From: Actinomycetota bacterium
GTDB taxonomy: Bacteria; Actinomycetota; Thermoleophilia; BMS3ABIN01
NCBI GenBank assembly: GCA_023382335.1
Contig: JAMCPM010000006.1
Span: forward strand, 134,372-198,371
Direction of reading: 5' to 3'
DNA length: 64,000 nt
Below the pieces are notes generated by a model that had not been told where the DNA came from, searched no databases, and saw only the letters and a list, made by a program, of their open reading frames with translations. Made by a program: the position numbers and the translations under genes. Positions 1 through 64,000 of this stretch are shown here, piece after piece (position 1 is the first letter of the stretch; every line of letters starts with the position of its first letter).

Positions 1-461
1 CGGTAGGTATTTCCGGCACCGCCCTGGACGGACAGGTGTGAATCATTTTCGACCTCGTGGGACGGCGCGTTGCCGCCCTGCACCGGGGTCGTCGCCGGCA
101 CGTTGCCGTGCTCGTTCTCATGTTCCAGGCCCTCGCCGTTGTTGCCGTTGGCCCTGTCATGATCCTTGATTTCGCCGGCGTCGTCGTTGTACTCATCATC
201 CGCGGCCGAATTGTGATCTTCGATCTCGGTGGCGCCATCGGCACCGTACTCGTGGTTGGCCGCATCGTTCAAATCCTCATCGCTGGCGCCATACTGGTCG
301 CCTGAGGCGGAGCCGACTGAGGCTCCATCTGCGCCTGAACCCGTCAGACTTGCCACTCCATTACTGACGGCGCCGGGGAGACTGCCGGATGCAAAAGCAA
401 CTCCGGTTACGCCAAACAGCAACACCGCGGCCAGGATTGTCATCTTCGGCTTGAAACTCAT
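1..461 (-). CDS. Secreted acidic low-complexity protein (C-terminus beyond window)
   Basis: The frame opens with an ATG at 461 and stays open to base 1, so the 3' end lies outside the window. The first ~25 residues form a signal peptide (MSFKPK, then a hydrophobic run ending AFASG). The rest is rich in Asp, Glu, Asn, His and Gly, with DH/EH/NH pairs such as DHNSAADDEY and HENEHGN, and looks disordered. A purine-rich tract (gtgaggt) precedes the start. It is divergent from an ECF sigma factor and resembles in composition the tail of the DUF5667 protein two genes away, so it may be a target of that sigma factor (inference). No enzyme motif is visible and I do not recognise a family. Confidence 0.6.
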   Translation of the reverse strand, partial: MSFKPKMTILAAVLLFGVTGVAFASGSLPGAVSNGVASLTGSGADGASVGSASGDQYGASDEDLNDAANHEYGADGATEIEDHNSAADDEYNDDAGEIKDHDRANGNNGEGLEHENEHGNVPATTPVQGGNAPSHEVENDSHLSVQGGAGNTY

Positions 462-571
462 TCAGTACCTCACTTTTTCGCTTTCCTGGTCTAGCTGCTA
501 TTCCTTTTAGCGAATCGCCCCGGGGAAAGTTACGGTGAAGGCCCGAAATAATTAAAAAAGTTTGAATTGGC

Positions 572-598
572 TTGATTTCGGCCGAAGCAACATATATT
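572..598 (+). promoter_or_regulatory. Possible promoter of the ECF sigma operon
   Basis: TTGATT (572–577) and TATATT (593–598) are separated by 15 bp in the only AT-rich part of the 275-bp divergent intergenic region 462–736. The spacing is short for a housekeeping promoter, and ECF operons are often autoregulated by unrelated motifs, so this is tentative. A ~130-nt leader would result, holding a short gctgc/gcagc hairpin near 628–640. Confidence 0.25.
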
Positions 599-736
599 GA
601 TTAGGTGGGACCTGGCCGCGTCGGAAGCTGCTTGCAGCCGGACTCCCCTTCCCCTACCGGAAAATCCACAATTCATGCTGCACAGACCCGTATCCAAAAT
701 GCCCGATCAATCGCTTAACAATTCAGGAGACAGCCG

Positions 737-1348
737 TTGACTGAGAAGCGTGAGCTGGCTCGTTTGATAAAGCGCATCCAGAAGGGTGACGCCGAAGCTT
801 TCGGTCAGTTATATAACCGTTTCCACGACAAGGTCTTTCTGTACGTGTACCGCCAGACCGGTTCGAAGACTGATGCCGAAGACATCACGGCGGGCGTCTT
901 CCTTTATGTGCTGGAAAAGATCGACGGCTTCACCTGGCGCGGCGCCGGATTTGCCGCCTGGTTGTTCCGCATAGCCCGTAACGACGTGCTGGATCATTTC
1001 CGTAAAAAAGGAAACGGCACACGAGAAGTGGCATTAACAGATGAGATCATGCAGCAACCTTCGCATCAGCTGGTGGAGGACCAGGCCGAGGCGTCCTTCC
1101 GGGACCGGCAGCTGCGGCAGGCGATCGCCGAGCTTTCGGAGGAGCAACGGCAGGTGGTGCTGCTGAAGCTGATGATGAACTTCAGCAACCGGCAGGTCGG
1201 CGAAGTGCTCGGCAAGAGCGAGGGAGCGATCAAGGCCCTTACGCACCGGGCGCTCCTGGGATTGCGCAAGAAGATGGAAGAGCAGATGATGCCGAAGAAC
1301 GCGATCATGAATGTCGCCAAGGAAACACGGGTCGGACAAGACGGATAA
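737..1348 (+). CDS. ECF-type RNA polymerase sigma factor
   Basis: A 203-residue sigma-70 family protein. Region 2 is at ~25–95 (FGQLYNRFHDKVFLYVYRQT, then DAEDITAGVFLYVLEKID and WLFRIARNDVLDHFRKK) and region 4 at ~125–180 (LSEEQRQVVLLKLMMNFSNR, then a helix-turn-helix with KSEGAIKALTHRALLGLRK). This two-region layout is the ECF plan. The start is TTG at 737 behind CAGGAGA (724–730). Six bases separate its stop from the DUF5667 gene, so the two are co-transcribed. ECF factors paired with DUF5667 proteins are common in Actinomycetota; the partner is the likely anti-sigma or sensor component (inference). Confidence 0.9.
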   Translation: MTEKRELARLIKRIQKGDAEAFGQLYNRFHDKVFLYVYRQTGSKTDAEDITAGVFLYVLEKIDGFTWRGAGFAAWLFRIARNDVLDHFRKKGNGTREVALTDEIMQQPSHQLVEDQAEASFRDRQLRQAIAELSEEQRQVVLLKLMMNFSNRQVGEVLGKSEGAIKALTHRALLGLRKKMEEQMMPKNAIMNVAKETRVGQDG

Positions 1349-1354
1349 GTTGAT

Positions 1355-2386
1355 ATGACGGATAACTCTTACAAAATAGCGCTGGACGAACTCTTTGAGG
1401 ATGTGCTGGACAATTGTCTGGCCCGAGTCCTCGACGGCCGCGCCACCATTGATGAATGCTGCGCCGCAAATCCCGGTTTTGCCAACGGGCTCCGGCCCTT
1501 GATGGAGACGGCCGTCGCGGCCCGCCACGCATTGGGTGAGGACATGCCAGCCTCAACGCCTGCCCCCGCAGCGGTAAAGAGCGGCGCCCGCAGCAGCTCG
1601 CGCGGACGTATGCTTCGCCCGCTTGCGATCGCAAGCGGCGTCTTTGTGCTCCTGTTTGCCGGCAGCGCCATGGCTGCCAGCAGCGCGCAGCCGGACAGCG
1701 TATTCTATTCGCTCAAACAGGGGATGGAAGAGGCGCGTACGGAACTGGCTCGGGGAAACCAGAGCCAGGCCCGGATTGAAAACGGCCACGCCAATATCCG
1801 CCTCGACGAACTCCAGACGACGATCGACGCCGGCAAGCCCGATTACATCCCCGAGCTGCTCGGCCGTTATGAAGAAAACATCGATGCCGCAACCGGATAT
1901 GCGGCAGCCGCGGCGGCCGACGGCGAAGATGTCTCCGAGATAAACGGAATGATCCAGGCGACACGAATGCGTCACGCCGAGATGGTTGCCGCCATGTCTG
2001 ATGATGTTCCGGCCGAGGGTGCCAAAGCTTTGCGGGAGTCTGTCGAGGCGACGGGCGCAGGCTCTGTGCAGCAGCCGCAGGAGGCTGAAGAGCCCGGCCA
2101 GGACAGCGGGCGCGGAGGTGGCGAAAACCACGAAAACGGTGGCTCCGGCGAGAATAGCGGTAACCATGATTCAGGTTCCGGCGGGGACCAGGATTCTTAC
2201 GGTTCGGGAAGTGGCGGCTGGCAGTCGCATGGCGGCGACAGCAGCCAGAATGACGCGCCCTCATCGCCGTCTCAGGACGCTGAATCCCATAAGGATGCGA
2301 ACCATGATGCTTCCCGCTATGAAGGGATCAGCCCCCAAACCTCGGTTCAGCCCCATTCCTCCGGCTCGGGAAATTCCGGGCACTGA
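1355..2386 (+). CDS. DUF5667 membrane protein, probable partner of the ECF sigma factor
   Basis: 343 residues. The N-terminal ~75 residues (DELFEDVLDNCLARVLDGRA, CCAANPGFANGLRPLM) match the cytoplasmic helical segment usual in these proteins. One membrane helix follows at ~88–108 (MLRPLAIASGVFVLLFAGSA). A DUF5667-type helical region spans ~112–230 (DSVFYSLKQGMEEARTELA, RIENGHANIRLDEL), expected outside the membrane. From ~235 to the end the chain is Gly/Ser/Asn/His-rich and disordered (GGGENHENGGSGENSGNHD). Position directly behind the sigma gene and the single-pass topology suggest it transmits an envelope signal to the sigma factor; the biochemical function of DUF5667 is unknown. Confidence 0.8.
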   Translation: MTDNSYKIALDELFEDVLDNCLARVLDGRATIDECCAANPGFANGLRPLMETAVAARHALGEDMPASTPAPAAVKSGARSSSRGRMLRPLAIASGVFVLLFAGSAMAASSAQPDSVFYSLKQGMEEARTELARGNQSQARIENGHANIRLDELQTTIDAGKPDYIPELLGRYEENIDAATGYAAAAAADGEDVSEINGMIQATRMRHAEMVAAMSDDVPAEGAKALRESVEATGAGSVQQPQEAEEPGQDSGRGGGENHENGGSGENSGNHDSGSGGDQDSYGSGSGGWQSHGGDSSQNDAPSSPSQDAESHKDANHDASRYEGISPQTSVQPHSSGSGNSGH

Positions 2387-2546
2387 TCGCAACGCGGGGC
2401 TGCCGCCGGAGTGCGGCCGAAGGCCGGCGGGCCCTCGATCTTCTTCCTTCACCCCTTCCCCACTCGCGATTCTTCGACCCGGTTTAACTTTGAACAACGT
2501 TTGCTATATAACTTGATAGGTACTGGTTCCACTCGAAAGGAAGACA

Positions 2547-2735
2547 ATGTTTGGCGATCTGATCGCACCGACACACCTGATTTTCGTACTTATCGTCGCT
2601 TTGCTCATCTTCGGACCCAAGCGCCTGCCCGAACTGGCGAAGGGCTTTGGCAGAGGAGTCAGGGAATTCAAGAACGGCATTGAGGGCATCGATGACGGCG
2701 AAGAGCCGTCACGAAAGAAGATCGATAAGCCATAA
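2547..2735 (+). CDS. tatA: Sec-independent protein translocase subunit TatA/TatE
   Basis: 62 residues with the TatA plan: a short N-terminal membrane helix (LIFVLIVALLIFGPKRLPEL, containing the family FGPKRLPEL hinge), an amphipathic helix (AKGFGRGVREFKN) and a charged tail. TatA oligomers form the pore for folded, twin-arginine substrates in the cytoplasmic membrane. The ATG at 2547 follows GAAAGGAAG. No tatC or tatB is adjacent. The gene lies alone, 160 bp after the DUF5667 gene and convergent with hisC. Confidence 0.9.
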   Translation: MFGDLIAPTHLIFVLIVALLIFGPKRLPELAKGFGRGVREFKNGIEGIDDGEEPSRKKIDKP

Positions 2736-2746
2736 GCCGGGCACGT

Positions 2747-2775
2747 GGTGGACGGATTGATGCCGGTCCGCCGCC
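2747..2775. terminator. Hairpin between convergent tatA and hisC
   Basis: GGTGGAC and GTCCGCC can pair around an interior of about 12 bases in the 47-bp gap between the two convergent stop codons. There is no U-tract on either side, so termination activity is uncertain. Confidence 0.3.
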
Positions 2776-2782
2776 CCGCGGT

Positions 2783-3871
2783 TTACTTCAGCTCCGCCAG
2801 TTTCTCCAGCAGGAATTCATTCTCCTTGGGCGCGCCGATGCTCACCCTGATGTAACCGGGGATGCCCAGCGCCGCGCCGCTGCGAACGATAACTCCGCGC
2901 CTCAGCAGCTCTTCAGGAACATCCGCCGCAGGCACGTTCAGCCGATCGATCTCGACCAGCATGAAATTGCTCTGGGTCCTGACGTAGCCGATCCCGAGCC
3001 GGTCGAGGCCGTCATAAAGCTGGCGGCGTCCCTGGCGGTTCAGCTGCCGGCGCTCCTCCAGCCTGCTTTCCAGGCTGAGCGCCTTAAGCGCCGACGCCTG
3101 TGCCAGCGTATTGATGTTGAAGGGCTGGCGCACCTTGTCGACTGCTTCTTTCACTTCGGGCGAGCACAGGCCGTACCCGACCCTGAGGCCGCAGAGGCCG
3201 TATATCTTTGAAAAGGTCCGGGTCAGGATGACGTTGGCATTGGCCCGAAAAAGTTCGAGGCCTCCCTGCGAGTCGGTTTCCTCGACGTATTCATTGTAGG
3301 CTTCGTCGAGGATGAGGGCGCAATCGTCCGGCAGCCCCGCGGCAAACGCGGCGATGTCGGCGGCTGGCAGATACGTTCCCGTGGGATTGTGCGGATTGGT
3401 CAGGAAGACGGCGCGCGTGGCCTCGTTGACGGCGGCGCCCATCGCCTTGAGGTCATTCCCGAAATTTGTTAACGGGACCTTTACCGGCTTTGCCCCCCGG
3501 GCCAGAGTGACTTCCTCATAGACCAGGAAGGTCGGGTCGGCGATGACCGCCTCGGTCCCCGGCTCCAGCAGGATCAGGCTCAGCCAGATAAGAAGCTCGC
3601 AGGAACCGTTGCCGAGGAGCACCCGGTCAGGCTCGACCGCGTAGCGCTCAGCCAGGGCCGCCCGCAGGTCGCGCGCTTCAGCGTCGGGATAGCGGTTGAG
3701 GCGCTCGAACTGGTCGGTGATGACCTCCAGGACTTCAGGGAATGGCGGCAGCGGCGACTCGTTGGACGCCAGTTTGACCACTTTTTCGAGGCCGTAGGCT
3801 TTGGCTACGACCTCGATGGGCGCGCCGGCGACATACGGTGTGAGATTTTTTATCTGGGAAACGAATTTCAT
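2783..3871 (-). CDS. hisC: Histidinol-phosphate aminotransferase
   Basis: 362 residues, full length for class-II PLP aminotransferases of the HisC type, which convert imidazole acetol phosphate and glutamate to L-histidinol phosphate. Visible motifs: KLASNESPLPPFPEV near the N-terminus, LLGNGSCELL, NPHNPTGTYLP, the ILDEAYNEYVEE aspartate site, and TFSKIYGLCGLRVGYG carrying the PLP lysine. The C-terminal RSGAALGIPGYIRVSIG is typical. Last gene of a minus-strand run from trpS. A second, divergent paralogue (CobD, 36 kb) lies in the cobalamin cluster; this copy keeps the canonical HisC features. Given the neighbouring chorismate mutase it may also transaminate aromatic substrates (inference). 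Confidence 0.92.
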   Translation of the reverse strand: MKFVSQIKNLTPYVAGAPIEVVAKAYGLEKVVKLASNESPLPPFPEVLEVITDQFERLNRYPDAEARDLRAALAERYAVEPDRVLLGNGSCELLIWLSLILLEPGTEAVIADPTFLVYEEVTLARGAKPVKVPLTNFGNDLKAMGAAVNEATRAVFLTNPHNPTGTYLPAADIAAFAAGLPDDCALILDEAYNEYVEETDSQGGLELFRANANVILTRTFSKIYGLCGLRVGYGLCSPEVKEAVDKVRQPFNINTLAQASALKALSLESRLEERRQLNRQGRRQLYDGLDRLGIGYVRTQSNFMLVEIDRLNVPAADVPEELLRRGVIVRSGAALGIPGYIRVSIGAPKENEFLLEKLAELK

Positions 3872-3916
3872 ATGAATTTCGGCCTCTTGGGAAATCGCGG
3901 CGATCCGGCTCGGCGC

Positions 3917-4294
3917 TTACTCCGGCAGGTCGGTCCTCAGCTGACGGGCTCCGCGCAGGTAGACATGGCGGATCTCGCTGCGCGGTTTGATCGTGTAGAC
4001 GTGCATCAGCACCCGGACGCAACGCTCGACGCTTCCGGTCACGGGGATCTCCTGCGAGCAGAGCAGGGGCACCTGCGACAGGCCCAGGTTGCGCGCGGCC
4101 ACGGCGGGAAAATCAGAGACCAGGTCGGGGGTCGCGGTGAAGATGATGCTGACGATGGTGTCCTGGCGAATGCCGTTGCGCTCCATCATCTCCTCGAGCA
4201 GCTCGCCGGTATTCTCGCCGATCTGCGGGGCTGTGTCTTCCTCGACGGTGGTGGCGCCGCGCACGGCGACCAGCCGCCACTCGCCCTCCCTCAC
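3917..4294 (-). CDS. aroH: Chorismate mutase, AroH type
   Basis: 125 residues, the size of the trimeric AroH-class enzyme that rearranges chorismate to prephenate. Diagnostic motifs: VRGATTVEEDT with the catalytic Arg, GENTGELLEEMMERNGI, SIIFTATPDL, CSQEIPVTGSVERCVRVLMH with substrate-binding Glu and Arg, and the C-terminal VYLRGARQLR. The start is GTG at 4294 behind AAGGAAAAG. It lies 45 bp upstream of hisC, which fits a role in aromatic amino acid supply. Confidence 0.9.
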   Translation of the reverse strand: MREGEWRLVAVRGATTVEEDTAPQIGENTGELLEEMMERNGIRQDTIVSIIFTATPDLVSDFPAVAARNLGLSQVPLLCSQEIPVTGSVERCVRVLMHVYTIKPRSEIRHVYLRGARQLRTDLPE

Positions 4295-4355
4295 GATACT
4301 TTTCCTTCAGGATTCACAGGCAAACTGTTTCCTTCCCGAAAATTTGTCCTGTCGA

Positions 4356-5090
4356 TCATCGATCTTTCCTGCCGCCCAGCTTGATGAGAGCGCTGACCTC
4401 GCTGCCGGTGAGCGGCCTTGATTCGCCCGGCGGCAGGCCTTCATCAGTTAACATCGCGTATCTTTTGCGGTGCAGATGGACCACCTGATGGCCGACGGCT
4501 TCGAGCATACGCCGCACCTGCCGCTTGCGCCCTTCATGGATGACCAGCTCGACCATGCTGTTGCCCTTGCGGCTGCCGCCGACGCAGGCGGCCTCGCCGG
4601 GTGAGGTGACGCCATCCTCGAGCTTGACGCCGCGTCTCAGTTTTGCGAGAGCCTCTTCATCGACCTCTCCCCGGACTTCGGCCCTGTATACTTTATCAAC
4701 CTCGAAGCTGGGATGCATCAAGCCGTGGGCGAGCCGGCCGTCGTTGGTGAGGATGATAAGACCGGTGGTGTCGCGGTCGAGGCGGCCCACGGGGAATAGC
4801 CGCGCCTGGCTGGGAACCAGCTCCGTGACGGTTCTCTGGCCGCGGTCGTCGGATACCGCGCTGATAACGCCGGCCGGTTTGTTGAGCAGATGGTACTCGA
4901 GTTTTTCGGGCTCGACCGGCTTACCGTCGAACCAGACGACGTCGCCGGATTGCACCTGGGTGCCCAGCTCCGTGACCGTCTCACCGTTGACAGTGATGCG
5001 TCCGGCGACTATCAGCTCCTCGGCTTTGCGGCGGGAGGCAATGCCGGCGCGCGCGAGATATTTTTGAAGACGTTCGGCTATCGGGTGCAC
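4356..5090 (-). CDS. rluB: 23S rRNA pseudouridine synthase, RluB/RsuA family
   Basis: 244 residues. An S4 RNA-binding domain (~1–60: RLQKYLARAGIASRRKAEEL, GRITVNGETV) precedes the pseudouridine synthase core, with catalytic Asp in GRLDRDTTGLIILTNDG and the family motif HEGRKRQVRRMLEAVGH. The RluB/RsuA group modifies a uridine in 23S or 16S rRNA; in Gram-positive genomes the gene next to scpAB is usually RluB. The GTG start at 5090 lacks a clear Shine-Dalgarno sequence. Confidence 0.9.
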   Translation of the reverse strand: MHPIAERLQKYLARAGIASRRKAEELIVAGRITVNGETVTELGTQVQSGDVVWFDGKPVEPEKLEYHLLNKPAGVISAVSDDRGQRTVTELVPSQARLFPVGRLDRDTTGLIILTNDGRLAHGLMHPSFEVDKVYRAEVRGEVDEEALAKLRRGVKLEDGVTSPGEAACVGGSRKGNSMVELVIHEGRKRQVRRMLEAVGHQVVHLHRKRYAMLTDEGLPPGESRPLTGSEVSALIKLGGRKDR

Positions 5091-5158
5091 CTCGGGACGG
5101 GATGGAAATGGTGCCAGCTGTTGGCTCGTGCTTTTTAAGGCTCGCGCCCCCTTGCGGG

Positions 5159-5938
5159 CTACTGCCTCTTGTCCGCCGCCAGGTGGAGCTTTTCTCGCAG
5201 CTCCTCGACATCTGCCGGCGTCGCCTCGAATCCTTCCAGCGAGGGCAGGTCTGCCAGGTCTACCAGCCCGAAGAGCTTCTCGAATGCCTCGGTGGTCCTG
5301 TATTTGACGGCGCCGGTCTGCTCGGCCCTGCCGGCTTCGGCGACCAGTCCTTTGTCGAGAAGGTTGGCGACGACAGTGTCGGCGCCGACGCCGCGGATGC
5401 GGGCGATCTCAGGCCGGGTGATAGGCTGCAGATAAGCGACGATCGCCATCGTCTCCATGGCTGCCGGCGAGAGTGAGTAATCGACGGGCCGGCGGCAGAA
5501 GCGCTCGACTGCCTCGCGGGCCAGGTCGCCGGTGCGGAATGTGTAGCCGCCGGCGATCTCGGCGAACATGATGCTGCCGTCGGGATCTGAATATTTCTCG
5601 CGGACAGCCTCGACTGCGCGCGCGAGTTCCTCGCCCCCGGCGCCGGTGACCTCGGCGAGCACTTCGAGGCTCACCGGATCGGGTGAAATGAAGAGTACGG
5701 CCTCGATGTCGCGCATGAGGCCGGCCGCCTCGCGGGCGGGGCTTGGAGCGGTTTCCTGCTCCGCTGTGAAATCCGCGGGTTCTCCACCATCGATCAGGAC
5801 TTCCTCGGGTTCTTCGCCATCGATCAGACCCGCGTCGGATGCTTCATCATCGATCAGGACTTCCTCGGATGCTTCGATGGGCGGAGTCTCTTCCTCCCGA
5901 ATATCGTTTTCAAGATTTTCCGGTTCGCGGTCTTCCAA
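5159..5938 (-). CDS. scpB: Segregation and condensation protein B
   Basis: 259 residues. ScpB forms winged-helix dimers that bind ScpA and the SMC ATPase to compact and segregate chromosomes. The conserved part runs ~75–235 (LMRDIEAVLFISPDPVSLEV, YTFRTGDLAREAVERF, ALAIVAY-type AMETMAIVAYLQPITRPEIA, IRGVGADTVVANLLDKGLV, YRTTEAFEKLFGL). The N-terminal ~70 residues are an added acidic segment with three imperfect repeats around VLIDDEASDAGLIDGEEPEE. The start is TTG at 5938 with an ideal GGAGG six bases upstream. A repeat element separates it from scpA. Confidence 0.92.
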   Translation of the reverse strand: MEDREPENLENDIREEETPPIEASEEVLIDDEASDAGLIDGEEPEEVLIDGGEPADFTAEQETAPSPAREAAGLMRDIEAVLFISPDPVSLEVLAEVTGAGGEELARAVEAVREKYSDPDGSIMFAEIAGGYTFRTGDLAREAVERFCRRPVDYSLSPAAMETMAIVAYLQPITRPEIARIRGVGADTVVANLLDKGLVAEAGRAEQTGAVKYRTTEAFEKLFGLVDLADLPSLEGFEATPADVEELREKLHLAADKRQ

Positions 5939-5966
5939 TGTCGGCCTCCGCTATTTACGCCACTGA

Positions 5967-6017
5967 TTTAAAGTAACCTGTCCCTGAACCTGGCAATTAA
6001 GTAATGTGTCCCTGAAA
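5967..6017 (-). repeat. Dispersed GGGACACATTACTTAATTG repeat, copy 1
   Basis: The 79-bp gap between scpA and scpB holds two imperfect copies, read on the minus strand: CAGGGACACATTACTTAATT (about 5993–6013) and CAGGGACAGGTTACTTTAAA (about 5967–5987). The first is near-identical to units at 17.1 and 55.2 kb. No coding capacity. Confidence 0.75.
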
Positions 6018-6782
6018 TCAGGCGATGAGCTTGTTGTTGCTGCTCTTCTCGGCCTCGTAGATCAGTATCCTGCCAAAAAGCTGCTCCTGCTCAACCTCGA
6101 GCTCGCCGGAATTGTACATCTCCAGCAGTGCGAAGAATGTCACCGCCTGCGTCACCCGGTCGGCGCCGCCGACGATCTCGTCGAAGGCCACCTTGGCCTT
6201 GTGCCGCACGGCCTGCCGGATCGTCTTCATCTGCTCCCAGACGTTGGCGGTGACCTTGGTCATATGGTCTGTGTGGATCTCCGGCGGCTCGGCCAGCAGC
6301 ACCTTGAGCGCGCCGGTCAGCTTCGAGGGATCGTACTTGTGGGGCACCTCTTCATCAGCCGCCCGTCCCGCGATCTTCGGCAGCGGCGCCGCCCGGAAGC
6401 GCCAGTAGCGGCTGACGTCGTGGCGCGCCCTCAGCCAGGCGGCGGCTTCCTTGAACTTCTTGTAGGTGATCAGCCGGATGACAAGCTCCTCGCGGGCCTC
6501 CTCCGGCGTGAGTTCCTCGAGGTCGAGCTCTTCAGGCCGGGGCAACAGCTGCGCCGACTTGATCTCCAGCAGCGCGCTCATGAGGATGAGGAATTCACTG
6601 GCGGCCTCCAGGTCGAGTTCGTCCTCGGCCTCGAGCTTCTCCAGGTAGGAAATGACGATGTCGGAAAGCGACACCTCGAAGATGCTGATCTCTTCCTTGA
6701 GTATGAGCGTTAGCAGCAGGTCGAAGGGGCCCTGGAAGACTTCCAGGTCGAGGTCCATGAGTTCTTCCCAGAAATATGGCAT
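6018..6782 (-). CDS. scpA: Segregation and condensation protein A
   Basis: 254 residues. ScpA is the kleisin that bridges SMC heads with ScpB. The conserved N-terminal motif LEVFQGPFDLLLTLILKEEI, the EISIFEVSLSDIV segment, the central EFLILMSALLEIKSAQLLPR and the C-terminal winged helix (FFALLEMYNSGELEVEQEQLFGRI) are all present. An internal ATG eight codons in (MDLDLEVF, preceded by GGGAAGA) matches the usual family start better and may be the true one; the longer start at 6782 is preceded by a GGGGGAA tract. Confidence 0.92.
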   Translation of the reverse strand: MPYFWEELMDLDLEVFQGPFDLLLTLILKEEISIFEVSLSDIVISYLEKLEAEDELDLEAASEFLILMSALLEIKSAQLLPRPEELDLEELTPEEAREELVIRLITYKKFKEAAAWLRARHDVSRYWRFRAAPLPKIAGRAADEEVPHKYDPSKLTGALKVLLAEPPEIHTDHMTKVTANVWEQMKTIRQAVRHKAKVAFDEIVGGADRVTQAVTFFALLEMYNSGELEVEQEQLFGRILIYEAEKSSNNKLIA

Positions 6783-6845
6783 CAGATGTTCCCCCTGCCG
6801 GTCATCGCTGACAAGCTCCGCCTCGCAACCTGTCTCCTGCCGCTC

Positions 6846-7862
6846 TCACTCGATCCCGATCGCCCGGGTTGCTTCGTCCAGCACCTCGGTCGCGATCGCC
6901 TGCGCCCGCTGCCGGCCTTCCTCGAGTATCGCCTCGATGCGGCCGGGCTCGGCCAGCAGGGCTTCACGTTTTTCGCGGATAGGGTCGAGCCTCGCCAGGA
7001 TCCTGTCGGCCAGACGTGACTTGCACTCGGTACAGCCGATCGTGGCTGTACGGCAGCCCGAGTCGATCTCGTCGAGCTCGGCCTCGGGCGCCTCGAAGAA
7101 CTGATGCCAGGAGAAGACATTGCACTTGTCCGGATGCCCGGGATCCTTCAGCCGCTGGCGTGCCGGGTCGGTGAACATCGATGAGATCTTTTTGCGGATC
7201 GACTCGGGATCTTCGGCGATGTCGATGGTGTTGCCATAGGATTTGCTCATCTTGCGGCCGTCGAGCCCCAGCAGCCGCGGCGTCTGGGTAAGCAGCGCCT
7301 TGGGTTCGGGGAAGACGGGTCCGTAGAGGCCGTTGAAGCGCCGCACGATCTCGCGGGCCAGCTCCAGGTGCGAGAGCTGATCCTCGCCCACGGGCACTCG
7401 GCCGGCCTTGTAGAGGATGATGTCCGCCGTCTGCAGCACCGGATAGCCGAGAAAGCCAAAGGTGGCTACCCGCTCGCCGAGCTCGGTGACCATCTCCTTG
7501 TAGGAAGGCGTCCGTGTCAGCCAGGAGACAGGCACCAGCATCCCCAGCAGCAGGGCCAGCTCGCTGTGTTCCTTGACCTCCGACTGGCGGAAGATGACGC
7601 TTCGCTGGGGGTCGATGCCCACGGCGATCCAGTCGGCGACCATCTCGATGCCGTCTCTCTTCATGCCGGCGACGCTGTCGTAGCGCGTCGTCAGCGCATG
7701 AAGGTCCGCCACGCAATAGAAGCAGTCGTAGTCGTCCTGGAGTTTTACCCAGTTGGGAAGGGCGCCGAGAAGGTGGCCCAGATGCAGGGGGCCGGTGGGC
7801 CGCATTCCAGAGAAGACTCTTTCACGCGGAGGAAGGCTGGGCTGCTTGGGCGTTGCTGGCAT
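6846..7862 (-). CDS. trpS: Tryptophanyl-tRNA synthetase
   Basis: 338 residues, normal for bacterial class-I TrpRS. HIGH-type motif in MRPTGPLHLGHLLGAL, Trp-site segments QSEVKEHSEL and LGYPVLQTADIILYKA, the VGEDQLSHLELAREI motif, and KMSKSYGNTI. A cysteine pair GCTECK lies near residue 280, a metal-site-like element seen in some TrpRS. First gene of the run trpS–scpA–scpB–rluB–aroH–hisC. The upstream base composition changes sharply at 7.9 kb, where the AT-richer island begins. Confidence 0.95.
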   Translation of the reverse strand: MPATPKQPSLPPRERVFSGMRPTGPLHLGHLLGALPNWVKLQDDYDCFYCVADLHALTTRYDSVAGMKRDGIEMVADWIAVGIDPQRSVIFRQSEVKEHSELALLLGMLVPVSWLTRTPSYKEMVTELGERVATFGFLGYPVLQTADIILYKAGRVPVGEDQLSHLELAREIVRRFNGLYGPVFPEPKALLTQTPRLLGLDGRKMSKSYGNTIDIAEDPESIRKKISSMFTDPARQRLKDPGHPDKCNVFSWHQFFEAPEAELDEIDSGCRTATIGCTECKSRLADRILARLDPIREKREALLAEPGRIEAILEEGRQRAQAIATEVLDEATRAIGIE

Positions 7863-8041
7863 GGAGCGATTTTATCGGAGGGCGGCGGGAAATGCACGCG
7901 GAATGATTTATGACGATAACTTCAATGGCCACGCCTCCGAAATTGGTAAAGACCCTCTCTCCTTAGAAACAAGTGATGTATTGAGCGGCGCTTGTAGCCG
8001 CAAAGCGGTAATCTGACGAAATCTCGGTTGGACGAATCTTT

Positions 8042-8431
8042 TTACCATCCGCCACCTGAGGATTCGCGTCCGATTTCAACATCACTGCTCTGGATGAAAG
8101 TGTTGTTGAACATCCGGATATTGGAGGCACCAGCACCAATGTGGATCCCGGTGCCCTTCGCCCCAACAAGACTGCGGTAGTAGTCCTCGATGATATGACG
8201 AAAAGCCTCGTAGTTCAGAGAACCTTCATAGCCATGAGGAGCCGAAACCTCGAGTGGCGATGAATTGAACGAGCCACCGACCGATTGCTTGACATCAGCG
8301 TAGAGATCCCCATGTAGGCCACCACCAGTTTCGAGCGAGAAGAGCACCCGGGAAACCATGTGTTCATCATTACTGCCATATTCCTGCGAGTTCTGAATGA
8401 GTTTCTCCAAGTGAATTGTAACTTTAGACAT
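8042..8431 (-). CDS. Hypothetical protein beside the restriction-modification pair
   Basis: 129 residues, not recognised. The ATG at 8431 sits behind AAGGGAG at good spacing, so it is probably a real gene. Composition is mixed alpha/beta without membrane segments or a helix-turn-helix: VTIHLEKLIQNSQ at the start, RHIIEDYYRSLVGAKG in the middle, a glycine-rich GIHIGAGASNIRMFNN stretch and a GGGW end. It is divergent from the methyltransferase gene across a 335-bp AT-rich gap. Possible roles (effector or passenger gene of the island) are guesswork. Confidence 0.6.
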   Translation of the reverse strand: MSKVTIHLEKLIQNSQEYGSNDEHMVSRVLFSLETGGGLHGDLYADVKQSVGGSFNSSPLEVSAPHGYEGSLNYEAFRHIIEDYYRSLVGAKGTGIHIGAGASNIRMFNNTFIQSSDVEIGRESSGGGW

Positions 8432-8766
8432 TCCTATATCTCCCTTCTTTTGCGATCTAATTTAAGCGCGTTACTGCATATTCCTACAGCGTGGACTCTT
8501 GATCCTCCAAACAGCATTCTTACAATTGCAGAAGAATGGGCATTAAGCTTATGGTTCAGGTTTATCAATCTTCTGTCGCTCGAAGCAACTTGTCAATCCG
8601 ATTCACATGCTATGATCAGAACGCGCGATTATGTCACAATGGTTGTGCCTTGAATCCCAGCATCCCTCCGGTTTGGATACACTGAAAGAGCGGCCATCCG
8701 ACCCCAATGATATAATCCCGGCATCTCTCCCACTCGACAAATCAATCTGCGAAGAAAGGGAGAATC
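8432..8766. promoter_or_regulatory. AT-rich divergent intergenic region
   Basis: This 335-bp gap is visibly poorer in GC than either flank. It must carry promoters for the divergent orphan gene and the methyltransferase gene. A TATAAT at 8711–8716 faces the methyltransferase but lacks a convincing −35; AAAGGGAG precedes the ATG at 8767. No inverted repeat of the kind bound by restriction-modification controller (C) proteins was found, and no C-protein gene is present. Confidence 0.45.
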
Positions 8767-10494
8767 ATGGCAATCGACACCCAGGGAGAGCTTTTCTCCA
8801 ACATGACGTACATGGACACGGCTAGCCTGCAGATTCCAGTAAGCCCTGAAGAACGCGGGGCTATCTACACAAAGCCTGAGGTCGTCGATTTTATCCTCGA
8901 TCTCGCCGGTTATTCAATTGACCGGCCGTTGCATGAATTCCGCATCCTCGAACCGTCTTTTGGCGAAGGAGACTTCCTGCTCCCGATCACGGAACGGTTG
9001 CTCGCGTCTTACCGGGCCTCAAGGCACGGCCTACTCAATATCGTTGAAGATCTTTCAGAAGCGATCCGAGCTGTTGAGGTGCATAGCGAAAGTATAAAAA
9101 GCACTCGCACCAAGCTGATCGAACTACTGCGAACAAACGAGGTTGGCGAAAGTGACGCCCATCGTCTGGCCGATGCCTGGATAATCGAAGGCGATTTCCT
9201 GCTCACGGATCTGCCGCATTCATTCACTCACGCGGTCGGTAACCCACCCTACGTGAGGCAGGAACTGGTACCCGACGCTCTTATGGCCGAGTATCGAGCG
9301 CGTTACAACACGATATACGACCGGGCGGACCTCTATATCCCCTTTATTGAAGGGTGTCTGCTCAGCCTTGAGCCCGGAGGCGCTCTCGGGTTTATATGTG
9401 CGGACCGGTGGATGAAAAACAGATACGGCGGGCCTCTCCGGAAGATGATCGCGCAAGAATTTCACCTGGCAGTTTATGTGGACATGGTGGATACGCCTGC
9501 TTTCCATTCCGAGGTGATGTCCTATCCGGCAATAACAATCATCCGTCGCGAACCGGCCGGCCCAACCAGAATCGCTTACCGACCCCAAATAGAGCGAGAA
9601 AGCTTGCGGAAGCTTGCGCGCGTGATCAACACAAAAAATGTTGCGCCTGACAGCGGAGTTAACGAAGTTGTAGATGTGACCAAAAATAGTGAACCGTGGC
9701 TGCTTCACGCCTCCGATCAGGTCAGGGTTATACGCCGGCTCGAAGCTGATTATCCTTTGCTGGAAGAAACTGGTTGCAAGGTCGGAATCGGCGTTGCCAC
9801 CGGTGCAGACAAAGTCTTTATTGGACCACTTGAGAGCCTAAATGTTGAACCGGACCGCAAGCTGCCATTGATAACCACCAAGGACATCGAGACAGGAACC
9901 GTAAAGTGGAAAGGCCTGGGGGTCATCAATCCGTTCGGCGATGAAGGGCAGCTTGTAGACCTTGCGGCTTTTCCTTTGCTTTCCTCGTTTCTCGAAACGC
10001 GTGGCGAACTGATCCGCAAGCGAAACGTCGCCCGCAAGAACCCCAGGAACTGGTTTCGGACCATCGACCGGATATACCCGGAGATTGTCAACCGGCCCAA
10101 GCTACTTATTCCCGATATCAAAGGCGAAGCTCATATCGTTTACGAAGAAGGGTGCTACTACCCGCATCATAATCTTTATTACGTCACGTCAAAGGAATGG
10201 GATTTACGAGCCCTGCAAGCGGTGCTCCTGTCAAGCATCACCAAGATGTTCATTTCGACTTATTCGACTCAGATGAGGGGCGGTTACCTACGATTCCAGG
10301 CGCAATATTTGCGGCGAATCAGATTGCCATTATGGAAAGATGTGCCTGGAGCTCTTCGAAAGCGTCTGGCAGATGCAGCCATTGCCGGTGATCTCGAAGC
10401 GTGCAATCAATCAGCATTTGATTTGTACCGTCTTAACCAAGGAGAAAGAGCGACCTTAGCGGCAACAATAAATGGGGCCAATATTGAGCATTAA
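8767..10494 (+). CDS. N6-adenine DNA methyltransferase of a type II R-M system (M.XhoI/M.PaeR7I-like)
   Basis: 575 residues. The SAM-binding motif I region is [20 protein letters not shown] and the catalytic motif IV is [12 protein letters not shown] (NPPY), in the order of gamma-class N6A methyltransferases; PPY is followed by [20 protein letters not shown] and [19 protein letters not shown]. The C-terminal half is a target-recognition region ([20 protein letters not shown]). The neighbouring XhoI-family endonuclease suggests the substrate CTCGAG (inference from the partner). It protects host DNA from that enzyme. The stop overlaps the endonuclease gene by 23 bp. Confidence 0.9.
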
Positions 10495-11224
10495 TCTAGT
10501 CGATTATGAAGCAAAAACCCGAGAAGCCGTAAAAGCTTTTTGGGGAAATCGGGAAGCGGCGCGTCTCAAGCAAATCGAGAATGGCAAAGCAGATCAAGGA
10601 GAGCGTGCCGGTGTGACGGGCGGAAAAAATATGGACGGCTTCCTTGCGCTCGCGACCGACCTCGTTAATGCTAACGGTCTTGAAAACGCGGAGATATGCA
10701 TCGAGCGGAAGGTGCTGACGCTACCGGGTTATTTCCGGCCCACCAAGCTTTGGGACATGTTGGTAATTAACAGCGATCGCTTGGTCGCGGCAATCGAGTT
10801 CAAGAGCCAGGTTGGTCCATCATTCGGAAACAATTTCAATAATAGAACGGAAGAGGCAATCGGTACTGCGGTCGATTTTTGGACCGCATATCGCGAAGGA
10901 GCCTTTGGAGATAACCCGCGACCACTTGTAGGATGGTTGATGCTGGTTGAAGATTGCGATGCCTGCAGATCACCGGTGGGCGAAAACTCAACGCACTTCC
11001 CGGTGTTTGAGGAATTCAATGGCGCCTCGTACGCAGAACGGTACAATATCCTTTGCCGAAAGTTGGCTCAGGAACAACTGTATTCCGCGGCTTCCGTTTT
11101 ATTATCACCGCGAGCGGCGATAGACACGGGCGAATACGTGGAGCTTTCGGAGTTGACAGGCCTTGCAACTTTCGTTACGACTTTTGCAGGTCAGATCGCG
11201 GCGGAAGCCGCAAGATCCAAGTAA
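10472..11224 (+). CDS. Type II restriction endonuclease, XhoI/PaeR7I family
   Basis: 250 residues, the length of the R.XhoI/R.PaeR7I family, which cleaves CTCGAG. Family-like segments: [16 protein letters not shown] at the start, [19 protein letters not shown], a PD-(D/E)XK-like core in [20 protein letters not shown] (Asp, then Glu-x-Lys in [18 protein letters not shown]), and [17 protein letters not shown]. The ATG at 10472 overlaps the methyltransferase stop; a TTG at 10484 is an alternative. Specificity is inferred from family membership only. Co-location, overlap and low local GC suggest acquisition as a unit. Confidence 0.88.
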
Positions 11225-11237
11225 CTTGCCGGTGTGT

Positions 11238-13514
11238 TTACAGGCCCTGCCAGCGGTTGTAGACAACGTTGAGCCAGGTCACGAATTCGCCCGTGGCTTT
11301 GAGGCTTCCGGCTGAAGTCGGATGGCTGTCGCCGCCGGCCGTGTAGGCGGAGTAATTGATTCCGGCCGAGGTGATGTGCTCGATTACGCCGGCGTTATAG
11401 CGGTGGTGGTTGCCGCCGGCCTGGCCCAGATCGTTGGTATTGGCGTTGCCGCCGTTTGAGGTCAGAACATCGTAGAAGTCGAAGACAGCGACGTTGTTGT
11501 GGGGATAGCCCGCCAGCCAGCTGTCGACCAGCCAGTTGTTGACAGCGCGGGCGTTGGCCGCCTGCGAGGCGTTGGTGGCGCCGCTGTCCAGCGGCGGCGC
11601 GGTGACGATTATGAATAGTTTCTCCTGGTGAGCCGCGAAGTACGGCAGCAGATCGTTATATATTCCCTTGACGTTGGCCACGGTCATACGGGCCGAACCG
11701 GCATCCTGCCCGCGCAATGGATTCGCTCCGGAAGTGGCCGCGTCGCCCGGGTTGCCCGCGAGCGCCGAGTTGGGGAAGCATGACTTGAACATGACGATCT
11801 CATTGGCTCCTCCGGGATCGGTTCCCATGCGTGTGTAGCTGGAATGCTGCCCGCTCTCGGCGAAGAGCGATGTCATGTAAGTGTCCCGATGCGGCCCGGC
11901 GAACCAGTTATACCAGTGGCCGATGTCGGTGTGGTCGCCGATCGTGCCCGAGCCCACGTCGGCATCGGCCGGCCCCCAGCCGTAGTTAGTGTCGCTGACG
12001 AAATAGTTGGCGGCGGTTAGCGCCTGTCCCAGGTTGCCGTTGCCGTCGGTGATCCAGTTCTCCCCTGTGGAGTGGTGGACGAACACCAGTTTTACCGGCG
12101 CTGGCGGCAGGGCCGGATTGAGTGATGAGGGAATGACGGCTGCCGGATCCTCCGGCACGCCCAGGACCTCGTTGAAATAGCCGCTCCAGGTGACCCGCTG
12201 CGAGGCGATAGCCGGCGCGCGGGTTGCCTTCCCCGAATCGGTCCAGGCCTGAACCTCGACCGGACCGCTCATGATGCCGGGGAAGGTCGGGGTGGCCTTC
12301 TGCCCAGGATTGATGACTCCAGCGGCGTGCACATCGCCGGCGATGCTGATCTCGTAATAGATCTGCCTGCCGTTGGGGTTGGCGACCAGCACCCAGTTGG
12401 TTGACCCGGCAGACTGGTTGTCATACCAGGTCCAGTGATAGCCGGAGCTGAGCTGGCCGGCCGGGAATCCCGGGACCTCCTCGAAGGAAGGACCCCAGAG
12501 CGAGCGTTGCGATGCGATGACATCGGCCGGCGCCGTTTTGCCGGAATCCGTCCAGGCCTGGACCTCGACCGGGCCGCCGAGGACGCCGGGAAAGGTCGGA
12601 GTCACGTTCTGCCCGGCCTGTATGTCGCCGGCGGCCCAGAGCGTACCGGCTACCCTGATCTCGTAATAGACCTGCGAGCCGCCGGGGTTGGCGACAAGCA
12701 CCCAGTTACGCGCGCCTGCCGACTGCTGGTCATACCAGGTCCAGTAATAACGATCGGAGAGTTCGCTCGCGGGTATTCCCGGGACCTCGTTGAAAGCATT
12801 GCCGTAACCGGTGAGCACCCGCTGGGAAGCCATGACATCGGCCGCCGCGGATTTCCCCGAGTCGGTGTAAGCCCGGACCTCAACCGGGCCGCCGATGACG
12901 CCGGGGAATGTCGGCGTCACCCTGTCGCTAGCGGCGAGATCGCCATGGCCACGCATCTGGCCGCCGATCCAGATCTCGTAGTAGACCGGCGAGCCGCCGG
13001 GATTGGCCACCAGCACCCAGTCGGTGTAGCCGGCCGTCTGCATGTCGTACCAGGTCCAGTAGTAGTGGGAATCGAGGCGCTGGCCGTCGACGGCTGGGAC
13101 CTCCTCCAGCGAGCGGCCGCCCCAGAGTATCCGCTGGCTGACTACCGCCCGGTCGCTGGTGGAGCTTTGGACGATCACGGGGCCGCCGGTCAGGCCGGCA
13201 TATCGCGGCGTCAGGGTGCGGCCGGCCGGGACCTGTCCCGGGGCGCAGGTTGCCGGCAGCGCCGGACAACCGGTCCCGGAAAGCGGCGCCAGCTCGCGGC
13301 CGGCGCCGGCGATCGATAGTGTGAAATTGAGGTCGCTGACCGCCGAGGCGGGATTGGCCATCAGGATCCAGTCGCGGCCGCCGGCGTCATCGTACCAGGT
13401 GAAATGATAATCGCGGGGGGCGGGCGGCGCCGCCGCGCCGGGTTCGGTCAGAAAGATTCCTGCCAGAGCGGCGAGGAGCAGGGTCAGTGTGAATGCAAGC
13501 GCTGTTCTCATCAT
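11238..13514 (-). CDS. Secreted four-repeat protein with C-terminal SGNH-like hydrolase domain
   Basis: 758 residues. A signal peptide covers ~1–28. Residues ~36–460 are four ~105-residue repeats; the last three share WTWYD, NWVLVANPGG, YYEI, TPTFPG, GPVEVQAWTDSGK, ASQR and EVPG, while the first is degenerate. Residues ~474–758 resemble an SGNH/GDSL hydrolase: KLVFVHHSTGENW at the start (block I-like Ser), a GN-containing middle and DSHPTSAGSL near the end, matching the Asp-x-x-His block V. The substrate is unknown; an extracellular polysaccharide or ester is likely for such architecture (inference). AGGAGAGG precedes the start. It stands alone between the R-M pair and a zincin gene. Confidence 0.75.
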   Translation of the reverse strand: MMRTALAFTLTLLLAALAGIFLTEPGAAAPPAPRDYHFTWYDDAGGRDWILMANPASAVSDLNFTLSIAGAGRELAPLSGTGCPALPATCAPGQVPAGRTLTPRYAGLTGGPVIVQSSTSDRAVVSQRILWGGRSLEEVPAVDGQRLDSHYYWTWYDMQTAGYTDWVLVANPGGSPVYYEIWIGGQMRGHGDLAASDRVTPTFPGVIGGPVEVRAYTDSGKSAAADVMASQRVLTGYGNAFNEVPGIPASELSDRYYWTWYDQQSAGARNWVLVANPGGSQVYYEIRVAGTLWAAGDIQAGQNVTPTFPGVLGGPVEVQAWTDSGKTAPADVIASQRSLWGPSFEEVPGFPAGQLSSGYHWTWYDNQSAGSTNWVLVANPNGRQIYYEISIAGDVHAAGVINPGQKATPTFPGIMSGPVEVQAWTDSGKATRAPAIASQRVTWSGYFNEVLGVPEDPAAVIPSSLNPALPPAPVKLVFVHHSTGENWITDGNGNLGQALTAANYFVSDTNYGWGPADADVGSGTIGDHTDIGHWYNWFAGPHRDTYMTSLFAESGQHSSYTRMGTDPGGANEIVMFKSCFPNSALAGNPGDAATSGANPLRGQDAGSARMTVANVKGIYNDLLPYFAAHQEKLFIIVTAPPLDSGATNASQAANARAVNNWLVDSWLAGYPHNNVAVFDFYDVLTSNGGNANTNDLGQAGGNHHRYNAGVIEHITSAGINYSAYTAGGDSHPTSAGSLKATGEFVTWLNVVYNRWQGL
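12135..13409 (-). repeat. Four tandem ~105-codon repeats inside the secreted protein gene
   Basis: Units lie at about 13409–13071 (divergent), 13067–12753, 12752–12444 and 12443–12135. The three later units are close to each other at protein and DNA level (for example the shared accaggtccagt segment coding for TWT), which points to duplication rather than convergence. Confidence 0.85.
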
Positions 13515-13613
13515 GGCCTCTCCTACTTGGTTCGGCCCTGGCCCAGCGTTGATTAGAAAGGCGCCGTATCGTCAGCGCCCCGCGGCCGCTTCGCTTGCGG
13601 CTCGGCCCGGTTG

Positions 13614-13973
13614 TCAGATATCCCGGAGCTGTTCCTCGGACATGCCGAAGTAATGCCCCAGCTCATGCATGACTGTACTTCGGACTTGCGCCTTGATCTC
13701 CTCGTCGCTACTGCAGAATTCCTCGATGGGGATCTGGAAGATGGTGATGCGGTCGGGCAGGGCGCCGCTGTAGGCTTGCGGGCGCCTGGTCAGGGGAATG
13801 CCCTCGTAGAGCCCGAGCAGGCGGTGAGGGTCTCCATGGCCGGCTCGTCCCATCTGTCCGGGAGAGGCCAGATCCTCGACCATCACGGTGACGTTATCGA
13901 GCCGTTCGGCGAATTGGGGCGGCAGGCCGGCCAATGCTTCCTCGACCAGCCCTTCGAAGCGGGAGCGATCCAT
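13614..13973 (-). CDS. Small zincin-like metallopeptidase family protein
   Basis: 119 residues with the shape of the minimal zincin-like metallopeptidase family of Actinomycetota (DUF1025-type, PF06262): RFEGLVEEALAGLPPQFAER, VTVMVEDL, LLGLYEGIPL, LPDRITIFQIPIEEF and the zinc site VMHELGHYFGMSEEQL (HExxH plus a downstream Glu). Cytoplasmic, no signal peptide. Proteolytic activity of this family is not established. The ATG at 13973 begins MDRSRFEGL. Confidence 0.85.
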   Translation of the reverse strand: MDRSRFEGLVEEALAGLPPQFAERLDNVTVMVEDLASPGQMGRAGHGDPHRLLGLYEGIPLTRRPQAYSGALPDRITIFQIPIEEFCSSDEEIKAQVRSTVMHELGHYFGMSEEQLRDI

Positions 13974-13994
13974 GACTCAATGGTAATCGGGGAA

Positions 13995-14026
13995 GCGCCC
14001 GCGAATCAAGGGCGCCGGTTTTTTTT
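13995..14026 (+). terminator. Intrinsic-terminator-like hairpin on the plus strand
   Basis: GCGCCC (13995–14000), nine-base loop, GGGCGC (14010–14015), CGG spacer and eight T (14019–14026). The orientation is plus although both flanking genes are on the minus strand. Confidence 0.5.
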
Positions 14027-14028
14027 AA

Positions 14029-14406
14029 TCAGCGTTCGCGGGGATATACGGGAGCGTCGGCCTCGTCGGTCGAATAGCGCTTCAGCAGCGCCAGGCGGCA
14101 GGACTCGCCCTGCTCGCGGTTGTAGGCGCGCTCCACCGAGACCTGGCAGCGCTCGCGGGGCGGGCGCACTACCTTGACGGCGCCGAATCCACCCTTGCGC
14201 TTTTCCAGCTCCGTGAAGCCATCGAGGTCGATCTCAACGGCAAACACCTTGTAGAGACAGCCGAAATAGGTGGTGCCGGCCTGATCGTACGAATATATGT
14301 ACTTGCATCCGGAGTCAAAACAGTTGGCGGGATATATGACTTTTTCACAAAGTACCCCGCATTCCTTGCACTCCAGCTCTTCAGACAGTTCCAACAATAA
14401 AGACAT
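14029..14406 (-). CDS. Hypothetical cysteine-rich, possibly zinc-binding protein
   Basis: About 125 residues. I place the start at the ATG at 14406 (MSLLLELSEELECKECG), because AAAGGGA lies just upstream; an ATG ten codons further up is possible. Cysteines in ECKECGVLCEKVIYPANCF, FDSGCKYIYSY and TYFGCLYKVF suggest a zinc-ribbon-like knuckle. The C-terminal half (KGGFGAVKVVRPPRERCQVS) is basic. No family recognised, no membrane segment. It is divergent from nrdJ over ~230 bp. Confidence 0.6.
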   Translation of the reverse strand: MSLLLELSEELECKECGVLCEKVIYPANCFDSGCKYIYSYDQAGTTYFGCLYKVFAVEIDLDGFTELEKRKGGFGAVKVVRPPRERCQVSVERAYNREQGESCRLALLKRYSTDEADAPVYPRER

Positions 14407-14633
14407 GTTTCCCTTTCCAGATCCGCAGTCCGCCATAAGTTCCGATTAGAGGGTCCCCATCCGCTGAACTCGTACGGCCGCACTGTTATCAAGTGCGAGT
14501 ATTGTACTGTGATTGAGCCGTTTTCGGCAAGACTCGCCGGTTAAGAACTGGTTAAGTTTCTTTGTCCACGGGGATGAAGATATTGTCATTTGCAGGGTTG
14601 TAATTCGTGGTATTCCGGCCGAAAGGCTCTGGC

Positions 14634-16817
14634 ATGAACGAAATTTCCATAAAATCAGTCCGCGCGCGGGATGGCAGCCTGGTCAACTTCGACGCCCGGC
14701 GCATCGAGAACGCGATTTCGCGGGCGATGGAGGCCGCCGGCGAGAGCGACGGCAAGACCGCCCGCGAGATGACCGGGCTGGTGGTGGAACGCCTTAAGGC
14801 AGGCTATCCAGGTAGCATCCCCAGCGTCGAGGAGATTCAGGACGTGGTCGAGGAAGTGCTGATGTCCAGCCCCCTGCGGGAGACCGCCCGCGCCTACATC
14901 ACCTACCGGCGCCGCCATGCGGAGGTCAGGACCGCCAAGCAGTTCCTCGGCGTCAGGGACGACCTCAAGCTGCCCTTGAATGCCCTAACCGTCCTCAAGA
15001 AGCGTTATCTGCTCAAGGACGGCGAAGGCCGCGTGATCGAGACCCCGCGCGAGCTGTTCAGGCGCGTCGCACACCATATCGCCGCCCCCGACGCCACTTA
15101 CGGCGATGACGCCGCCACTTCCGAGGAAGAGTTTTACCAGGTCATGGCTTCGAGGGAATTCATGCCAAACTCGCCGACGCTGATGAACGCCGGCACCGAA
15201 CTGGGGCTGCTTTCGGCCTGCTTTGTGCTGCCTGTCCCCGATTCCATTCCCGGGATCTTCGACTCGGTGAAGTACATGGCCATCATCCACCAGGCCGGGG
15301 GCGGCACCGGATTCTCTTTCTCGCACCTGCGGCCAAAAGGCGACATCGTCGGCACTACCCACGGCGTGGCCTCCGGCCCGGTGAGTTTCATGGGTGCCTT
15401 CGACAGCGCCACCGAAGCCGTCAAACAGGGAGGGCGCCGGCGCGGCGCCAACATGGGCGTCCTGCGAGTGGACCATCCCGATATCCTGGATTTCATCAGC
15501 GCCAAGCAGCAGGAGGGCTTCCTGCGCAATTTCAACATCTCCGTGACCGCCACTGACGGGTTCATGGAAGCGGTCAGGGACGATGGCGATTACGGGCTGG
15601 TTAATCCCAGGACCGGCGAAGAGACGGGGCGCCTGCGGGCGCTGCCGGTTATGGAAGCGATCGCCTCGGCTGCCTGGGCAACGGGTGACCCGGGAATGAT
15701 ATTCCTCGACCGCATCAACGCCGTGAACCCGACGCCGCAACTGGGGCCGATGGAGACGACCAACCCCTGCGGCGAGCAGCCGTTGCTGTCATACGAGTCC
15801 TGCAACCTCGGATCTATCGATCTGTCAAAGCTGGTCCGGCGGGATGAGGTGAGCGGCGGTGCAAACGGCGCCGGCGATAGCGGCAAGCGCGGCGGTGCGA
15901 ACGAAACAGGCGCCGGCGAGATGGACTGGCAGCGGCTCGGCGAGTTAGTTGACATCTCGGTACACTTTTTAGATAACGTCATCGACGCCAACCGCTTTCC
16001 CCTTCCCCAGATCACGGAGATGACCAACGGCAACCGCAAGATCGGCCTGGGAGTCATGGGCTTTGCCGAGGCGCTGATACAGTTGGGCATCCGCTATGAT
16101 TCCGATCAGGCGCTGGCCAAGGCCGAAGAGATCATGAAATTCATCGAGGAGCGGGCGGTGGCCAAGTCGGCGGAGATCGCCGGGCGGCGCGGCTCCTTCC
16201 CCAATTTCGAGGGCAGCCTCTGGCAGCAACGCGGCCTGGCGGCGATGCGTAACTCGACCGTGACCACCATAGCGCCGACGGGAACGATCAGCGTCATCGC
16301 CGGCGCCTCCAGCGGCATCGAGCCCATCTTTGCCATCTCCTTCGTCCGCGATGTCATGGAAGGAACCCATCTGCTGGAGACGAATGCCGAGTTCGAACGC
16401 GTGGCCCGCCGGCGCGGTTTTTATTCCGAGGAGCTGATGCTGGAGATCTCACGCACCGGCAGCGTCCAGGGGGTTGACCGTGTGCCTGAAGATGTACAGG
16501 ATCTGTTCGTCACCGCGCTGGATATAGATCCCGAATGGCATGTGCGGATGCAGGCGGCTTTCCAGAAGCACGTCGATAACGCCGTCTCCAAGACGATCAA
16601 CCTGCCGCGCGGGTCCGGCATCGATGACGTGCGGCGGGCGTTCGTGCTGGCATGGGAGCTCGGATGCAAGGGCATCACTATCTTCCGCTACGGCAGCAGG
16701 CGCGAGCAGGTGCTCTACCTCAGCGGCGAGGTCGGCGGCGAGGGCGGCCAGAACGGACAGGTGCGGGCCGGCGCCGAGTTCGCCGGCGGCTGTCCGGCGG
16801 TCGACTGCGAGATCTAG
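14634..16817 (+). CDS. nrdJ: Adenosylcobalamin-dependent (class II) ribonucleotide reductase
   Basis: About 727 residues. It reduces ribonucleotides to deoxyribonucleotides using a B12-derived thiyl radical, in the cytoplasm and without oxygen. An ATP-cone (~1–90: VRARDGSLVNFDARRIENAI) precedes the barrel, with NSPTLMNAGTELGLLSACFV (active-site Cys), GGGTGFSFSHLRPKGD, GRRRGANMGVLRVDHPDI, the radical loop TTNPCGEQPLLSYESCNLGS, and APTGTISVIAGASSGIEP. The C-terminal GGCPAVDCEI supplies the redox thiols. A Gly/Asn/Ala-rich insertion follows SKLVRRDEVS (~15850–15915). The start MNEISIKS at 14634, behind GAAAGG, is preferred to an upstream ATG. It is a direct consumer of the corrinoid made by the cluster at 23–41 kb. 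Confidence 0.95.
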   Translation: MNEISIKSVRARDGSLVNFDARRIENAISRAMEAAGESDGKTAREMTGLVVERLKAGYPGSIPSVEEIQDVVEEVLMSSPLRETARAYITYRRRHAEVRTAKQFLGVRDDLKLPLNALTVLKKRYLLKDGEGRVIETPRELFRRVAHHIAAPDATYGDDAATSEEEFYQVMASREFMPNSPTLMNAGTELGLLSACFVLPVPDSIPGIFDSVKYMAIIHQAGGGTGFSFSHLRPKGDIVGTTHGVASGPVSFMGAFDSATEAVKQGGRRRGANMGVLRVDHPDILDFISAKQQEGFLRNFNISVTATDGFMEAVRDDGDYGLVNPRTGEETGRLRALPVMEAIASAAWATGDPGMIFLDRINAVNPTPQLGPMETTNPCGEQPLLSYESCNLGSIDLSKLVRRDEVSGGANGAGDSGKRGGANETGAGEMDWQRLGELVDISVHFLDNVIDANRFPLPQITEMTNGNRKIGLGVMGFAEALIQLGIRYDSDQALAKAEEIMKFIEERAVAKSAEIAGRRGSFPNFEGSLWQQRGLAAMRNSTVTTIAPTGTISVIAGASSGIEPIFAISFVRDVMEGTHLLETNAEFERVARRRGFYSEELMLEISRTGSVQGVDRVPEDVQDLFVTALDIDPEWHVRMQAAFQKHVDNAVSKTINLPRGSGIDDVRRAFVLAWELGCKGITIFRYGSRREQVLYLSGEVGGEGGQNGQVRAGAEFAGGCPAVDCEI

Positions 16818-16877
16818 AGAGCGGCACTCCACAAGTGATAGGATTTTCCGCTCTAATTTACTAGCAAGGAAGCAGCC

Positions 16878-17110
16878 ATGCCCGAAAAAGTAATCTTTAT
16901 CGGCGATCTGAGTGAGGCGGAGGAATTTATCGCCGGCGACGGCTGCACCCTGCGCGAGCTGCTGCATCCCGGCAAGCAACCGCTGGCCCTGGGATACAGC
17001 TTGGAGCCCGGCAGTTCATCAGTAACCGCGGCGATGCAGACCTGGTGTTCATCTGCCTGGTGGACCCGGCCTGGCGTGTAGAGGATGAGGAGGTCTTCGC
17101 TGGCGAGTAA
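16878..17110 (+). pseudogene. Cupin-domain gene with internal out-of-frame deletion
   Basis: The 5' part encodes a cupin N-terminus (GDGCTLRELLHPGKQPLALG, YSLEPG). The C-terminal part of the same fold (QFISNRGDADLVFICLVDPA then WRVEDEEVFAGE and TAA at 17110) follows at once in a different frame. The metal-binding barrel centre (typically ~50 residues with the two His motifs) is missing at about 17011. Reading straight through gives an unrelated tail that stops at 17081. The simplest reading is a deletion that removed the core and shifted the frame; an assembly error is possible. Intact relatives bind metals, often without assigned function. Confidence 0.75.
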
Positions 17111-17126
17111 CCCGGATGTAAAACCG

Positions 17127-17172
17127 GCAATTAAGTAATGTGTCCCCCTAATTGCCCCCTAATTGCAATCCT
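17127..17172 (-). repeat. Dispersed GGGACACATTACTTAATTG repeat, copy 2
   Basis: On the minus strand the unit GGGACACATTACTTAATTG (17131–17149) is preceded by two short GCAATTAGGGG duplications (17148–17170). It lies between the cupin remnant and the glycosyltransferase gene. Confidence 0.75.
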
Positions 17173-17283
17173 GCCGAATAGAGGTGAAATAGTCGTAACG
17201 GCGAATTAACAAGCGGGTCAGGGCTGTTAGCCGGAGGCCTGGCCCTTCCGTTGTTCCTCTTCTCTGGGAAATGCGGCTTCGCC

Positions 17284-18618
17284 ATGAATACTCAAACAAA
17301 CTCCGCGGCATTCGAGGGGCGGGTTGGAGGCCTTTCACGGTCCGGGGTGGCAACCCGCTTTATCGCCGCCAATCTTGGCGCCATGATGTTCGCCGCCGCG
17401 GGCGGCGTGCTGGCCTCCCGCTGGATCGGCGACCTAGACGAGATATTCACTCTTCCCGGAGCCATCGCGCTGGTCGTCTGTATCGCCATCATCCCGGGCT
17501 ATCTCAATGTCTTCCTGCTGCTGAGCCTGCTGAGCTACCGTCAGCCGAAGCTTCAACTGGATACAGTGCTGCCGGGCGTCTCGGTGCTCATCGCTGCCTA
17601 CAATGAGGAAGACAACCTGGCCGAGACTTTCCGCGGGCTGGCAGGACAGGACTACCCCTCGGAGATCGAGGTCATCGTGGTCGACGATGGCTCCACCGAC
17701 GGCACGCTCAACTACCTGCGCTCGCTGCGCAAGCCCGGCCTCGAGATCATCCCGGTGCCGCACCAGGGCAAGGCGGCGGCGCTCAACGCCGGGCTCGAGG
17801 CGGTATCGCACCGGGTGCTGGTCACCATCGACGCCGACACCTTCCTCCATCCGCAGGCGCTCAGGCGTATCGTGGCCCGGCTGATGCAGAATCCTGAATG
17901 CGCGGCGGTAGCCGGATCGGTGCTGGCCAAGAACTCACGGGCGACTCACTTCACCAGGCTGCAGGAATGGGATTATTTTCTGGGGATCGGCGCCGTCAAA
18001 CGCCAGCAGAGCATGTACCAGGGAACACTGGTGGCGCAGGGCGCATTCAGCGCTTTCCGCACCGGCGTCGTGCGCGCGGCGCGGGGCTGGCCCAACCGCA
18101 TCGGTGAGGATATCGTCCTCACCTGGGCCCTGCTGGGAGAGGGGCACCAGGTTGTCCACGAGCCGACAGCCATCGCCTTCACCCGTGTCCCGGAGACCTT
18201 CCGTGGCTTTTTCCGCCAGCGGCAGCGCTGGGCCCGCGGCATGATCGAGGCGCTCAAGAGCCATCTCGGGATCGTCTGGAGGCGGCGCCGCTTCGCCAGT
18301 TTCTTCGTGGCCCTGGATCTGCTGTTCCCGCCGCTGGACCTGGCATTCACCCTGGCTTTCGTCCCCGGCGTCATCCTCGCCTGCTTTGGATATTTCTACC
18401 TCGCCGGCGCGATGACCCTGCTGGTGCTGCCGCTGACCGCCTTCATCGTCCTTGTCATGCTTCGCTACCAGAAGAACGTCTTTGACCTCACCGGCCTGCG
18501 CATCCGCCGCAACGTGCTGGGTTTCCTGGCCTATTTTCTTTGCTACCAGTTTATAGTCTCGCCGATTTGCGTGGTTGGTTACACGCGGGAGCTGCTCAAC
18601 CTCAAGCGCAGCTGGTAG
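17284..18618 (+). CDS. Membrane-bound family 2 glycosyltransferase
   Basis: About 444 residues. Two N-terminal membrane segments (LGAMMFAAAGGVLASRWI and ALVVCIAIIPGYLNVFLLL) precede the GT2 catalytic domain: VLIAAYNEEDNLAETF, VVDDGSTDGT, ITIDADTFLHP-like VTIDADTF, GAFSAFRTGVV, GEDIVLTW and the processivity motif RQRQRWARGM. Two or three membrane helices follow (LDLAFTLAFVPGVILACF, MTLLVLPLTAFIVLVML, LGFLAYFLCYQFIVSPI). This is the plan of PgaC/IcaA-like synthases that polymerise and export polysaccharide; the sugar is not predictable here. No partner genes are adjacent. Start chosen at ATG 17284; an upstream TTG at 17251 is less likely. Confidence 0.88.
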   Translation: MNTQTNSAAFEGRVGGLSRSGVATRFIAANLGAMMFAAAGGVLASRWIGDLDEIFTLPGAIALVVCIAIIPGYLNVFLLLSLLSYRQPKLQLDTVLPGVSVLIAAYNEEDNLAETFRGLAGQDYPSEIEVIVVDDGSTDGTLNYLRSLRKPGLEIIPVPHQGKAAALNAGLEAVSHRVLVTIDADTFLHPQALRRIVARLMQNPECAAVAGSVLAKNSRATHFTRLQEWDYFLGIGAVKRQQSMYQGTLVAQGAFSAFRTGVVRAARGWPNRIGEDIVLTWALLGEGHQVVHEPTAIAFTRVPETFRGFFRQRQRWARGMIEALKSHLGIVWRRRRFASFFVALDLLFPPLDLAFTLAFVPGVILACFGYFYLAGAMTLLVLPLTAFIVLVMLRYQKNVFDLTGLRIRRNVLGFLAYFLCYQFIVSPICVVGYTRELLNLKRSW

Positions 18619-18783
18619 GAAGTCTTCTCACCCCAAAACGAGTTCCCCCAGGGGCGGTTCTTCCCTTTCTTTCAAATCTGTACATTTGAATAAATAAAGC
18701 TGCCGAACCCCGCTTTTTTTCTCAAAGTGTTGCATTTTTTTAATGTAACGGTTTTCGGACATTGAGATTTATGAAACCCCCCT
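18619..18783. other. AT-rich intergenic stretch
   Basis: First part of the 396-bp gap before the Rrf2 gene. It is much richer in A+T than the surroundings, with runs of T (gctttttttctc, gcatttttttaatg). No coding frame, RNA gene or convincing terminator stem was found. Confidence 0.4.
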
Positions 18784-18843
18784 GGGTATACGATATTTCT
18801 AAATACCCTGCTATTGACCGTATTATCTAGAGATTCACATTAT
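18784..18843 (+). promoter_or_regulatory. Promoter and palindromic operator of the first Rrf2 gene
   Basis: TTGACC (814–819) and CATTAT (838–843) lie 18 bp apart. Just upstream is an inverted repeat GGGTAT–13 nt–ATACCC (18784–18808, 25 bp overall), whose right arm starts a second, overlapping dyad ATAC…GTAT running into the −35 element. Position and size fit a site for the Rrf2 protein encoded downstream, suggesting autoregulation (inference). Confidence 0.45.
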
Positions 18844-19014
18844 ATTCATATATAACCATCCCACTCAAATTAGTCATAACGATAACAAAAATGGGGGTTT
18901 TCCCCGATAGTCCCAATCTCCCCCGGGCGATATGCTCGGAACGTAAGTTTTCAGTACATTGCTACGGTCTGGGAAGAGCCCGGGCTGAAAAAACTGTTTT
19001 CCAGGAGGTGACAT

Positions 19015-19488
19015 ATGCAACTGACGAGACAAGCTGATTATGCGATTAGAGCACTTCTGCATCTGTCGAGCCAAGAGCCGGGGAACGTGGTACAGACCAA
19101 GGAGATCGCTTCCAGTGAAGGTATCCCTGAGAAGTATCTTCCCACCATAATGCGTACTCTGGCGCGCGCCGGCCTGGTTAGGACACTTCGCGGCAACCAG
19201 GGCGGAGTCCTTCTGGCAAGACAACCTGACGAGATCAATCTGCGCGAGGTCATCGAGGCAATAGAAGAACCTATAGTCCTCAATCGCTGCCTTCGTGATG
19301 AGGGTGAGTGTGACCGGGAAGCTTCCTGCCCGGTGCATCCCGTATGGGATCGCATCCAGCAGGCGCTTATCGACAGATTGGAATCAACGACGTTCGCCGA
19401 TTTGGCTTCAGAGAGGACGAGCTGTGAAGCCGGGTCTTCCAAGGGCTGGGAATTCAATGATTCCCAGAGGGCAAGGATCCCTGCCTGA
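19015..19488 (+). CDS. Rrf2-family transcriptional regulator with Fe-S type cysteines
   Basis: 157 residues. Winged-helix Rrf2 domain from MQLTRQADYAIRALLHLS; recognition region IPEKYLPTIMRTLARAGLV and wing RTLRGNQGGVLLAR. Cys92, Cys99 and Cys105 (CLRDEGECDREASC) match the cluster-binding triad of IscR/NsrR-type members, so it probably senses Fe-S status, redox or NO. A strong AGGAGGTGA precedes the ATG. The product is very similar to the second Rrf2 protein at 43.7–44.2 kb. The C-terminal 20 residues (CEAGSSKGWEFNDSQ) are an extra tail. A 25-bp palindrome upstream may be its operator. Confidence 0.9.
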   Translation: MQLTRQADYAIRALLHLSSQEPGNVVQTKEIASSEGIPEKYLPTIMRTLARAGLVRTLRGNQGGVLLARQPDEINLREVIEAIEEPIVLNRCLRDEGECDREASCPVHPVWDRIQQALIDRLESTTFADLASERTSCEAGSSKGWEFNDSQRARIPA

Positions 19489-19620
19489 TCCTGGCCCGCA
19501 TCAAGGCGAACTTGTACGAATATTGAAATTGAGCTGACGTGGAAGTTGCGTCGGGCCAACAGCGGCGGTTGCGAGCGAAATGTGCCGGCCCGGCGACCTA
19601 GAAAGTAAATTGAGATTATG

Positions 19621-19640
19621 CGTGCCCGGAGACGGGCACG
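19621..19640. terminator. Perfect hairpin after the first Rrf2 gene
   Basis: CGTGCCCG–GAGA–CGGGCACG is a perfect 8-bp stem with a GNRA-like tetraloop, followed on the plus strand only by TTCTG. It could end the Rrf2 transcript, but the U-tract is weak. Confidence 0.45.
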
Positions 19641-19660
19641 TTCTGCATTGGATTTCAGCT

Positions 19661-19704
19661 CTGCTACCACTGGACTTGGGTCCTGCTACCACTAGACCTG
19701 GACC
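19661..19704. repeat. 22-bp tandem direct repeat
   Basis: Two adjacent units beginning CTGCTACCACT (19661–19682 and 19683–19704) differ at four positions. They lie in noncoding sequence between the hairpin and the J-domain gene. Confidence 0.7.
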
Positions 19705-19847
19705 CGGTTACATTTCCCCCCTTGTTGCCGGACCCAACACCCTCCCCGGACGATGCCGCTTTTTGTTTGCATTTGTTTGCGATACGATTGGGCTGGCCGG
19801 CAGACCCGCCGGCGCGTGAGAACAAATCAAGCAACGGGAGCAGGTTT

Positions 19848-20132
19848 TTGAAAGATTATTACCGCATCCTTGAAGTCCATCAGGAAGCTTCCGCGGAAGT
19901 CATTGACCGCGCTTACAAGGCGCTGGCCCGCAAGTACCATCCCGATTCCTACCCGCAGGAGCAAAGGGAATGGGCCAATGGCAGGATGCAGGAGATCAAC
20001 GAGGCCCGCGACGTGCTGACCGATCCTCGCCGCCGCGCCGCTTACGCCCGCTACCGCCGCAACGAATTCTGGCGGCTGTTCTGGAAAGAAGGGCTATCGG
20101 GCCTGTCCCGCCATTGGGCGGGCAGAGGCTAG
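19848..20132 (+). CDS. Short J-domain (DnaJ-like) protein
   Basis: 94 residues. A J-domain occupies ~1–65: DYYRILEVHQEASAEVIDRA, then YKALARKYHPDSYPQE with the HPD motif, and MQEINEARDVLTDPRRRAAY. The basic aromatic tail (YRRNEFWRLFWKEGL) is not the usual Gly/Phe region, and zinc-finger and substrate domains are absent. J-proteins stimulate Hsp70 ATPase; such short forms recruit DnaK to particular sites (inference). The TTG at 19848 behind GGGAGCAGG starts exactly at the domain; a longer reading upstream is not domain-like. Confidence 0.85.
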   Translation: MKDYYRILEVHQEASAEVIDRAYKALARKYHPDSYPQEQREWANGRMQEINEARDVLTDPRRRAAYARYRRNEFWRLFWKEGLSGLSRHWAGRG

Positions 20133-20171
20133 AAGCAACCCTGGGGGGATGTTTCTCAGTCCGGCCGGACG

Positions 20172-20678
20172 CTACTCCGCAAAGTTCGCCCTAACCGAGA
20201 CCTTGCTCGCTGCAGGAGCAGGATCGCTGGAATTGATCGTGACCTCGAACAGGTGCTGACCGCCCATCCCTTTTCCCATGTGCATCGATACGTTGATTGT
20301 GGTGCTCTCACCCGGCGATATGGTCGTGGAACCCAGGACCGTTTGAGCGTTTCAACACCCTTCCAGGCGTTTGACCGAAAGCGGCCCCAGTTGCAGGGGG
20401 CCGGTGCCGATGTTCCTGATCGTGAAGGTGTGATCCACTTTCGTGTCGATGGGAACGGTGCCGAAATCGAAACTGGCCTCGGCGATCTGCAGTCGGCCGC
20501 CGGTGTCGGGCAGCGTGGCGGCTGTTGAGGTCGAGGCGCCCGCCGGGGCCGTCGCCGCGGCCGTGTTGTCGCCCCCGGCAACACCGGTGTCCGAAACCTG
20601 GCTGCCGCAGCCTGCCAGCAGGGAGACGATCAGCAATGCCGCGAAAGCCATGGATAGAAGCGCGATTCTATTTCTCAT
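20172..20678 (-). CDS. Candidate selenocysteine-containing DUF1573-like lipoprotein (in-frame UGA)
   Basis: The start is ATG at 20678 behind AGGAG. Codons 1–108 encode a lipoprotein signal (lipobox LLAGC, Cys24), a Ser/Thr/Ala linker and the first half of a DUF1573-like beta-sandwich (ASFDFGTVP, VDHTFTIRNIGTGPLQL). Codon 109 is TGA (20354–20352) directly after Cys108 (RLEGC). The same frame continues for 59 codons to TAG at 20172, and that part is the rest of the domain (STTISPGESTTINV, MGGQHLFEVTINSSDP). DUF1573 proteins usually have a cysteine pair where C108–U109 lies. A SECIS-like hairpin sits just after the UGA. Read-through as selenocysteine is therefore plausible; the alternative is a fresh nonsense mutation yielding a 108-residue fragment. 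No sel genes are in the window. Confidence 0.65.
20322..20340 (-). promoter_or_regulatory. Bacterial SECIS-like hairpin after the in-frame UGA
   Basis: On the minus strand, GGTCCTGG–GTT–CCACGACC forms a stem of seven pairs with one C·C mismatch and a GUU apical loop. The loop begins 20 nt after the UGA. Known bacterial SECIS elements lie inside the coding region immediately downstream, with a loop carrying a G at one of its first two positions about 16–37 nt from the UGA. This element fits that rule; it lacks the bulged U seen in E. coli fdhF. Confidence 0.55.
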
Positions 20679-20833
20679 GAAATTCTCCTGTGATTTATAT
20701 CCCGGCGGAAAAAAATTCACCTGCCTCCGCCGCGGATCGAATGAAACAAAACTGATCACAGTTTACATGATAAACGGGCCGGATGGAGCAAGGGAATATC
20801 GCTCAAATGCGTGAACTTTGCGGCGATTTCCCA

Positions 20834-20876
20834 TATAATTCTAGTAAGCGATTGCCGGGGGGCAATTCAATCCCCC
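20834..20876 (+). promoter_or_regulatory. Promoter −10 and leader hairpins of the GAF sensor gene
   Basis: TATAAT at 20834–20839 faces the sensor gene, with a poor −35 (GTGAAC at 811–816). The short leader can fold two ways: ATTGCC–GGGG–GGCAAT (20851–20866), or GGGGG (within 20857–20862) with CCCCC (20872–20876). The two share bases and exclude one another. Confidence 0.4.
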
Positions 20877-20901
20877 GCTGCATTTATTCCAAGGAATGTT
20901 G

Positions 20902-23154
20902 ATGATCAGGATTCCCCGTTTTCCAAAGGCCTCTCCTTACCGTCACGTGGTAATGCTCTTCATCGTCTCCGTCCTTTTCGCCGCCTCTGCCACGCTCGAC
21001 GCCCTTTTGATGGTAACCTATTCCTGGATCGACTTCCTGTGGACGATCCCCCTGATCACTGCGGCCATCGTGCTGAGCCCGATCGAGGTTGTTGGCTTCA
21101 CCCTGGCGGCGGTTTTCGCCTCTCTGGCGTCACAGGTCTCAGAAGGCGCGGAACTTAATTTCATCACCACGTCGATCGTCGGCGTCTTCGGCATGGTCGC
21201 CGCGGCCAAGGCGAGCGTCATCAAGCGGTATACCTACCGGATCAACATCATCCGCAATGCTTTGGAAGAATCGCCGCTGGCTTATGCCGAGTTCAGCTTC
21301 CCCGGCTACAAGCTCGTCAACTACAACAAGACTTTCATCCAGCTCAATCCGGAAAGGGTAAAGATCGGCGCGCCTCTTGGCGAGATCCTGCCCAAACCTG
21401 CTGCCATGGAGATGTCCGGCAAGATGGACGAGTCAGTAAATACCCGCAAGCGCGTCGACTGCGACGAGCTCAATATCTTCACCATCGCCGGAGGCAACTC
21501 ATACTGGCGCGCAACTTTCATCCCCGTGCTCTCCGAAGGACGCCGCACGCCCCGCTCGGTAGCCTTTTTCGCCATCGATTCGACCGATGCCGTCAACCGT
21601 ACCCGCACCCGCGAGGCGACCCTGCGGATCAGCGCCGCGGTCATGTCGAGCCTGAGCCTGGACGAGACTATCCGGGTTGTTCTCGATAACCTGGCCTTCA
21701 TCGCCGGCACCGACGGTGGTGCGCTCTTCCTGCTCGAAGACGATCAGTGGGTCGGCATGGCAGGCTATGGAGAGCATTCTGACGAGACGGTAAAGCAGTT
21801 GCGCTGGCCTTATGAGGATTTTCCCATCGGCGCCGCGGCCGTCGGGTCCAAAGAAGCTCTCGTGGCCGAGCACCCGCTCGAGGACCCACGCTTCATCCGG
21901 GAAAGGTTGGAACGATTCAACGTCAAATCCGCGCTGGTGGTTCCACTGGTCTCTTCTAACCGTTCCATAGGCGCCGTCCTGCTAAGCCAAACCGACAGCC
22001 CGAGGCAGTTCACTGACGAACAGGTGAAATTCGCGACGGTCATCGGCTCTCACGGAGCCCTGGCGATCGAGAACGCCGCCATCTATGAGAACGAGCATTA
22101 CATCCGCAAGTCGCTCGAGGCCATCGAAGCGATCTCGGAAGCGGGACTGGTCTCGCTTGACCTCGAGGAAGTCCTGGTCGAGCTGGTGACGCGCACCCAG
22201 GACGTCATGCAGATGGATGCAGCCATGATCCTGCTGGCCGATGAAAGCGGCCGGGAGCTGGTCGCGCGGGCGGCCGCGGGAAACATTTCGGTGCCATTGC
22301 ATGAATTCAGGATGAAAGTCGGGGAAGGGCTCGCCGGGCGCGCCTTCAAGGAAGCGACGCCCATGAAGATAGACAACATCCAGGAACACCCGCAGGCGGG
22401 GGAGATGTGCCCCTTCGCCGAGAATTCGGGCGTCAAATCGGTACTGGCCGTACCGTTGAGAATGAGCGGCAAGGTCGCAGGCGTGCTGCAGATCGGCAGC
22501 CAGCGGGAGAAGGCCTTTTCAGCGCGCGAGTGGGGACTGATCCAGGTGCTGGCCGACAGGGCCTCGATGGCGGTGCAGAATTCGCTGCTTCACGAGACGA
22601 CCCGCAAGGAACTCGCCCGGGTGGCGCTGCTTCGCGATGTCGCCGCCGCCTGCGCCGGCTCGCACGATATCACCAAGATCGCGCAGCAGGCCCTGGAAGC
22701 GATTCACGAACAGCTGGGCTGCTCACGCGCGAGTATCTATTCTCTTGACGAAGAGATGGGAGCCATGATCAATCTGGCCTTCACCGGGCATACCGACGAG
22801 ATCATGGCTGAGTACCGGATTTCTCCCCTCGACCGCGCCGGCCTGCTGAGCCGGGCGATCATGGAACGCAGGATGATAACCCACGAGGAGATCGACCTCT
22901 CCAATGCTACCGAGAGCGAAGCCTATATGCTCAGGGCGCTCGACGCCGGTTTCAACCGCCGCTGCACGCTTCCCATCATTTATAAGGATGAAGTCGTGGG
23001 CGGCATGGCGATGGTGTTCCCTGACAAGCGGCCCTGGTCGCCGGCCGCGGTTGAAACGGTGATCAGCATCGCCAATCAGCTGGCTGTGGCCATCCACAGC
23101 TGCGAGCTTCCCCGCGAGGATGAGGCGGCGCTCTCAGGCGAGAACCGCGATTAA
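20902..23154 (+). CDS. Membrane sensor protein with PAS and three GAF domains, no output domain
   Basis: About 750 residues. Three or four membrane helices cover ~15–95 (VVMLFIVSVLFAASATLDAL, WTIPLITAAIVLSPIEVV, VGFTLAAVFASL). A PAS-like region spans ~110–230 (LEESPLAYAEFSFPGYKLVN). GAF domains follow at ~235–390 (LRISAAVMSSLSLDETIRVV), ~395–560 (ISEAGLVSLDLEEVLVELV) and ~565–735 (DVAAACAGSHDITKIAQQAL). No histidine kinase, GGDEF, EAL or phosphatase domain follows. It may signal by protein contact or have lost an output module. The ATG at 20902 is preferred over 20896 because AAGGA then has normal spacing. Confidence 0.8.
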   Translation: MIRIPRFPKASPYRHVVMLFIVSVLFAASATLDALLMVTYSWIDFLWTIPLITAAIVLSPIEVVGFTLAAVFASLASQVSEGAELNFITTSIVGVFGMVAAAKASVIKRYTYRINIIRNALEESPLAYAEFSFPGYKLVNYNKTFIQLNPERVKIGAPLGEILPKPAAMEMSGKMDESVNTRKRVDCDELNIFTIAGGNSYWRATFIPVLSEGRRTPRSVAFFAIDSTDAVNRTRTREATLRISAAVMSSLSLDETIRVVLDNLAFIAGTDGGALFLLEDDQWVGMAGYGEHSDETVKQLRWPYEDFPIGAAAVGSKEALVAEHPLEDPRFIRERLERFNVKSALVVPLVSSNRSIGAVLLSQTDSPRQFTDEQVKFATVIGSHGALAIENAAIYENEHYIRKSLEAIEAISEAGLVSLDLEEVLVELVTRTQDVMQMDAAMILLADESGRELVARAAAGNISVPLHEFRMKVGEGLAGRAFKEATPMKIDNIQEHPQAGEMCPFAENSGVKSVLAVPLRMSGKVAGVLQIGSQREKAFSAREWGLIQVLADRASMAVQNSLLHETTRKELARVALLRDVAAACAGSHDITKIAQQALEAIHEQLGCSRASIYSLDEEMGAMINLAFTGHTDEIMAEYRISPLDRAGLLSRAIMERRMITHEEIDLSNATESEAYMLRALDAGFNRRCTLPIIYKDEVVGGMAMVFPDKRPWSPAAVETVISIANQLAVAIHSCELPREDEAALSGENRD

Positions 23155-23170
23155 CCAGAGCAGACTGCTC

Positions 23171-24034
23171 TCAGGCGAGAACAGCGATTAGCCCAAGCAC
23201 CGCGGCCATGCGGCCCAGCTCGACAGCCGCTCCAAGGATGTCGCCCCCTGCTCCACCAAAGCTGATCCTTCCAATCGCCGCCAGGATTATTCCCATGATA
23301 AAGGCGGCTCCCGCTGCGGCCGCAACAGCCGGAAAGGGCAGCACCAGGGCCAGCGCCATCAATCCCGCTAAAGACAGTATGATCCCCACGGCATTGCGCC
23401 AGCCCCGGAGAGTCTCCAGAAAGATCTTGCCGCTGCCCTCATGAGAGGCCTTGCTGGCGGCGGCGACCGTGAACAGGCTGAGCCGGGCGGCTATCTCCAC
23501 CGCGGCCAGGGCGGCGACGATCGCTGCGCCTTCGCCATGCCAGCCGGTCCATCCGCCGGAATTGAGCCATCCGCCGGAGTGGCTCCAGCCTCCAGGCCCG
23601 CTCAGGCCGCCAGAGTGGCTCCAGTCTCCAGGCGCGTCCCCTCCCGGCAGAAGCAGCAACTGCGACAGCGCCGCCCAGGTTATCAGATACGTGAGAACAA
23701 GAGCGCCGGCGGCCCCTATGCCCATGGTGCGGTCCTTCAGCACCTCGATGCGGCGGCGTCTGTCGCCATGGACCATGAGAGCGTCACCGAGATCGGCAAG
23801 GCCGTCGGCATGATGCAGACCGGTCAGCAAAAGCGCGGCGGCCAGGACCAGTGCGGCCGCAACCGGCTGGCCGAAGATCCGTAGAGAGCCCCAGCCCGCG
23901 AGTCCTTCCAGGGCGCCCAGAAAGGCGCCGACCAGCGGCAGCAGATAAGCGGCGCCAGCCGTTTCCCTGATCGTGCCCGCTTGCGAAAGCGGCAGGATCG
24001 TGAAGAAGCCGAAGACCCGGCGCAATCCCTTCAT
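23171..24034 (-). CDS. cobS: Adenosylcobinamide-GDP ribazoletransferase (cobalamin synthase)
   Basis: 287 residues, a polytopic membrane enzyme joining adenosylcobinamide-GDP and alpha-ribazole in the last steps of B12 synthesis. Family motifs: FGFFTILPL at the start, LLTGLHHADGLADLGDALMV with the metal-binding acidic residues, RIEVLKDRTMGIGAAGALVL and GGAGGDILGAAVELGRMAAV near the end. A lineage-specific Gly/Trp/Ser/His-rich insertion with repeats of WSHSGG and NSGGW (DNA ~23555–23640) interrupts the middle. It overlaps cbiJ by 4 bp and closes the long minus-strand operon. Confidence 0.93.
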   Translation of the reverse strand: MKGLRRVFGFFTILPLSQAGTIRETAGAAYLLPLVGAFLGALEGLAGWGSLRIFGQPVAAALVLAAALLLTGLHHADGLADLGDALMVHGDRRRRIEVLKDRTMGIGAAGALVLTYLITWAALSQLLLLPGGDAPGDWSHSGGLSGPGGWSHSGGWLNSGGWTGWHGEGAAIVAALAAVEIAARLSLFTVAAASKASHEGSGKIFLETLRGWRNAVGIILSLAGLMALALVLPFPAVAAAAGAAFIMGIILAAIGRISFGGAGGDILGAAVELGRMAAVLGLIAVLA

Positions 24035-24831
24035 GGACGCTCGCGGGCGGTCGATGGCGCGGCTATCACGCCGGCAATCCTGGCGAGCAGTTCTTCCAGA
24101 TCGTGGATCGCGCCCGGGTCCGGCGGCCTCTTTACGAAAATAATCGCAGCGCCCTCAGCGGCGGCGGCGGCGCCTTTCTGCTCGATGCCCCCCTCCCGGC
24201 CGGAATCTTTGGTTACCAGTATTGTGGCGCCGGCGTGGCGCAGACAGGCGCGGTTAAAATCAATATCGAAGGGCGGCCAGGCGGCGATGATGTCGGCTGC
24301 ATCTATGCCGAGCCGGCGGCAATCGGCAATGGATTCGGGCAGCGGCAGCACCCGGGCGGTAAATTCGGCTCCCGCTTCTACGAAGGGCTCGAGATGACGC
24401 GTTCCCAGAGTGAGAAGGGCTCGCGAGCCCATGTCCCTGAGCTCGTCTGCCGCCGCCTCGAAAGATTCCACGGCAATGACCGTCGTCCCGGCAGAACCGG
24501 GACCGGAGGCGTCTGGCATTGGCGGCCGCGAATATCGCAGGCAGGGCAGATCTGCGATCGCCGCCGCCTTTTTTGCCTGCCGGCTGGCCTCCAGCGCAAA
24601 CGGATGGGAGCAGTCGATGATCGCTTCAGCCCCAAGTCCCGTGGCGCACTGCGCCATCATCGCCGCATCTTTCCTGCCCGCCTCAGTCGTCAGGCCCACA
24701 GCTGTAGCCACACTCTCTCCCAGCGGAGTGGCGACGCTGACAACAACGCGATAGCCTTCCTGTTCGATCCTCAGGGCGGCACGGTTTGCCTCTGATGTAC
24801 CACCTATAAGATATATGGTCTTATCGTTCAT
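24031..24831 (-). CDS. cbiJ: Cobalt-precorrin-6A reductase
   Basis: 266 residues. CbiJ/CobK reduces the macrocycle of (cobalt-)precorrin-6A with NAD(P)H. Motifs: YLIGGTSEANRAALRI at the N-terminus, IIDCSHPFALEASRQAKKAA, CLRYSRP, ALLTLGTRHLEPF and ATILVTKDSGREGGIEQK, all typical. The start overlaps the stop of cbiGH by 4 bp and its own stop overlaps cobS by 4 bp, so translation is coupled. Confidence 0.92.
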   Translation of the reverse strand: MNDKTIYLIGGTSEANRAALRIEQEGYRVVVSVATPLGESVATAVGLTTEAGRKDAAMMAQCATGLGAEAIIDCSHPFALEASRQAKKAAAIADLPCLRYSRPPMPDASGPGSAGTTVIAVESFEAAADELRDMGSRALLTLGTRHLEPFVEAGAEFTARVLPLPESIADCRRLGIDAADIIAAWPPFDIDFNRACLRHAGATILVTKDSGREGGIEQKGAAAAAEGAAIIFVKRPPDPGAIHDLEELLARIAGVIAAPSTARERP

Positions 24832-26669
24832 TGACTGACGCCCTCACGGCCGGCTCGCTTGTTCTCATAACCCCTTCCAGTCACCATCCTGCCATTGATG
24901 ACGGCAGTGCGTGAATTCCCGACAATGACGATCGTGCGCATGTCGATATCCTGCCCGATAAGGCTGGCGATATCGGTAATGCCAAAGGATTCCTCAGGGC
25001 TGCCTGCCGCGCGCACCCAGCCAACCGGCGTATCGGCTGGGCGGCTGCTCGCCAGAATGCCGCAAACCTCTTCAAACAGGGGGCGCCGCTTCTTGCTGGT
25101 GGGATTGTAAAGGCAGATGACCAGGTCGGAATCGGCAGCGAGGCGCGCCCGGCGCAGAACCTCCTCACGGGGAGTCAGGAGGTCGCTGAGGCTGAGCGTG
25201 ACGTAATCGTTCATCAGCGGCGCTCCGAGCCTCGCGGCGGCGATCTGCGCCGCGGTCACACCTGGGACTATCTCGACCGGCGTGCCGTCGGAGAGTTCCA
25301 GCAGGGGACCAGCCATGCCGTAGACCCCCGGATCGCCGCTGGATATCATGGCCACGGTCTGCCCGTCCGCGGCCGCCGCGAGCGCCTGCCGGCAGCGATC
25401 GACTTCCGCGCCCATCGATCCCGTGATGAACTGCTTCCCGGGGAAGATGTCCCTGATCTGCTCGACGTAAGTGCGGTAGCCCATGATGATGTCGGACGCG
25501 GCCAGAGCCTCTTTGGCCGCGGCGGTTAGGAGCGAGTCGGTGCCGGCGCCGGTGCCGACGACGATGACACGACCGGCGTTTGAGCGCGGCAGCCCGGCAG
25601 CCGCGACAGCCAGGGCGACAGTCACCGGGCCGAAACCTTCCTTCCCGGAAAGCAGCTCTCCGGCGCCGGCCGCCAGCAGGGCCGCGGGTTCGCAAACGGC
25701 GGGCGTGCCTACTTTGGCGGCTACGAATTCGCTTCCCGGCCTGCCTTCAGCCGCAAGTTCGGCCGCCGTGAAAAATCTCAGGCCGGCATCGAGCCGGGCA
25801 GCAGCCTCGATGAGACCGGCTTCATCATTCTTGACGTCGATGGAAGCGAGGGCGCCCACGGCCCGAGGATCCATTCCGTTGCGAACACAGGCGCCGGCGA
25901 TCGCCGCGACGATCTCATCGGCGGAAGCATCGCGGCGGCAGCCGACTCCCGCGACGATAGTCCGGGGGACAAGGTGCACGGTCTCCGGTGAAGGCCGCGA
26001 TACATTTTCTGACACGCCGCCGGCAGGAGTAGAATCATCGGCTTCATCAGATATATGCTCGGTTATCAAAATACGGCCGGCGTAGGCGGATGCATCCCCA
26101 CCGGCCGGAACCCAATCATAGCCTTCGATGCCGGGGTCGGCGCTACTCTCGATACAGACCTGTTTGCCATCAACCAGCATCGCTGTCACCCGCCTCAGGG
26201 CAACCGGATCGTCAATGATAAGCCCCAGTCGCCGCGCGACCTCGTCCGGAGCGACGAGTCCCTGCACGTCGCTGGCCGTTGTGATCACGGCGTCGCCTCC
26301 CAGAAATTCCGCGATATCAAGGGCGATGCGGTTAGCGCCGGCCGCGTGTCCTCCCAGCAGGGGCACAACGTGGCGGCCCGCCTCGTCGATGACGATTACC
26401 GCCGGGTCTTCCTGCTTGGAACGCAGGTGAGGAGCCAAAACACGGAAGGGAATTCCGGCCGCCATGACGCAGACCAGTGTATCGCCAGCCAGAAAACGTT
26501 CGGGTAGCGCTTCGGCGATACTGTCGAAGGGATCGCAATGCCCACAACCCAGGCTGTGGCAACGGGGAAGATGGGCATCGCCGCCAAAGCGGTCGCGCAA
26601 CTTCAACGCCAGCAGGGAACCTCCGGCGGTCAGGGAAAAATAACTTATCGTGGGCGAATCCTGTTTCAT
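24828..26669 (-). CDS. cbiGH: CbiG–CbiH fusion: cobalt-precorrin-5A hydrolase and precorrin-3B C17-methyltransferase
   Basis: 613 residues. Residues 1–360 are CbiG (LVCVMAAGIPFRVLAPHL, PLLGGHAAGANRIALDIAEF, TIVAGVGCRRDASADEIVAA, TPAVCEPAALLAAG), which removes the C2 unit as acetaldehyde. Residues ~366–613 are CbiH, a SAM-dependent methyltransferase contracting the ring (VIVVGTGAGTDSLLTAAAKE, MGYRTYVEQI, SSGDPGVYGMAGPLLEL, VPGVTAAQIAAARLGAPL, NPTSKKRRPLFEE). The two act on successive steps, so the fusion is sensible; it is known elsewhere. A cysteine/histidine-rich CHSLGCGHCD segment lies near residue 40. Confidence 0.92.
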   Translation of the reverse strand: MKQDSPTISYFSLTAGGSLLALKLRDRFGGDAHLPRCHSLGCGHCDPFDSIAEALPERFLAGDTLVCVMAAGIPFRVLAPHLRSKQEDPAVIVIDEAGRHVVPLLGGHAAGANRIALDIAEFLGGDAVITTASDVQGLVAPDEVARRLGLIIDDPVALRRVTAMLVDGKQVCIESSADPGIEGYDWVPAGGDASAYAGRILITEHISDEADDSTPAGGVSENVSRPSPETVHLVPRTIVAGVGCRRDASADEIVAAIAGACVRNGMDPRAVGALASIDVKNDEAGLIEAAARLDAGLRFFTAAELAAEGRPGSEFVAAKVGTPAVCEPAALLAAGAGELLSGKEGFGPVTVALAVAAAGLPRSNAGRVIVVGTGAGTDSLLTAAAKEALAASDIIMGYRTYVEQIRDIFPGKQFITGSMGAEVDRCRQALAAAADGQTVAMISSGDPGVYGMAGPLLELSDGTPVEIVPGVTAAQIAAARLGAPLMNDYVTLSLSDLLTPREEVLRRARLAADSDLVICLYNPTSKKRRPLFEEVCGILASSRPADTPVGWVRAAGSPEESFGITDIASLIGQDIDMRTIVIVGNSRTAVINGRMVTGRGYENKRAGREGVSQ

Positions 26670-26672
26670 GGG

Positions 26673-27425
26673 CTATTCGCGATATCCATGGGAAAATCCG
26701 TCTTTGTACAGGAGCGATTCCTCCCCGGCCTGGGCCAGCGCCTCGCCCACGAGGATGATAGCGGTGCAATCGATGCCGGCGGCGGCGATATCCGCCGACA
26801 GGCCCGCGACGGTCGTTCTGACGATCTTCTGCCCGGCCCGGCTGGCGTTTTGCACCACAGCCACCGGCGTCTGCGGCGGGTAGCCCTCGCCCAGCTTCGC
26901 CTGAACGTCAGCGGCCAGGCCGGCGCTGAGGAATATCGCCATGGTGGCTCCATGCCTGGCCAGGCTGGCGATATCTTCTGACTCCGGCACTGGCGTGCGG
27001 CCCGCGGCGCGCGTAATGATCACCGTCTGTGAAATGCCGGGAACAGTCAGCTCGCTGGTGAGTGCGGCGGCGGCGGCGCTCAGGGAGCTGACGCCGGGAA
27101 CGACCTCGTAGCCGATGCCCTCCTGCCGCAGCCGCGCCATCTGTTCCTTGACGGCGCCGAAGAGGGAGGGATCGCCGCTATGAAGGCGCACAACCTGCTT
27201 GCCGGCCCGCGCTCGCGAAACCATGGCCTTGACGATGTCATCAAGGCACAGAGGCGCGCTGTCGATCAGCTCCGCCTGCGGCGCGAACTCCAGAACGTCA
27301 GGATGCACGAGCGAACCGGCATGGATCACAGCATCGGCCCGCTGCAACAGGCGCATGCCCTTGATCGTCATGAGCTCCGGATCGCCCGGGCCCGCTCCCA
27401 GGAATGAAACTTTGGCTTCGTTCAT
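26673..27425 (-). CDS. cbiF: Cobalt-precorrin-4 C11-methyltransferase
   Basis: 250 residues of the tetrapyrrole methylase superfamily. Motifs: VSFLGAGPGDPELMTIKGMR (glycine loop), AGSLVHPDVLEFA, RLHSGDPSLFGAVKEQM, VVPGVSSLSAAAAALTSELT and the CbiF-specific VIITRAAGRTPVP. It methylates C11 of the contracted ring. Its start overlaps the cbiL stop by 4 bp. Confidence 0.92.
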   Translation of the reverse strand: MNEAKVSFLGAGPGDPELMTIKGMRLLQRADAVIHAGSLVHPDVLEFAPQAELIDSAPLCLDDIVKAMVSRARAGKQVVRLHSGDPSLFGAVKEQMARLRQEGIGYEVVPGVSSLSAAAAALTSELTVPGISQTVIITRAAGRTPVPESEDIASLARHGATMAIFLSAGLAADVQAKLGEGYPPQTPVAVVQNASRAGQKIVRTTVAGLSADIAAAGIDCTAIILVGEALAQAGEESLLYKDGFSHGYRE

Positions 27426-28183
27426 TGGTTGTCCTCCGCAAGAATATTATTTTTATCCCCGGCTGCCGGTGATGAGGGCCTGATCCAGATAACCGCGAAA
27501 TAGGGAAGCTTTGCCGCGATATCACGGTTAAGCTCTTCTATCAACTTCTGCCCGGAGCCGCCCAGCTCGATTGCGGCGCACGCGCGCGGCCAGGCGCCGC
27601 TCTCATCGAGCAGATCGAGTGATCGCTCCGTCAGCGACCTGGGTTTGATGACGATCACCGAGGCGCCCATCTCCAGCGCCGCCGCCAGCGCCTGGTGGGC
27701 CTTGCCGGTTACTACAACCGTAGGCGTATCGCCATCGGCAAGTGGCAGTCCCAGCGCCGCCGAGGTAGCGCTGGCGGCCGTGACGCCGCTGATGACCTCA
27801 ACCGGTCCGGCAAAACGCTCGGCCAGATAGCCGAAAGTGCTGTAAAAGAGGGGGTCGCCAAGGGAAAGATAGACAACATCGCGCCCGCCCGCGGCAGCGG
27901 CGGCGATCGCCTTGGCCGCGTCTGCGTGTGCCTGTTCCAGCCGTTTCAGGTCGCGCGTCATCGGCATCAGCAGCGGCAGCAGCTCCGCGGCGGCGGGTAT
28001 GTGGGCGGCGACAGTTTCGTAGGCCCGGCTGGTGGCGCCTTCCTTGTGTACCGGGAAGGCGATGACCGGCGCGCTGCGGATGGCCTCGACGGCTTTGAGC
28101 GTCACCAGCCCCGGGTCGCCGGGACCGACGCCGACACCGATCAGCGTTCCTGTTGCTCCCGCAAATTTTTGATCAGGTTTCAG
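27422..28183 (-). CDS. cbiL: Cobalt-precorrin-2 C20-methyltransferase, apparent CTG start
   Basis: About 253 residues if started at 28183. The frame contains the obligatory glycine loop TLIGVGVGPGDPGLVTLKAV and then KEGATSRAYET, VYLSLGDPLFYSTFGYLAER, VISGVTAASATSAALGLPL and VIKPRSLTERSLDLL, which identify CbiL. No ATG, GTG or TTG exists between the upstream stop (TAATAA) and this loop; the first GTG (28105) would cut the loop off. A CTG at 28183 has GGGAG six bases upstream and gives MKPDQKFAGATGTLIGVGV. It overlaps the cbiET stop by 11 bp, so coupled translation may help initiation. Confidence 0.88.
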   Translation of the reverse strand: MKPDQKFAGATGTLIGVGVGPGDPGLVTLKAVEAIRSAPVIAFPVHKEGATSRAYETVAAHIPAAAELLPLLMPMTRDLKRLEQAHADAAKAIAAAAAGGRDVVYLSLGDPLFYSTFGYLAERFAGPVEVISGVTAASATSAALGLPLADGDTPTVVVTGKAHQALAAALEMGASVIVIKPRSLTERSLDLLDESGAWPRACAAIELGGSGQKLIEELNRDIAAKLPYFAVIWIRPSSPAAGDKNNILAEDNQ

Positions 28184-29384
28184 GTTTGTCTCCCGTGAAG
28201 ATTATTACCGGGTTGTGCTCTGCCCACTTCCTGGACTCACCGCGTGAGATGGCCACACGCGTGGCTGCCCGCGCCGAAAGCCCCGAAGCGGCAAAAAGGG
28301 CGTGCGCCTGCTTCTTGGTTTCTTCCAGAAGCGCCGTGACGACGATGCGTCCGGCAGGAGCCAGTGCCGCCAGAGCCGCCCCGAAGATCTGCTCCAGGCG
28401 TCCGTCATTGCCCCCGATTATCAACAGGTCGGGACGCGGCAGATCATCGTAACACGCCGGCGCCTCCGCGCACACAGTCTCGATCACGGCTCCGAATCTG
28501 CGCGCGTTGGCGGCAACCAGATCACACGCTTCGGACTTCTTGTCAATACTGAATACGCGGGCGCGCGGCTCGAGCAGCGCCGATTCGATTCCGTAAGATC
28601 CCGTGCCGGCTCCTGAGTCCCAGATGACGGCACGGCCATGCGGCTGGGCCTTGGCGAGCAGCACCGCGCGGACCTCGCTTTTGGAGAGCGGCACGCCCTC
28701 CGCTCGCAGCCACAGCTCGTCAGGAATTCCGGGCGCGCTGGCGTTGAGCGATGGCGGCTCTTCCTCCGGAAACACCAGCAACACTGAATTTCCAGGGAAT
28801 CCAAGCGCCGGAGCTTCGCCGAGGATCCCTTGCCAAACCTTTTCAGCGTCTTGACCCAGCGCCACGCCAGCGGCTGCCCGTCGACCGGCTAGCGCCCCGG
28901 GCAGGTTGCCGGCGATCGCCTGGGGAGGATAAGCGTCATCACAAAAATATAGTGTCGGCTGCGAGTATGCGGGCATCGGAACCAGCTCGCGGCTACGTCC
29001 ATGCAGGCTGATGAGCTTCCAGTCCTGCCAGGGCAGGCACAGACGCGCCGAGAGCTGCTGCATCGTGGAGATCCCGGGAATTGCGATACAGTTCTCAGGG
29101 AAATGTTCTTTCAGGAATGGCATGATACTGAAACATCCAGGATCGCCGCTGGCGATGACACAGACGTCCCCGTGAACGATGCCGGCGGCGATAAATCCGC
29201 GCAGCGCCTCCAGGTTGGAGCCGATGGCAAAAGTCTCCGCACCCTCGGGAGCCAGCTCCAGCAGCCGTTTGCCGGCGGCAATATGGCGGCAGCCGGCGAT
29301 GATGCCGCCTGCCTCGCCGGAAAGTTGCGACTCGACTCCGGACCCGGCTCCGACTATGTAAAGTTTGTGCTCCTTGTCAATCAT
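28173..29384 (-). CDS. cbiET: CbiE–CbiT fusion: cobalt-precorrin-7 C5-methyltransferase and precorrin-6B C15-methyltransferase (decarboxylating)
   Basis: 403 residues, the CobL-like arrangement. Residues ~7–205 form CbiE (LYIVGAGSGVESQLSGEAGG, VCVIASGDPGCFSIMPFLKE, AIPGISTMQQLSARLCLPWQ, ISLHGR). Residues ~225–395 form CbiT, a Rossmann methyltransferase (PLSKSEVRAVLLAKAQPHGR, VIWDSGAGTGSYGIESALL, LLIIGGNDGRLEQIF). Together they methylate C5 and C15 and decarboxylate the acetate side chain. It overlaps cbiD by 4 bp. Confidence 0.92.
   Translation of the reverse strand: MIDKEHKLYIVGAGSGVESQLSGEAGGIIAGCRHIAAGKRLLELAPEGAETFAIGSNLEALRGFIAAGIVHGDVCVIASGDPGCFSIMPFLKEHFPENCIAIPGISTMQQLSARLCLPWQDWKLISLHGRSRELVPMPAYSQPTLYFCDDAYPPQAIAGNLPGALAGRRAAAGVALGQDAEKVWQGILGEAPALGFPGNSVLLVFPEEEPPSLNASAPGIPDELWLRAEGVPLSKSEVRAVLLAKAQPHGRAVIWDSGAGTGSYGIESALLEPRARVFSIDKKSEACDLVAANARRFGAVIETVCAEAPACYDDLPRPDLLIIGGNDGRLEQIFGAALAALAPAGRIVVTALLEETKKQAHALFAASGLSARAATRVAISRGESRKWAEHNPVIIFTGDKPET
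28190..28194 (-). promoter_or_regulatory. Shine-Dalgarno sequence for the CTG start of cbiL
   Basis: GGGAG on the minus strand lies six bases upstream of the CTG at 28183–28181 and inside the last codons of cbiET. It is what favours that CTG over the internal CTG at 28144. Confidence 0.5.
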
Positions 29385-30469
29385 GCCCGGCCCACGACCC
29401 TGCCGTGCCCGTCGGTCATGATTACCTCGGCGATGATGCCGTAATCCTTTTTCACGCGCGCCACCGCCCGCCGCGCCACTTCGTCAAGCGCCGCTGTCCC
29501 CGGCGCGCCGGCCGCCTCGAGTTGTTTCAGTGCGGCCTCGGTCGTCGGCAACATCGTCAGCGCCTGGGCTTTGGCGTGGCTCCACCCTGCCTCTTCCGCG
29601 CACGCCTCCAGAACGTCCAGCGGCATGGGCGAATGGCGGGAGTGAGTATCGAAATCTCCGCGCGCGAGCTTGGCCAGTTTGGCCGCATGCCCGAGGATCA
29701 CGACTTTGCCCATGCCGCGTTGCCCCGCCGCGGCCAGCATCATGCCGGTGAAATTGCCCGTCTGAACCACCGAAAGAGGCTCGAAACCCAGCGCCAGCGC
29801 GGCACGCTCACCCTTGGCGCCCGGCACCAGGACCGGAATCTTCACACCGGCGGCCCTGGCGACATCGAGCTGCGGTAAAAGCGATTCCTGGTAGGCAGCC
29901 GAAGACCAGGGCTCGACCCTTCCGGTAGTCCCGAGGATGCTGAGGCCGCCGATTATGCCAAGCCTCGGATTAAATGTCTTTAACGCCAACTCTTCCCCCT
30001 CGGGAATCGAGACGGTCACATCGGCTCCGCCGGTCAGAACCGAGCCGACCTCCTGCCGGATGTACTTGTACGGCACTGGATTGATTGCCGGCAACCCTGG
30101 TTTTACGGGAAGACCGTCGAGCGTGACGCGCCCCACTCCTTCGGCGCCTTCGACGGTAACGATCCCATCGAGCCGCGGCGCCACGCAAACAAAAATCTGC
30201 GCGCCGTTGGTGATGTCAGGGTCGTCGCCGGCGTCCTTGATTATTGAAACGACGCCCTCGCTGTGCATCATCATCCGGAAGAGGGCGTCTTCTCCGTTGG
30301 GAAGTGTGATCTCGACGAGACCGCTTTCCTCGCAGGTGATACCCAATTCTTCCGCGGCCTCCATGCCGCAAGGCAGGTAACCGAGAGCAACCGTCAGAGC
30401 CGCCGCTCTTGCCGCCGCTTGGGCGCAGGCGCCGGTTGTATATCCGCGCCGGGTTCCGGGTCTGTTCAC
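29381..30469 (-). CDS. cbiD: Cobalt-precorrin-5B C1-methyltransferase
   Basis: 362 residues. CbiD is specific to the anaerobic pathway and methylates C1. Family signatures: RRGYTTGACAQAAARAAALT at the N-terminus, VSIIKDAGDDPDITNGAQI, GVGRVTLDGLPVKPGLPAIN, LGIIGGLSILGTTGRVEPWS and MGKVVILGHAAKLAKLARGD. Its presence with CbiG and CbiX shows that the early-cobalt route is used. It overlaps cbiO by 4 bp. Confidence 0.94.
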   Translation of the reverse strand: MNRPGTRRGYTTGACAQAAARAAALTVALGYLPCGMEAAEELGITCEESGLVEITLPNGEDALFRMMMHSEGVVSIIKDAGDDPDITNGAQIFVCVAPRLDGIVTVEGAEGVGRVTLDGLPVKPGLPAINPVPYKYIRQEVGSVLTGGADVTVSIPEGEELALKTFNPRLGIIGGLSILGTTGRVEPWSSAAYQESLLPQLDVARAAGVKIPVLVPGAKGERAALALGFEPLSVVQTGNFTGMMLAAAGQRGMGKVVILGHAAKLAKLARGDFDTHSRHSPMPLDVLEACAEEAGWSHAKAQALTMLPTTEAALKQLEAAGAPGTAALDEVARRAVARVKKDYGIIAEVIMTDGHGRVVGRA

Positions 30470-31359
30470 GCCAGATCGCCTTCCAGCTCGAGCAGTCCCG
30501 CGGCAGGTCCCAGCTCGCTTTCCAGCATCCCCGCGGCGGGTCCCAGCTGACCGCTCTCCAGCAACTCCTCAAGCTTGCGGCGGGCCATTCCCACCGTCAG
30601 CGGCAGCTCTGTCAGGTCGGGAAACATGTCAAAAAGATAAGCTATCCGCGGCAGCCGCAGGTGACAGCGTTCGATCAGCTCCTGATCGCTGAACACCTCG
30701 CGCAGGCCGCCGGTGACCGCCACCCGGCCGGACCTTAGCAGGCAGACCTGGCTGGCATAAAGCGGCACCAGATCGACGTCGTGGGTAGCCATGACCACCG
30801 TCATCCCCCCGCGATTGAGCTCATGCAGCAACCGCATCAGCCTCTTCTCCCCCATGGGATCGAGACTGGCGGTGGGTTCGTCAAGCACCAGCATCCGCGG
30901 CTCCATGGCGAGAACGCCGGCGATGGAGAGCCGTTTCTTCTGTCCATAGCTGAGATGATGGATCGGCCGGTCGAGCAGGTCGGTGATGGCGACCTGCGCC
31001 GCGGCCCGTTCCGCCCGGCGCAGGACATCTTCTTCCGGCAGGCCCAGGTTGCGCGGGCCGTAGCAGATGTCGTCCCTGACCGTCGGCGCGAAGATCTGGT
31101 CGTTGGGGTCCTGGAAAACAAAGCCGGCAATACGGTTCACATCGTCGAAAGTGTCGCGGCTGACCTGCATGCCGCCGACGGTGACCTTCCCCTTCCCGGC
31201 AATGAGCAATCCGTTGAGATGCTTCAGCAGCGTCGATTTGCCGGAGCCGTTGGCGCCCATGATAGCCATGAACGAACCCTCGGGCACGTCGAGCGATATG
31301 CCGTCGAGCGCGCGGGCGCCGCCAGGATATGTGAAAGCCAGTTCATCGATGCGGATCAT
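30466..31359 (-). CDS. cbiO: Cobalt ECF transporter ATPase
   Basis: 297 residues. ABC ATPase with Walker A GANGSGKSTLLKHLNGLL, Q-loop FVFQDPNDQIFAPTVRDDIC, signature HLSYGQKKRLSIAGVLAMEP, Walker B MLVLDEPTASLDP and switch His in VMATHDVDL. It powers the CbiMNQ cobalt importer at the inner face of the membrane. The last ~35 residues contain a duplicated segment, LGPAAGMLESE then LGPAAGLLELE, absent from normal CbiO. It overlaps cbiQ by 4 bp. Confidence 0.93.
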   Translation of the reverse strand: MIRIDELAFTYPGGARALDGISLDVPEGSFMAIMGANGSGKSTLLKHLNGLLIAGKGKVTVGGMQVSRDTFDDVNRIAGFVFQDPNDQIFAPTVRDDICYGPRNLGLPEEDVLRRAERAAAQVAITDLLDRPIHHLSYGQKKRLSIAGVLAMEPRMLVLDEPTASLDPMGEKRLMRLLHELNRGGMTVVMATHDVDLVPLYASQVCLLRSGRVAVTGGLREVFSDQELIERCHLRLPRIAYLFDMFPDLTELPLTVGMARRKLEELLESGQLGPAAGMLESELGPAAGLLELEGDLA

Positions 31360-32123
31360 GGCGCTCCCGCGATAGACATAGTCGTCAGAATTCCCAGTAA
31401 GGCGATCATCGTTATCGCGGCGACGAGGTCAATGCGGCCCGGAGATGTGAGCGTGCCGTTGACGACAGCTCCCGATCCCCGGCAGCGCATAGCCTCCGAT
31501 GAACGGAGGCCGCGCTCATAAACGCGCAGAAACAGCGATCCGCCCAGCATGCGGCTGCTTGCCAGGCCGGTGCCGGTCGAGGACCAGCCCAGACGTGAGC
31601 GCTGAGCCTCTCGCATCCGCGTAAATTCGGCGTGGATGTCAAATAGATATCTGTAGGTCAACTGCACGACCTCGACAAAAGTGGCCGAGATCCTGAACCA
31701 TCTGAGCGCCAGGCAGAGACGGTTGAGCGGCGTGGTCGCCCCCAACATGACCACGATGAGGCCGCCCGCGATTATCCGCAGCGACAGAAAAAGCCCGTGC
31801 AGAAGACCGTCGAAGTGTAAATCGAACGGACCCAGCGAGGCAAAAACATCATTTCCCTTGAAAAGGGTTTGGGAGACAACCGCGAAGACGGCAAAAGTAG
31901 AGGGAAAAGCAATCATCAATAGCTGGCGCCGGCAGGGAATCCTTCCGGCGATCATGAGCAGGACCATGGTGAGGGCGATCGTCCCCGATACCAGATACGA
32001 CGCCGCCAGCAGGTTTATTAAAAGCAGTCCCGCGATGGCGCCTATTTTGATGCGGGGGTCGATCCGTGAGAGGAAACCGTCTCCCCAGGTGTAGCTGTCG
32101 CTGTTGCCTGACGCCGGAGTCAT
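31356..32123 (-). CDS. cbiQ: Cobalt ECF transporter transmembrane subunit
   Basis: 255 residues, the T component. About five membrane helices (IGAIAGLLLINLLAASYLVS, TIALTMVLLMIAG, LRIIAGGLIVVMLGATTPL among them) and the cytoplasmic coupling segments with Ala-Arg/Gly motifs (FTRMREAQRSRLGW, RSSEAMRCRGSG) that engage the ATPase. It begins MTPASGNSDSYTWGDGFLSR, as usual for CbiQ (DP.IKI follows). It overlaps cbiN by 4 bp. Confidence 0.9.
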   Translation of the reverse strand: MTPASGNSDSYTWGDGFLSRIDPRIKIGAIAGLLLINLLAASYLVSGTIALTMVLLMIAGRIPCRRQLLMIAFPSTFAVFAVVSQTLFKGNDVFASLGPFDLHFDGLLHGLFLSLRIIAGGLIVVMLGATTPLNRLCLALRWFRISATFVEVVQLTYRYLFDIHAEFTRMREAQRSRLGWSSTGTGLASSRMLGGSLFLRVYERGLRSSEAMRCRGSGAVVNGTLTSPGRIDLVAAITMIALLGILTTMSIAGAP

Positions 32124-32380
32124 TTATCCTTCCCTGGAAAGAGCGCGCGCCAATGATAACCAGCAATAAAACCCGCGACGGCGCCGCCCGACAGGAAGAA
32201 GAAAAGGAGCAGGTCGCCATCTATCTTCCAGGGCAGGATATGAGATTCCTGGACGCCAGCTTTCTCGGCCAGGGGCGCCGCCGCCGACTCGGTAACATCG
32301 CCTTCCCATCTCGATTCAGTCATGAGCACTGCCGCCAGGAACACAACCACGACCGTGACGACTATAAACCGGCGGCTCAT
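32120..32380 (-). CDS. cbiN: Cobalt transporter small subunit CbiN-like (PDGLE-type)
   Basis: 86 residues from the ATG at 32380. Two membrane helices (FIVVTVVVVFLAAVLM and LLLFFFLSGGAVAGFIAGYH) flank an extracytoplasmic loop ESRWEGDVTESAAAPLAEKA, the layout of CbiN/PDGLE proteins that assist CbiM. Its place between cbiM and cbiQ supports the call. The frame is open for another 130 codons upstream, but those lie inside cbiM in another frame and are not protein-like. Confidence 0.8.
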   Translation of the reverse strand: MSRRFIVVTVVVVFLAAVLMTESRWEGDVTESAAAPLAEKAGVQESHILPWKIDGDLLLFFFLSGGAVAGFIAGYHWRALFPGKDK

Positions 32381-32417
32381 GGCTGCACCGCCCCGGGTAT
32401 GATTATTTGACGGCGCT

Positions 32418-33077
32418 TCATGGACGCACCAGCACATTTTCGAGTATCTCAGCCCGCTGGTTGGCAATGAATACGACCACGCCAGCGGTAAAGAGCGCTT
32501 CGGCGATCGCCAGCGGCACCTGGGTGGGCATGAACGAGGCGAAAGCCACTCCCCAGACATAAAGCACCGTTTGATCCCCGTGAAGCGCCAGCGCGATCTG
32601 AAAGGCGGTGATGCCATAGGTGACGAGATCGCCGACCAGTCCGGCGACTCCCGCCGAGACCCCGAGCCCAAGTCCGAGCTTTCTTGACAGCTTGAAGGCC
32701 CCGAAGCCGGCGAAGGATCCGCCGACAGCCATCGAGATAATATTGGCGCCCCAGCTGGTGATGCCTCCATGGGCGAAGAACAGCGCCTGTAAAAGCAGCG
32801 CCACCGAGCCCAGCACCGTGGCTGTGAGCGGACCCAGCAGGATAGCGGCCATTGGCGTTCCGCACGGATGTGACACCGTGCCCAGGCCGGGGACCGGTAT
32901 CGGCATTAGCGAGATCACGAAGATGAAGGCACCCATGAGACCCACCAGCGGCCGTGAAGAGGGCAACACCGCAAGGCGGCGTTTCAAACCGGCCAGGCCG
33001 GCGCCCACAAAGACGGCCGCGGGCATGTACCAGGCAGCTGCCTGTTCGGCGGGCAGAAGCCCTTCAGGAATGTGCAT
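32418..33077 (-). CDS. cbiM: Cobalt ECF transporter substrate-capture protein
   Basis: About 219 residues. Polytopic S component whose N-terminus Met1-His2 is a metal ligand; the start is therefore taken as the ATG at 33077 (MHIPEGLLP), just after a TTG. Other marks: GTVSHPCGTPMAAILLGPLT, ALFFAHGGITSWGANIISMA and VTYGITAFQIALAL, with the conserved HG/GN metal-site motifs. It is the first gene behind the first cobalamin riboswitch, which fits repression of cobalt uptake when B12 is plentiful. Confidence 0.93.
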   Translation of the reverse strand: MHIPEGLLPAEQAAAWYMPAAVFVGAGLAGLKRRLAVLPSSRPLVGLMGAFIFVISLMPIPVPGLGTVSHPCGTPMAAILLGPLTATVLGSVALLLQALFFAHGGITSWGANIISMAVGGSFAGFGAFKLSRKLGLGLGVSAGVAGLVGDLVTYGITAFQIALALHGDQTVLYVWGVAFASFMPTQVPLAIAEALFTAGVVVFIANQRAEILENVLVRP

Positions 33078-33123
33078 CAAGTTTCCTTTCTTTTCGATAA
33101 AAGGTTTTGAAGATCAGCGGGGA

Positions 33124-33163
33124 TGAAAAAACCCCTCATCCCGGTTGTCGAAAATGAAGGGTT
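33124..33163 (-). terminator. Terminator of the cbiM riboswitch
   Basis: On the minus strand AACCCTTCAT and ATGAGGGGTT form a 10-bp stem around a 14-nt loop (TTTCGACAACCGGG), followed by TTTT (33129–33126). It lies between the aptamer and cbiM, as expected for transcriptional attenuation. Confidence 0.7.
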
Positions 33164-33189
33164 GGCTATGGAAACTTCGTCATTATCCT

Positions 33190-33390
33190 GCCCCTTTCTC
33201 TCGAAGGTTCTGGGATTACCGGTCAGGGGCGGGTTTTCTGGCTCATGAGATGAAACCGCATCCGGAAAAAACCGAAGCCGGACGTCTCTCTCACTTACAG
33301 TAGCGGGACTGCGTCGGAATCGCACCGAGCTTGCCCCATTTAAGCTTCTGCCATACAGGCGGAAGCCCCACTGACCATTACTGGTGTTTG
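33190..33390 (-). ncRNA. Cobalamin riboswitch upstream of cbiM
   Basis: Read on the minus strand, the core contains GGTGCGATTCCGACGCAG, then TCCCGCTACTGT, a clear version of the B12 box and its neighbours (consensus GGTGAAATTCC…GCAGCCCCCGCCACTGT). Upstream bases (CAGTGGGGCTTCCGCCTG) pair in the peripheral helices, and downstream GAGCCAGAAAACCCGCCCCTGA resembles the usual GCCAGGAGACCTGCC segment. It would sense adenosylcobalamin or a relative and control cbiMNQO-D-ET-L-F-GH-J-cobS through the adjacent terminator. Confidence 0.9.
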
Positions 33391-33449
33391 CGATTTTATT
33401 CGCGTGTTGCTTCGATGTCAATCCAAAAATCATTATAACTTGATGTTTG

Positions 33450-34568
33450 TTATTCTTGTGTTGTAACTGTAGCGGCGCTCAAACGGATAAGCGCGTTGAC
33501 AACCGCCGCGGCCACGGTGCTGCCGCCGCGGTTTCCCGGGATCGTTATGTGGGTAAGGTCTGAAGCGGCCAGCGCCTCCTTGCTCTCGGCTGCGCCGACA
33601 AAACCGACGGGAACGCCGACGACCAGCGCCGGACGGATGCCTTCTCCGGCGGCAAGCCTGAGCAATTCGAAAAGTGCCGTGGGCGAGTTGCCGATCGCCA
33701 CGACGGCTCCGTCCAGGTCCCGGGCCGCCAGCCGCACGGCGGCGGCGGCGCGGGTGATGTTCTCGCGGCCGGCCAGGCCGGCGACGCCCGGCTCTCCCAC
33801 CAGGCATGCAACCCGAAGCCCCCGGCCGGCCGCCGTCGGCTCGACGCCGGCGGCAACCATCTTGACATCACAGTATATTAATGATTTTGACGCAAGGGCC
33901 GCCACACCCGCAGCGACTGCACGATCTGAAAACAGCACCGCTCTCGCCAGCGATGGGTCGCCCGTGGTATGAACGATCCTGCGGATCACCTGATACTCGG
34001 GCTCGCCGCTGTCTGCCGGCTCCAGAAGGCTGTCGATGATGGCGAAACTTTCCACCTCGATCGGATGCTGCGGCATCGGGTCCGCAGCTCTGGCTTCATC
34101 GCCGGCCGCGGCCGGTGAAGCCGCATTGTTTGTTGCGGCATCCTGCGCTCCGTCGATATGCGCCAGCGCCCGCCGGGCAACCACTTCCACCAGCAGGTCA
34201 TCCGCTCCCAGCGGTTCGGCCATAACGATCTCGACGCCCGCCAGCTCCTTGCGCAACTGGCTGATGACTTCCGGGATATCCCGCTGGAGATGATTGCCGG
34301 TAAAGAGAAAATAAGGGGCCACGACGATCCGCCTGGCGCCCTGCCTGGCCAGCTGCCGGCAACAGTCATCGAGCGTGGGCTCGTTGAACTGAAGTGAGGC
34401 CGCCAGGACCCGGGCGCCGAATCTGACAGTCAGCCGACTGGCTACCCAGTTGAGCAGCACAGCGGCTTCCGGCGCGCGGCTGCCGTGGCCCAATACGATC
34501 AGACTGGTGCCGTCGCCAGCTGACAGGGCGCCATCGAATCCCGCCGGGGAAAAATCAGTTCCCGACAT
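33450..34568 (-). CDS. cbiXC: CbiX–CbiC fusion: sirohydrochlorin cobaltochelatase and cobalt-precorrin-8 methylmutase
   Basis: 372 residues from the ATG at 34568. Residues ~20–140 are a short CbiX (SLIVLGHGSRAPEAAVLL with the first metal His, APYFLFTGNHLQRDI with the second), which inserts cobalt. After an Ala-rich linker, ~170–368 are CbiC (IEVESFAIIDSLLEPADSGE, YQVIRRIVHTTGDPSLAR, IYCDVKMVAAGV, VAIGNSPTALFELLRLA, GVPVGFVGAAESKEAL, PGNRGGSTVAAAV), which moves the C11 methyl to C12. The steps are the first and almost the last of ring synthesis. It overlaps cobB by 14 bp, which sets the start; longer readings upstream are not protein-like. Confidence 0.9.
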   Translation of the reverse strand: MSGTDFSPAGFDGALSAGDGTSLIVLGHGSRAPEAAVLLNWVASRLTVRFGARVLAASLQFNEPTLDDCCRQLARQGARRIVVAPYFLFTGNHLQRDIPEVISQLRKELAGVEIVMAEPLGADDLLVEVVARRALAHIDGAQDAATNNAASPAAAGDEARAADPMPQHPIEVESFAIIDSLLEPADSGEPEYQVIRRIVHTTGDPSLARAVLFSDRAVAAGVAALASKSLIYCDVKMVAAGVEPTAAGRGLRVACLVGEPGVAGLAGRENITRAAAAVRLAARDLDGAVVAIGNSPTALFELLRLAAGEGIRPALVVGVPVGFVGAAESKEALAASDLTHITIPGNRGGSTVAAAVVNALIRLSAATVTTQE

Positions 34569-35973
34569 TGGAAGCCACCCCCTCAACGCCTGCGCAGGCG
34601 CCGACGAAACGAGCGGCGGCTGCGGGATTGCCGGAAAAATGTACATGGACGTATGAAGCCAGCACGTTTCCGGCGGCAAAGCCTTCGGCTTTGCCGCCGG
34701 CTTCACGGCTGGAAAAACAATCGTAAGCCAGTTCATCCTGGCGCCAGTCGATCGCCGACCAGTGAAATTCATGACCGCGGATGCTCGCGCCGGCGGCCAG
34801 CAGCAGGTTGTCCTTTTTGGCTATCGCCTCGACGTAGCCTAACGCCTGCCTTTTACCGGTCATTCTCGCGTCCAAAGGCAAGGCGCCCGCCAGGCTATGG
34901 CTCTTTCCTTCGATAAGGACCTCGCGGCAGAGATAGACAAGCCCCCCGCACTCCGCGTAAGCCGGCAATCCCTCCCGCAAAGCTCCGGCGACCGACCGGA
35001 GCATCGAGGCATTAGCCTCGAGCCCGCCGGCATACAGTTCCGGATAACCGCCGCCAAGGTACAGCCCTTCACATTCCGGCAGCTCCACGTCATGCAGGGG
35101 ACTGAAGTAAATGAGCTCGGCGCCGGCGGCCTCAAGGGCCTCCAGGCTGTCAACATAATAGAAAGAGAAAGCTTCGTCGCGGGCAACAGCTATGCGAACG
35201 CGGGCCTGTTGAGTTTCCGGCCGCGCCGTATCGGGTCGCGCCGCATCTCTGGCCGCAGAATCTTCCGGCCGCGCCGTATTCCGCGCCGTATCAGTCCGCG
35301 CCACTTCGAGCAGCCCGTCAATGTCGATATTTTCAGCGACGTGATCGATGATGCGCTGCAGGCGTTCCTCAAATTCCGCCTCGCCCTTTTCCGCCTGGAC
35401 GAGCCCCAGGTGACGCGACGGCAGACCGATGTCTTCCCGGCGGGGCATCACACCCAGTACCGGTACTCCCGCCTCGCGGGCCGCCTCCTCGAGAGTCCTC
35501 ACATGCCCTGGGCTGCCGGCGTTGTTGAGCACGGCCCCCGCCAGGTCTACGTTCCTGTCAAAAGCGGCAAAGCCGGCAAGCACGGGCGCCAGGCTGCGGG
35601 CCAGCCGCGAGCAGTCGACGACCAGCACCACGGCGCCGCCGGTAAGCTGCGCAACCTCGGCGGTGCTGCAGGAGCCGCTGCCGCCGGTTCTGCCGTCGAA
35701 AAGACCCATGGCTCCTTCAATCACGGAGACATCAGCACCCGACGACCCGCGCCGGTAAATTTCCCTGACGGCCTCTGCGGAAGTCAGCCAGGTATCGAGA
35801 TTCCGGGATCGCTGTCCGGTGACGGCCAGATGGAAGCCGGGATCTATATAATCAGGACCGCTTTTAAACGGCGCCACCTTGAGGCCGCGGCGCTTCAGCG
35901 CGCCCATGATCCCGGTGGCTATCGTGGTCTTGCCCACACCGCTGGCGGATCCGGCGATTACCAAAGGAGTCAT
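34555..35973 (-). CDS. cobB: Cobyrinic acid a,c-diamide synthase
   Basis: 472 residues (CbiA/CobB). Amidates the a and c side chains with glutamine and ATP. N-terminal P-loop domain: VIAGSASGVGKTTIATGIMG, FKSGPDYIDPGFH, VIEGAMGLFDG. C-terminal class-I glutamine amidotransferase: GLYLGGGYPEL, YAECGGLVYLC with the catalytic Cys, and a late His in YVHVHFSGN. Between them is an Ala/Arg/Thr/Asp/Pro-rich insertion (DTARNTARPEDSAARDAARP; DNA ~35205–35310) built of short repeats. The stop overlaps the cbiXC start. Confidence 0.94.
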   Translation of the reverse strand: MTPLVIAGSASGVGKTTIATGIMGALKRRGLKVAPFKSGPDYIDPGFHLAVTGQRSRNLDTWLTSAEAVREIYRRGSSGADVSVIEGAMGLFDGRTGGSGSCSTAEVAQLTGGAVVLVVDCSRLARSLAPVLAGFAAFDRNVDLAGAVLNNAGSPGHVRTLEEAAREAGVPVLGVMPRREDIGLPSRHLGLVQAEKGEAEFEERLQRIIDHVAENIDIDGLLEVARTDTARNTARPEDSAARDAARPDTARPETQQARVRIAVARDEAFSFYYVDSLEALEAAGAELIYFSPLHDVELPECEGLYLGGGYPELYAGGLEANASMLRSVAGALREGLPAYAECGGLVYLCREVLIEGKSHSLAGALPLDARMTGKRQALGYVEAIAKKDNLLLAAGASIRGHEFHWSAIDWRQDELAYDCFSSREAGGKAEGFAAGNVLASYVHVHFSGNPAAAARFVGACAGVEGVASNVGN

Positions 35974-36043
35974 AGCGATGTGTTCCTCATCATCAGTCCC
36001 TGCCTCGTCATCGAAGCCCGCCTCATAATAAAGCCGCGTCCAA

Positions 36044-37189
36044 TCATTTGAGTGCTTTCCTCATCGCCGACACCAGCTGGAAATTCTCGCGCTCGCTGCG
36101 GACCGCGATCCTGACATAACGGTCGCCAAGGCCGGCGAACGAGCGGCAGTCCCTGACCAGGATCCCCTGCCTTCCCAGTTCCTCCGCCAGCGCCTGTGAA
36201 TCAATGCCGGTCAACCTGCAGAGAAGATAATTGGCCTCGGAGTCAAGCGGCTCGATGCCGGGAACCGCCTCGAGATCGTCATAGAGCCCCGCCCGGGCCG
36301 CGGCGTTTTCCTGGCGGCTCCTGGGAAGATAATCCCAGTCTGTGAGCGATGCCTCCGCGGCTGCAAGAGCGAACGAATTCAGATTCCACGGCGGCATCTT
36401 GGTGCGCAGCCTGGCGGCGAAATCAGCATCCGTCACCAGGCAGCCCAGCCGCAGCCCGGCCAGTGCGTGAGACTTGGTGAGCGAGCGGATGACGTACAGG
36501 CCCTCGGCTACACCATAAGAAAGGATCGACTGCTCCGTCCCGCTGAAATCGATGAACGCCTCGTCGATCACCAGGCCGGCCCCCGCCGCGCGGCAACGCC
36601 GCCATAAATCTGCCAGTTCGTCAATGGGCGTCAGGTAGCCGGTCGGGTTGTTGGGATTGCAGGCGAAGACGAGATCGTAACCGGTTGGATCCAGACGGCC
36701 GGCTTCGAAGGCAAAACCGCGATCCTCTTCCAGCATGAATGAATCGCATTGGGCGCCGGCCGCCTCGCAGGCGCTGCGGTATTCGGAGAATGTCGGCTCG
36801 ACTATGAGCGCCTTCACGGGCTTCAGCGTCGCCGCCAGCCAGTAGATCACCTCGATGCTGCCGTTCCCCGGGACGATCTCATCCGGGAAGACTCCCAGAT
36901 AGGACGCCATTTGCCGGGCGAATGTCTCCCCTGTTTCCTCGGGATAATAATGGATGTCGACCGTCGCCGCCCGAATGGCGGAGAGCGCCGCCGGCGAAGG
37001 CCCCAGCAGGTTGATGCTGGCGCTGAAGTCCAGCAGTTCTTCCTTGGGGAAGCCGAAGCGCCGCGCCGCTTCCTCGCGGCGGCCGCCATGCGCGGGCGCG
37101 CCGGCCTGGGCGCCCGCTTTGGCGCCGGTGTCTGCTCCGGCGCCGGTCTCCGCTCCTGCTCCCGATTCGATTCCTGTCAGGTCTTTCAA
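36044..37189 (-). CDS. cobD: Threonine-phosphate decarboxylase CobD
   Basis: 381 residues, PLP enzyme related to HisC that makes (R)-1-amino-2-propanol O-2-phosphate for the nucleotide loop. Marks: LLDFSASINLLGPSPAAL, IHYYPEETGETFARQ, IVPGNGSIEVIYWL, FACNPNNPTGYL, IDEAFIDFSG and the PLP lysine in RSLTKSHALAGLRLGC. Context separates it from the canonical hisC at 2.8 kb. The first ~35 residues are a Gly/Ala/Thr repeat (GAGAETGAGADTGAKAGAQA) before the domain starts at HGGRREEAARRFG. It overlaps cobO by 4 bp. Confidence 0.9.
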   Translation of the reverse strand: MKDLTGIESGAGAETGAGADTGAKAGAQAGAPAHGGRREEAARRFGFPKEELLDFSASINLLGPSPAALSAIRAATVDIHYYPEETGETFARQMASYLGVFPDEIVPGNGSIEVIYWLAATLKPVKALIVEPTFSEYRSACEAAGAQCDSFMLEEDRGFAFEAGRLDPTGYDLVFACNPNNPTGYLTPIDELADLWRRCRAAGAGLVIDEAFIDFSGTEQSILSYGVAEGLYVIRSLTKSHALAGLRLGCLVTDADFAARLRTKMPPWNLNSFALAAAEASLTDWDYLPRSRQENAAARAGLYDDLEAVPGIEPLDSEANYLLCRLTGIDSQALAEELGRQGILVRDCRSFAGLGDRYVRIAVRSERENFQLVSAMRKALK

Positions 37190-37779
37190 TATTCAGTCCC
37201 TTCTCTGGCCCTCACACCGTTGTGATAGGGGTGCTTGATCTCTTTCATTTCTGTGACATAATCACAGACCTCGAGCAGCTCGGGCGGAGCGTAGCGGCCT
37301 GTAAGCACCAGCTCCACCGACGGCGCCTTCCGCCTGATCAGATCGATCAGATCCGGCAAAGGAATCTGCCCGTTTTTGACAACATGGGTGATCTCGTCGA
37401 GCACTACCAGATCGTGATCGCCGCGCATGACCAGGTCCCGGGCGATCTCCCAGCCGCGGGCGACAGTCTGGCCGCTCTCTTCCACCGCCAGCTTTTCTTC
37501 CCGGGTGGCGAAACGCGAGGCGCCGAACTGCCTGATCGTCAGAGGCCCGCCCTTAGGCCCGCCCATCTTCTCGGCGAAGACCATCTCGCCGGTCATGACC
37601 GTCGTGCGCTTGAGGAACTGGATCACCGCCACCTTGCGGTCACGGCCCAGCGCCCGCAGCGCCAGACCCAGGGCCGCCGTGGTCTTGCCCTTGCCGTTGC
37701 CGGTATAAAGATGCACCAGGCCCTGCGTGCGCGCCTGCTCCCACAGCACCCGCGCCAGGCGGTCATGATCCTCGTTCAA
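37186..37779 (-). CDS. cobO: Cob(I)yrinic acid a,c-diamide adenosyltransferase
   Basis: 197 residues of the CobO/BtuR/CobA family. P-loop LYTGNGKGKTTAALGLALRA, VAVIQFLKR, LVVLDEITHVVKNGQI and LVLTGRYAPPELLEVCDYVT are diagnostic. It attaches the 5'-deoxyadenosyl group to the cobalt of the corrinoid. Four-bp overlaps on both sides place it in the operon. Confidence 0.94.
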   Translation of the reverse strand: MNEDHDRLARVLWEQARTQGLVHLYTGNGKGKTTAALGLALRALGRDRKVAVIQFLKRTTVMTGEMVFAEKMGGPKGGPLTIRQFGASRFATREEKLAVEESGQTVARGWEIARDLVMRGDHDLVVLDEITHVVKNGQIPLPDLIDLIRRKAPSVELVLTGRYAPPELLEVCDYVTEMKEIKHPYHNGVRAREGTEY

Positions 37780-38732
37780 TCTCGTCTCCGGCCTAGAAAA
37801 AATTTGAGCACGGCGATATTCATGCGAAGCAGCGTTCCCAGGGCCAGCACCAGCCCCGCCGACGCGATCATCAGCCGTGCCGCCCGGTCGATATCCGCAG
37901 CCTCGGGCGAACGCAGCCCCGCGCCGATCAGCGGCCTCTCTATCTGTTTGCCGTCATAGGTGCTGGCGCCACCAAGGCACACGCCCAGCGCTCCGGCGTA
38001 GGCAGACTCGCAAACGCCGGCGTTGGGGCTGTCGTGCAGGCCCGAATCACGGCGCCAGACAGAGATGGCGCCCTGGGCGCTAGTGCCCGCCAGCGGGCTT
38101 AGAACTACAGCTGACAGCGCCGTCAGGCGCGCCGGGAAATAGCCGGCGGCGTCATCCAGCCGCGCCGATATCCAGCCGAAAAACAGATACTGCTCGCTGC
38201 GATAACCCAGCATCGAATCCAGCGTGTTGACCATCTTGTAGGCCATTGCCAGAGGCGCGCCGCCGATCAGGCCATAAAAGAGCGGAGCGATGACGCCGTC
38301 ATTGGCGTTTTCGGCCACGCTCTCGACCGTGGCGCGGATGACACCTTCTTCATCAAGACTGTCCGTGTCCCGGCCGACCATCTTGCCGACTTCGCGCCGG
38401 CCGTCCTCGACACTCAACTGCAGTCCGTCCTGCACTTTGCCGGCGTGCTCGAACAGTGAGCGTGTGGCAACAGCCGAAGAGATCAGCGCTGCCTCCGCCA
38501 CGTCGGCCAGCGGCCGCGGCAACGTCCTTAAAATCTTTCGCGTCAACATATACGTGGCGGTTGGGAACAGCAGCGCTACCGCCATTCCCGAAAGTCTCTG
38601 GGTGCAGCCGCCGCGTTCGCGCCCCGGAGCCGCCCAGTCGGCAAGGTCCACGGCCTTGCCCAGCCAGCATACCGGGTGCCAGCGGTTCGACGGCTCGCCT
38701 AAAACGAGGTCCAGAGAGCTGCCCAGCAGCAT
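37776..38732 (-). CDS. cbiB: Adenosylcobinamide-phosphate synthase
   Basis: 318 residues, membrane enzyme linking aminopropanol phosphate (made by CobD) to adenosylcobyric acid. Family marks: LDLVLGEPSNRWHPVCWLGK at the N-terminus, REVGKMVGRDTDSLDEEGVI, ATVESVAENANDGVIAPLFY, GGAPLAMAYKMVNTLDSMLG and DDAAGYFPARLTAL. Several membrane helices. It overlaps cobO by 4 bp. Confidence 0.93.
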   Translation of the reverse strand: MLLGSSLDLVLGEPSNRWHPVCWLGKAVDLADWAAPGRERGGCTQRLSGMAVALLFPTATYMLTRKILRTLPRPLADVAEAALISSAVATRSLFEHAGKVQDGLQLSVEDGRREVGKMVGRDTDSLDEEGVIRATVESVAENANDGVIAPLFYGLIGGAPLAMAYKMVNTLDSMLGYRSEQYLFFGWISARLDDAAGYFPARLTALSAVVLSPLAGTSAQGAISVWRRDSGLHDSPNAGVCESAYAGALGVCLGGASTYDGKQIERPLIGAGLRSPEAADIDRAARLMIASAGLVLALGTLLRMNIAVLKFFLGRRRD

Positions 38733-38753
38733 GTTGGCCCCCGTCGCTATCTC

Positions 38754-40271
38754 CTACCCCACTCCGATGATTTCATAAATCTTTTCCATATCGAGCGCCG
38801 CACGAAGCTCCCGGGCAAGGCGGTCGTATTCATGTTCCTTGCTAAGCTTCCGGTCCAGAAGTGGCAGCTCTACGGGGCAGTCAAAATAGGAAAGCAAACC
38901 CGAGAGGACGTCATCGCTGTCGAAGAATCCGTGCAGATAAGTGCCGAGGACCAAGCCGTCGCTGCTTACCGCGCCGTCCCCGCCACCGGCGGTCTGAAGC
39001 AGCTGGCTGGCTCCGGCCCCCAGGGTCGAGCGCCCCATATGAATCTCGTAGCCCGCCACGAGCGCACCTTCTCCCAGAAGCGGCGTTGAAGCCACCACCT
39101 CACCCCTCGCCTGGCGGGTCTCTTTCTCCGGGGAAAAAACCGTCTCCACATCGAGAAGGCCCAAAGCCTTGATGCTGCCGGCGCTGGAATCGATCCCCTG
39201 TGGATCGAGGATCTTGGTGCCCAGCATCTGGTAGCCTCCGCAGAGCCCGATGACCGGCGTGCCGGACTTCGCCTTGCGGATGATCTCAGCGGCCATGCCG
39301 CTGGACCAGAGGAACCTGAGATCGGAGATGGTGCTCTTGGTGCCGGGGATGATTATGAGGTCTGCGTCGGCGAGCCCGGCTGCATGTTCGGCAAAACGAA
39401 AATCAAACCCCGGGCACGCCTCCAGCGAATCGAAATCGGTGAAGTTGGACAGCCGCGGCAGGCGCGCCGCGCGCACCTTGACGCTCTTGCCGTTGGCCGG
39501 CAGGGATCCGCGAACATCCGACGGCCAGAGGGCCTGCCTGTCGGAGAGCGCTACCGAATCCTCTTCCTCGATGCGCAGGTCCCTGATAAACGGGATCACG
39601 CCCAGGACGGGCAGATTGCACCTGGCCTCGAGAAAATCCAGGCCCGGCTCCAGTATCGAACGGTCGCCGCGAAACTTGTTTATGATGAGGCCGGCTACCC
39701 GCTGGCGCTCCTCGTCCTGTAGCAGCTCCATGGTGCCGACCAGCGAGGCAAAGACACCTCCGCGCTCGATGTCTCCCGTGATCAGGACCGGGGCGTCGGC
39801 GATCTCGGCCACGGTCATGTTGGCGATGTCGCGGCCGCGGAAATTGATCTCCGCCGGGCTGCCGGCGCCTTCGATGATGACCACCTGGAACTCCCGCCGC
39901 AGCCGCTCCAGCGACTCGGAGACTGCATCCAGCAGCCCCATCTTGAAGTCATGGTAGGTCTGCGCCGTCATCGTCCCGACCGGCTGGCCGTGGACCACCA
40001 CTTGAGAGCCTGTATCGCTTGTGGGCTTCAGCAGAACCGGATTCATATCCACGCGCGGCTCGATGCCGGCGGCCTCCGCCTGCACGACCTGGGCCCGCCC
40101 CATCTCGCCGCCGCTGGTGTCGGCATAAGAGTTGAGCGACATGTTCTGGCTCTTGAAGGGCGCCACCGAGTAGCCGTCCTGCGCCAGGATGCGGGCCAGG
40201 CCCGCCACCAGCAGCGTCTTGCCGGCATGGGAAGCGGTGCCCTGCAGCATGATGGTTTTAGCCAGCGGCAT
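38754..40271 (-). CDS. cobQ: Cobyric acid synthase
   Basis: 505 residues (CobQ/CbiP), which amidates side chains b, d, e and g of adenosylcobyrinic acid a,c-diamide. N-terminal P-loop IMLQGTASHAGKTLLVAGLA, FKSQNMSLNSYADTSGGEMG, VVIIEGAGSPAEINFRGRDI, GDIERGGVFASLVGTM; C-terminal glutaminase with GTKSTISDL, VIGLCGGYQMLG (catalytic Cys) and GTYLHGFFDSD (His). It starts one base after the cobU stop. Confidence 0.95.
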   Translation of the reverse strand: MPLAKTIMLQGTASHAGKTLLVAGLARILAQDGYSVAPFKSQNMSLNSYADTSGGEMGRAQVVQAEAAGIEPRVDMNPVLLKPTSDTGSQVVVHGQPVGTMTAQTYHDFKMGLLDAVSESLERLRREFQVVIIEGAGSPAEINFRGRDIANMTVAEIADAPVLITGDIERGGVFASLVGTMELLQDEERQRVAGLIINKFRGDRSILEPGLDFLEARCNLPVLGVIPFIRDLRIEEEDSVALSDRQALWPSDVRGSLPANGKSVKVRAARLPRLSNFTDFDSLEACPGFDFRFAEHAAGLADADLIIIPGTKSTISDLRFLWSSGMAAEIIRKAKSGTPVIGLCGGYQMLGTKILDPQGIDSSAGSIKALGLLDVETVFSPEKETRQARGEVVASTPLLGEGALVAGYEIHMGRSTLGAGASQLLQTAGGGDGAVSSDGLVLGTYLHGFFDSDDVLSGLLSYFDCPVELPLLDRKLSKEHEYDRLARELRAALDMEKIYEIIGVG

Positions 40272-40272
40272 G

Positions 40273-40800
40273 TTACTTGACCTTCACGGGAATTCCCGAA
40301 ACGCAGAGGTAGACTTCCTCGGCGGCGGCGGCCAGCTTCTGATTGGCGCGCCCGGCGGCATCCCGGAAGGTCCGGGCGAGTGAATTATCGGGAACGATAC
40401 CCATTCCGACTTCGTTGCTGACAAGGATGACGCGGCCGTTGCCGCTCCGGCAGACCTCTACCAGCTGATCTATCTCGCGATCGATGGCCTTGCGGGAATG
40501 CTCGCCGGTGGCGATCCCCTGGGTGATCAGAAGATTTGAGATATAGACCGTGAGGCAATCGATCAAGACCACGCCGTCGTCTTCCAGGGCTTCGCCGACG
40601 GCCTGCGGCAGATTCTCGAAGGCTTCCACCGTGCGCCATCCCGAAGGCCGCCGGCGGCGATGCTCGGCGATCCGCTCGCGCATCTCGCCGTCGCGAGGCT
40701 CAGCGGTTGCGATATAGGTCACTTCCTCACTCTTGCCGCGGGCTATCTTCTCCGCCAGCCCGCTCTTACCGCTCCTCGCCCCTCCGGTCACAAAGATCAT
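40273..40800 (-). CDS. cobU: Adenosylcobinamide kinase / adenosylcobinamide-phosphate guanylyltransferase
   Basis: 175 residues. Starts MIFVTGGARSGKSGLAEKIA (P-loop), then VTYIATAEPRDGEMRERIAE, HRRRRPSGWRTVEAFENL with the guanylylated His region, VLIDCLTVYISNLL and VSNEVGMGIVPDNSLARTFR. It phosphorylates and guanylylates adenosylcobinamide ahead of CobS. First gene behind the second cobalamin riboswitch. Confidence 0.95.
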   Translation of the reverse strand: MIFVTGGARSGKSGLAEKIARGKSEEVTYIATAEPRDGEMRERIAEHRRRRPSGWRTVEAFENLPQAVGEALEDDGVVLIDCLTVYISNLLITQGIATGEHSRKAIDREIDQLVEVCRSGNGRVILVSNEVGMGIVPDNSLARTFRDAAGRANQKLAAAAEEVYLCVSGIPVKVK

Positions 40801-40824
40801 TTATCCACCGCTCCGGTCTGTTTA

Positions 40825-40854
40825 CAAAAAAAGCCCTCTTCCAAAGAAGCGGGC
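40825..40854 (-). terminator. Intrinsic terminator of the cobU riboswitch
   Basis: On the minus strand AGCCCGCTTCTTTGGAAGAG runs into GGCT and seven T. AGCCC pairs with GGGCT and CTTC with GAAG, with the U-tract at 40831–40825, only 24 bp before the cobU start. It is the expected off-switch for the aptamer upstream. Confidence 0.85.
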
Positions 40855-40917
40855 TGAATAGAGCAATCCTTCCACCCTAGCCACTCCCTCCGCGAAGAGT
40901 TGCCTGGCTAGAGCCTG

Positions 40918-41105
40918 TGGGCAGGTCTCCTGGCTCCTGGACATGCGCTCCGCGGCAGCCTTCCCGGGTTATTCCCAGTGGCCCGCCCTCCAAAGGGGCG
41001 GTTGCTCGCAAAGCATCCAGTTACAGTGGCGGGACCGCGCCGGCATTTCACCGGCTTCCCTTGGACGCCCCCTGAAGGGCGACCCACAGGCTGAAGCTTA
41101 TATGT
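40918..41105 (-). ncRNA. Cobalamin riboswitch upstream of cobU
   Basis: A textbook example on the minus strand: AAGCTTCAGCCTGTGGGT…, GGGAAGCCGGTGAAATGCCG, GCGCGGTCCCGCCACTGTAA, a peripheral hairpin domain, and GCCAGGAGACCTGCCCACAG near 40922–40941, which pairs with the 5' CTGTGGG to close the structure. It should control cobU–cobQ–cbiB–cobO–cobD–cobB–cbiXC. Confidence 0.95.
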
Positions 41106-41143
41106 ATTTAATTAGCGAAGTATACGGGCGAAGACACCTTTTT

Positions 41144-41665
41144 TCAAGAGGCCGGCGGCGTCTCGAACCCCATGCGATCGAGTTTTTGCTGCCGCTTCCA
41201 TGCTTCTTTGAGCCAGCGATAGACAATCATGGAAAATAATGCCTGGATCGAGAGAAAAGAGATGATCGCGACGGGGACAACATGCGCCCTGAATGGATTG
41301 CCCGCATTGTAAACGTAAATGTAGACCAGAAAAGCCAGCCCGGTGCCGATGGCGGTGACCTGCTGCAGCCCCACCATCCGGGTCATGTTCTTGAGGCCGT
41401 CAGCGTCACGCAAAAGGGCTGAGGTGTAACCCGGAGAGCCCAGGTCGTAGAACCTCCACCTGAACATGCCGGTGTTGAGGAGGTAGATGAGGGCGGCCCC
41501 CCTGCGTTCAAATGAGGCCCTGTCGGCGCGGACAAGATACGCCAGGGAAGCAACCAGTATGGCCGCCGCAGCAGCCGCCGACAGCGGCCACCAGTAAAAT
41601 CCCGGCAGCAGGATGGCGAGGGCGCAGGCCCCCATAAATATTCTGCCAGCCAGGAACGGATTCAT
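41144..41665 (-). CDS. Hypothetical four-helix membrane protein
   Basis: 173 residues with about four membrane helices (MGACALAILLPGFYWWPLSA, AAAAAILVASLAYLV, VTAIGTGLAFLVYIYVY, VVPVAIISFLSIQALFSMIV). Cytoplasmic loops hold SFERRGAALIYLLNTGMFRW and GLKNMTRMVGLQQ. No known family recognised. It precedes the NarL-like regulator? No: on this strand it follows the two-component genes by 12 bp, so it is probably the last gene of that operon. Confidence 0.65.
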   Translation of the reverse strand: MNPFLAGRIFMGACALAILLPGFYWWPLSAAAAAAILVASLAYLVRADRASFERRGAALIYLLNTGMFRWRFYDLGSPGYTSALLRDADGLKNMTRMVGLQQVTAIGTGLAFLVYIYVYNAGNPFRAHVVPVAIISFLSIQALFSMIVYRWLKEAWKRQQKLDRMGFETPPAS

Positions 41666-41677
41666 GCCGCTTTCCTG

Positions 41678-42355
41678 CTACTCCAGCACCTCGTCGAAAT
41701 CAACCTGCAGCATCCCCTTCTTGATGGCGTACTTGACCAGCTCGGCGCGCTTGTGCAGGTTGAGCTTCTCCATGATGTTGGCCTTGTGCGTCTCCACCGT
41801 CTTTACCGAGATGAACAGCGACTCGGCTATCTCCCTGTTGGTGTAGCCCTCGGCCACATGCGTGAGGATCTCACGTTCGCGGTCGGTCAGCGTGTCGTAA
41901 CTCGAGGTCGGCTCCTGACCGTGCCTCAGTTTTTCCAGGTAATCTTCGACGACCATCTTCGCCGCGCTCGGATAGAGGAAACAGTCGCCGCGGCTGACTA
42001 CATGAATGGCATTGACCAGGTCGCTGTCGGCTGCTTTCTTGAGCACATAGCCGGCGGCGCCGGCCTGCAACACCTGGAAGAGGTACTCCTCGTTGTCGTG
42101 CATGGTCAGCACCAGGATCTTCACATCCTGGTCGCGCTTCTTGATCTGCTTGGTTGCCTCCATGCCGTTCATGACCGGCATGCCGATGTCCATCAGCACG
42201 ATATCAGGATGCAGCTCCTGCACTTTCTGCACGGCCTCGCGGCCGTTTTCCGCTTCCCCCACAACTTCTATGTCCTTTTCCTCGCCCAACAGCCTGACGA
42301 GGCCCGCGCGGAGAATCGCGTGATCGTCCGCCAGCAGTATCCTGATCTTGCTCAC
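41678..42355 (-). CDS. NarL/FixJ-family response regulator
   Basis: 225 residues. REC domain ~4–120 (RILLADDHAILRAGLVRLLG, phospho-acceptor Asp in DIVLMDIGMPVMNG, conserved Lys in YVLKKAADSDLVNAIHV) and a LuxR-type helix-turn-helix ~155–215 (LTDREREILTHVAEGYTNRE, SLFISVKTVETHKANIMEKL). It overlaps the kinase gene by 4 bp, so the two are partners. Target genes are not evident. Confidence 0.93.
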   Translation of the reverse strand: MSKIRILLADDHAILRAGLVRLLGEEKDIEVVGEAENGREAVQKVQELHPDIVLMDIGMPVMNGMEATKQIKKRDQDVKILVLTMHDNEEYLFQVLQAGAAGYVLKKAADSDLVNAIHVVSRGDCFLYPSAAKMVVEDYLEKLRHGQEPTSSYDTLTDREREILTHVAEGYTNREIAESLFISVKTVETHKANIMEKLNLHKRAELVKYAIKKGMLQVDFDEVLE

Positions 42356-43482
42356 CAGATGCCCTCCTTGCTTTGTAACGGTACCTCAATAAATATGGTG
42401 GTGCCGTCCTGCGGCCTGGAATCGAACTCGAGCGAACCGCCCACAAGCTCGATTCTCTCTTTCATGCCGTGAAGTCCCAGGCCCCGGCCCTTCTCATCCG
42501 ACATCATCACTTTCTGTGAGTCGAATCCCTGGCCGTTGTCCTGGATCGTGCCCTTGATCATGTTGTCCTTGCGCCGGAGGGTGACCATGCATTGGGAGGC
42601 TTCAGAGTGGCGGGCGACATTTGTCAGCGCCTCCTGTACTACCCGGTACAGCACAGTTTCAAGCTCGGGCAACAGGCGCTGGCTCATGCCTAGCAGCTGC
42701 ATATCCACCGCTATTCCTGTGTTCTCGGAAAATTCCTTGGCGTATGACCGCAGCGCCGCCGCCAGCCCCAGATCGTCCAGGACGCTGGGGCGCAACCGCA
42801 CCGCCATGGTGTGGACTTCGTTGAGCGTGGCGTGAGCCAGGTCGTTGATGTTCTCCAGTCGTTCGGTAAGCTCGGGCATCGTCTCCGGAACGATCTCCTG
42901 CACCATCCTGATGCCGATCACAAGACCCGTCAGGCTCTGGCTGGTTTCGTCGTGAAGCTCGCGGGCGATGCGCTTGCGCTCCTCTTCCTGCGCCTTGATC
43001 ACCGAGGCGGCGGCTTTCTTGCGCTGTTTTTCCATCGAGTTGAGCATCGAGTTGAGGCTTTTGGAGAGCTCCTCGATCTGGGGATCGTCGGTGACCTCGG
43101 GAACACGGATGCCGCGATGCCCGGCGCGGATCGCCTTCATGGCGTCAGAGACATCGTCCATCGGGCGGAAGGCCATCCTGACTAACAGATAATTGATCAG
43201 CACGCAAAGGGCGAGGCCGCTAAAGATGAAGAGCAGGACGAACCCCATGTCGCCGCCCTCGAAGTACTTGACCTCGAGGTAGTAACCCATGATGCTGCCC
43301 GCGGCGATGAGAGCGGTGTTGGCGATAACCACTTTCTGGAACAGCGGCCGCCGGCGGATCCGGTTCATGACCGGATTCACATAATCGCAGACGCACCTGT
43401 CCCACGGCGTTTCCGCCGCGGCTTCAGCGGCTTCGGGAGCTGCCGCCGCCTGGTTGACGAGTTCCTGACCGCTGCTTTCCAT
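42352..43482 (-). CDS. NarX/DesK-like sensor histidine kinase
   Basis: About 376 residues from the ATG at 43482 (MESSGQELVNQ), chosen because AGGGA lies upstream and longer readings look noncoding. A short cytoplasmic N-terminus with CVCDYVNP, two membrane helices (VVIANTALIAAGSIMGYYLE and VLLFIFSGLALCVLINYLLV) with a tiny loop, a HAMP domain (RMAFRPMDDVSDAMKAIRAG), a HisKA_3 dimerisation domain with the phospho-His in RELHDETSQSLTGLVIG, and a HATPase (ALTNVARHSEASQCMVTLRR, DNGQGFD, GRGLGLHGMKERIELVGG). With almost no external domain it probably senses the membrane or a cytoplasmic signal. Confidence 0.92.
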   Translation of the reverse strand: MESSGQELVNQAAAAPEAAEAAAETPWDRCVCDYVNPVMNRIRRRPLFQKVVIANTALIAAGSIMGYYLEVKYFEGGDMGFVLLFIFSGLALCVLINYLLVRMAFRPMDDVSDAMKAIRAGHRGIRVPEVTDDPQIEELSKSLNSMLNSMEKQRKKAAASVIKAQEEERKRIARELHDETSQSLTGLVIGIRMVQEIVPETMPELTERLENINDLAHATLNEVHTMAVRLRPSVLDDLGLAAALRSYAKEFSENTGIAVDMQLLGMSQRLLPELETVLYRVVQEALTNVARHSEASQCMVTLRRKDNMIKGTIQDNGQGFDSQKVMMSDEKGRGLGLHGMKERIELVGGSLEFDSRPQDGTTIFIEVPLQSKEGIW

Positions 43483-43707
43483 ATATTCCCTGGATTTTAA
43501 GGGTTTGCGATCCGCGAGAGAGGCGAGATTTGAACCCGGCCGCGGACCCTCAGGCCGGGCGTGGCGCAGCCCCCACCATCCTGGCGCCAGCCGACTTCGG
43601 TACCTACTATGGTACCAGAACAGCGTCACTCAAAGCTATGCCCAATTTGCTTTAAACAAAAGGAAAAAGGTCTGATTGGAGAGGAATTTGGGGATGGCTT
43701 TGTGGCG

Positions 43708-44157
43708 TCAGTCCTGCAACTGTTCCAGCATGTCGCTGCCGCTGGCGTCGACCAGGGTGCCGCCGGCCAGATCGGCGAAAGTTGTGCTGTCCAGCTGGCC
43801 GACCATCATGTTCTGCAGATTCTGGCAGACAGGCATGAAAGAACAGTTCTCCTCATGCGCGCACTGCTTGGGACCGCGGAGGCACTGGACCAGCATGATG
43901 GGCCCCTCAACCGCCTCGATCACGTTCCGCAGGCTGATGTCTTCGGGAGGCCGGGCCAGAGTGACGCCACCCTGATTGCCGCGGAGGGTGCGGATAAGGC
44001 CCGCGCGCGCCAGGGTCCTGATGATGGAAGGAAGATATTTGCCGGGGATGTCCTCTTTGGCTGCGATCTCGCGGGTCTGCACCACCTGCCCATAGGGTAG
44101 ATTGGCGAGGTGGAGTATCGCCCGTACTCCGTAATCACTTTGTCTGGTTAAATGCAC
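43708..44157 (-). CDS. Second Rrf2-family regulator with Fe-S type cysteines
   Basis: 149 residues from the GTG at 44157 (VHLTRQSDYGVRAILHL), aligned with the first Rrf2 protein's start; a longer reading to 44205 adds a tail unlike the family. Winged helix: IPGKYLPSIIRTLARAGLIR then TLRGNQGGVTLAR. Cys92, Cys99, Cys105 (CLRGPKQCAHEENC) fall at exactly the same positions as in the 19-kb paralogue. It probably binds an Fe-S cluster and responds to redox, NO or cluster supply. A good promoter lies ~180 bp upstream. It is followed by the two-component kinase gene, separated by ~225 bp. Confidence 0.9.
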   Translation of the reverse strand: MHLTRQSDYGVRAILHLANLPYGQVVQTREIAAKEDIPGKYLPSIIRTLARAGLIRTLRGNQGGVTLARPPEDISLRNVIEAVEGPIMLVQCLRGPKQCAHEENCSFMPVCQNLQNMMVGQLDSTTFADLAGGTLVDASGSDMLEQLQD

Positions 44158-44336
44158 CGTCCACCCACAAGAATAATCCTTACCGGAACGCGGCGGAGAG
44201 AGCAACCGACTAGATGAAGCATGTTAACTGGAGGAAGGCTTGACGGCATGGCTAATGACTGCCGTTTCCCCGAGACAGCACCTCCCTGCTCCCACTCCCC
44301 GAAAACCGATTTTTATGAACCCTACCGCAGTGGTTA

Positions 44337-44365
44337 AGTTTAAGCTCAAGCTACCTGATTGTCAA
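44337..44365 (-). promoter_or_regulatory. Promoter of the second Rrf2 gene
   Basis: TTGACA (44365–44360, minus strand) and TAAACT (44342–44337) with 17-bp spacing. A leader of about 170 nt to the GTG at 44157 would result; nothing recognisable was found in it. Confidence 0.55.
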
Positions 44366-44416
44366 TCATCGCATTACCTTACAATCCCCCATGGCAAGCA
44401 TGAAAGATACGGACTG

Positions 44417-46504
44417 TCAGCCGACCTGGCCTTCCTGCTTCAGCAACGATTCCACCGATTCCCTGATCTGCAGAAAAGAGTCAACCACATCCGGATCGAA
44501 TTGCGCGCCGCTGCAGCGCTTGAGTTCGGCAACGGCATCCTCTTCCGACAGGCATCCGCGATAAGGCCGGTTGGCGGTCATGGCCTCATATGCATCGGCG
44601 ACCGCCAGTATCCTGGACCCCAGGGGGATCTCCGTGTGCTTGAGGCCGTCAGGATAACCGCTGCCGTCAAAACGCTCATGGTGATGGCGGATCATCAGCT
44701 TGATGTCGTCGGGAAGCCCGGTAGCCGAAATGATCTTGTGGCTTGCACCAGGATGCTGACGCATGGTCACTGTCTCGTCAGGCGTGAGAACGCCCTGCTT
44801 GGAAAGCACGGCATCGGGCGTGCCGATCTTGCCGATGTCGTGCAGGTAACCGGCGTCACGGATGTTGTTGACGAATTCGCTGTCCAGTCCCCTGGCCTCG
44901 GAAATCGCCACCGCTATCGCCGACACCCTGTCGGAATGGCCGCGGGTAAATGTGTCTTTGGCGTCCACGGCTTCAGCCAGCGCCCTGATCGTCGACAGGT
45001 ACGCCTGCCTGAGATTCTCATACAGCCGCACATTCTCGACGACGACTCCCATTTCCTCGCCGATCGAATCCAGCAACCTCCAGCCGGCGAGATCGATCTC
45101 TTTTTGCTCATTGCAGATGCCGACGACAAGCCCCACCACCTCATTGGAAGACTTCATGGGGAAGACAACCAGGCAGACCGCGTCCTCGCCGGCGATGGCC
45201 AGCTGTTCATCGCGTGAAGGATCCTGGACGAACACGCCCTTGCCGCTTGCCAGCACACGAGCGAATATGCCGTCGCCACCGGGCTGGCGCGATACCAACC
45301 GAAGGAACTCCTCGGGCATCTCGTGCTGCGCCACCAGGCGCAACCTGCCGGTCTCCTGATCGACCACGAACGCGGCCGACGCCGTCGTCCCCAGGATCTG
45401 CTCCAGCTCGCCCAGGGCCACGACCAGGACCTGCGGCAGCTCCAGGCTGCGGGTGGCCGCGCTCAGGACAGAGTGCAACGCAGACAGCTCGCGCGTGCGC
45501 CGCTGCAGATCCTGCGTGCGCTCGTCCACCATCTGTTCGAGGCGCTCGGAGTAAGCCCGGTTCTGCTCTTCGGCCGCCAGCAACCGGTTGTACTGCTCCA
45601 TCAGCGCGATGCTCGACTGTCTCAGCTCATCGATCAGCCGCTCCTTTTCTTCCATGTCCGGCGTGGCCGCCTGGCGCAGTTTCGACGCAGCCTTGTCCAC
45701 TTCCAGCCGGCGGTATTTCTTCTGCAGATTCTGAAGCACTGTCGGCAGCGGCTCATCACCTTCCAGCGGCTTGATCAGATAGTCGTCGGCGCCGCGCTTG
45801 AGCGCCTCGACCGCCACTTTTTCCGAACCGAATGCGGTCATCATCACGACCGAGGTGTCGGGCCTTTTTCCTTTTATCTGCGAAAGCACGTCGAGGCCAT
45901 CGACCTTGGGAAGCTTGACGTCCAGCAGCACCAGATCGAACGTGGAAGCCTGGGATTTATCGAGCGCCTCGGCGCCGTCACGGGCTATATCGAGCAGATA
46001 ACCCTGCGGCTGCAGCCGCTTGGCGACCAGGCGGACGGCTTCGGGATCGTCATCGACCACCAGGATGCGAGGGGCCGCCTTGACCTCTCCCTCGCTGCTT
46101 TTAAGCAGAGCCGCAGTCGCTTCCAGCAAGGCCTCCTCCTGCAGGGGCTTACGCAAGGCAAGATCGGCTTTGGCGACGTACGTTTCAGCGCCGAGGTCAA
46201 AACCCTTGGCCATGTCTTCCTCAGTGACATAGACCGCGGACATCATGATGATCGGAATCGTGTTGGTCTCGGGATTGGCCTTCAGCTGTTCCACCAGCTC
46301 GAAGCCGTTCATCCTTGGAAGCAGCACATCGGTGATGATCAGGTCGGGACGCTGATGGACGGCCTGGTTGAGGCCGTCGACGCCATCATGGGACATAAGC
46401 GTCTTGTACCCGGAAGCCTCCAGCCGCTTTTTTAGCAGCACCACGTGGTTGACATCGTCGTCGACCACGAGGATTTTCTGGCCGTTGCCTTGCGGTAGAT
46501 CCAT
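44417..46504 (-). CDS. REC–REC–GAF–HD-GYP signalling protein
   Basis: About 695 residues from the ATG at 46504, which follows AGAGGA. Two receiver domains: ~8–125 (ILVVDDDVNHVVLLKKRLEA, LIITDVLLPRMNGFEL) and ~145–260 (ILVVDDDPEAVRLVAKRLQP, LVLLDVKLPKVDGLDV). A coiled coil at ~285–350 (EEKERLIDELRQSSIALMEQ) leads to a GAF domain (~355–490) and a C-terminal HD-GYP domain (HSDRVSAIAVAISEARGL, AGYLHDIGKIGTPD, HHHERFDGSGYPDGL). HD-GYP enzymes hydrolyse cyclic di-GMP; all metal-binding His/Asp and the GYP motif are intact. It is probably driven by the kinase two genes upstream. Confidence 0.93.
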   Translation of the reverse strand: MDLPQGNGQKILVVDDDVNHVVLLKKRLEASGYKTLMSHDGVDGLNQAVHQRPDLIITDVLLPRMNGFELVEQLKANPETNTIPIIMMSAVYVTEEDMAKGFDLGAETYVAKADLALRKPLQEEALLEATAALLKSSEGEVKAAPRILVVDDDPEAVRLVAKRLQPQGYLLDIARDGAEALDKSQASTFDLVLLDVKLPKVDGLDVLSQIKGKRPDTSVVMMTAFGSEKVAVEALKRGADDYLIKPLEGDEPLPTVLQNLQKKYRRLEVDKAASKLRQAATPDMEEKERLIDELRQSSIALMEQYNRLLAAEEQNRAYSERLEQMVDERTQDLQRRTRELSALHSVLSAATRSLELPQVLVVALGELEQILGTTASAAFVVDQETGRLRLVAQHEMPEEFLRLVSRQPGGDGIFARVLASGKGVFVQDPSRDEQLAIAGEDAVCLVVFPMKSSNEVVGLVVGICNEQKEIDLAGWRLLDSIGEEMGVVVENVRLYENLRQAYLSTIRALAEAVDAKDTFTRGHSDRVSAIAVAISEARGLDSEFVNNIRDAGYLHDIGKIGTPDAVLSKQGVLTPDETVTMRQHPGASHKIISATGLPDDIKLMIRHHHERFDGSGYPDGLKHTEIPLGSRILAVADAYEAMTANRPYRGCLSEEDAVAELKRCSGAQFDPDVVDSFLQIRESVESLLKQEGQVG

Positions 46505-46557
46505 GATATTCCTCTCTCGTGAATCTGTTTCAGTGATAACCGGCCTGGCAATCCAGC

Positions 46558-46962
46558 TCACCGGGGTGTCATCGTCCCCCGCGAGATGAACCTCTCGATC
46601 TGGGCCGGAAGCGCAGCGATGTCGATAGGTTTGGCGATGAAGCCGCTGCAACCTGAGGCCAGCGCCTGCTGGCGGTCACGGTCCAGGACACTGGCAGACA
46701 GCGCCACGACCGGAACCCGTTGCATGCGGGAATTATCCTTCAACCTGCAGGTAGTCTCCAGGCCGTCAAACTTTCCCGGCAGCCTGATGTCCATGAGGAC
46801 GAGATCGGGAACCAGCCCCTCATCCATCTGCCCCAGGGCGTTTTCCCCATCGACTGCCTCGACGACGCCGAAACCCGACCGCTCCAGCACCTTTCTCACC
46901 AGGCGCCTGACGTCGTCATTGTCGTCCACGATCATGATCGTCCTTTTGCCCTGCTCAGACAT
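46558..46962 (-). CDS. Single-domain response regulator
   Basis: 134 residues, REC only: TIMIVDDNDDVRRLVRKVLE, Asp acceptor in DLVLMDIRLPGKFDGLET, conserved Thr/Ser replaced by VVALSASVLDRDRQQAL, and Lys in GFIAKPIDIAAL. The FDGLET and SGCSGFIAKP features recall DivK/CckA-type receivers. It sits between the kinase and the HD-GYP gene, and may act as a phosphate shuttle (inference). Confidence 0.9.
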   Translation of the reverse strand: MSEQGKRTIMIVDDNDDVRRLVRKVLERSGFGVVEAVDGENALGQMDEGLVPDLVLMDIRLPGKFDGLETTCRLKDNSRMQRVPVVALSASVLDRDRQQALASGCSGFIAKPIDIAALPAQIERFISRGTMTPR

Positions 46963-46998
46963 GCAAATCCTTGCCCTGAAACTTTAAAAACAAAACCG

Positions 46999-49227
46999 TT
47001 ACCCGGAGACAGTGCGGGGCACGGTGAAGGAGAAAGTACTGCCCTGGCCGGGCTTGCTTTCCACCCAGATCCGGCCGCCGTGCATCTCGACGAAACGCTT
47101 GCTGATGGTGAGGCCGAGACCGACGCCGGCGGTCGCGGATACAACCTGCTGCTCGGCCTGGTGAAAGCGGTCGAAGATCGCTTCGATCTCTTCGGCCTTG
47201 ATGCCGATGCCGACGTCCTTCACTGAGAAAACTGTTTCGTCGGGCGTTTGTTCGATAGCGACCTCGATTCTTCCTGCTTCGCTGAATTTAATTGCGTTGC
47301 CGATCAGATTCTGCAACACCTGCCGGACCTTGCCGGGATCGAGCCGGACCGGCTCCAGGTCCGGCGGGAAGAAGGTTTCGATCTTCAGACGTTTCTGCGT
47401 GGCGGCCGGCAGCATGTTTGCCGACGCTTCCATCACCAGGAGATCCGGCAGTGTCTCCTCCAGGTTGAGACTGATCCGGCCGGCTTCGAGTTTGGCCAGG
47501 CTCAGCAGATCGTCAATCAACCTCAGCAGCTCCAACCCGTTGCTGTGGACGATGGTAAGATCGTTTCCCTGCTCCTGATTGATTTCGCCGTCAAGGCCGT
47601 CGAGCACGAGTTTGCTGAAGCCGATTATCGAGTTCAGCGGCGTCCTCAGTTCGTGACTCATGTTCGCCAGGAATTCCGACTTCATCATATCGAGCTCACG
47701 CAACTTGAGGTTGGCCGCCTCGAGCTCGCGGGTCTTGCGCTCGCTGTCCTGATACATTCGCGACAGCGCCTCGGTGCGCTCCTTTACCCGCAACTCGAGC
47801 ATCTGCGCCGAATGGGACAGCTCCTCGTAGAGGCGGGCGTTTTCCGTGGCCACAGCCGCCCCTCTGGAGACGATCGACAAGACACTGATATCGTCGTCGG
47901 TAAACAGCCGGCCGTCGCCCTTGTTCATCACGCCGATCGCTCCCATACAACGGTTGGCTATCATCAACGGCACCGTGGCCACAGCCGTGACCCCGGCCTT
48001 GATGAAGCTGGGATCGCCGAGCTCGGAAGTCGCATAGTCGTTCGTGATGAAAGCATTGCCGCTTTCGATCACCTTGCCGGCCACGCCGACGCCCACGAGC
48101 GCGGACGTGGTGGTGAGCTCTTCGGGAAGGTTGTAGGCGTACGGGAAAACCACGCGGCCGGTATCCTCATCGAGCAGGGCGACCATGGAGGCATCGGCCC
48201 TGACGATCTCCGCCGCGTGGCGGGCGACTTCCGGCAGCACCCGGCTGAGGTCGAGCCCGGAAGTAACACTGATGGCTACGCGTATGAGTTCACGCTGAAC
48301 GCGCAGCCTTTCCTCTGTTTCCTGATAAAGGAATGCGTTCTGTATCGCGATAGCCGCCTGGCTGGCGATCGCCTGGGCGACCTCGACGTCTTCCTTGCCG
48401 AATTTGTTTTCGCTGCTTTTGCCGAACAGCCCCAGGGCGCCAAACGGTTTGTCGCCGACCATGAACGGCACCGCCAGGATCGTCTTGACTCCCGCCTCGG
48501 TGAAGGCGGGAACCTGCGCCGGGTGGGCCTCGTAATCATCGAGGATGACCGGCTGGCCGGTTCTTATCGTCTCGCCGGCTATGCCAGCGCCACGCGGGAC
48601 AACGATCTCTGATATCTTAGCCGGCATATTGAAATGGTAGGGATATCTTATTTCACCCCGCATATCGTCGAGGAGTGCGACCGTGCCGGCGTCGGCGCCG
48701 GTGAGCGCGGCTGCGTTCTCCACTACTCGTTCGAGGACGCTATCCAGGTCCAGCCCCGAGGAGATCTCGCGTGAAGCCTTGGACAGCTTTTCCAGCCGCT
48801 CGCTCTTTCGCCTGAGCAATTCCTGGGCTTCGATCTGCTCGGTAACCATGCGGACCACTTCGACGCCGGCCACGATGTCGCCGTTTTTATCAAAGACAGG
48901 CGTGGCCACGATCTCGGCCGCGATGGCCTTGCCGTGCTTGTCAAAGCCGCGATGGGTGGCACGGACGGCCTTACCGGTCCTGTAAGACATTTCCACGGGG
49001 CAATCGGGACAGACGCGCGGCCGCCGTTCATAGACCTGGTAGCAGTAGCGTCCCTCGATGTCTTCGCCAAAATTCCGTTTGTGGGCGGCGTTGGCGTATA
49101 TCACCCGCAGATTACGATCCTGGACGCTGACCCCGTCATCGATATTTGCCAGTATCGTGGCAAAGAGGTCACGGCGCCATGCAGGCGCAGCTTCATTCTG
49201 GGTGTTCGATCCGGCACTGGGTGTGAT
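46999..49227 (-). CDS. PAS–GAF–GAF sensor histidine kinase with non-standard start
   Basis: Up to 742 residues. PAS ~20–115 (LFATILANIDDGVSVQDRN, VIYANAAHKRNFGEDIEG, a Cys-rich CYQVYERRPRVCPDCPVE), GAF ~140–300 and ~310–465, coiled coil, HisKA with the phospho-His in SHELRTPLN, HATPase with NLIGNAIKFSEAG, DVGIGIKAEEIEAIFDRF and GLGLTISKRFVEMHGG. Soluble. The first standard start, GTG 49104, would cut into the PAS domain. The frame stays open to a TGA just upstream of 49242, and the only well placed Shine-Dalgarno (GAGGAG) lies six bases before an ATC at 49227. The exact start is therefore unsettled. Confidence 0.88.
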   Translation of the reverse strand: MTPSAGSNTQNEAAPAWRRDLFATILANIDDGVSVQDRNLRVIYANAAHKRNFGEDIEGRYCYQVYERRPRVCPDCPVEMSYRTGKAVRATHRGFDKHGKAIAAEIVATPVFDKNGDIVAGVEVVRMVTEQIEAQELLRRKSERLEKLSKASREISSGLDLDSVLERVVENAAALTGADAGTVALLDDMRGEIRYPYHFNMPAKISEIVVPRGAGIAGETIRTGQPVILDDYEAHPAQVPAFTEAGVKTILAVPFMVGDKPFGALGLFGKSSENKFGKEDVEVAQAIASQAAIAIQNAFLYQETEERLRVQRELIRVAISVTSGLDLSRVLPEVARHAAEIVRADASMVALLDEDTGRVVFPYAYNLPEELTTTSALVGVGVAGKVIESGNAFITNDYATSELGDPSFIKAGVTAVATVPLMIANRCMGAIGVMNKGDGRLFTDDDISVLSIVSRGAAVATENARLYEELSHSAQMLELRVKERTEALSRMYQDSERKTRELEAANLKLRELDMMKSEFLANMSHELRTPLNSIIGFSKLVLDGLDGEINQEQGNDLTIVHSNGLELLRLIDDLLSLAKLEAGRISLNLEETLPDLLVMEASANMLPAATQKRLKIETFFPPDLEPVRLDPGKVRQVLQNLIGNAIKFSEAGRIEVAIEQTPDETVFSVKDVGIGIKAEEIEAIFDRFHQAEQQVVSATAGVGLGLTISKRFVEMHGGRIWVESKPGQGSTFSFTVPRTVSG

Positions 49228-49233
49228 CGCAGT

Positions 49234-49239
49234 CTCCTC
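49234..49239 (-). promoter_or_regulatory. Shine-Dalgarno sequence before a possible ATC start
   Basis: GAGGAG on the minus strand, six bases upstream of ATC (49227–49225), in the frame of the PAS–GAF–GAF kinase. No ATG, GTG or TTG occurs in this frame between the preceding stop and codon 42. Confidence 0.4.
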
Positions 49240-49374
49240 GCTGATCTTTCAGCGGGTTTATTCCCTGATTTTCCGCTTTTAAGGCCTCAGGCTCCTGGCA
49301 GGACGAGCAGCTGTGCCCGGTTAGCCCCGGCGGGAACATGCAGCGGTGTCCGGCTGAAAGGAGCCGCTGCCGAT

Positions 49375-49506
49375 ATTCATTACAGGTATCAGTTCGTCAC
49401 CAGCAACAAAATTCCGCCATTTTCATGGAATAACGAGGATCCGGCGGCGATGCGGCCCCTCGGCATCGATCCGGACCTCGCCACGCAGGAAGAGCGGCAA
49501 GGGTGA
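49375..49506 (+). CDS. Possible small protein gene with ATT start
   Basis: A 43-codon frame ending in TGA ten bases before a strong terminator. It reads HYRYQFVTSNKIPPFSWNNE, then DPAAMRPLGIDPDLATQEER. Third codon positions are mostly G or C, as in real genes here. AAAGGAG (49357–49363) lies 11 bases before an ATT at 49375; no standard start is in frame in the intergenic part. It may be a short gene, or the surviving end of a degraded one. I do not recognise the sequence. The rest of the 499-bp gap 49228–49726 holds only the terminator. Confidence 0.35.
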   Translation: MHYRYQFVTSNKIPPFSWNNEDPAAMRPLGIDPDLATQEERQG

Positions 49507-49515
49507 CGCTGGGAA

Positions 49516-49549
49516 GGGAAAAAGCGCCGGTTTGTCGGCGCTTTTTCCC
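49516..49549. terminator. Strong bidirectional terminator
   Basis: GGGAAAAAGCGCCG–gtttgt–CGGCGCTTTTTCCC is a perfect 14-bp inverted repeat with A-tract and T-tract on both sides, so it can end transcription from either direction. Confidence 0.9.
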
Positions 49550-49726
49550 GGCAAGGCTCCGTAGTTCCCCCCGGTCCTCCGCTATCATCCCCCAGCTTTC
49601 CGCCCCAAATCCGTAAAAAAAATAGCGGCTTTCCACTTGTTAAATTGCCGGCGGGCGGGTGCTGATGCTTTGAGGACGGTTCAAGGCACTGCGAAAGCTG
49701 GAACCGGTGATAGGCTCGAAGGGACT

Positions 49727-49803
49727 GGAGCCGGTGACAGGATTCGAACCCGTGGCCTGCTGATTACAAATCAGCTGCTCTAGCCAACTGAGCTACACCG
49801 GCT
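49727..49803 (-). tRNA. tRNA-Thr (anticodon TGT)
   Basis: Minus strand, 5' end at 49803. Acceptor stem GCCGGTG/CACCGGC, D-arm TAGCTCAGTTGGCTAGAGCA, anticodon stem-loop GCTGA–TTTGTAA–TCAGC with anticodon TGT, variable loop, T-arm with GGTTCGAATCC, discriminator T, and an encoded CCA (49729–49727). TATAAT at about 49813–49818 is positioned as a −10 element for it. Confidence 0.97.
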
Positions 49804-49826
49804 TGGGGAAACATATTATAAAACAA

Positions 49827-49849
49827 GAGGCGCCTCGGGGGCGCCTCTG
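49827..49849 (-). terminator. Terminator after sigH
   Basis: AGAGGCGCC–5 nt–GGCGCCTCT, a perfect 9-bp stem, followed on the minus strand by TTGTTTT. It separates the sigH transcript from the tRNA gene. Confidence 0.8.
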
Positions 49850-49887
49850 AAATTAAGCTATTTGCGGCATTCCGCCCGGATCCATGC

Positions 49888-50517
49888 CTACAGATAGACC
49901 TGCCGGCTCTGAAGGTGAAGGTCTACTTTACGTTTAATCCTTTGCAGCGCATTGTCCACGCTCTTTGTGTCATAGCCGATCTCGGCCGCGATCTGTTCGT
50001 ATGAATGACCCTCCAGGTACAGGCTGAGCACGCTGGTCTCCAGTTCGCTCAATAGCCGCCCCAGGCAGTCCTTGAGGCTGGCGACCTCCTCGGAGCTGAT
50101 CACCTGGTTGAGCGGGTCGTGGATAGCCGATCCCGGCAGGATATCGCCCAGCGAGCACTCGCCGTCGTCATGGGAGGTCGGGGAATGGCTCAGGGAAAGG
50201 TAGCTGTTGAGCGGCTGGTGCTTCTGGCGCGAGGCTGTCTTGATGGCGGTGATGATCTGGCGGGTGATGCACAGCTCGGCAAAACTGCGGAAAGACGCCT
50301 CACGGTCATCCCGGTAATCGCGGATGGCCTTGGTGAGTCCGATGAGCCCTTCCTGCACCAGGTCGTCGGTATCGCCGCCTGACATGAAATAGGAACTGGC
50401 CTTCAGCTTTACGAAACCGTGATACTTGGAGATTATCGCCTCGAAGGCGTCGAGTTTGCCCGAACGCGCCTTCGCGATCAGCATTACGTCTTCGTCCTGT
50501 CCCGTTGAAGTTTTCAA
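49888..50517 (-). CDS. sigH: RNA polymerase sigma factor of the SigH (sigma-30) type
   Basis: 209 residues. Region 2: AFEAIISKYHGFVKLKASSY, DTDDLVQEGLIGLTKAIRDY, SFRSFAELCITRQIITAIKT; region 4: LLSELETSVLSLYLEGHSYE, IAAEIGYDTKSVDNALQRIK. This is the Spo0H/SigH layout, and sigH after yacP–cysS is its usual site in Firmicutes and several Actinomycetota. The start is probably the ATG at 50517 behind a GAGGGGGAAT tract. Its regulon here is unknown; sporulation genes are not in the window. Confidence 0.9.
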   Translation of the reverse strand: MKTSTGQDEDVMLIAKARSGKLDAFEAIISKYHGFVKLKASSYFMSGGDTDDLVQEGLIGLTKAIRDYRDDREASFRSFAELCITRQIITAIKTASRQKHQPLNSYLSLSHSPTSHDDGECSLGDILPGSAIHDPLNQVISSEEVASLKDCLGRLLSELETSVLSLYLEGHSYEQIAAEIGYDTKSVDNALQRIKRKVDLHLQSRQVYL

Positions 50518-50655
50518 GACATTCCCCCTCTCCTTATCCAGCTTTACCGGATAAATCGCCGGGCTACCGTCCGCGGAAGGGCTTTCGCCTGTCGGCCTGA
50601 AAAAACCTTCCCGCCTACTTCTGGGCCAGATTCCTATGGAACCTGCGCGGCTCGC

Positions 50656-51162
50656 TTACCCACGCCCCCTCCGCATATCCTCTAGTCTCCTCAAAGTCTC
50701 TACGTCTACTTTATGTTCAAGCTTCCAACGCATTTTATCCATTTCTGGTGAAAATGCAACCTTTTTTGCAAAATTCTTCATGCCGGCAAGAAAATCCCGC
50801 GGCGGGATGCGCTCGACGCGTTTCATCAACGCGCCCTTCTGCACCTCCCAGTCACCGCTGACCACCCGGATGTCTTCGCTGGTGCCGGCGAGCTTTTGCT
50901 GCACCAGTTTGCCGATGATGATGTCCGCGCTCTCCGCCGCCGAAGCGAAGCTTACCGTCACCGGTGTATTGGGAATCCCATGGCTCTCAGCGGATTCGGC
51001 CTGATGGGAATCAAAGACGACAACCGCGGAGGCGCCTTCCGAAGCCATGAAGCTGATGACGTCCTCGACCAGGATCCGGCGCTTGTCTTCCAGCTCATCC
51101 GTGTTGATCTCGCCGGCTTCACGGGCGTGCAATACGTTGTAGCCATCGATGATGTAGATCAT
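50656..51162 (-). CDS. NYN-domain RNase-like protein (YacP/Rae1 family)
   Basis: 168 residues from the ATG at 51162. PIN-like NYN fold: MIYIIDGYNVLHAREAGEIN with the first Asp, VVVFDSHQAESAESHG, VTVSFASAAESADIIIGKLV with conserved acidic residues and IRVVSGDWEVQKGAL. The B. subtilis relative Rae1 (YacP) is a ribosome-associated endoribonuclease. It lies 10 bp after cysS, its normal neighbour. A basic C-terminal helix (KMRWKLEHKVDVETLRRLED) follows. Confidence 0.88.
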   Translation of the reverse strand: MIYIIDGYNVLHAREAGEINTDELEDKRRILVEDVISFMASEGASAVVVFDSHQAESAESHGIPNTPVTVSFASAAESADIIIGKLVQQKLAGTSEDIRVVSGDWEVQKGALMKRVERIPPRDFLAGMKNFAKKVAFSPEMDKMRWKLEHKVDVETLRRLEDMRRGRG

Positions 51163-51172
51163 GGGATTCCGA

Positions 51173-52660
51173 TCAGGTCTTGCGGACCAGCTTGGGTCCC
51201 TGGGGCGTGTCACGCACTTCGTAGCCCGCGGCCGCCAGTTGGTCGCGCGCCTCATCGGCCGCGGCGTAATCTTTTTCCCTGCGGGCCCGCTCCCGCTGCT
51301 CGACAAGATCCAGCAGTGCCTGCTCGAGCCCGGACTCGGCGTACTCCTCACGCGGGATCTCCACTCCCAGGATGGCGAGCAGTTCGGCCAGTTTGTCACG
51401 GGCCTCGGCGAGCAGCATCTTGTCGGCTCCTCTGCCCGCGGATTCCTCGGCATACTCGTTGACAGACCTGACCAGGCCGAACAGCGCCGCCAGGGCGCCG
51501 GCGGTATTGACGTCGTCGCGCATCTCCTCGTGGAACTGCTCCTCTGCATGTTCGAGCGCTTCCCTTAAAGGCTTGCCCTCGGTCGCGTCAACGATTGCCG
51601 GCGCAGCCATAGCTGCGGCAGCGCCGTCGCCGCCTTTGGAGGCCGCAGCGGTGTTTGCCTTTGACTCCAGCACACCTTCGAGCTTCCAGAAGCAGTTGCG
51701 GAAGCGTTCGAGCATGCTGGCCGCCTCTTCGAGATTGGCGTCGGAGAACTCCAGGGGGCTGCGGTAGTGCGAGCTGAGGAAGAAGAGGATCAACACGCGC
51801 GGATCGTATTTCCCCAGAAACTCGCGCAGAAGGAAGATATTGCCAATGGATTTGCTCATCTTCTCTTCCTTGCGCGTGATCATGCCGTTGTGCATCCAGT
51901 AGCGGGCAAAAGTCGTGCCGGTCACGGCTTCGGCCTGGGCGATCTCGTTCTCATGATGAGGGAACACCAGGTCGCGGCCGCCGCCATGGATGTCGAATTT
52001 CTCGCCGAGGTACTCAAGCGACATCGCCGTGCATTCGATGTGCCAGCCCGGACGCCCCTGGCCCCAGGGACTCTCCCAGCTGGGCTCGCCGGGCTTGGCG
52101 GCCTTCCAGATGGCGAAGTCGAGCGGGCTCTCCTTGGCCTCTCCCTCACGCGCCAGTTCGCAGTGCTGCATCTGGTCGGTCTTCTGCCCCGACAGCTTGC
52201 CGTACCCGGCGAACTCACGCACGCGGTAATAGACACTGCCGCCGGTCTCGTAGGCGTAGCCCGCCTCGACCAGCTCCTTGCAGAGGTTGACGATCTCGTA
52301 GATATGTTCGGTAGCTTTTGGCTCGATGTCCGGCCGGCCCAGCCCCAGGCGGCCGGTATCCTCGATGTAGGCGTCGGAATAAGTGCGGGCGACCTTTTCG
52401 GGGGTGATGCCTTCCTTGTTGGCGCGGTCGATGATCTTGTCATCGACGTCGGTGAGGTTCTCTACCAGCTTGACTTCATAGCCGAGATATCGCAGGTAGC
52501 GGGAAAACACGGCGAAGAAGACATAAGGCCGGGCGTTGCCGACGTGCACGTAACCGTAGACCGTCGGCCCGCAGACATAGATGCCTACCTTGCCGCGGTC
52601 GCGGGGGATGAAATCTTCTTTCTTTCGCGTCAGCGTGTTGTAGATCCTGATGTCATTCAT
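51173..52660 (-). CDS. cysS: Cysteinyl-tRNA synthetase
   Basis: 495 residues from the ATG at 52660, which overlaps the gltX stop by 4 bp. Class-I marks: zinc Cys in IYVCGPTVYGYVHVGNARPY (HIGH-like), VENLTDVDDKIIDRANKEGI, WHIECTAMSLEYLG, HGGGRDLVFPHHENEIAQAE and KMSKSIGN. An Ala/Gly/Lys-rich insertion (ANTAAASKGGDGAAAAMAAP; DNA ~51595–51660) lies before the DALR region. The tail VRDTPQGPKLVRK is typical. Confidence 0.95.
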   Translation of the reverse strand: MNDIRIYNTLTRKKEDFIPRDRGKVGIYVCGPTVYGYVHVGNARPYVFFAVFSRYLRYLGYEVKLVENLTDVDDKIIDRANKEGITPEKVARTYSDAYIEDTGRLGLGRPDIEPKATEHIYEIVNLCKELVEAGYAYETGGSVYYRVREFAGYGKLSGQKTDQMQHCELAREGEAKESPLDFAIWKAAKPGEPSWESPWGQGRPGWHIECTAMSLEYLGEKFDIHGGGRDLVFPHHENEIAQAEAVTGTTFARYWMHNGMITRKEEKMSKSIGNIFLLREFLGKYDPRVLILFFLSSHYRSPLEFSDANLEEAASMLERFRNCFWKLEGVLESKANTAAASKGGDGAAAAMAAPAIVDATEGKPLREALEHAEEQFHEEMRDDVNTAGALAALFGLVRSVNEYAEESAGRGADKMLLAEARDKLAELLAILGVEIPREEYAESGLEQALLDLVEQRERARREKDYAAADEARDQLAAAGYEVRDTPQGPKLVRKT

Positions 52661-54228
52661 GATCTGAATTCTTTTGCGGATTCCAGGCGCTGCCTGATCG
52701 TGCCGCCGTCGAGCCCGGAGAGCAGGAACGGCAGTTCCGGCCCGGATTCGCGGCCGGTCAGGGCGATCCTTAGGGTGCGGAAGAGCCTCCTGGCGGGAAT
52801 ATCCCTCTCCTTGCAGGCTTTCTTCCATTCTTTTAAGAGCGCCCGGGCCTCATCCAGAGCTTGCGCGACCGCTGCCGTCGAGGCCTCGATGGCTACCGGC
52901 CACCGGCCGGCGTCAGCCAGCGCCATCTCCAGCACCGCCCCGCTCCCTTCTTCCCTGAGCTCCAGGGCGGCCTCTGACTCAGCCAGTGGAGTTACCATAA
53001 AAAATTCTTCAATCAAAGCCGGCGCCTCTGCCAGCGTCACCAGGGAAGTCTGCACGGCGGTCTCGGCGACCGCGAGCTGGCCGGCTGTGATTTCCGCGGC
53101 GGCAGCGGTGGCCGCACTTTCGCCTTTGGCCGTCGGCGCCGCGCCGGCGCCTTCCATGAACGGGACCAGCGCCCGGTGCAACTCCGAAAGCTCCAGGTCG
53201 CGGATGTGCAGGCCGTTCAACCAGTTCAGCTTCTGGATGTCAAATATCGCCGGGCTCTTCGAGACCCGCTGCAGCTCGAACCCCCCGACCATTTCTTCCT
53301 TGGAGAGCTTCTCCTGCTCGCCCGCAGGCGACCATGATAGCAGCGCCAGATAATTAATGATAGCAGAGGGCAGATAACCCATCCCCCGGAAATCGCCCAC
53401 CGATGTGGCGCCATGGCGCTTCGACAGCTTGGCGCCGTCGGGACCCATGATCAGCGAGTGATGCGCCCATGCCGGCGGCTCGTGGCCCATGGCCCGGAAG
53501 ACCAGCACCTGGCGCGCGGCATTGGTAAGATGATCCTCGCCGCGGATGACGTGCGTGATCCCCATGGCGATGTCGTCGACGACGACCGCGAAATTGTAGG
53601 AGACGCCGCCGCCGGATCGCATGATGATGAAATCCCCGATCACCTCGGAAGAAAAATCCGTGCGTCCGTGGATGATGTCGGTGACCTCGATGGCGGTCTC
53701 CGGCACCTTGAAGCGGATGGTGGCGGGCTCGCCCGCTGCGACCCGAGCCGAGGCTTCCTGACGTTGGAGAGAAGCACAGCTGCGGTCATACTTGGGCATC
53801 TCGCCCCTGGCCAGCATCTTTGCCTTCTGCTCCTCGAGCCGCTCCTGCGAACAGAAACAGTAATATGCCTTGCCCTCGTCGAGCAGCCGTTGCGCCGCAT
53901 GCGCATAGATCCCCGCTTCCGAGCGCTCGCTCTGGCGGTAGGGGCCGAAGTCGCCGCCAACATCGGGGCCTTCGTCCCATTCGAGGCCCAGCCAGGCCAG
54001 GTCGGCCATGATCGACTGCTCGTGCCCGGACGATGATCGGGCCACGTCGGTGTCTTCGATGCGGAGGATGTAGCTGCCGCCGAGATGGCGGGCAAAAAGG
54101 TAATTATAGAGCGCGGTGCGCGCCGAGCCCACGTGCAGGGTGCCGGTGGGGCTCGGGGCGAAACGGACGCGCACAGGTCCGGGCACGGGGCCGCCCGCGG
54201 GGACGGCGGAATCGTTGACGTCGTTCAT
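52657..54228 (-). CDS. gltX: Glutamyl-tRNA synthetase
   Basis: 523 residues. HIGH-type motif in VRFAPSPTGTLHVGSARTAL, YILRIEDTDVARSS, YYCFCSQERLEEQKAKMLAR, IMRSGGGVSYNFAVVVDDIA, VIRGEDHLTNAARQVLVFRA and KLSKRHGATSVGDFRG. An Ala/Thr-rich insertion (AAPTAKGESAATAAAAEITA; DNA ~53085–53155) sits in the C-terminal helical domain. The enzyme may be discriminating or also charge tRNA-Gln; no gatCAB is in the window. Confidence 0.95.
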   Translation of the reverse strand: MNDVNDSAVPAGGPVPGPVRVRFAPSPTGTLHVGSARTALYNYLFARHLGGSYILRIEDTDVARSSSGHEQSIMADLAWLGLEWDEGPDVGGDFGPYRQSERSEAGIYAHAAQRLLDEGKAYYCFCSQERLEEQKAKMLARGEMPKYDRSCASLQRQEASARVAAGEPATIRFKVPETAIEVTDIIHGRTDFSSEVIGDFIIMRSGGGVSYNFAVVVDDIAMGITHVIRGEDHLTNAARQVLVFRAMGHEPPAWAHHSLIMGPDGAKLSKRHGATSVGDFRGMGYLPSAIINYLALLSWSPAGEQEKLSKEEMVGGFELQRVSKSPAIFDIQKLNWLNGLHIRDLELSELHRALVPFMEGAGAAPTAKGESAATAAAAEITAGQLAVAETAVQTSLVTLAEAPALIEEFFMVTPLAESEAALELREEGSGAVLEMALADAGRWPVAIEASTAAVAQALDEARALLKEWKKACKERDIPARRLFRTLRIALTGRESGPELPFLLSGLDGGTIRQRLESAKEFRS

Positions 54229-54285
54229 GAACTATGAGCCGGAAGCCCGCAGATTCTCCACGGGCAACTTCGAGGACATACCCGC

Positions 54286-54633
54286 CTACTCGGTGACGTC
54301 GGAGAAGTGGACCACGGTGACGGTATCCTGCAGCGTCACCGGCCGGTTATAGATCTGGCCGAGCAGGTGCACGACCTCATCGACGCGGCGAAATTCCGGG
54401 TTCTCACGCTCGATGTCGCGCGGCGAGAGATCGTCGATCGGTTTGACCTCGACGCTGTCGATGATGGCGGTGAACAGTTTCTGCCTGGGTCCGTACTTGC
54501 GCCCGATGGTGATCCAGACGAGCTTGCCCTTCTGGTACTTGTGGCTCTTGTCACCGAGCCTCACGGTGGCAGTCTTGCGACGGTGCCGCAGCTGGTCGTC
54601 GTAAATGTGCGAATAAAAATTTATGGCATACAT
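54286..54633 (-). CDS. ASCH-domain-like small protein
   Basis: 115 residues, possibly an ASCH/PUA-like RNA-binding fold: MYAINFYSHIYDDQLRHRRK, TATVRLGDKSHKYQKGKLVW, ITIGRKYGPRQKLFTAIIDS, VEVKPIDDLSPRDIERENPE, and TVTVVHFSDVT. The pattern of a conserved GDK…G…V strand and a late D-L-S motif is that of ASCH proteins. It lies 4 bp after ispF on the same strand, an unusual insertion into the ispDF–gltX order. Function unknown. Confidence 0.7.
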   Translation of the reverse strand: MYAINFYSHIYDDQLRHRRKTATVRLGDKSHKYQKGKLVWITIGRKYGPRQKLFTAIIDSVEVKPIDDLSPRDIERENPEFRRVDEVVHLLGQIYNRPVTLQDTVTVVHFSDVTE

Positions 54634-54636
54634 TTT

Positions 54637-55140
54637 TCAGTCTCCCTTTTCCATTATGCTCCCTCGGCATTCTACCAAACATGTCGCCACGGCCGCGATG
54701 CCCTCGCCGCGGCCGGTAAAGCCCATCTTCTCGGTAGTCGTGGCGCGCACGGCGATATCTTCCCGCGGGATTCCCATCGCCGCCGCCAGCGCGTCGCGCA
54801 TGCGGTCCCGGTACGGAGCGATGCGCGGCTCTTCGAGGATCAGCACCGCGTCGACGTTGCCGGCCTCACAGCCTCGCTCCCTGACCATCGCCATCACCTG
54901 GCTGACAAGTTCCAGGCTGGATATATCTTTAAACCGCTCATCGCTATCCGGAAAATAATGCCCCATGTCTTCCAGACCGGCAGCGCCAAGCAGCGCGTCG
55001 GCGATAGCGTGGGAAAGGACATCGGCGTCGGAATGGCCTTCAAGTCCCTGCGGATGCTCGAGCTCGACGCCGCCCAGGATAAGCCGGCGGCCGTCCGTGA
55101 ATCTATGGGCATCCATGCCGATACCGGTGCGGTATTTCAA
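54637..55140 (-). CDS. ispF: 2-C-methyl-D-erythritol 2,4-cyclodiphosphate synthase
   Basis: 167 residues, full length. Zinc site GIGMDAHRF (Asp, His), LGGVELEHPQGLEGHSDADV with HSDADV, ALLGAAGLEDMGHYFPDSDE, and ATTTEKMGFTGRGEGIAAVA. It cyclises CDP-ME 2-phosphate in the MEP isoprenoid pathway, two steps after IspD. A repeat array now separates it from ispD. Confidence 0.95.
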   Translation of the reverse strand: MKYRTGIGMDAHRFTDGRRLILGGVELEHPQGLEGHSDADVLSHAIADALLGAAGLEDMGHYFPDSDERFKDISSLELVSQVMAMVRERGCEAGNVDAVLILEEPRIAPYRDRMRDALAAAMGIPREDIAVRATTTEKMGFTGRGEGIAAVATCLVECRGSIMEKGD

Positions 55141-55167
55141 ATCGCTTATTCCCTTATCTCATGCGAG

Positions 55168-55256
55168 ATTGCCAATTAGGTAATGTGTCCCTTTATTTCG
55201 AAACTTGCCAATTAAGTAATGTGTCCCTTTATTTCCCAATGTGTCCCTTTATTTCC
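55168..55256 (-). repeat. Dispersed GGGACACATTACTTAATTG repeat array, copy 3
   Basis: Two full units on the minus strand, AAAGGGACACATTACTTAAT (about 55211–55230) and AAAGGGACACATTACCTAAT (about 55177–55196), plus a truncated unit AAAGGGACACATTGGGAAAT at about 55236–55255. The leftmost part of the array on ispD's side is translated as the end of IspD. Confidence 0.8.
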
Positions 55257-55948
55257 CGCCGCCTGAGTATCTCCTCCGCAACGACGATGTCCTCAGGCGT
55301 GGTGATCTTGATGTTTTCCGGACTGCCAGGCGTGATCTTCATCCAGCCGCCGATCCGTTCCACCAGAGACGAATCGTCGGTGGCCTCAGCCAGGACAGAT
55401 GGCCTGACGCGATAGGCTTTCTCTAATTTGATTCGTTTGAATATCTGTGGTGTCTGCGCCGCCCACAGGCGCGAGCGGTCCGGAGTGCGCGTGATCAACC
55501 GGGTGCCGATGCCTACTTCCTTGACGGTGTCAGTGAGCGGCAGGCCGAAAACAACGCCGTCGCAGTCGCCGATAGCCAGATCGCGCAGACCCGATGAAAG
55601 CAGCCCTGTTGGAAACAGGGGGCGGGCGCCATCATGTATCAGCACCGTGTCAATATCGCTGCTCAACTGCTTCAGCCCGTTGAGGACCGAAGCAGCGCGG
55701 TTTTCGCCTCCGGGAACGATGCTGCCGACTTTTCCCAGGCCGAAAGGCTCGACGACTTCAGCGCGGCAGCGCCGCGTGTCCGCAGGGTCGATGACGATGA
55801 CTATCTCTTCGACTTCGGGCGCATTCTGGAATATCGCCGTCGACCATGCCAGAACCGGCCGCCCCGACAGCATCATCAGCTGCTTTGATTCACCGGTTCC
55901 CATGCGGCTGCCGACGCCGCCGGCAGCGATGACCGCGCCTAGGCGCAT
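55229..55948 (-). CDS. ispD: 2-C-methyl-D-erythritol 4-phosphate cytidylyltransferase
   Basis: 239 residues. Nucleotidyltransferase motifs AVIAAGGVGSRMGTGESKQL, PVLAWSTAIFQN, VPGGENRAASVLNGLKQL, VLIHDGARPLFPTGL, and KITTPEDIVVAEEIL near the end. It couples MEP to CTP. The last nine residues (REIKGHIGK) and the TAA are encoded by the dispersed repeat, an unusual tail after the normal LRRR end. The ATG at 55948 starts MRLGAVIAAGG. Confidence 0.95.
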   Translation of the reverse strand: MRLGAVIAAGGVGSRMGTGESKQLMMLSGRPVLAWSTAIFQNAPEVEEIVIVIDPADTRRCRAEVVEPFGLGKVGSIVPGGENRAASVLNGLKQLSSDIDTVLIHDGARPLFPTGLLSSGLRDLAIGDCDGVVFGLPLTDTVKEVGIGTRLITRTPDRSRLWAAQTPQIFKRIKLEKAYRVRPSVLAEATDDSSLVERIGGWMKITPGSPENIKITTPEDIVVAEEILRRREIKGHIGK

Positions 55949-56033
55949 GGTTTCCGGTTCCCGTCCAGCGCGGGATCGCGCAAGCTTCTTCTCCGCAGAT
56001 ATCCGCCCATATTTCCTTCCCGGTACACAAACG

Positions 56034-56059
56034 AGCCGCCGGCGCTCGCGCCGGCGGCT
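56034..56059. terminator. Hairpin between carD and ispD
   Basis: AGCCGCCGGCGC–TC–GCGCCGGCGGCT, a perfect 12-bp stem in the 175-bp gap. The following T-tract is weak on both strands (CGTTTGTG on the minus), so it may be a partial terminator or an RNA-stability element. Confidence 0.55.
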
Positions 56060-56123
56060 GTGATTTCAATCCTGCTCCTATGCCATCAAGGCATACCCTT
56101 GTCCGATAAACCGGCTGCCTTTA

Positions 56124-56648
56124 TCAGGGAGCGTCGTCGAGTTTTCTTCCTGCCGGCGCCGGGCCCAGCTCCTTGAGCACGGTATCGAGGAATTTATCCG
56201 CCTCGACCTCATCCAGACCGCGCGCATACATCAGCTCGCTTGCCAGGATCTTCTTGGCCCGGTTGAACATCTGCTTCTCACCGGTGGACAGTCCTTTCTC
56301 CGCTTCCCGAATGGAAAGGTTCCGCACAACTTCGGCCAACTCGAAAATATCGCCCGTCTTGATCTTCTCACGGTTGTGCTTGAAACGACGGTTCCAGTTC
56401 TTCGGCATCTTGGTCTCGTCCTGCCGAAGGACCGCGATAACTTCATCAACGTCATTCTTGGCAATAACTTTTCTCAACCCCGCCTTGTCGGCACTATCCA
56501 CGGGCACCATGACGGTCATGTCGTTGTGCAAAATCTGAATGGTCAGGTACTCACGCTTCTGTCCCAGGACATCGCGCTTTTCCTTCTTGATGACCGTACC
56601 GGCACCGTGGTGGGGGTAGACAACCTTGTCGCCTACGTTATACACCAA
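56124..56648 (-). CDS. carD: CarD/CdnL-type RNA polymerase-binding regulator
   Basis: 174 residues. N-terminal RNA polymerase-interacting Tudor-like domain (VGDKVVYPHHGAGTVIKKEK, LTIQILHNDMTVMVPVDSAD) and a C-terminal helical DNA-binding domain (NWNRRFKHNREKIKTGDIFE, LAEVVRNLSIREAEKGLSTG, KILASELMYARGLDEVEADK). CarD stabilises open promoter complexes, notably at rRNA promoters. The start is TTG at 56648 with AAGGAGG ten bases upstream; a GTG follows it directly. Confidence 0.93.
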   Translation of the reverse strand: MVYNVGDKVVYPHHGAGTVIKKEKRDVLGQKREYLTIQILHNDMTVMVPVDSADKAGLRKVIAKNDVDEVIAVLRQDETKMPKNWNRRFKHNREKIKTGDIFELAEVVRNLSIREAEKGLSTGEKQMFNRAKKILASELMYARGLDEVEADKFLDTVLKELGPAPAGRKLDDAP

Positions 56649-56731
56649 TGTGGTTCAACCTCCTTCCGTTAAAACTCTTAGTTGTTAACAAAAAGTCAAA
56701 CCTCAGCGAAGGCATCCCAGGTCTATCTTCC

Positions 56732-57823
56732 TTACCTGAAACTGTATTTCTCCGCTAGTGACAACTCCCTGAGCTGTACCAGCCCCTCTCCAATCTCTCT
56801 CGCGCGGACTCTGCCCACTCCTTCGACTGCGACCAGATCGTCCTCTCCCGCGAACATGACAGCCTTAAGGCTGCCAAACTTGTTGATTATGTTACTTATG
56901 ATCGAACTTGGCAACCTCGGGATGTTGCTCAGCACCCGGTAGCCTCGCGGCGTGATCCTTACTTCGGCGGCCTTGGCTTTCTTACGAAAACCGAGGATCC
57001 TGGCGATGGCGTCGGCGTCGAACAGATCGTCCGCCGCCAGCGCGTCCAGCCTCTCTTCGATCTTTTCGACTGCCGGGCCCCTGCCGGGCCGGTAGTCCAT
57101 GATCAGTGACGCCCGGTCACGGGCGACGCCGATCATCAGCTCTTCCAGCTGCATGGCGATGAGGCGCCCCTCTGTCCCCAGTTCAATGAGGTACCTCTCG
57201 ATCTCGCGGGCGACCCGCGAAACCATCTCCGACCGCTGCAGCACGCTGACAACATCATGAAGCGTGGCGGCATCCTCAAACTCCAGGCCCGTGAGATTGT
57301 CTGCCACCTGGTCGAGCCGGGCGCGGTACTTCTCAAGGGTCTGCAGAGCCTGATCCGACTTTGCCAGTAAAACCCTGATGTCGGTGAGCACATGTTTGAG
57401 CTCATCGACGTAGATGCTCACCAGATCGCGATCCATCGAGATCGAGACTGCGATGGCGTCAGTCTGCTTGGCGACCCGTTCGGCCGTCCTGTGCCTAGTG
57501 CCGGTTTCCGAAGTCTCGATCGATGCATCCGGCATCAGCTGCACGTTAGCCCGATGGATGCGGCCGGCGTTCCGGTTCAGGATCACGGCGCCATCCATCT
57601 TGGCAAGCTCATAGAGCATGTTCGGGCTGAAGTCCGTCTCCAGGCGGATGCCGCCGGAAAACAGGAATGAGATCGCGCCTTCTTCCCCGATGACGATCAG
57701 GGCGCCGGTCTTGGCCCGGATGATGCTGTCGATCGCTTCACGCAAAGGACGGCCGGGCGCCACCAAGTAGAGCGCCTCGATCAGCCTCGCATCCATTCTC
57801 AGGTCGCCTCTGGAATCAACCAT
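56732..57823 (-). CDS. disA: DNA integrity scanning diadenylate cyclase DisA
   Basis: 363 residues. DAC domain ~15–145 with the catalytic MDGAVILN and the ATP-binding GTRHRTAERVAKQTDAIAVS; a helical linker (~150–290); and a C-terminal helix-hairpin-helix DNA-binding region (LSNIPRLPSSIISNIINKFG, LVAVEGVGRVRAREIGEGLV). It makes cyclic di-AMP and stalls on branched DNA. Placed between radA and carD, as is usual. RadA is known to modulate DisA in B. subtilis. Confidence 0.95.
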   Translation of the reverse strand: MVDSRGDLRMDARLIEALYLVAPGRPLREAIDSIIRAKTGALIVIGEEGAISFLFSGGIRLETDFSPNMLYELAKMDGAVILNRNAGRIHRANVQLMPDASIETSETGTRHRTAERVAKQTDAIAVSISMDRDLVSIYVDELKHVLTDIRVLLAKSDQALQTLEKYRARLDQVADNLTGLEFEDAATLHDVVSVLQRSEMVSRVAREIERYLIELGTEGRLIAMQLEELMIGVARDRASLIMDYRPGRGPAVEKIEERLDALAADDLFDADAIARILGFRKKAKAAEVRITPRGYRVLSNIPRLPSSIISNIINKFGSLKAVMFAGEDDLVAVEGVGRVRAREIGEGLVQLRELSLAEKYSFR

Positions 57824-57892
57824 GCATCTCCTCGGTCAGATTTCGCGCCCGCGCCCTGCCTGCCGCGTTGACACCAACGTTCCTGTCCGTTG

Positions 57893-59228
57893 TCACTCGA
57901 AAGCTTTTGACAGCGCCATCGAGAGGTTCCCCGCCTCCACGATTCCGGCCCCGTCGTACGCCTTTCCCAGCGACGCCGCGTTCTTGGCCGGCATCACCAG
58001 CGTTTCGATGCCCATCTTCAAAGCTTCGTCGATGCGCCTCTCAGCGCCGATGCAAAATCTCAAATCTCCCGTCAGGCTCAGCTCGCCAAAGCATGCCGCT
58101 TTTGCCCTGAGCGGCCGGTCGCGGTGCGCCGAGGCGATTGCCAGGGCTACGGCCAGATCCGCTGCCGGTTCGTCGACCCGGACCCCGCCGGCGACATTCA
58201 CGAAGATGTCGCAGCCGCTTAGATTGAGTCCGGCGCGCCGCCCCAGCACCGCCACGATCATCGACAGCCGTCCCCGGTCGATGCCGTTGCCGACCAGCCG
58301 CGGGTATTGCATGCCGGTTCCGGCGACCAGCGCCTGCACTTCCACCAGCAGGGCGCGGCTGCCTTCCAGCGCCGCCAGGATCGAAGATCCGCAGCTGCGC
58401 GCGCCTTCTTCCAGGAACAGGGCCGAGGGGTCATCGACCGCCTCCAGGCCCGATTCTTTCATCTCAAAAACGCCGATCTCGTTGGTCGAACCAAAACGGT
58501 TCTTGACCGAACGCAAAACTCTGTAAGTCAGGTTGCGGTCCCCTTCGAACTGCAAGACCGTGTCAACCATGTGCTCCAGGACCCGCGGACCCGCCAGCGC
58601 GCCCTCCTTGGTGACATGCCCGACCAGGAAAACCGAGATGCCGTCTTCCTTGGCCAGCCGCATCAACCTGCCGGCGGCTTCCCGCACCTGGCTCACCGAT
58701 CCCGGCACCGATCCGATCTCGTCGCTGTATAGCGTCTGCACCGAATCGACCACCACCAGCTCGGGCCGGGCCTTCTTCAGCGCGGCGATGACCGAGTCCA
58801 GATTCGTCTCGGCCAGGATCTCCACCGGTCCCACGTCATGCAAAAGCCGGTCCGCGCGCAACTTCACCTGCGCGGCGGACTCTTCGCCAGATACCAGCAG
58901 AACGCGATGATCGCGGCAGAGGTTGGAAAGCACCTGCAGCAGCAGCGTACTTTTACCTATTCCCGGCTCACCGCCGACCAAAACGATGGAGCCCGGGACT
59001 ATGCCTCCGCCAAGCACCCGGTCGAGCTCGGAGATGCGCGTCTGAATACGCTCGACTGCCTGCGACTCGATCTCATCGATCCGCCGCGGCGTAACATCCC
59101 TGACACTGCCCGGGCTTGCCGCCCGTCCGTCTATGCGTTCTTCCGTGAAGCTGTTCCAGGCGCCGCAGCCCGGGCAACGCCCGAGCCACTTGTGCGCCTC
59201 GTGGCCACACTCACCGCAGGTGAAAAGG

Positions 59229-59245
<17 letters not shown>
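57893..59245 (-). CDS. radA: DNA repair protein RadA (Sms)
   Basis: 450 residues. N-terminal zinc finger FTCGECGHEAHKWLGRCPGC, Walker A in LVGGEPGIGKSTLLLQVLSN, Walker B LVVVDSVQTLYSDEIGS, the RadA-specific KNRFGSTNEIGVFEM motif, and a C-terminal Lon-like domain (NVAGGVRVDEPAADLAVALA). RadA is a branch-migrating helicase in recombination. Its start overlaps the clpC stop by 17 bp. Confidence 0.96.
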
Positions 59246-61748
<2,503 letters not shown>

Positions 61749-62143
61749 GGTTCTCACCTTTCCGGGTAAATCCACCCCTCGGTGAATGCCCCTCATTGCC
61801 CAATTGTTCCCGGGCCGGCCAAGCCCGAAACGCAGTAATTTCTGGACTTCGCCACCCGCCGGCTCTAATCCTTTGCACGCCCAATCGGCCGTGACAGTCC
61901 CGGGCTTAAATTCAGCCCGGCAACCGGCGGTAAAACCGCCCGCTTACGCGGGATTCCTGGAATATCCGTAATTAGCGCCTAAAAGGTTGTCAGGGAAAAC
62001 TTGCCAGTTCTTGCCTGTTAATGCAGCGCCGGCACCTGTGGCCGGCTAGGAATAACGTGCGTGGTTTGCAGTTTCAGGGGGTTGGCGGCCTGTTTGCCGC
62101 CTGTATCGCTAGCTTCCAGACGAATGGCTCCCCTCGCTTGGCT
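61749..62143 (-). promoter_or_regulatory. Long structured leader of the clpC operon
   Basis: About 395 nt lie between the predicted transcription start and clpC. On the minus strand three hairpins follow one another at about 61899–61955: CCCGC–GTAA–GCGGG type, GGCGGT–TTT–ACCGCC type and CCGGGCT–GAATTTA–AGCCCGG. No open frame of gene quality is present. I could not match it to a known riboswitch. Confidence 0.5.
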
Positions 62144-62150
62144 GAGACCC

Positions 62151-62179
62151 ATTATAGCACAGAGCGCTTTTCGCTTAAA
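62151..62179 (-). promoter_or_regulatory. Housekeeping promoter of the clpC–radA–disA–carD operon
   Basis: Minus strand: perfect TATAAT (62156–62151) with a TGC extension directly upstream (extended −10), and TTTAAG (62179–62174) 17 bp away as −35. It is the best promoter match in the window. Confidence 0.75.
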
Positions 62180-62315
62180 CCGGGGATTTGCCGTGGGGAA
62201 CGGCTTTTGGGGGGAAATCAGAGAGGCTGCTGCCAGGATTGAGTGTGGGGGGTTCCTTCCAGGAGATCCCGATCGCCTCCTGCGGGAACAGTGATGATTC
62301 CTGAAGCTTTAAGCG

Positions 62316-62353
62316 CAGGGAATAAACCCGGCGCGGCGCAGATTTATTCCCTG
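62316..62353 (-). terminator. Hairpin overlapping the SRAP gene stop codon
   Basis: CAGGGAATAAA and TTTATTCCCTG form an 11-bp perfect stem around 16 nt; the TAA stop of the SRAP gene lies inside the 5' arm. The absence of a U-tract after the stem makes true termination uncertain. Confidence 0.45.
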
Positions 62354-63000
62354 GTCCGCTGCAGCGATTCGGAGGCGACCGGACGGATCATGCTCATGAT
62401 CTCATCGAAGTCATTGACGGAGGCATCGAGCCAGCGGCTGACATCGTCGCCGGGAAGCACGAAAGGCATGCGGTCGTGCACCTCGCCGACGATCTCGTTT
62501 GGTTCCATGGTGATGATGCTGCAGCTATAGCGCCGGTCGTCGCGGTCGGCGGGATTTATCCAGACGGAATAGATGCCGCCCAGCGCCATCAGGCCGCTGT
62601 CCCTGAGCACGAACTCGTAGGCTTCGCGGGGTTTTACAGGCTTGCCGCCGACCTTGCGGGTCTCGAAGAAGCTGCGCACAGGCAGGATACAGCGGTGGCG
62701 CCGCAGCAACGGCTCGTTGTGACGCCTGGAGAGCGATTCCTTGCGGACGTTGAAGCAGGTGTAACTCGACTCGAAGTAGCGGTTCCAGGGCTGGATCAGC
62801 TGCCAGTACATCGAGCCCAGCCGGATGACGCCTTCGCGATCGGTGTAAACGACGTTGACGTCATTGAAGGGGGCGATGATTCTTTCTTCGCGCGTGGGAG
62901 GGCCGGCGTCGCCGGGATCGGTGTTGACGTCAATGCCGTAGCGTGACTTAAAGCCACGGATGATCTCTATGTCGCCTGGTTCCGTGAAACGTCCGCACAT
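62344..63000 (-). CDS. SRAP-family protein (SOS response-associated, YedK/HMCES-like)
   Basis: 218 residues. Cys2 (MCGRFTEP) is the residue that crosslinks to abasic sites once Met1 is removed. Other active-site marks: FNVRKESLSRR (Asn and Arg of DNA binding), CILPVRSFFETR where the conserved Glu stands, and EVHDRMPFVLP (His). SRAP proteins shield abasic sites in single-stranded DNA. It is inserted between lysS and clpC, next to radA and disA, a fitting DNA-damage neighbourhood. Confidence 0.93.
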   Translation of the reverse strand: MCGRFTEPGDIEIIRGFKSRYGIDVNTDPGDAGPPTREERIIAPFNDVNVVYTDREGVIRLGSMYWQLIQPWNRYFESSYTCFNVRKESLSRRHNEPLLRRHRCILPVRSFFETRKVGGKPVKPREAYEFVLRDSGLMALGGIYSVWINPADRDDRRYSCSIITMEPNEIVGEVHDRMPFVLPGDDVSRWLDASVNDFDEIMSMIRPVASESLQRTRE

Positions 63001-63033
63001 GGGCCCCAGCCCCCAGCTTCGATATCGTCGGTG

Positions 63034-64000
63034 CTACTTCTCCGGCCGCAGCAGAGGGAAAAGAATGACGTCGCGGATGCTCGGCGAGTCGGTGAGGATC
63101 ATGCAGAGTCGGTCGATGCCCAGGCCCGAGCCGCCCGATGGCGGCATGCCGTACTCGAGAGCCGTCAGGAAATCGTCGTCGACGAAGCCAGCTTCCTCGT
63201 CGCCGGCCTCGCGCTGGGCCGCCTGCTCCTCGAAACGCCGGCGCTGGTCCAGCGGATCGGTGAGCTCGCTGAAGCAGTTGGAAATCTCCATGCCGCCGAT
63301 AAAGCCCTCGAAGCGCTCGACCAGGGATGGGTCTTCGTCTTTGGGCCGGGCCAGCGGCGAGAGCTCCAGTGGGTAATCAACAATAAACGTCGGCTGTATC
63401 AACCTGGGCTCGACGAAGTTGGTGAGCAGCTCGTCAACCAGCTTGCCCCAGCCGGCGGCCGGGTCGACTTCAACACCAAGTTCCTGCACTTTTGCTAATA
63501 ACGCTTCGCGCTCGGGATATTCCACGAAGTCAACGCCGCTATGCTCGCGGATGAGATCGCGCAGGGTCGCGCGGCGCCACGGCGGCGTCAGGTCGATCTC
63601 TTCTTCCTTCCAGGGAACCTTGAGCGTGCCCAGGACCTCCCCGGCGATATGGGCGACCAGCTGTTCGATCATCTCCATGACATCGTTGTAGTCGGCGTAG
63701 GCCTGCTGCGATTCCATCATCGTGAATTCGGGATTGTGCTTTGTGGAGATGCCTTCGTTGCGGAAGATGCGGCCGATCTCGTAGACCTTGTCAAATCCGC
63801 CGACCAGCAGCCGCTTCAGATGCAGCTCCAGGGCGATGCGCATGTAGAGCTCGATGTCGAGCGCGTTGTGGTGGGTCTCGAAAGAGCGCGCCGTGGCACC
63901 GCCGGGAATCGTCTGCAGGATCGGCGTCTCGACCTCGAGGAAACCGCGGGCATCCATAAAGCGCCTGAGGCTGGAGAGCACCTTGCCTCGGATATAAAAG
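63034..64000 (-). CDS. lysS: Lysyl-tRNA synthetase, C-terminal two thirds (runs off the window)
   Basis: The frame is open to base 64000, so the N-terminal OB-fold part is missing. The visible class-II core has motif 1 (GFLEVETPILQTIPGGATAR), motif 2 (VYEIGRIFRNEGISTKHNPE, FTMMESQQAYADYNDVM), the lysine-site SGGMEISNC-like FIGGMEISNCFSELTDP, and motif 3 (MPPSGGSGLGIDRLCMILTD, PSIRDVILFPLLRPE). It charges tRNA-Lys. Confidence 0.95.
   Translation of the reverse strand, partial: FYIRGKVLSSLRRFMDARGFLEVETPILQTIPGGATARSFETHHNALDIELYMRIALELHLKRLLVGGFDKVYEIGRIFRNEGISTKHNPEFTMMESQQAYADYNDVMEMIEQLVAHIAGEVLGTLKVPWKEEEIDLTPPWRRATLRDLIREHSGVDFVEYPEREALLAKVQELGVEVDPAAGWGKLVDELLTNFVEPRLIQPTFIVDYPLELSPLARPKDEDPSLVERFEGFIGGMEISNCFSELTDPLDQRRRFEEQAAQREAGDEEAGFVDDDFLTALEYGMPPSGGSGLGIDRLCMILTDSPSIRDVILFPLLRPEK

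Follow-up and report, generated by a model that had tools for sequence, protein, structure and literature searches.

The window, which is the whole analysed stretch of 64,000 nucleotides from contig JAMCPM010000006.1 of an Actinomycetota bacterium, carries on its minus strand a gene that is interrupted by a single in-frame TGA. The gene starts with the ATG at 20678, which is preceded by an AGGAG ribosome-binding site, and the TGA (20354–20352) follows immediately 3' of the codon for Cys108. Another 59 sense codons lie between the TGA and a TAG at 20174-20172. The translation reads MRNRIALLS...LLAGC(24)...VKRLEGC(108)-TGA-NAQTVLGSTTISPGES...MGKGMGGQHLFEVTINSSDP...ANFAE-TAG. An earlier note on this DNA had proposed a selenoprotein at this locus, and its coordinates, its codon count and its placement of the UGA directly after Cys108 all agree with the translation. 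The protein is probably secreted and lipid-anchored, judging by its signal peptide and lipobox. Pfam searches assigned the HYDIN_VesB_CFA65-like_Ig domain (PF22544) with 47 bits (gathering cut-off 25.5) and DUF1573 (PF07610) with 39 bits (gathering cut-off 26.1). Both domains cover residues 63-164 and straddle codon 109, so the same beta-sandwich goes on past the TGA, as the note had held. The features of the locus are listed in Table 1.

Table 1. Features of the predicted selenoprotein gene, in window positions.
Feature	Position	Strand	Description	Basis
Predicted selenoprotein gene	20678–20172	-	169 codons including TAG; 168 residues including Sec109	Translation and homologues
Signal peptide with lipobox (predicted)	20607..20678	-	Lipobox LLAGC, putative lipidated Cys24	Read from translation
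ASH/PapD-like Ig beta-sandwich (DUF1573/HYDIN-VesB type)	20187..20492	-	Residues 63-164	Pfam, AlphaFold2, fold match
In-frame TGA, codon 109	20352..20354	-	Motif Gly107-Cys108-Sec109	Column shared by homologues
Putative bacterial SECIS upper stem-loop	20322..20340	-	GGTCCTGG-GTT-CCACGACC; 8 positions, one C.C mismatch, loop GUU, 11 nt 3' of TGA	
Second invariant motif, M-x2-GMGG-x-H-x-F	20247..20279	-	MGKGMGGQHLF, residues 134-144	Invariant alignment columns

The host assembly (2.45 Mb, 99% complete) encodes SelA (490 bits) and SelD (380 bits), and one cluster holds SelB, named by ORF reading, together with a tRNA-Sec with anticodon TCA that scores 67.8 bits. All four components on which the earlier note had made its reading depend are thus present. 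Presence of selA was dropped as a discriminating test: it was found in 24 of 25 chosen genomes, among them actinobacterial genomes whose copy of the gene encodes Cys in place of Sec, so the machinery cannot separate Sec-type from Cys-type genomes. The selD gene of the host (L061/L052, G000:C14:29557-30489) itself contains an in-frame UGA, in the motif GAGUACK.

Homologues were searched in 399 genomes of the class, which yielded 12 close members, the window's gene counted in, all from one taxonomic family. Each of the 12 has exactly one TGA in its aligned stretch, always in the context (E/D)GC-TGA. A wider scan of 84,980 species genomes with two search patterns recovered 27 loci from 25 named genome bins, and GC-TGA occurred in all 27; this outcome was not built in, since one of the two patterns avoided the TGA codon. 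Nine of the 27 loci are of actinobacterial type, and the others are labelled Desulfobacterales, several classes of Chloroflexota, NC10/Methylomirabilota, Rokubacteria and one unnamed bacterium. The closest relatives that carry a name are metagenome-assembled genomes labelled Thermoleophilia or Actinomycetes, and judging by these hits the host probably belongs to Thermoleophilia as an uncultured member. Standard gene calling ends the gene at residue 108, and the family is therefore likely to be truncated or missed in the annotations of all these phyla.

The invariant columns of the alignment are G-C-U, P-G, M, G-M-G-G, H and F. In a phylum-wide search, Cys replaced Sec (GCC) in other actinobacteria (L065, L066, L069 and L071), where L065 reads EGCCPG...MHPGMDGWH and the remaining three are alike. 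The column of residue 109, which the earlier note had singled out for comparison, is accordingly occupied by Sec or Cys. Compared with its nearest relative, the window's gene has a dN/dS of 0.27 ahead of the UGA and of 0.10 past it. Against five other congeners the part past the UGA gave 0.06–0.13, which indicates that this part is translated and constrained.

These comparisons bear on the two alternatives that the earlier note had offered, a recent nonsense mutation (and hence a pseudogene) or a sequencing error. While one TGA in a single gene would look identical under either, the same column holds TGA in ~30 distinct sequences from independent assemblies, which rules out both; the purifying selection on codons past the UGA and the conserved SECIS described next also speak against them, and the probability left to either is next to nil.

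The family element consists of an 8-bp stem that starts 11 nt past the UGA and carries a three-base loop with G first and usually GU. Among 29 distinct sequences, 93.5% of stem cells are paired and in five of the eight pairs both bases have changed; one position of the stem has C-G in 13 sequences, G-C in 11 and A-U in 5. For covariation, the stem scored 0.354, compared to 0.038-0.099 in controls with slid partners. With 30 sequences, 225 of 240 cells were paired against a mean of 179 (sd 5) under a synonymous-codon null, and none of 2000 redraws reached the observed number. In favour of selection on the RNA, some of the compensatory changes alter amino acids (e.g., GTC...ACC to GCC...GCC in L031). 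All 30 sequences have G as the first base of the loop, and the distance between UGA and loop is 19 nt, within the 16–37 nt of the published bSECIS model, and stem, loop and spacing all match its constraints (PMC13188914). The same model sets a free energy limit of -7.5 kcal/mol, and 25 of the 30 isolated elements lie at or below it. The window's own 19-nt element falls slightly short of this limit with -6.7 kcal/mol, and its 34-nt stretch folds at -8.2 kcal/mol with 7 pairs kept. The C.C mismatch in its stem also occurs in L013 and L025 and is thus not a fresh lesion. A 67-nt stretch around the window's UGA folded no better than its shuffles, so that the signal emerges only by comparison.

Decoding of the UGA without selenium, whether by a Trp code, by insertion of Cys or by leakage of the stop codon, has nothing specific in its favour. 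Trp recoding was rejected on the homologues, which have Cys and not Trp at the column where they lack the TGA; together with the complete Sec machinery and a conserved stem-loop that fits the bSECIS constraints, this makes read-through of such kinds hardly credible. The locus combines what computational identification of selenoproteins looks for, i.e., a UGA with conserved coding on both sides, Sec machinery, a SECIS element and Cys homologues. Selenocysteine at codon 109 is strongly supported by comparative genomics and is almost certain to be the correct reading, and the identification of the gene as a selenoprotein is, overall, very likely right. The central claim of the earlier note, that the UGA specifies Sec, gains its backing from the machinery, from the Sec or Cys column of the homologues and from the same TGA in ~30 distinct sequences. 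Translation would reach the UGA at codon 109, where SelB and Sec-tRNA-Sec, steered by the stem-loop just 3', would insert Sec, and the ribosome would then proceed to the TAG and finish the ASH/PapD-type Ig-like beta-sandwich.

A selenoprotein of the DUF1573 family, OS_HP2, is reportedly traced to work by Zhang and Gladyshev from 2007, which is the source that reviews give for it. Reviews of 2022 and 2026 describe the DUF1573 selenoprotein with the motif UGC and credit it to that work, and the 2008 GOS paper equates OS_HP2 with pfam07610 and the motif UxC. The statement of the earlier note that no selenoprotein of this family had been described does not stand as such, since OS_HP2 is known, but it holds for what is found here: the GCU type with another Sec position, its spread over several phyla and its gene neighbourhood are new. 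Its statement that a Cys pair is usual at this site in DUF1573 proteins fits only loosely, as the ordinary motif is CGC and the present one is a vicinal GCU or GCC.

That the gene is simply the described OS_HP2 selenoprotein is improbable. The two share the Ig-like DUF1573 domain, and OS_HP2 (NF041425, PF07610; from a delta-proteobacterial symbiont of Olavius algarvensis) likewise has its Sec in a Cys-bearing loop in mid-domain; NF041425 is also the best NCBIfam match of the window's protein. However, the match reaches 44 bits, far under the curated cut-off of 100, and relatives score 20-42 bits or do not match at all, with 20 bits or nothing in the members from Chloroflexota and NC10. In OS_HP2 the motif is UGC with Sec before Cys, whereas the window's gene and all its relatives have GCU with Sec after Cys; the exact match of columns between the UGC of OS_HP2-type proteins and this GCU is ambiguous by 1-2 residues. 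The invariant M--GMGG-H-F motif of the window's group is another difference from OS_HP2, and the 2026 review treats the same domain with a different Sec position as a separate subfamily. An NCBIfam search returned no model that covers the GCU group. Due to the GCU order, the score of 44 against 100 bits and the lack of any other fitting NCBIfam model, the protein is filed as a selenoprotein of the DUF1573/HYDIN type and not as OS_HP2. The GCU group seems to form a new subfamily, distinct from OS_HP2 and so far apparently unnamed. The selenoproteome would thereby gain a subfamily whose close members, as far as found, are nearly all of the Sec type and in which the Cys-Sec pair sits on a beta-sandwich, a fold other than thioredoxin. 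Vicinal CU motifs are also listed by the 2026 review for the MerB-like lyase SaoL, HgcA, MbdU and KCU-star, which belong to other family models and not to DUF1573.

Two further DUF1573 proteins were observed in the course of the searches. One, from another family of the phylum (L067, G677:C82:4036-4341), has the motif PSUGC and appears to be a true OS_HP2-type selenoprotein. The other, from another family of the class (L022, G329, 1063-1458), has two in-frame TGAs in the motif GG-U-T-U-G, which may be a version of the CGC/UGC motif with two Sec residues.

AlphaFold2, supplied with 28 relatives, predicted an Ig-like sandwich with a pLDDT of 93 and a pTM of 0.83, in which the sequence after the UGA forms the last four strands. 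The nearest solved fold is 2qsv from Porphyromonas gingivalis W83, a protein of unknown function (Z 13.8, rmsd 2.0, 103 aligned residues, 22% identity), and the likeness is one of overall fold; ASH domains of HYDIN, CEP192 and OCRL were matched as well. Most hits of a sequence search against solved structures were of the ciliary HYDIN type, and one was from P. gingivalis. Strands 38–49 and 55–58 of the model are joined by the loop that holds the Cys-Sec pair (model residues 51–52), and strands 68–76 and 83–93 by the loop with the GMGG motif. In the predicted strand order and Ig topology, the Cys-Sec loop and the M--GMGG-H loop are placed at the same pole of the sandwich. Cys108 and Sec109 would form a vicinal pair at one end of the sandwich.

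The gene neighbourhood was compared across the homologous loci. Among the 27 loci from named genomes, a membrane polyferredoxin (Fer4_5) was encoded near the gene in nine and a PCYCGC protein in seven. In the class search of 399 genomes, a PCYCGC gene lay within ~2 kb of 8 of the 12 Sec-type genes, and two Cys-type genes of other families (G466 and G446) were located at most 0.4 kb from one. Loci of Chloroflexota have CcmE/CcmF genes nearby, a gene of DsbA-like type occurs at one NC10 locus, and cupredoxin and polyferredoxin genes are found at the Dehalococcoidia locus (L036). Directly 3' of the GCU gene in L036, another PCYCGC-like frame (3268-3597), which is shorter and contains FCGC, is perhaps cut by an in-frame stop. 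The window's gene is flanked by DnaJ-like and GAF-like genes, as named by ORF reading, and has no adjoining PCYCGC gene. A search of the window's genome for a dedicated polyferredoxin gave only a distant homologue, with 29% identity across 265 residues.

The CYCXC/PCYCGC family (PF13798, OS_HP4) is a different domain from that of the window's protein and would be a likely partner, not a relative. Two PCYCGC genes with two in-frame TGAs each are located elsewhere in the window's genome, which makes this frequent neighbour of the relatives itself a selenoprotein there. They encode PCYCGC/CYCXC proteins with the UxxU motifs GAGUDLU (L057, G000:C11:240448-240807) and GAGUDIU (L058, G000:C13:160654-160953). 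Reviews list OS_HP4 as UxxC only. L057 adjoins a gene that reads as a CDF-type cation efflux protein. A literature search on the PCYCGC family returned nothing on its function.

As PCYCGC lipoproteins and polyferredoxins often adjoin the gene outside the window's species, extracytoplasmic thiol/selenol redox or metal handling is suggested. Judging by its motif, the Cys-Sec pair is likely to be a redox or metal centre. Its most likely role would be extracytoplasmic, either as a redox-active centre (reversible selenenylsulfide) or as a site that binds soft metals, in concert with PCYCGC lipoproteins and, at loci that have one, the membrane polyferredoxin. A direct partnership with PCYCGC proteins is slightly favoured, given the repeated adjacency in relatives and its absence beside the window's gene.

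A binder of soft metals (such as Cu or Hg) instead of a thiol/selenol oxidoreductase, in which Cys-Sec and the Met and His residues of the GMGG-H loop would hold a metal that is passed to or from PCYCGC proteins, appears rather unlikely. The invariant M, M and H alongside Cys-Sec, the cupredoxin and polyferredoxin genes near the Dehalococcoidia member and the CU motifs given by the 2026 review for SaoL (organometallic lyase) and HgcA (mercury methylation) point in this direction, but the DsbA-like and cytochrome c maturation genes of the neighbourhoods fit redox chemistry equally. Tentatively, a selenium-dependent extracytoplasmic module can be proposed for uncultured members of several phyla, in which electrons or a soft metal might pass between the Cys-Sec Ig-like lipoprotein and PCYCGC lipoproteins, many of which are selenoproteins too, with reducing power drawn through the membrane polyferredoxin. 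The neighbourhood joins three families of unknown function, DUF1573, PCYCGC and the polyferredoxin, into one testable system.

Elsewhere in the window, two cobalamin riboswitches were observed on the minus strand (33211-33387 and 40903-41102). Apparent cobalamin biosynthesis genes (e.g., 23171-27425) and an apparent ribonucleotide reductase (14607-16817) were also present, both named from sequence only.
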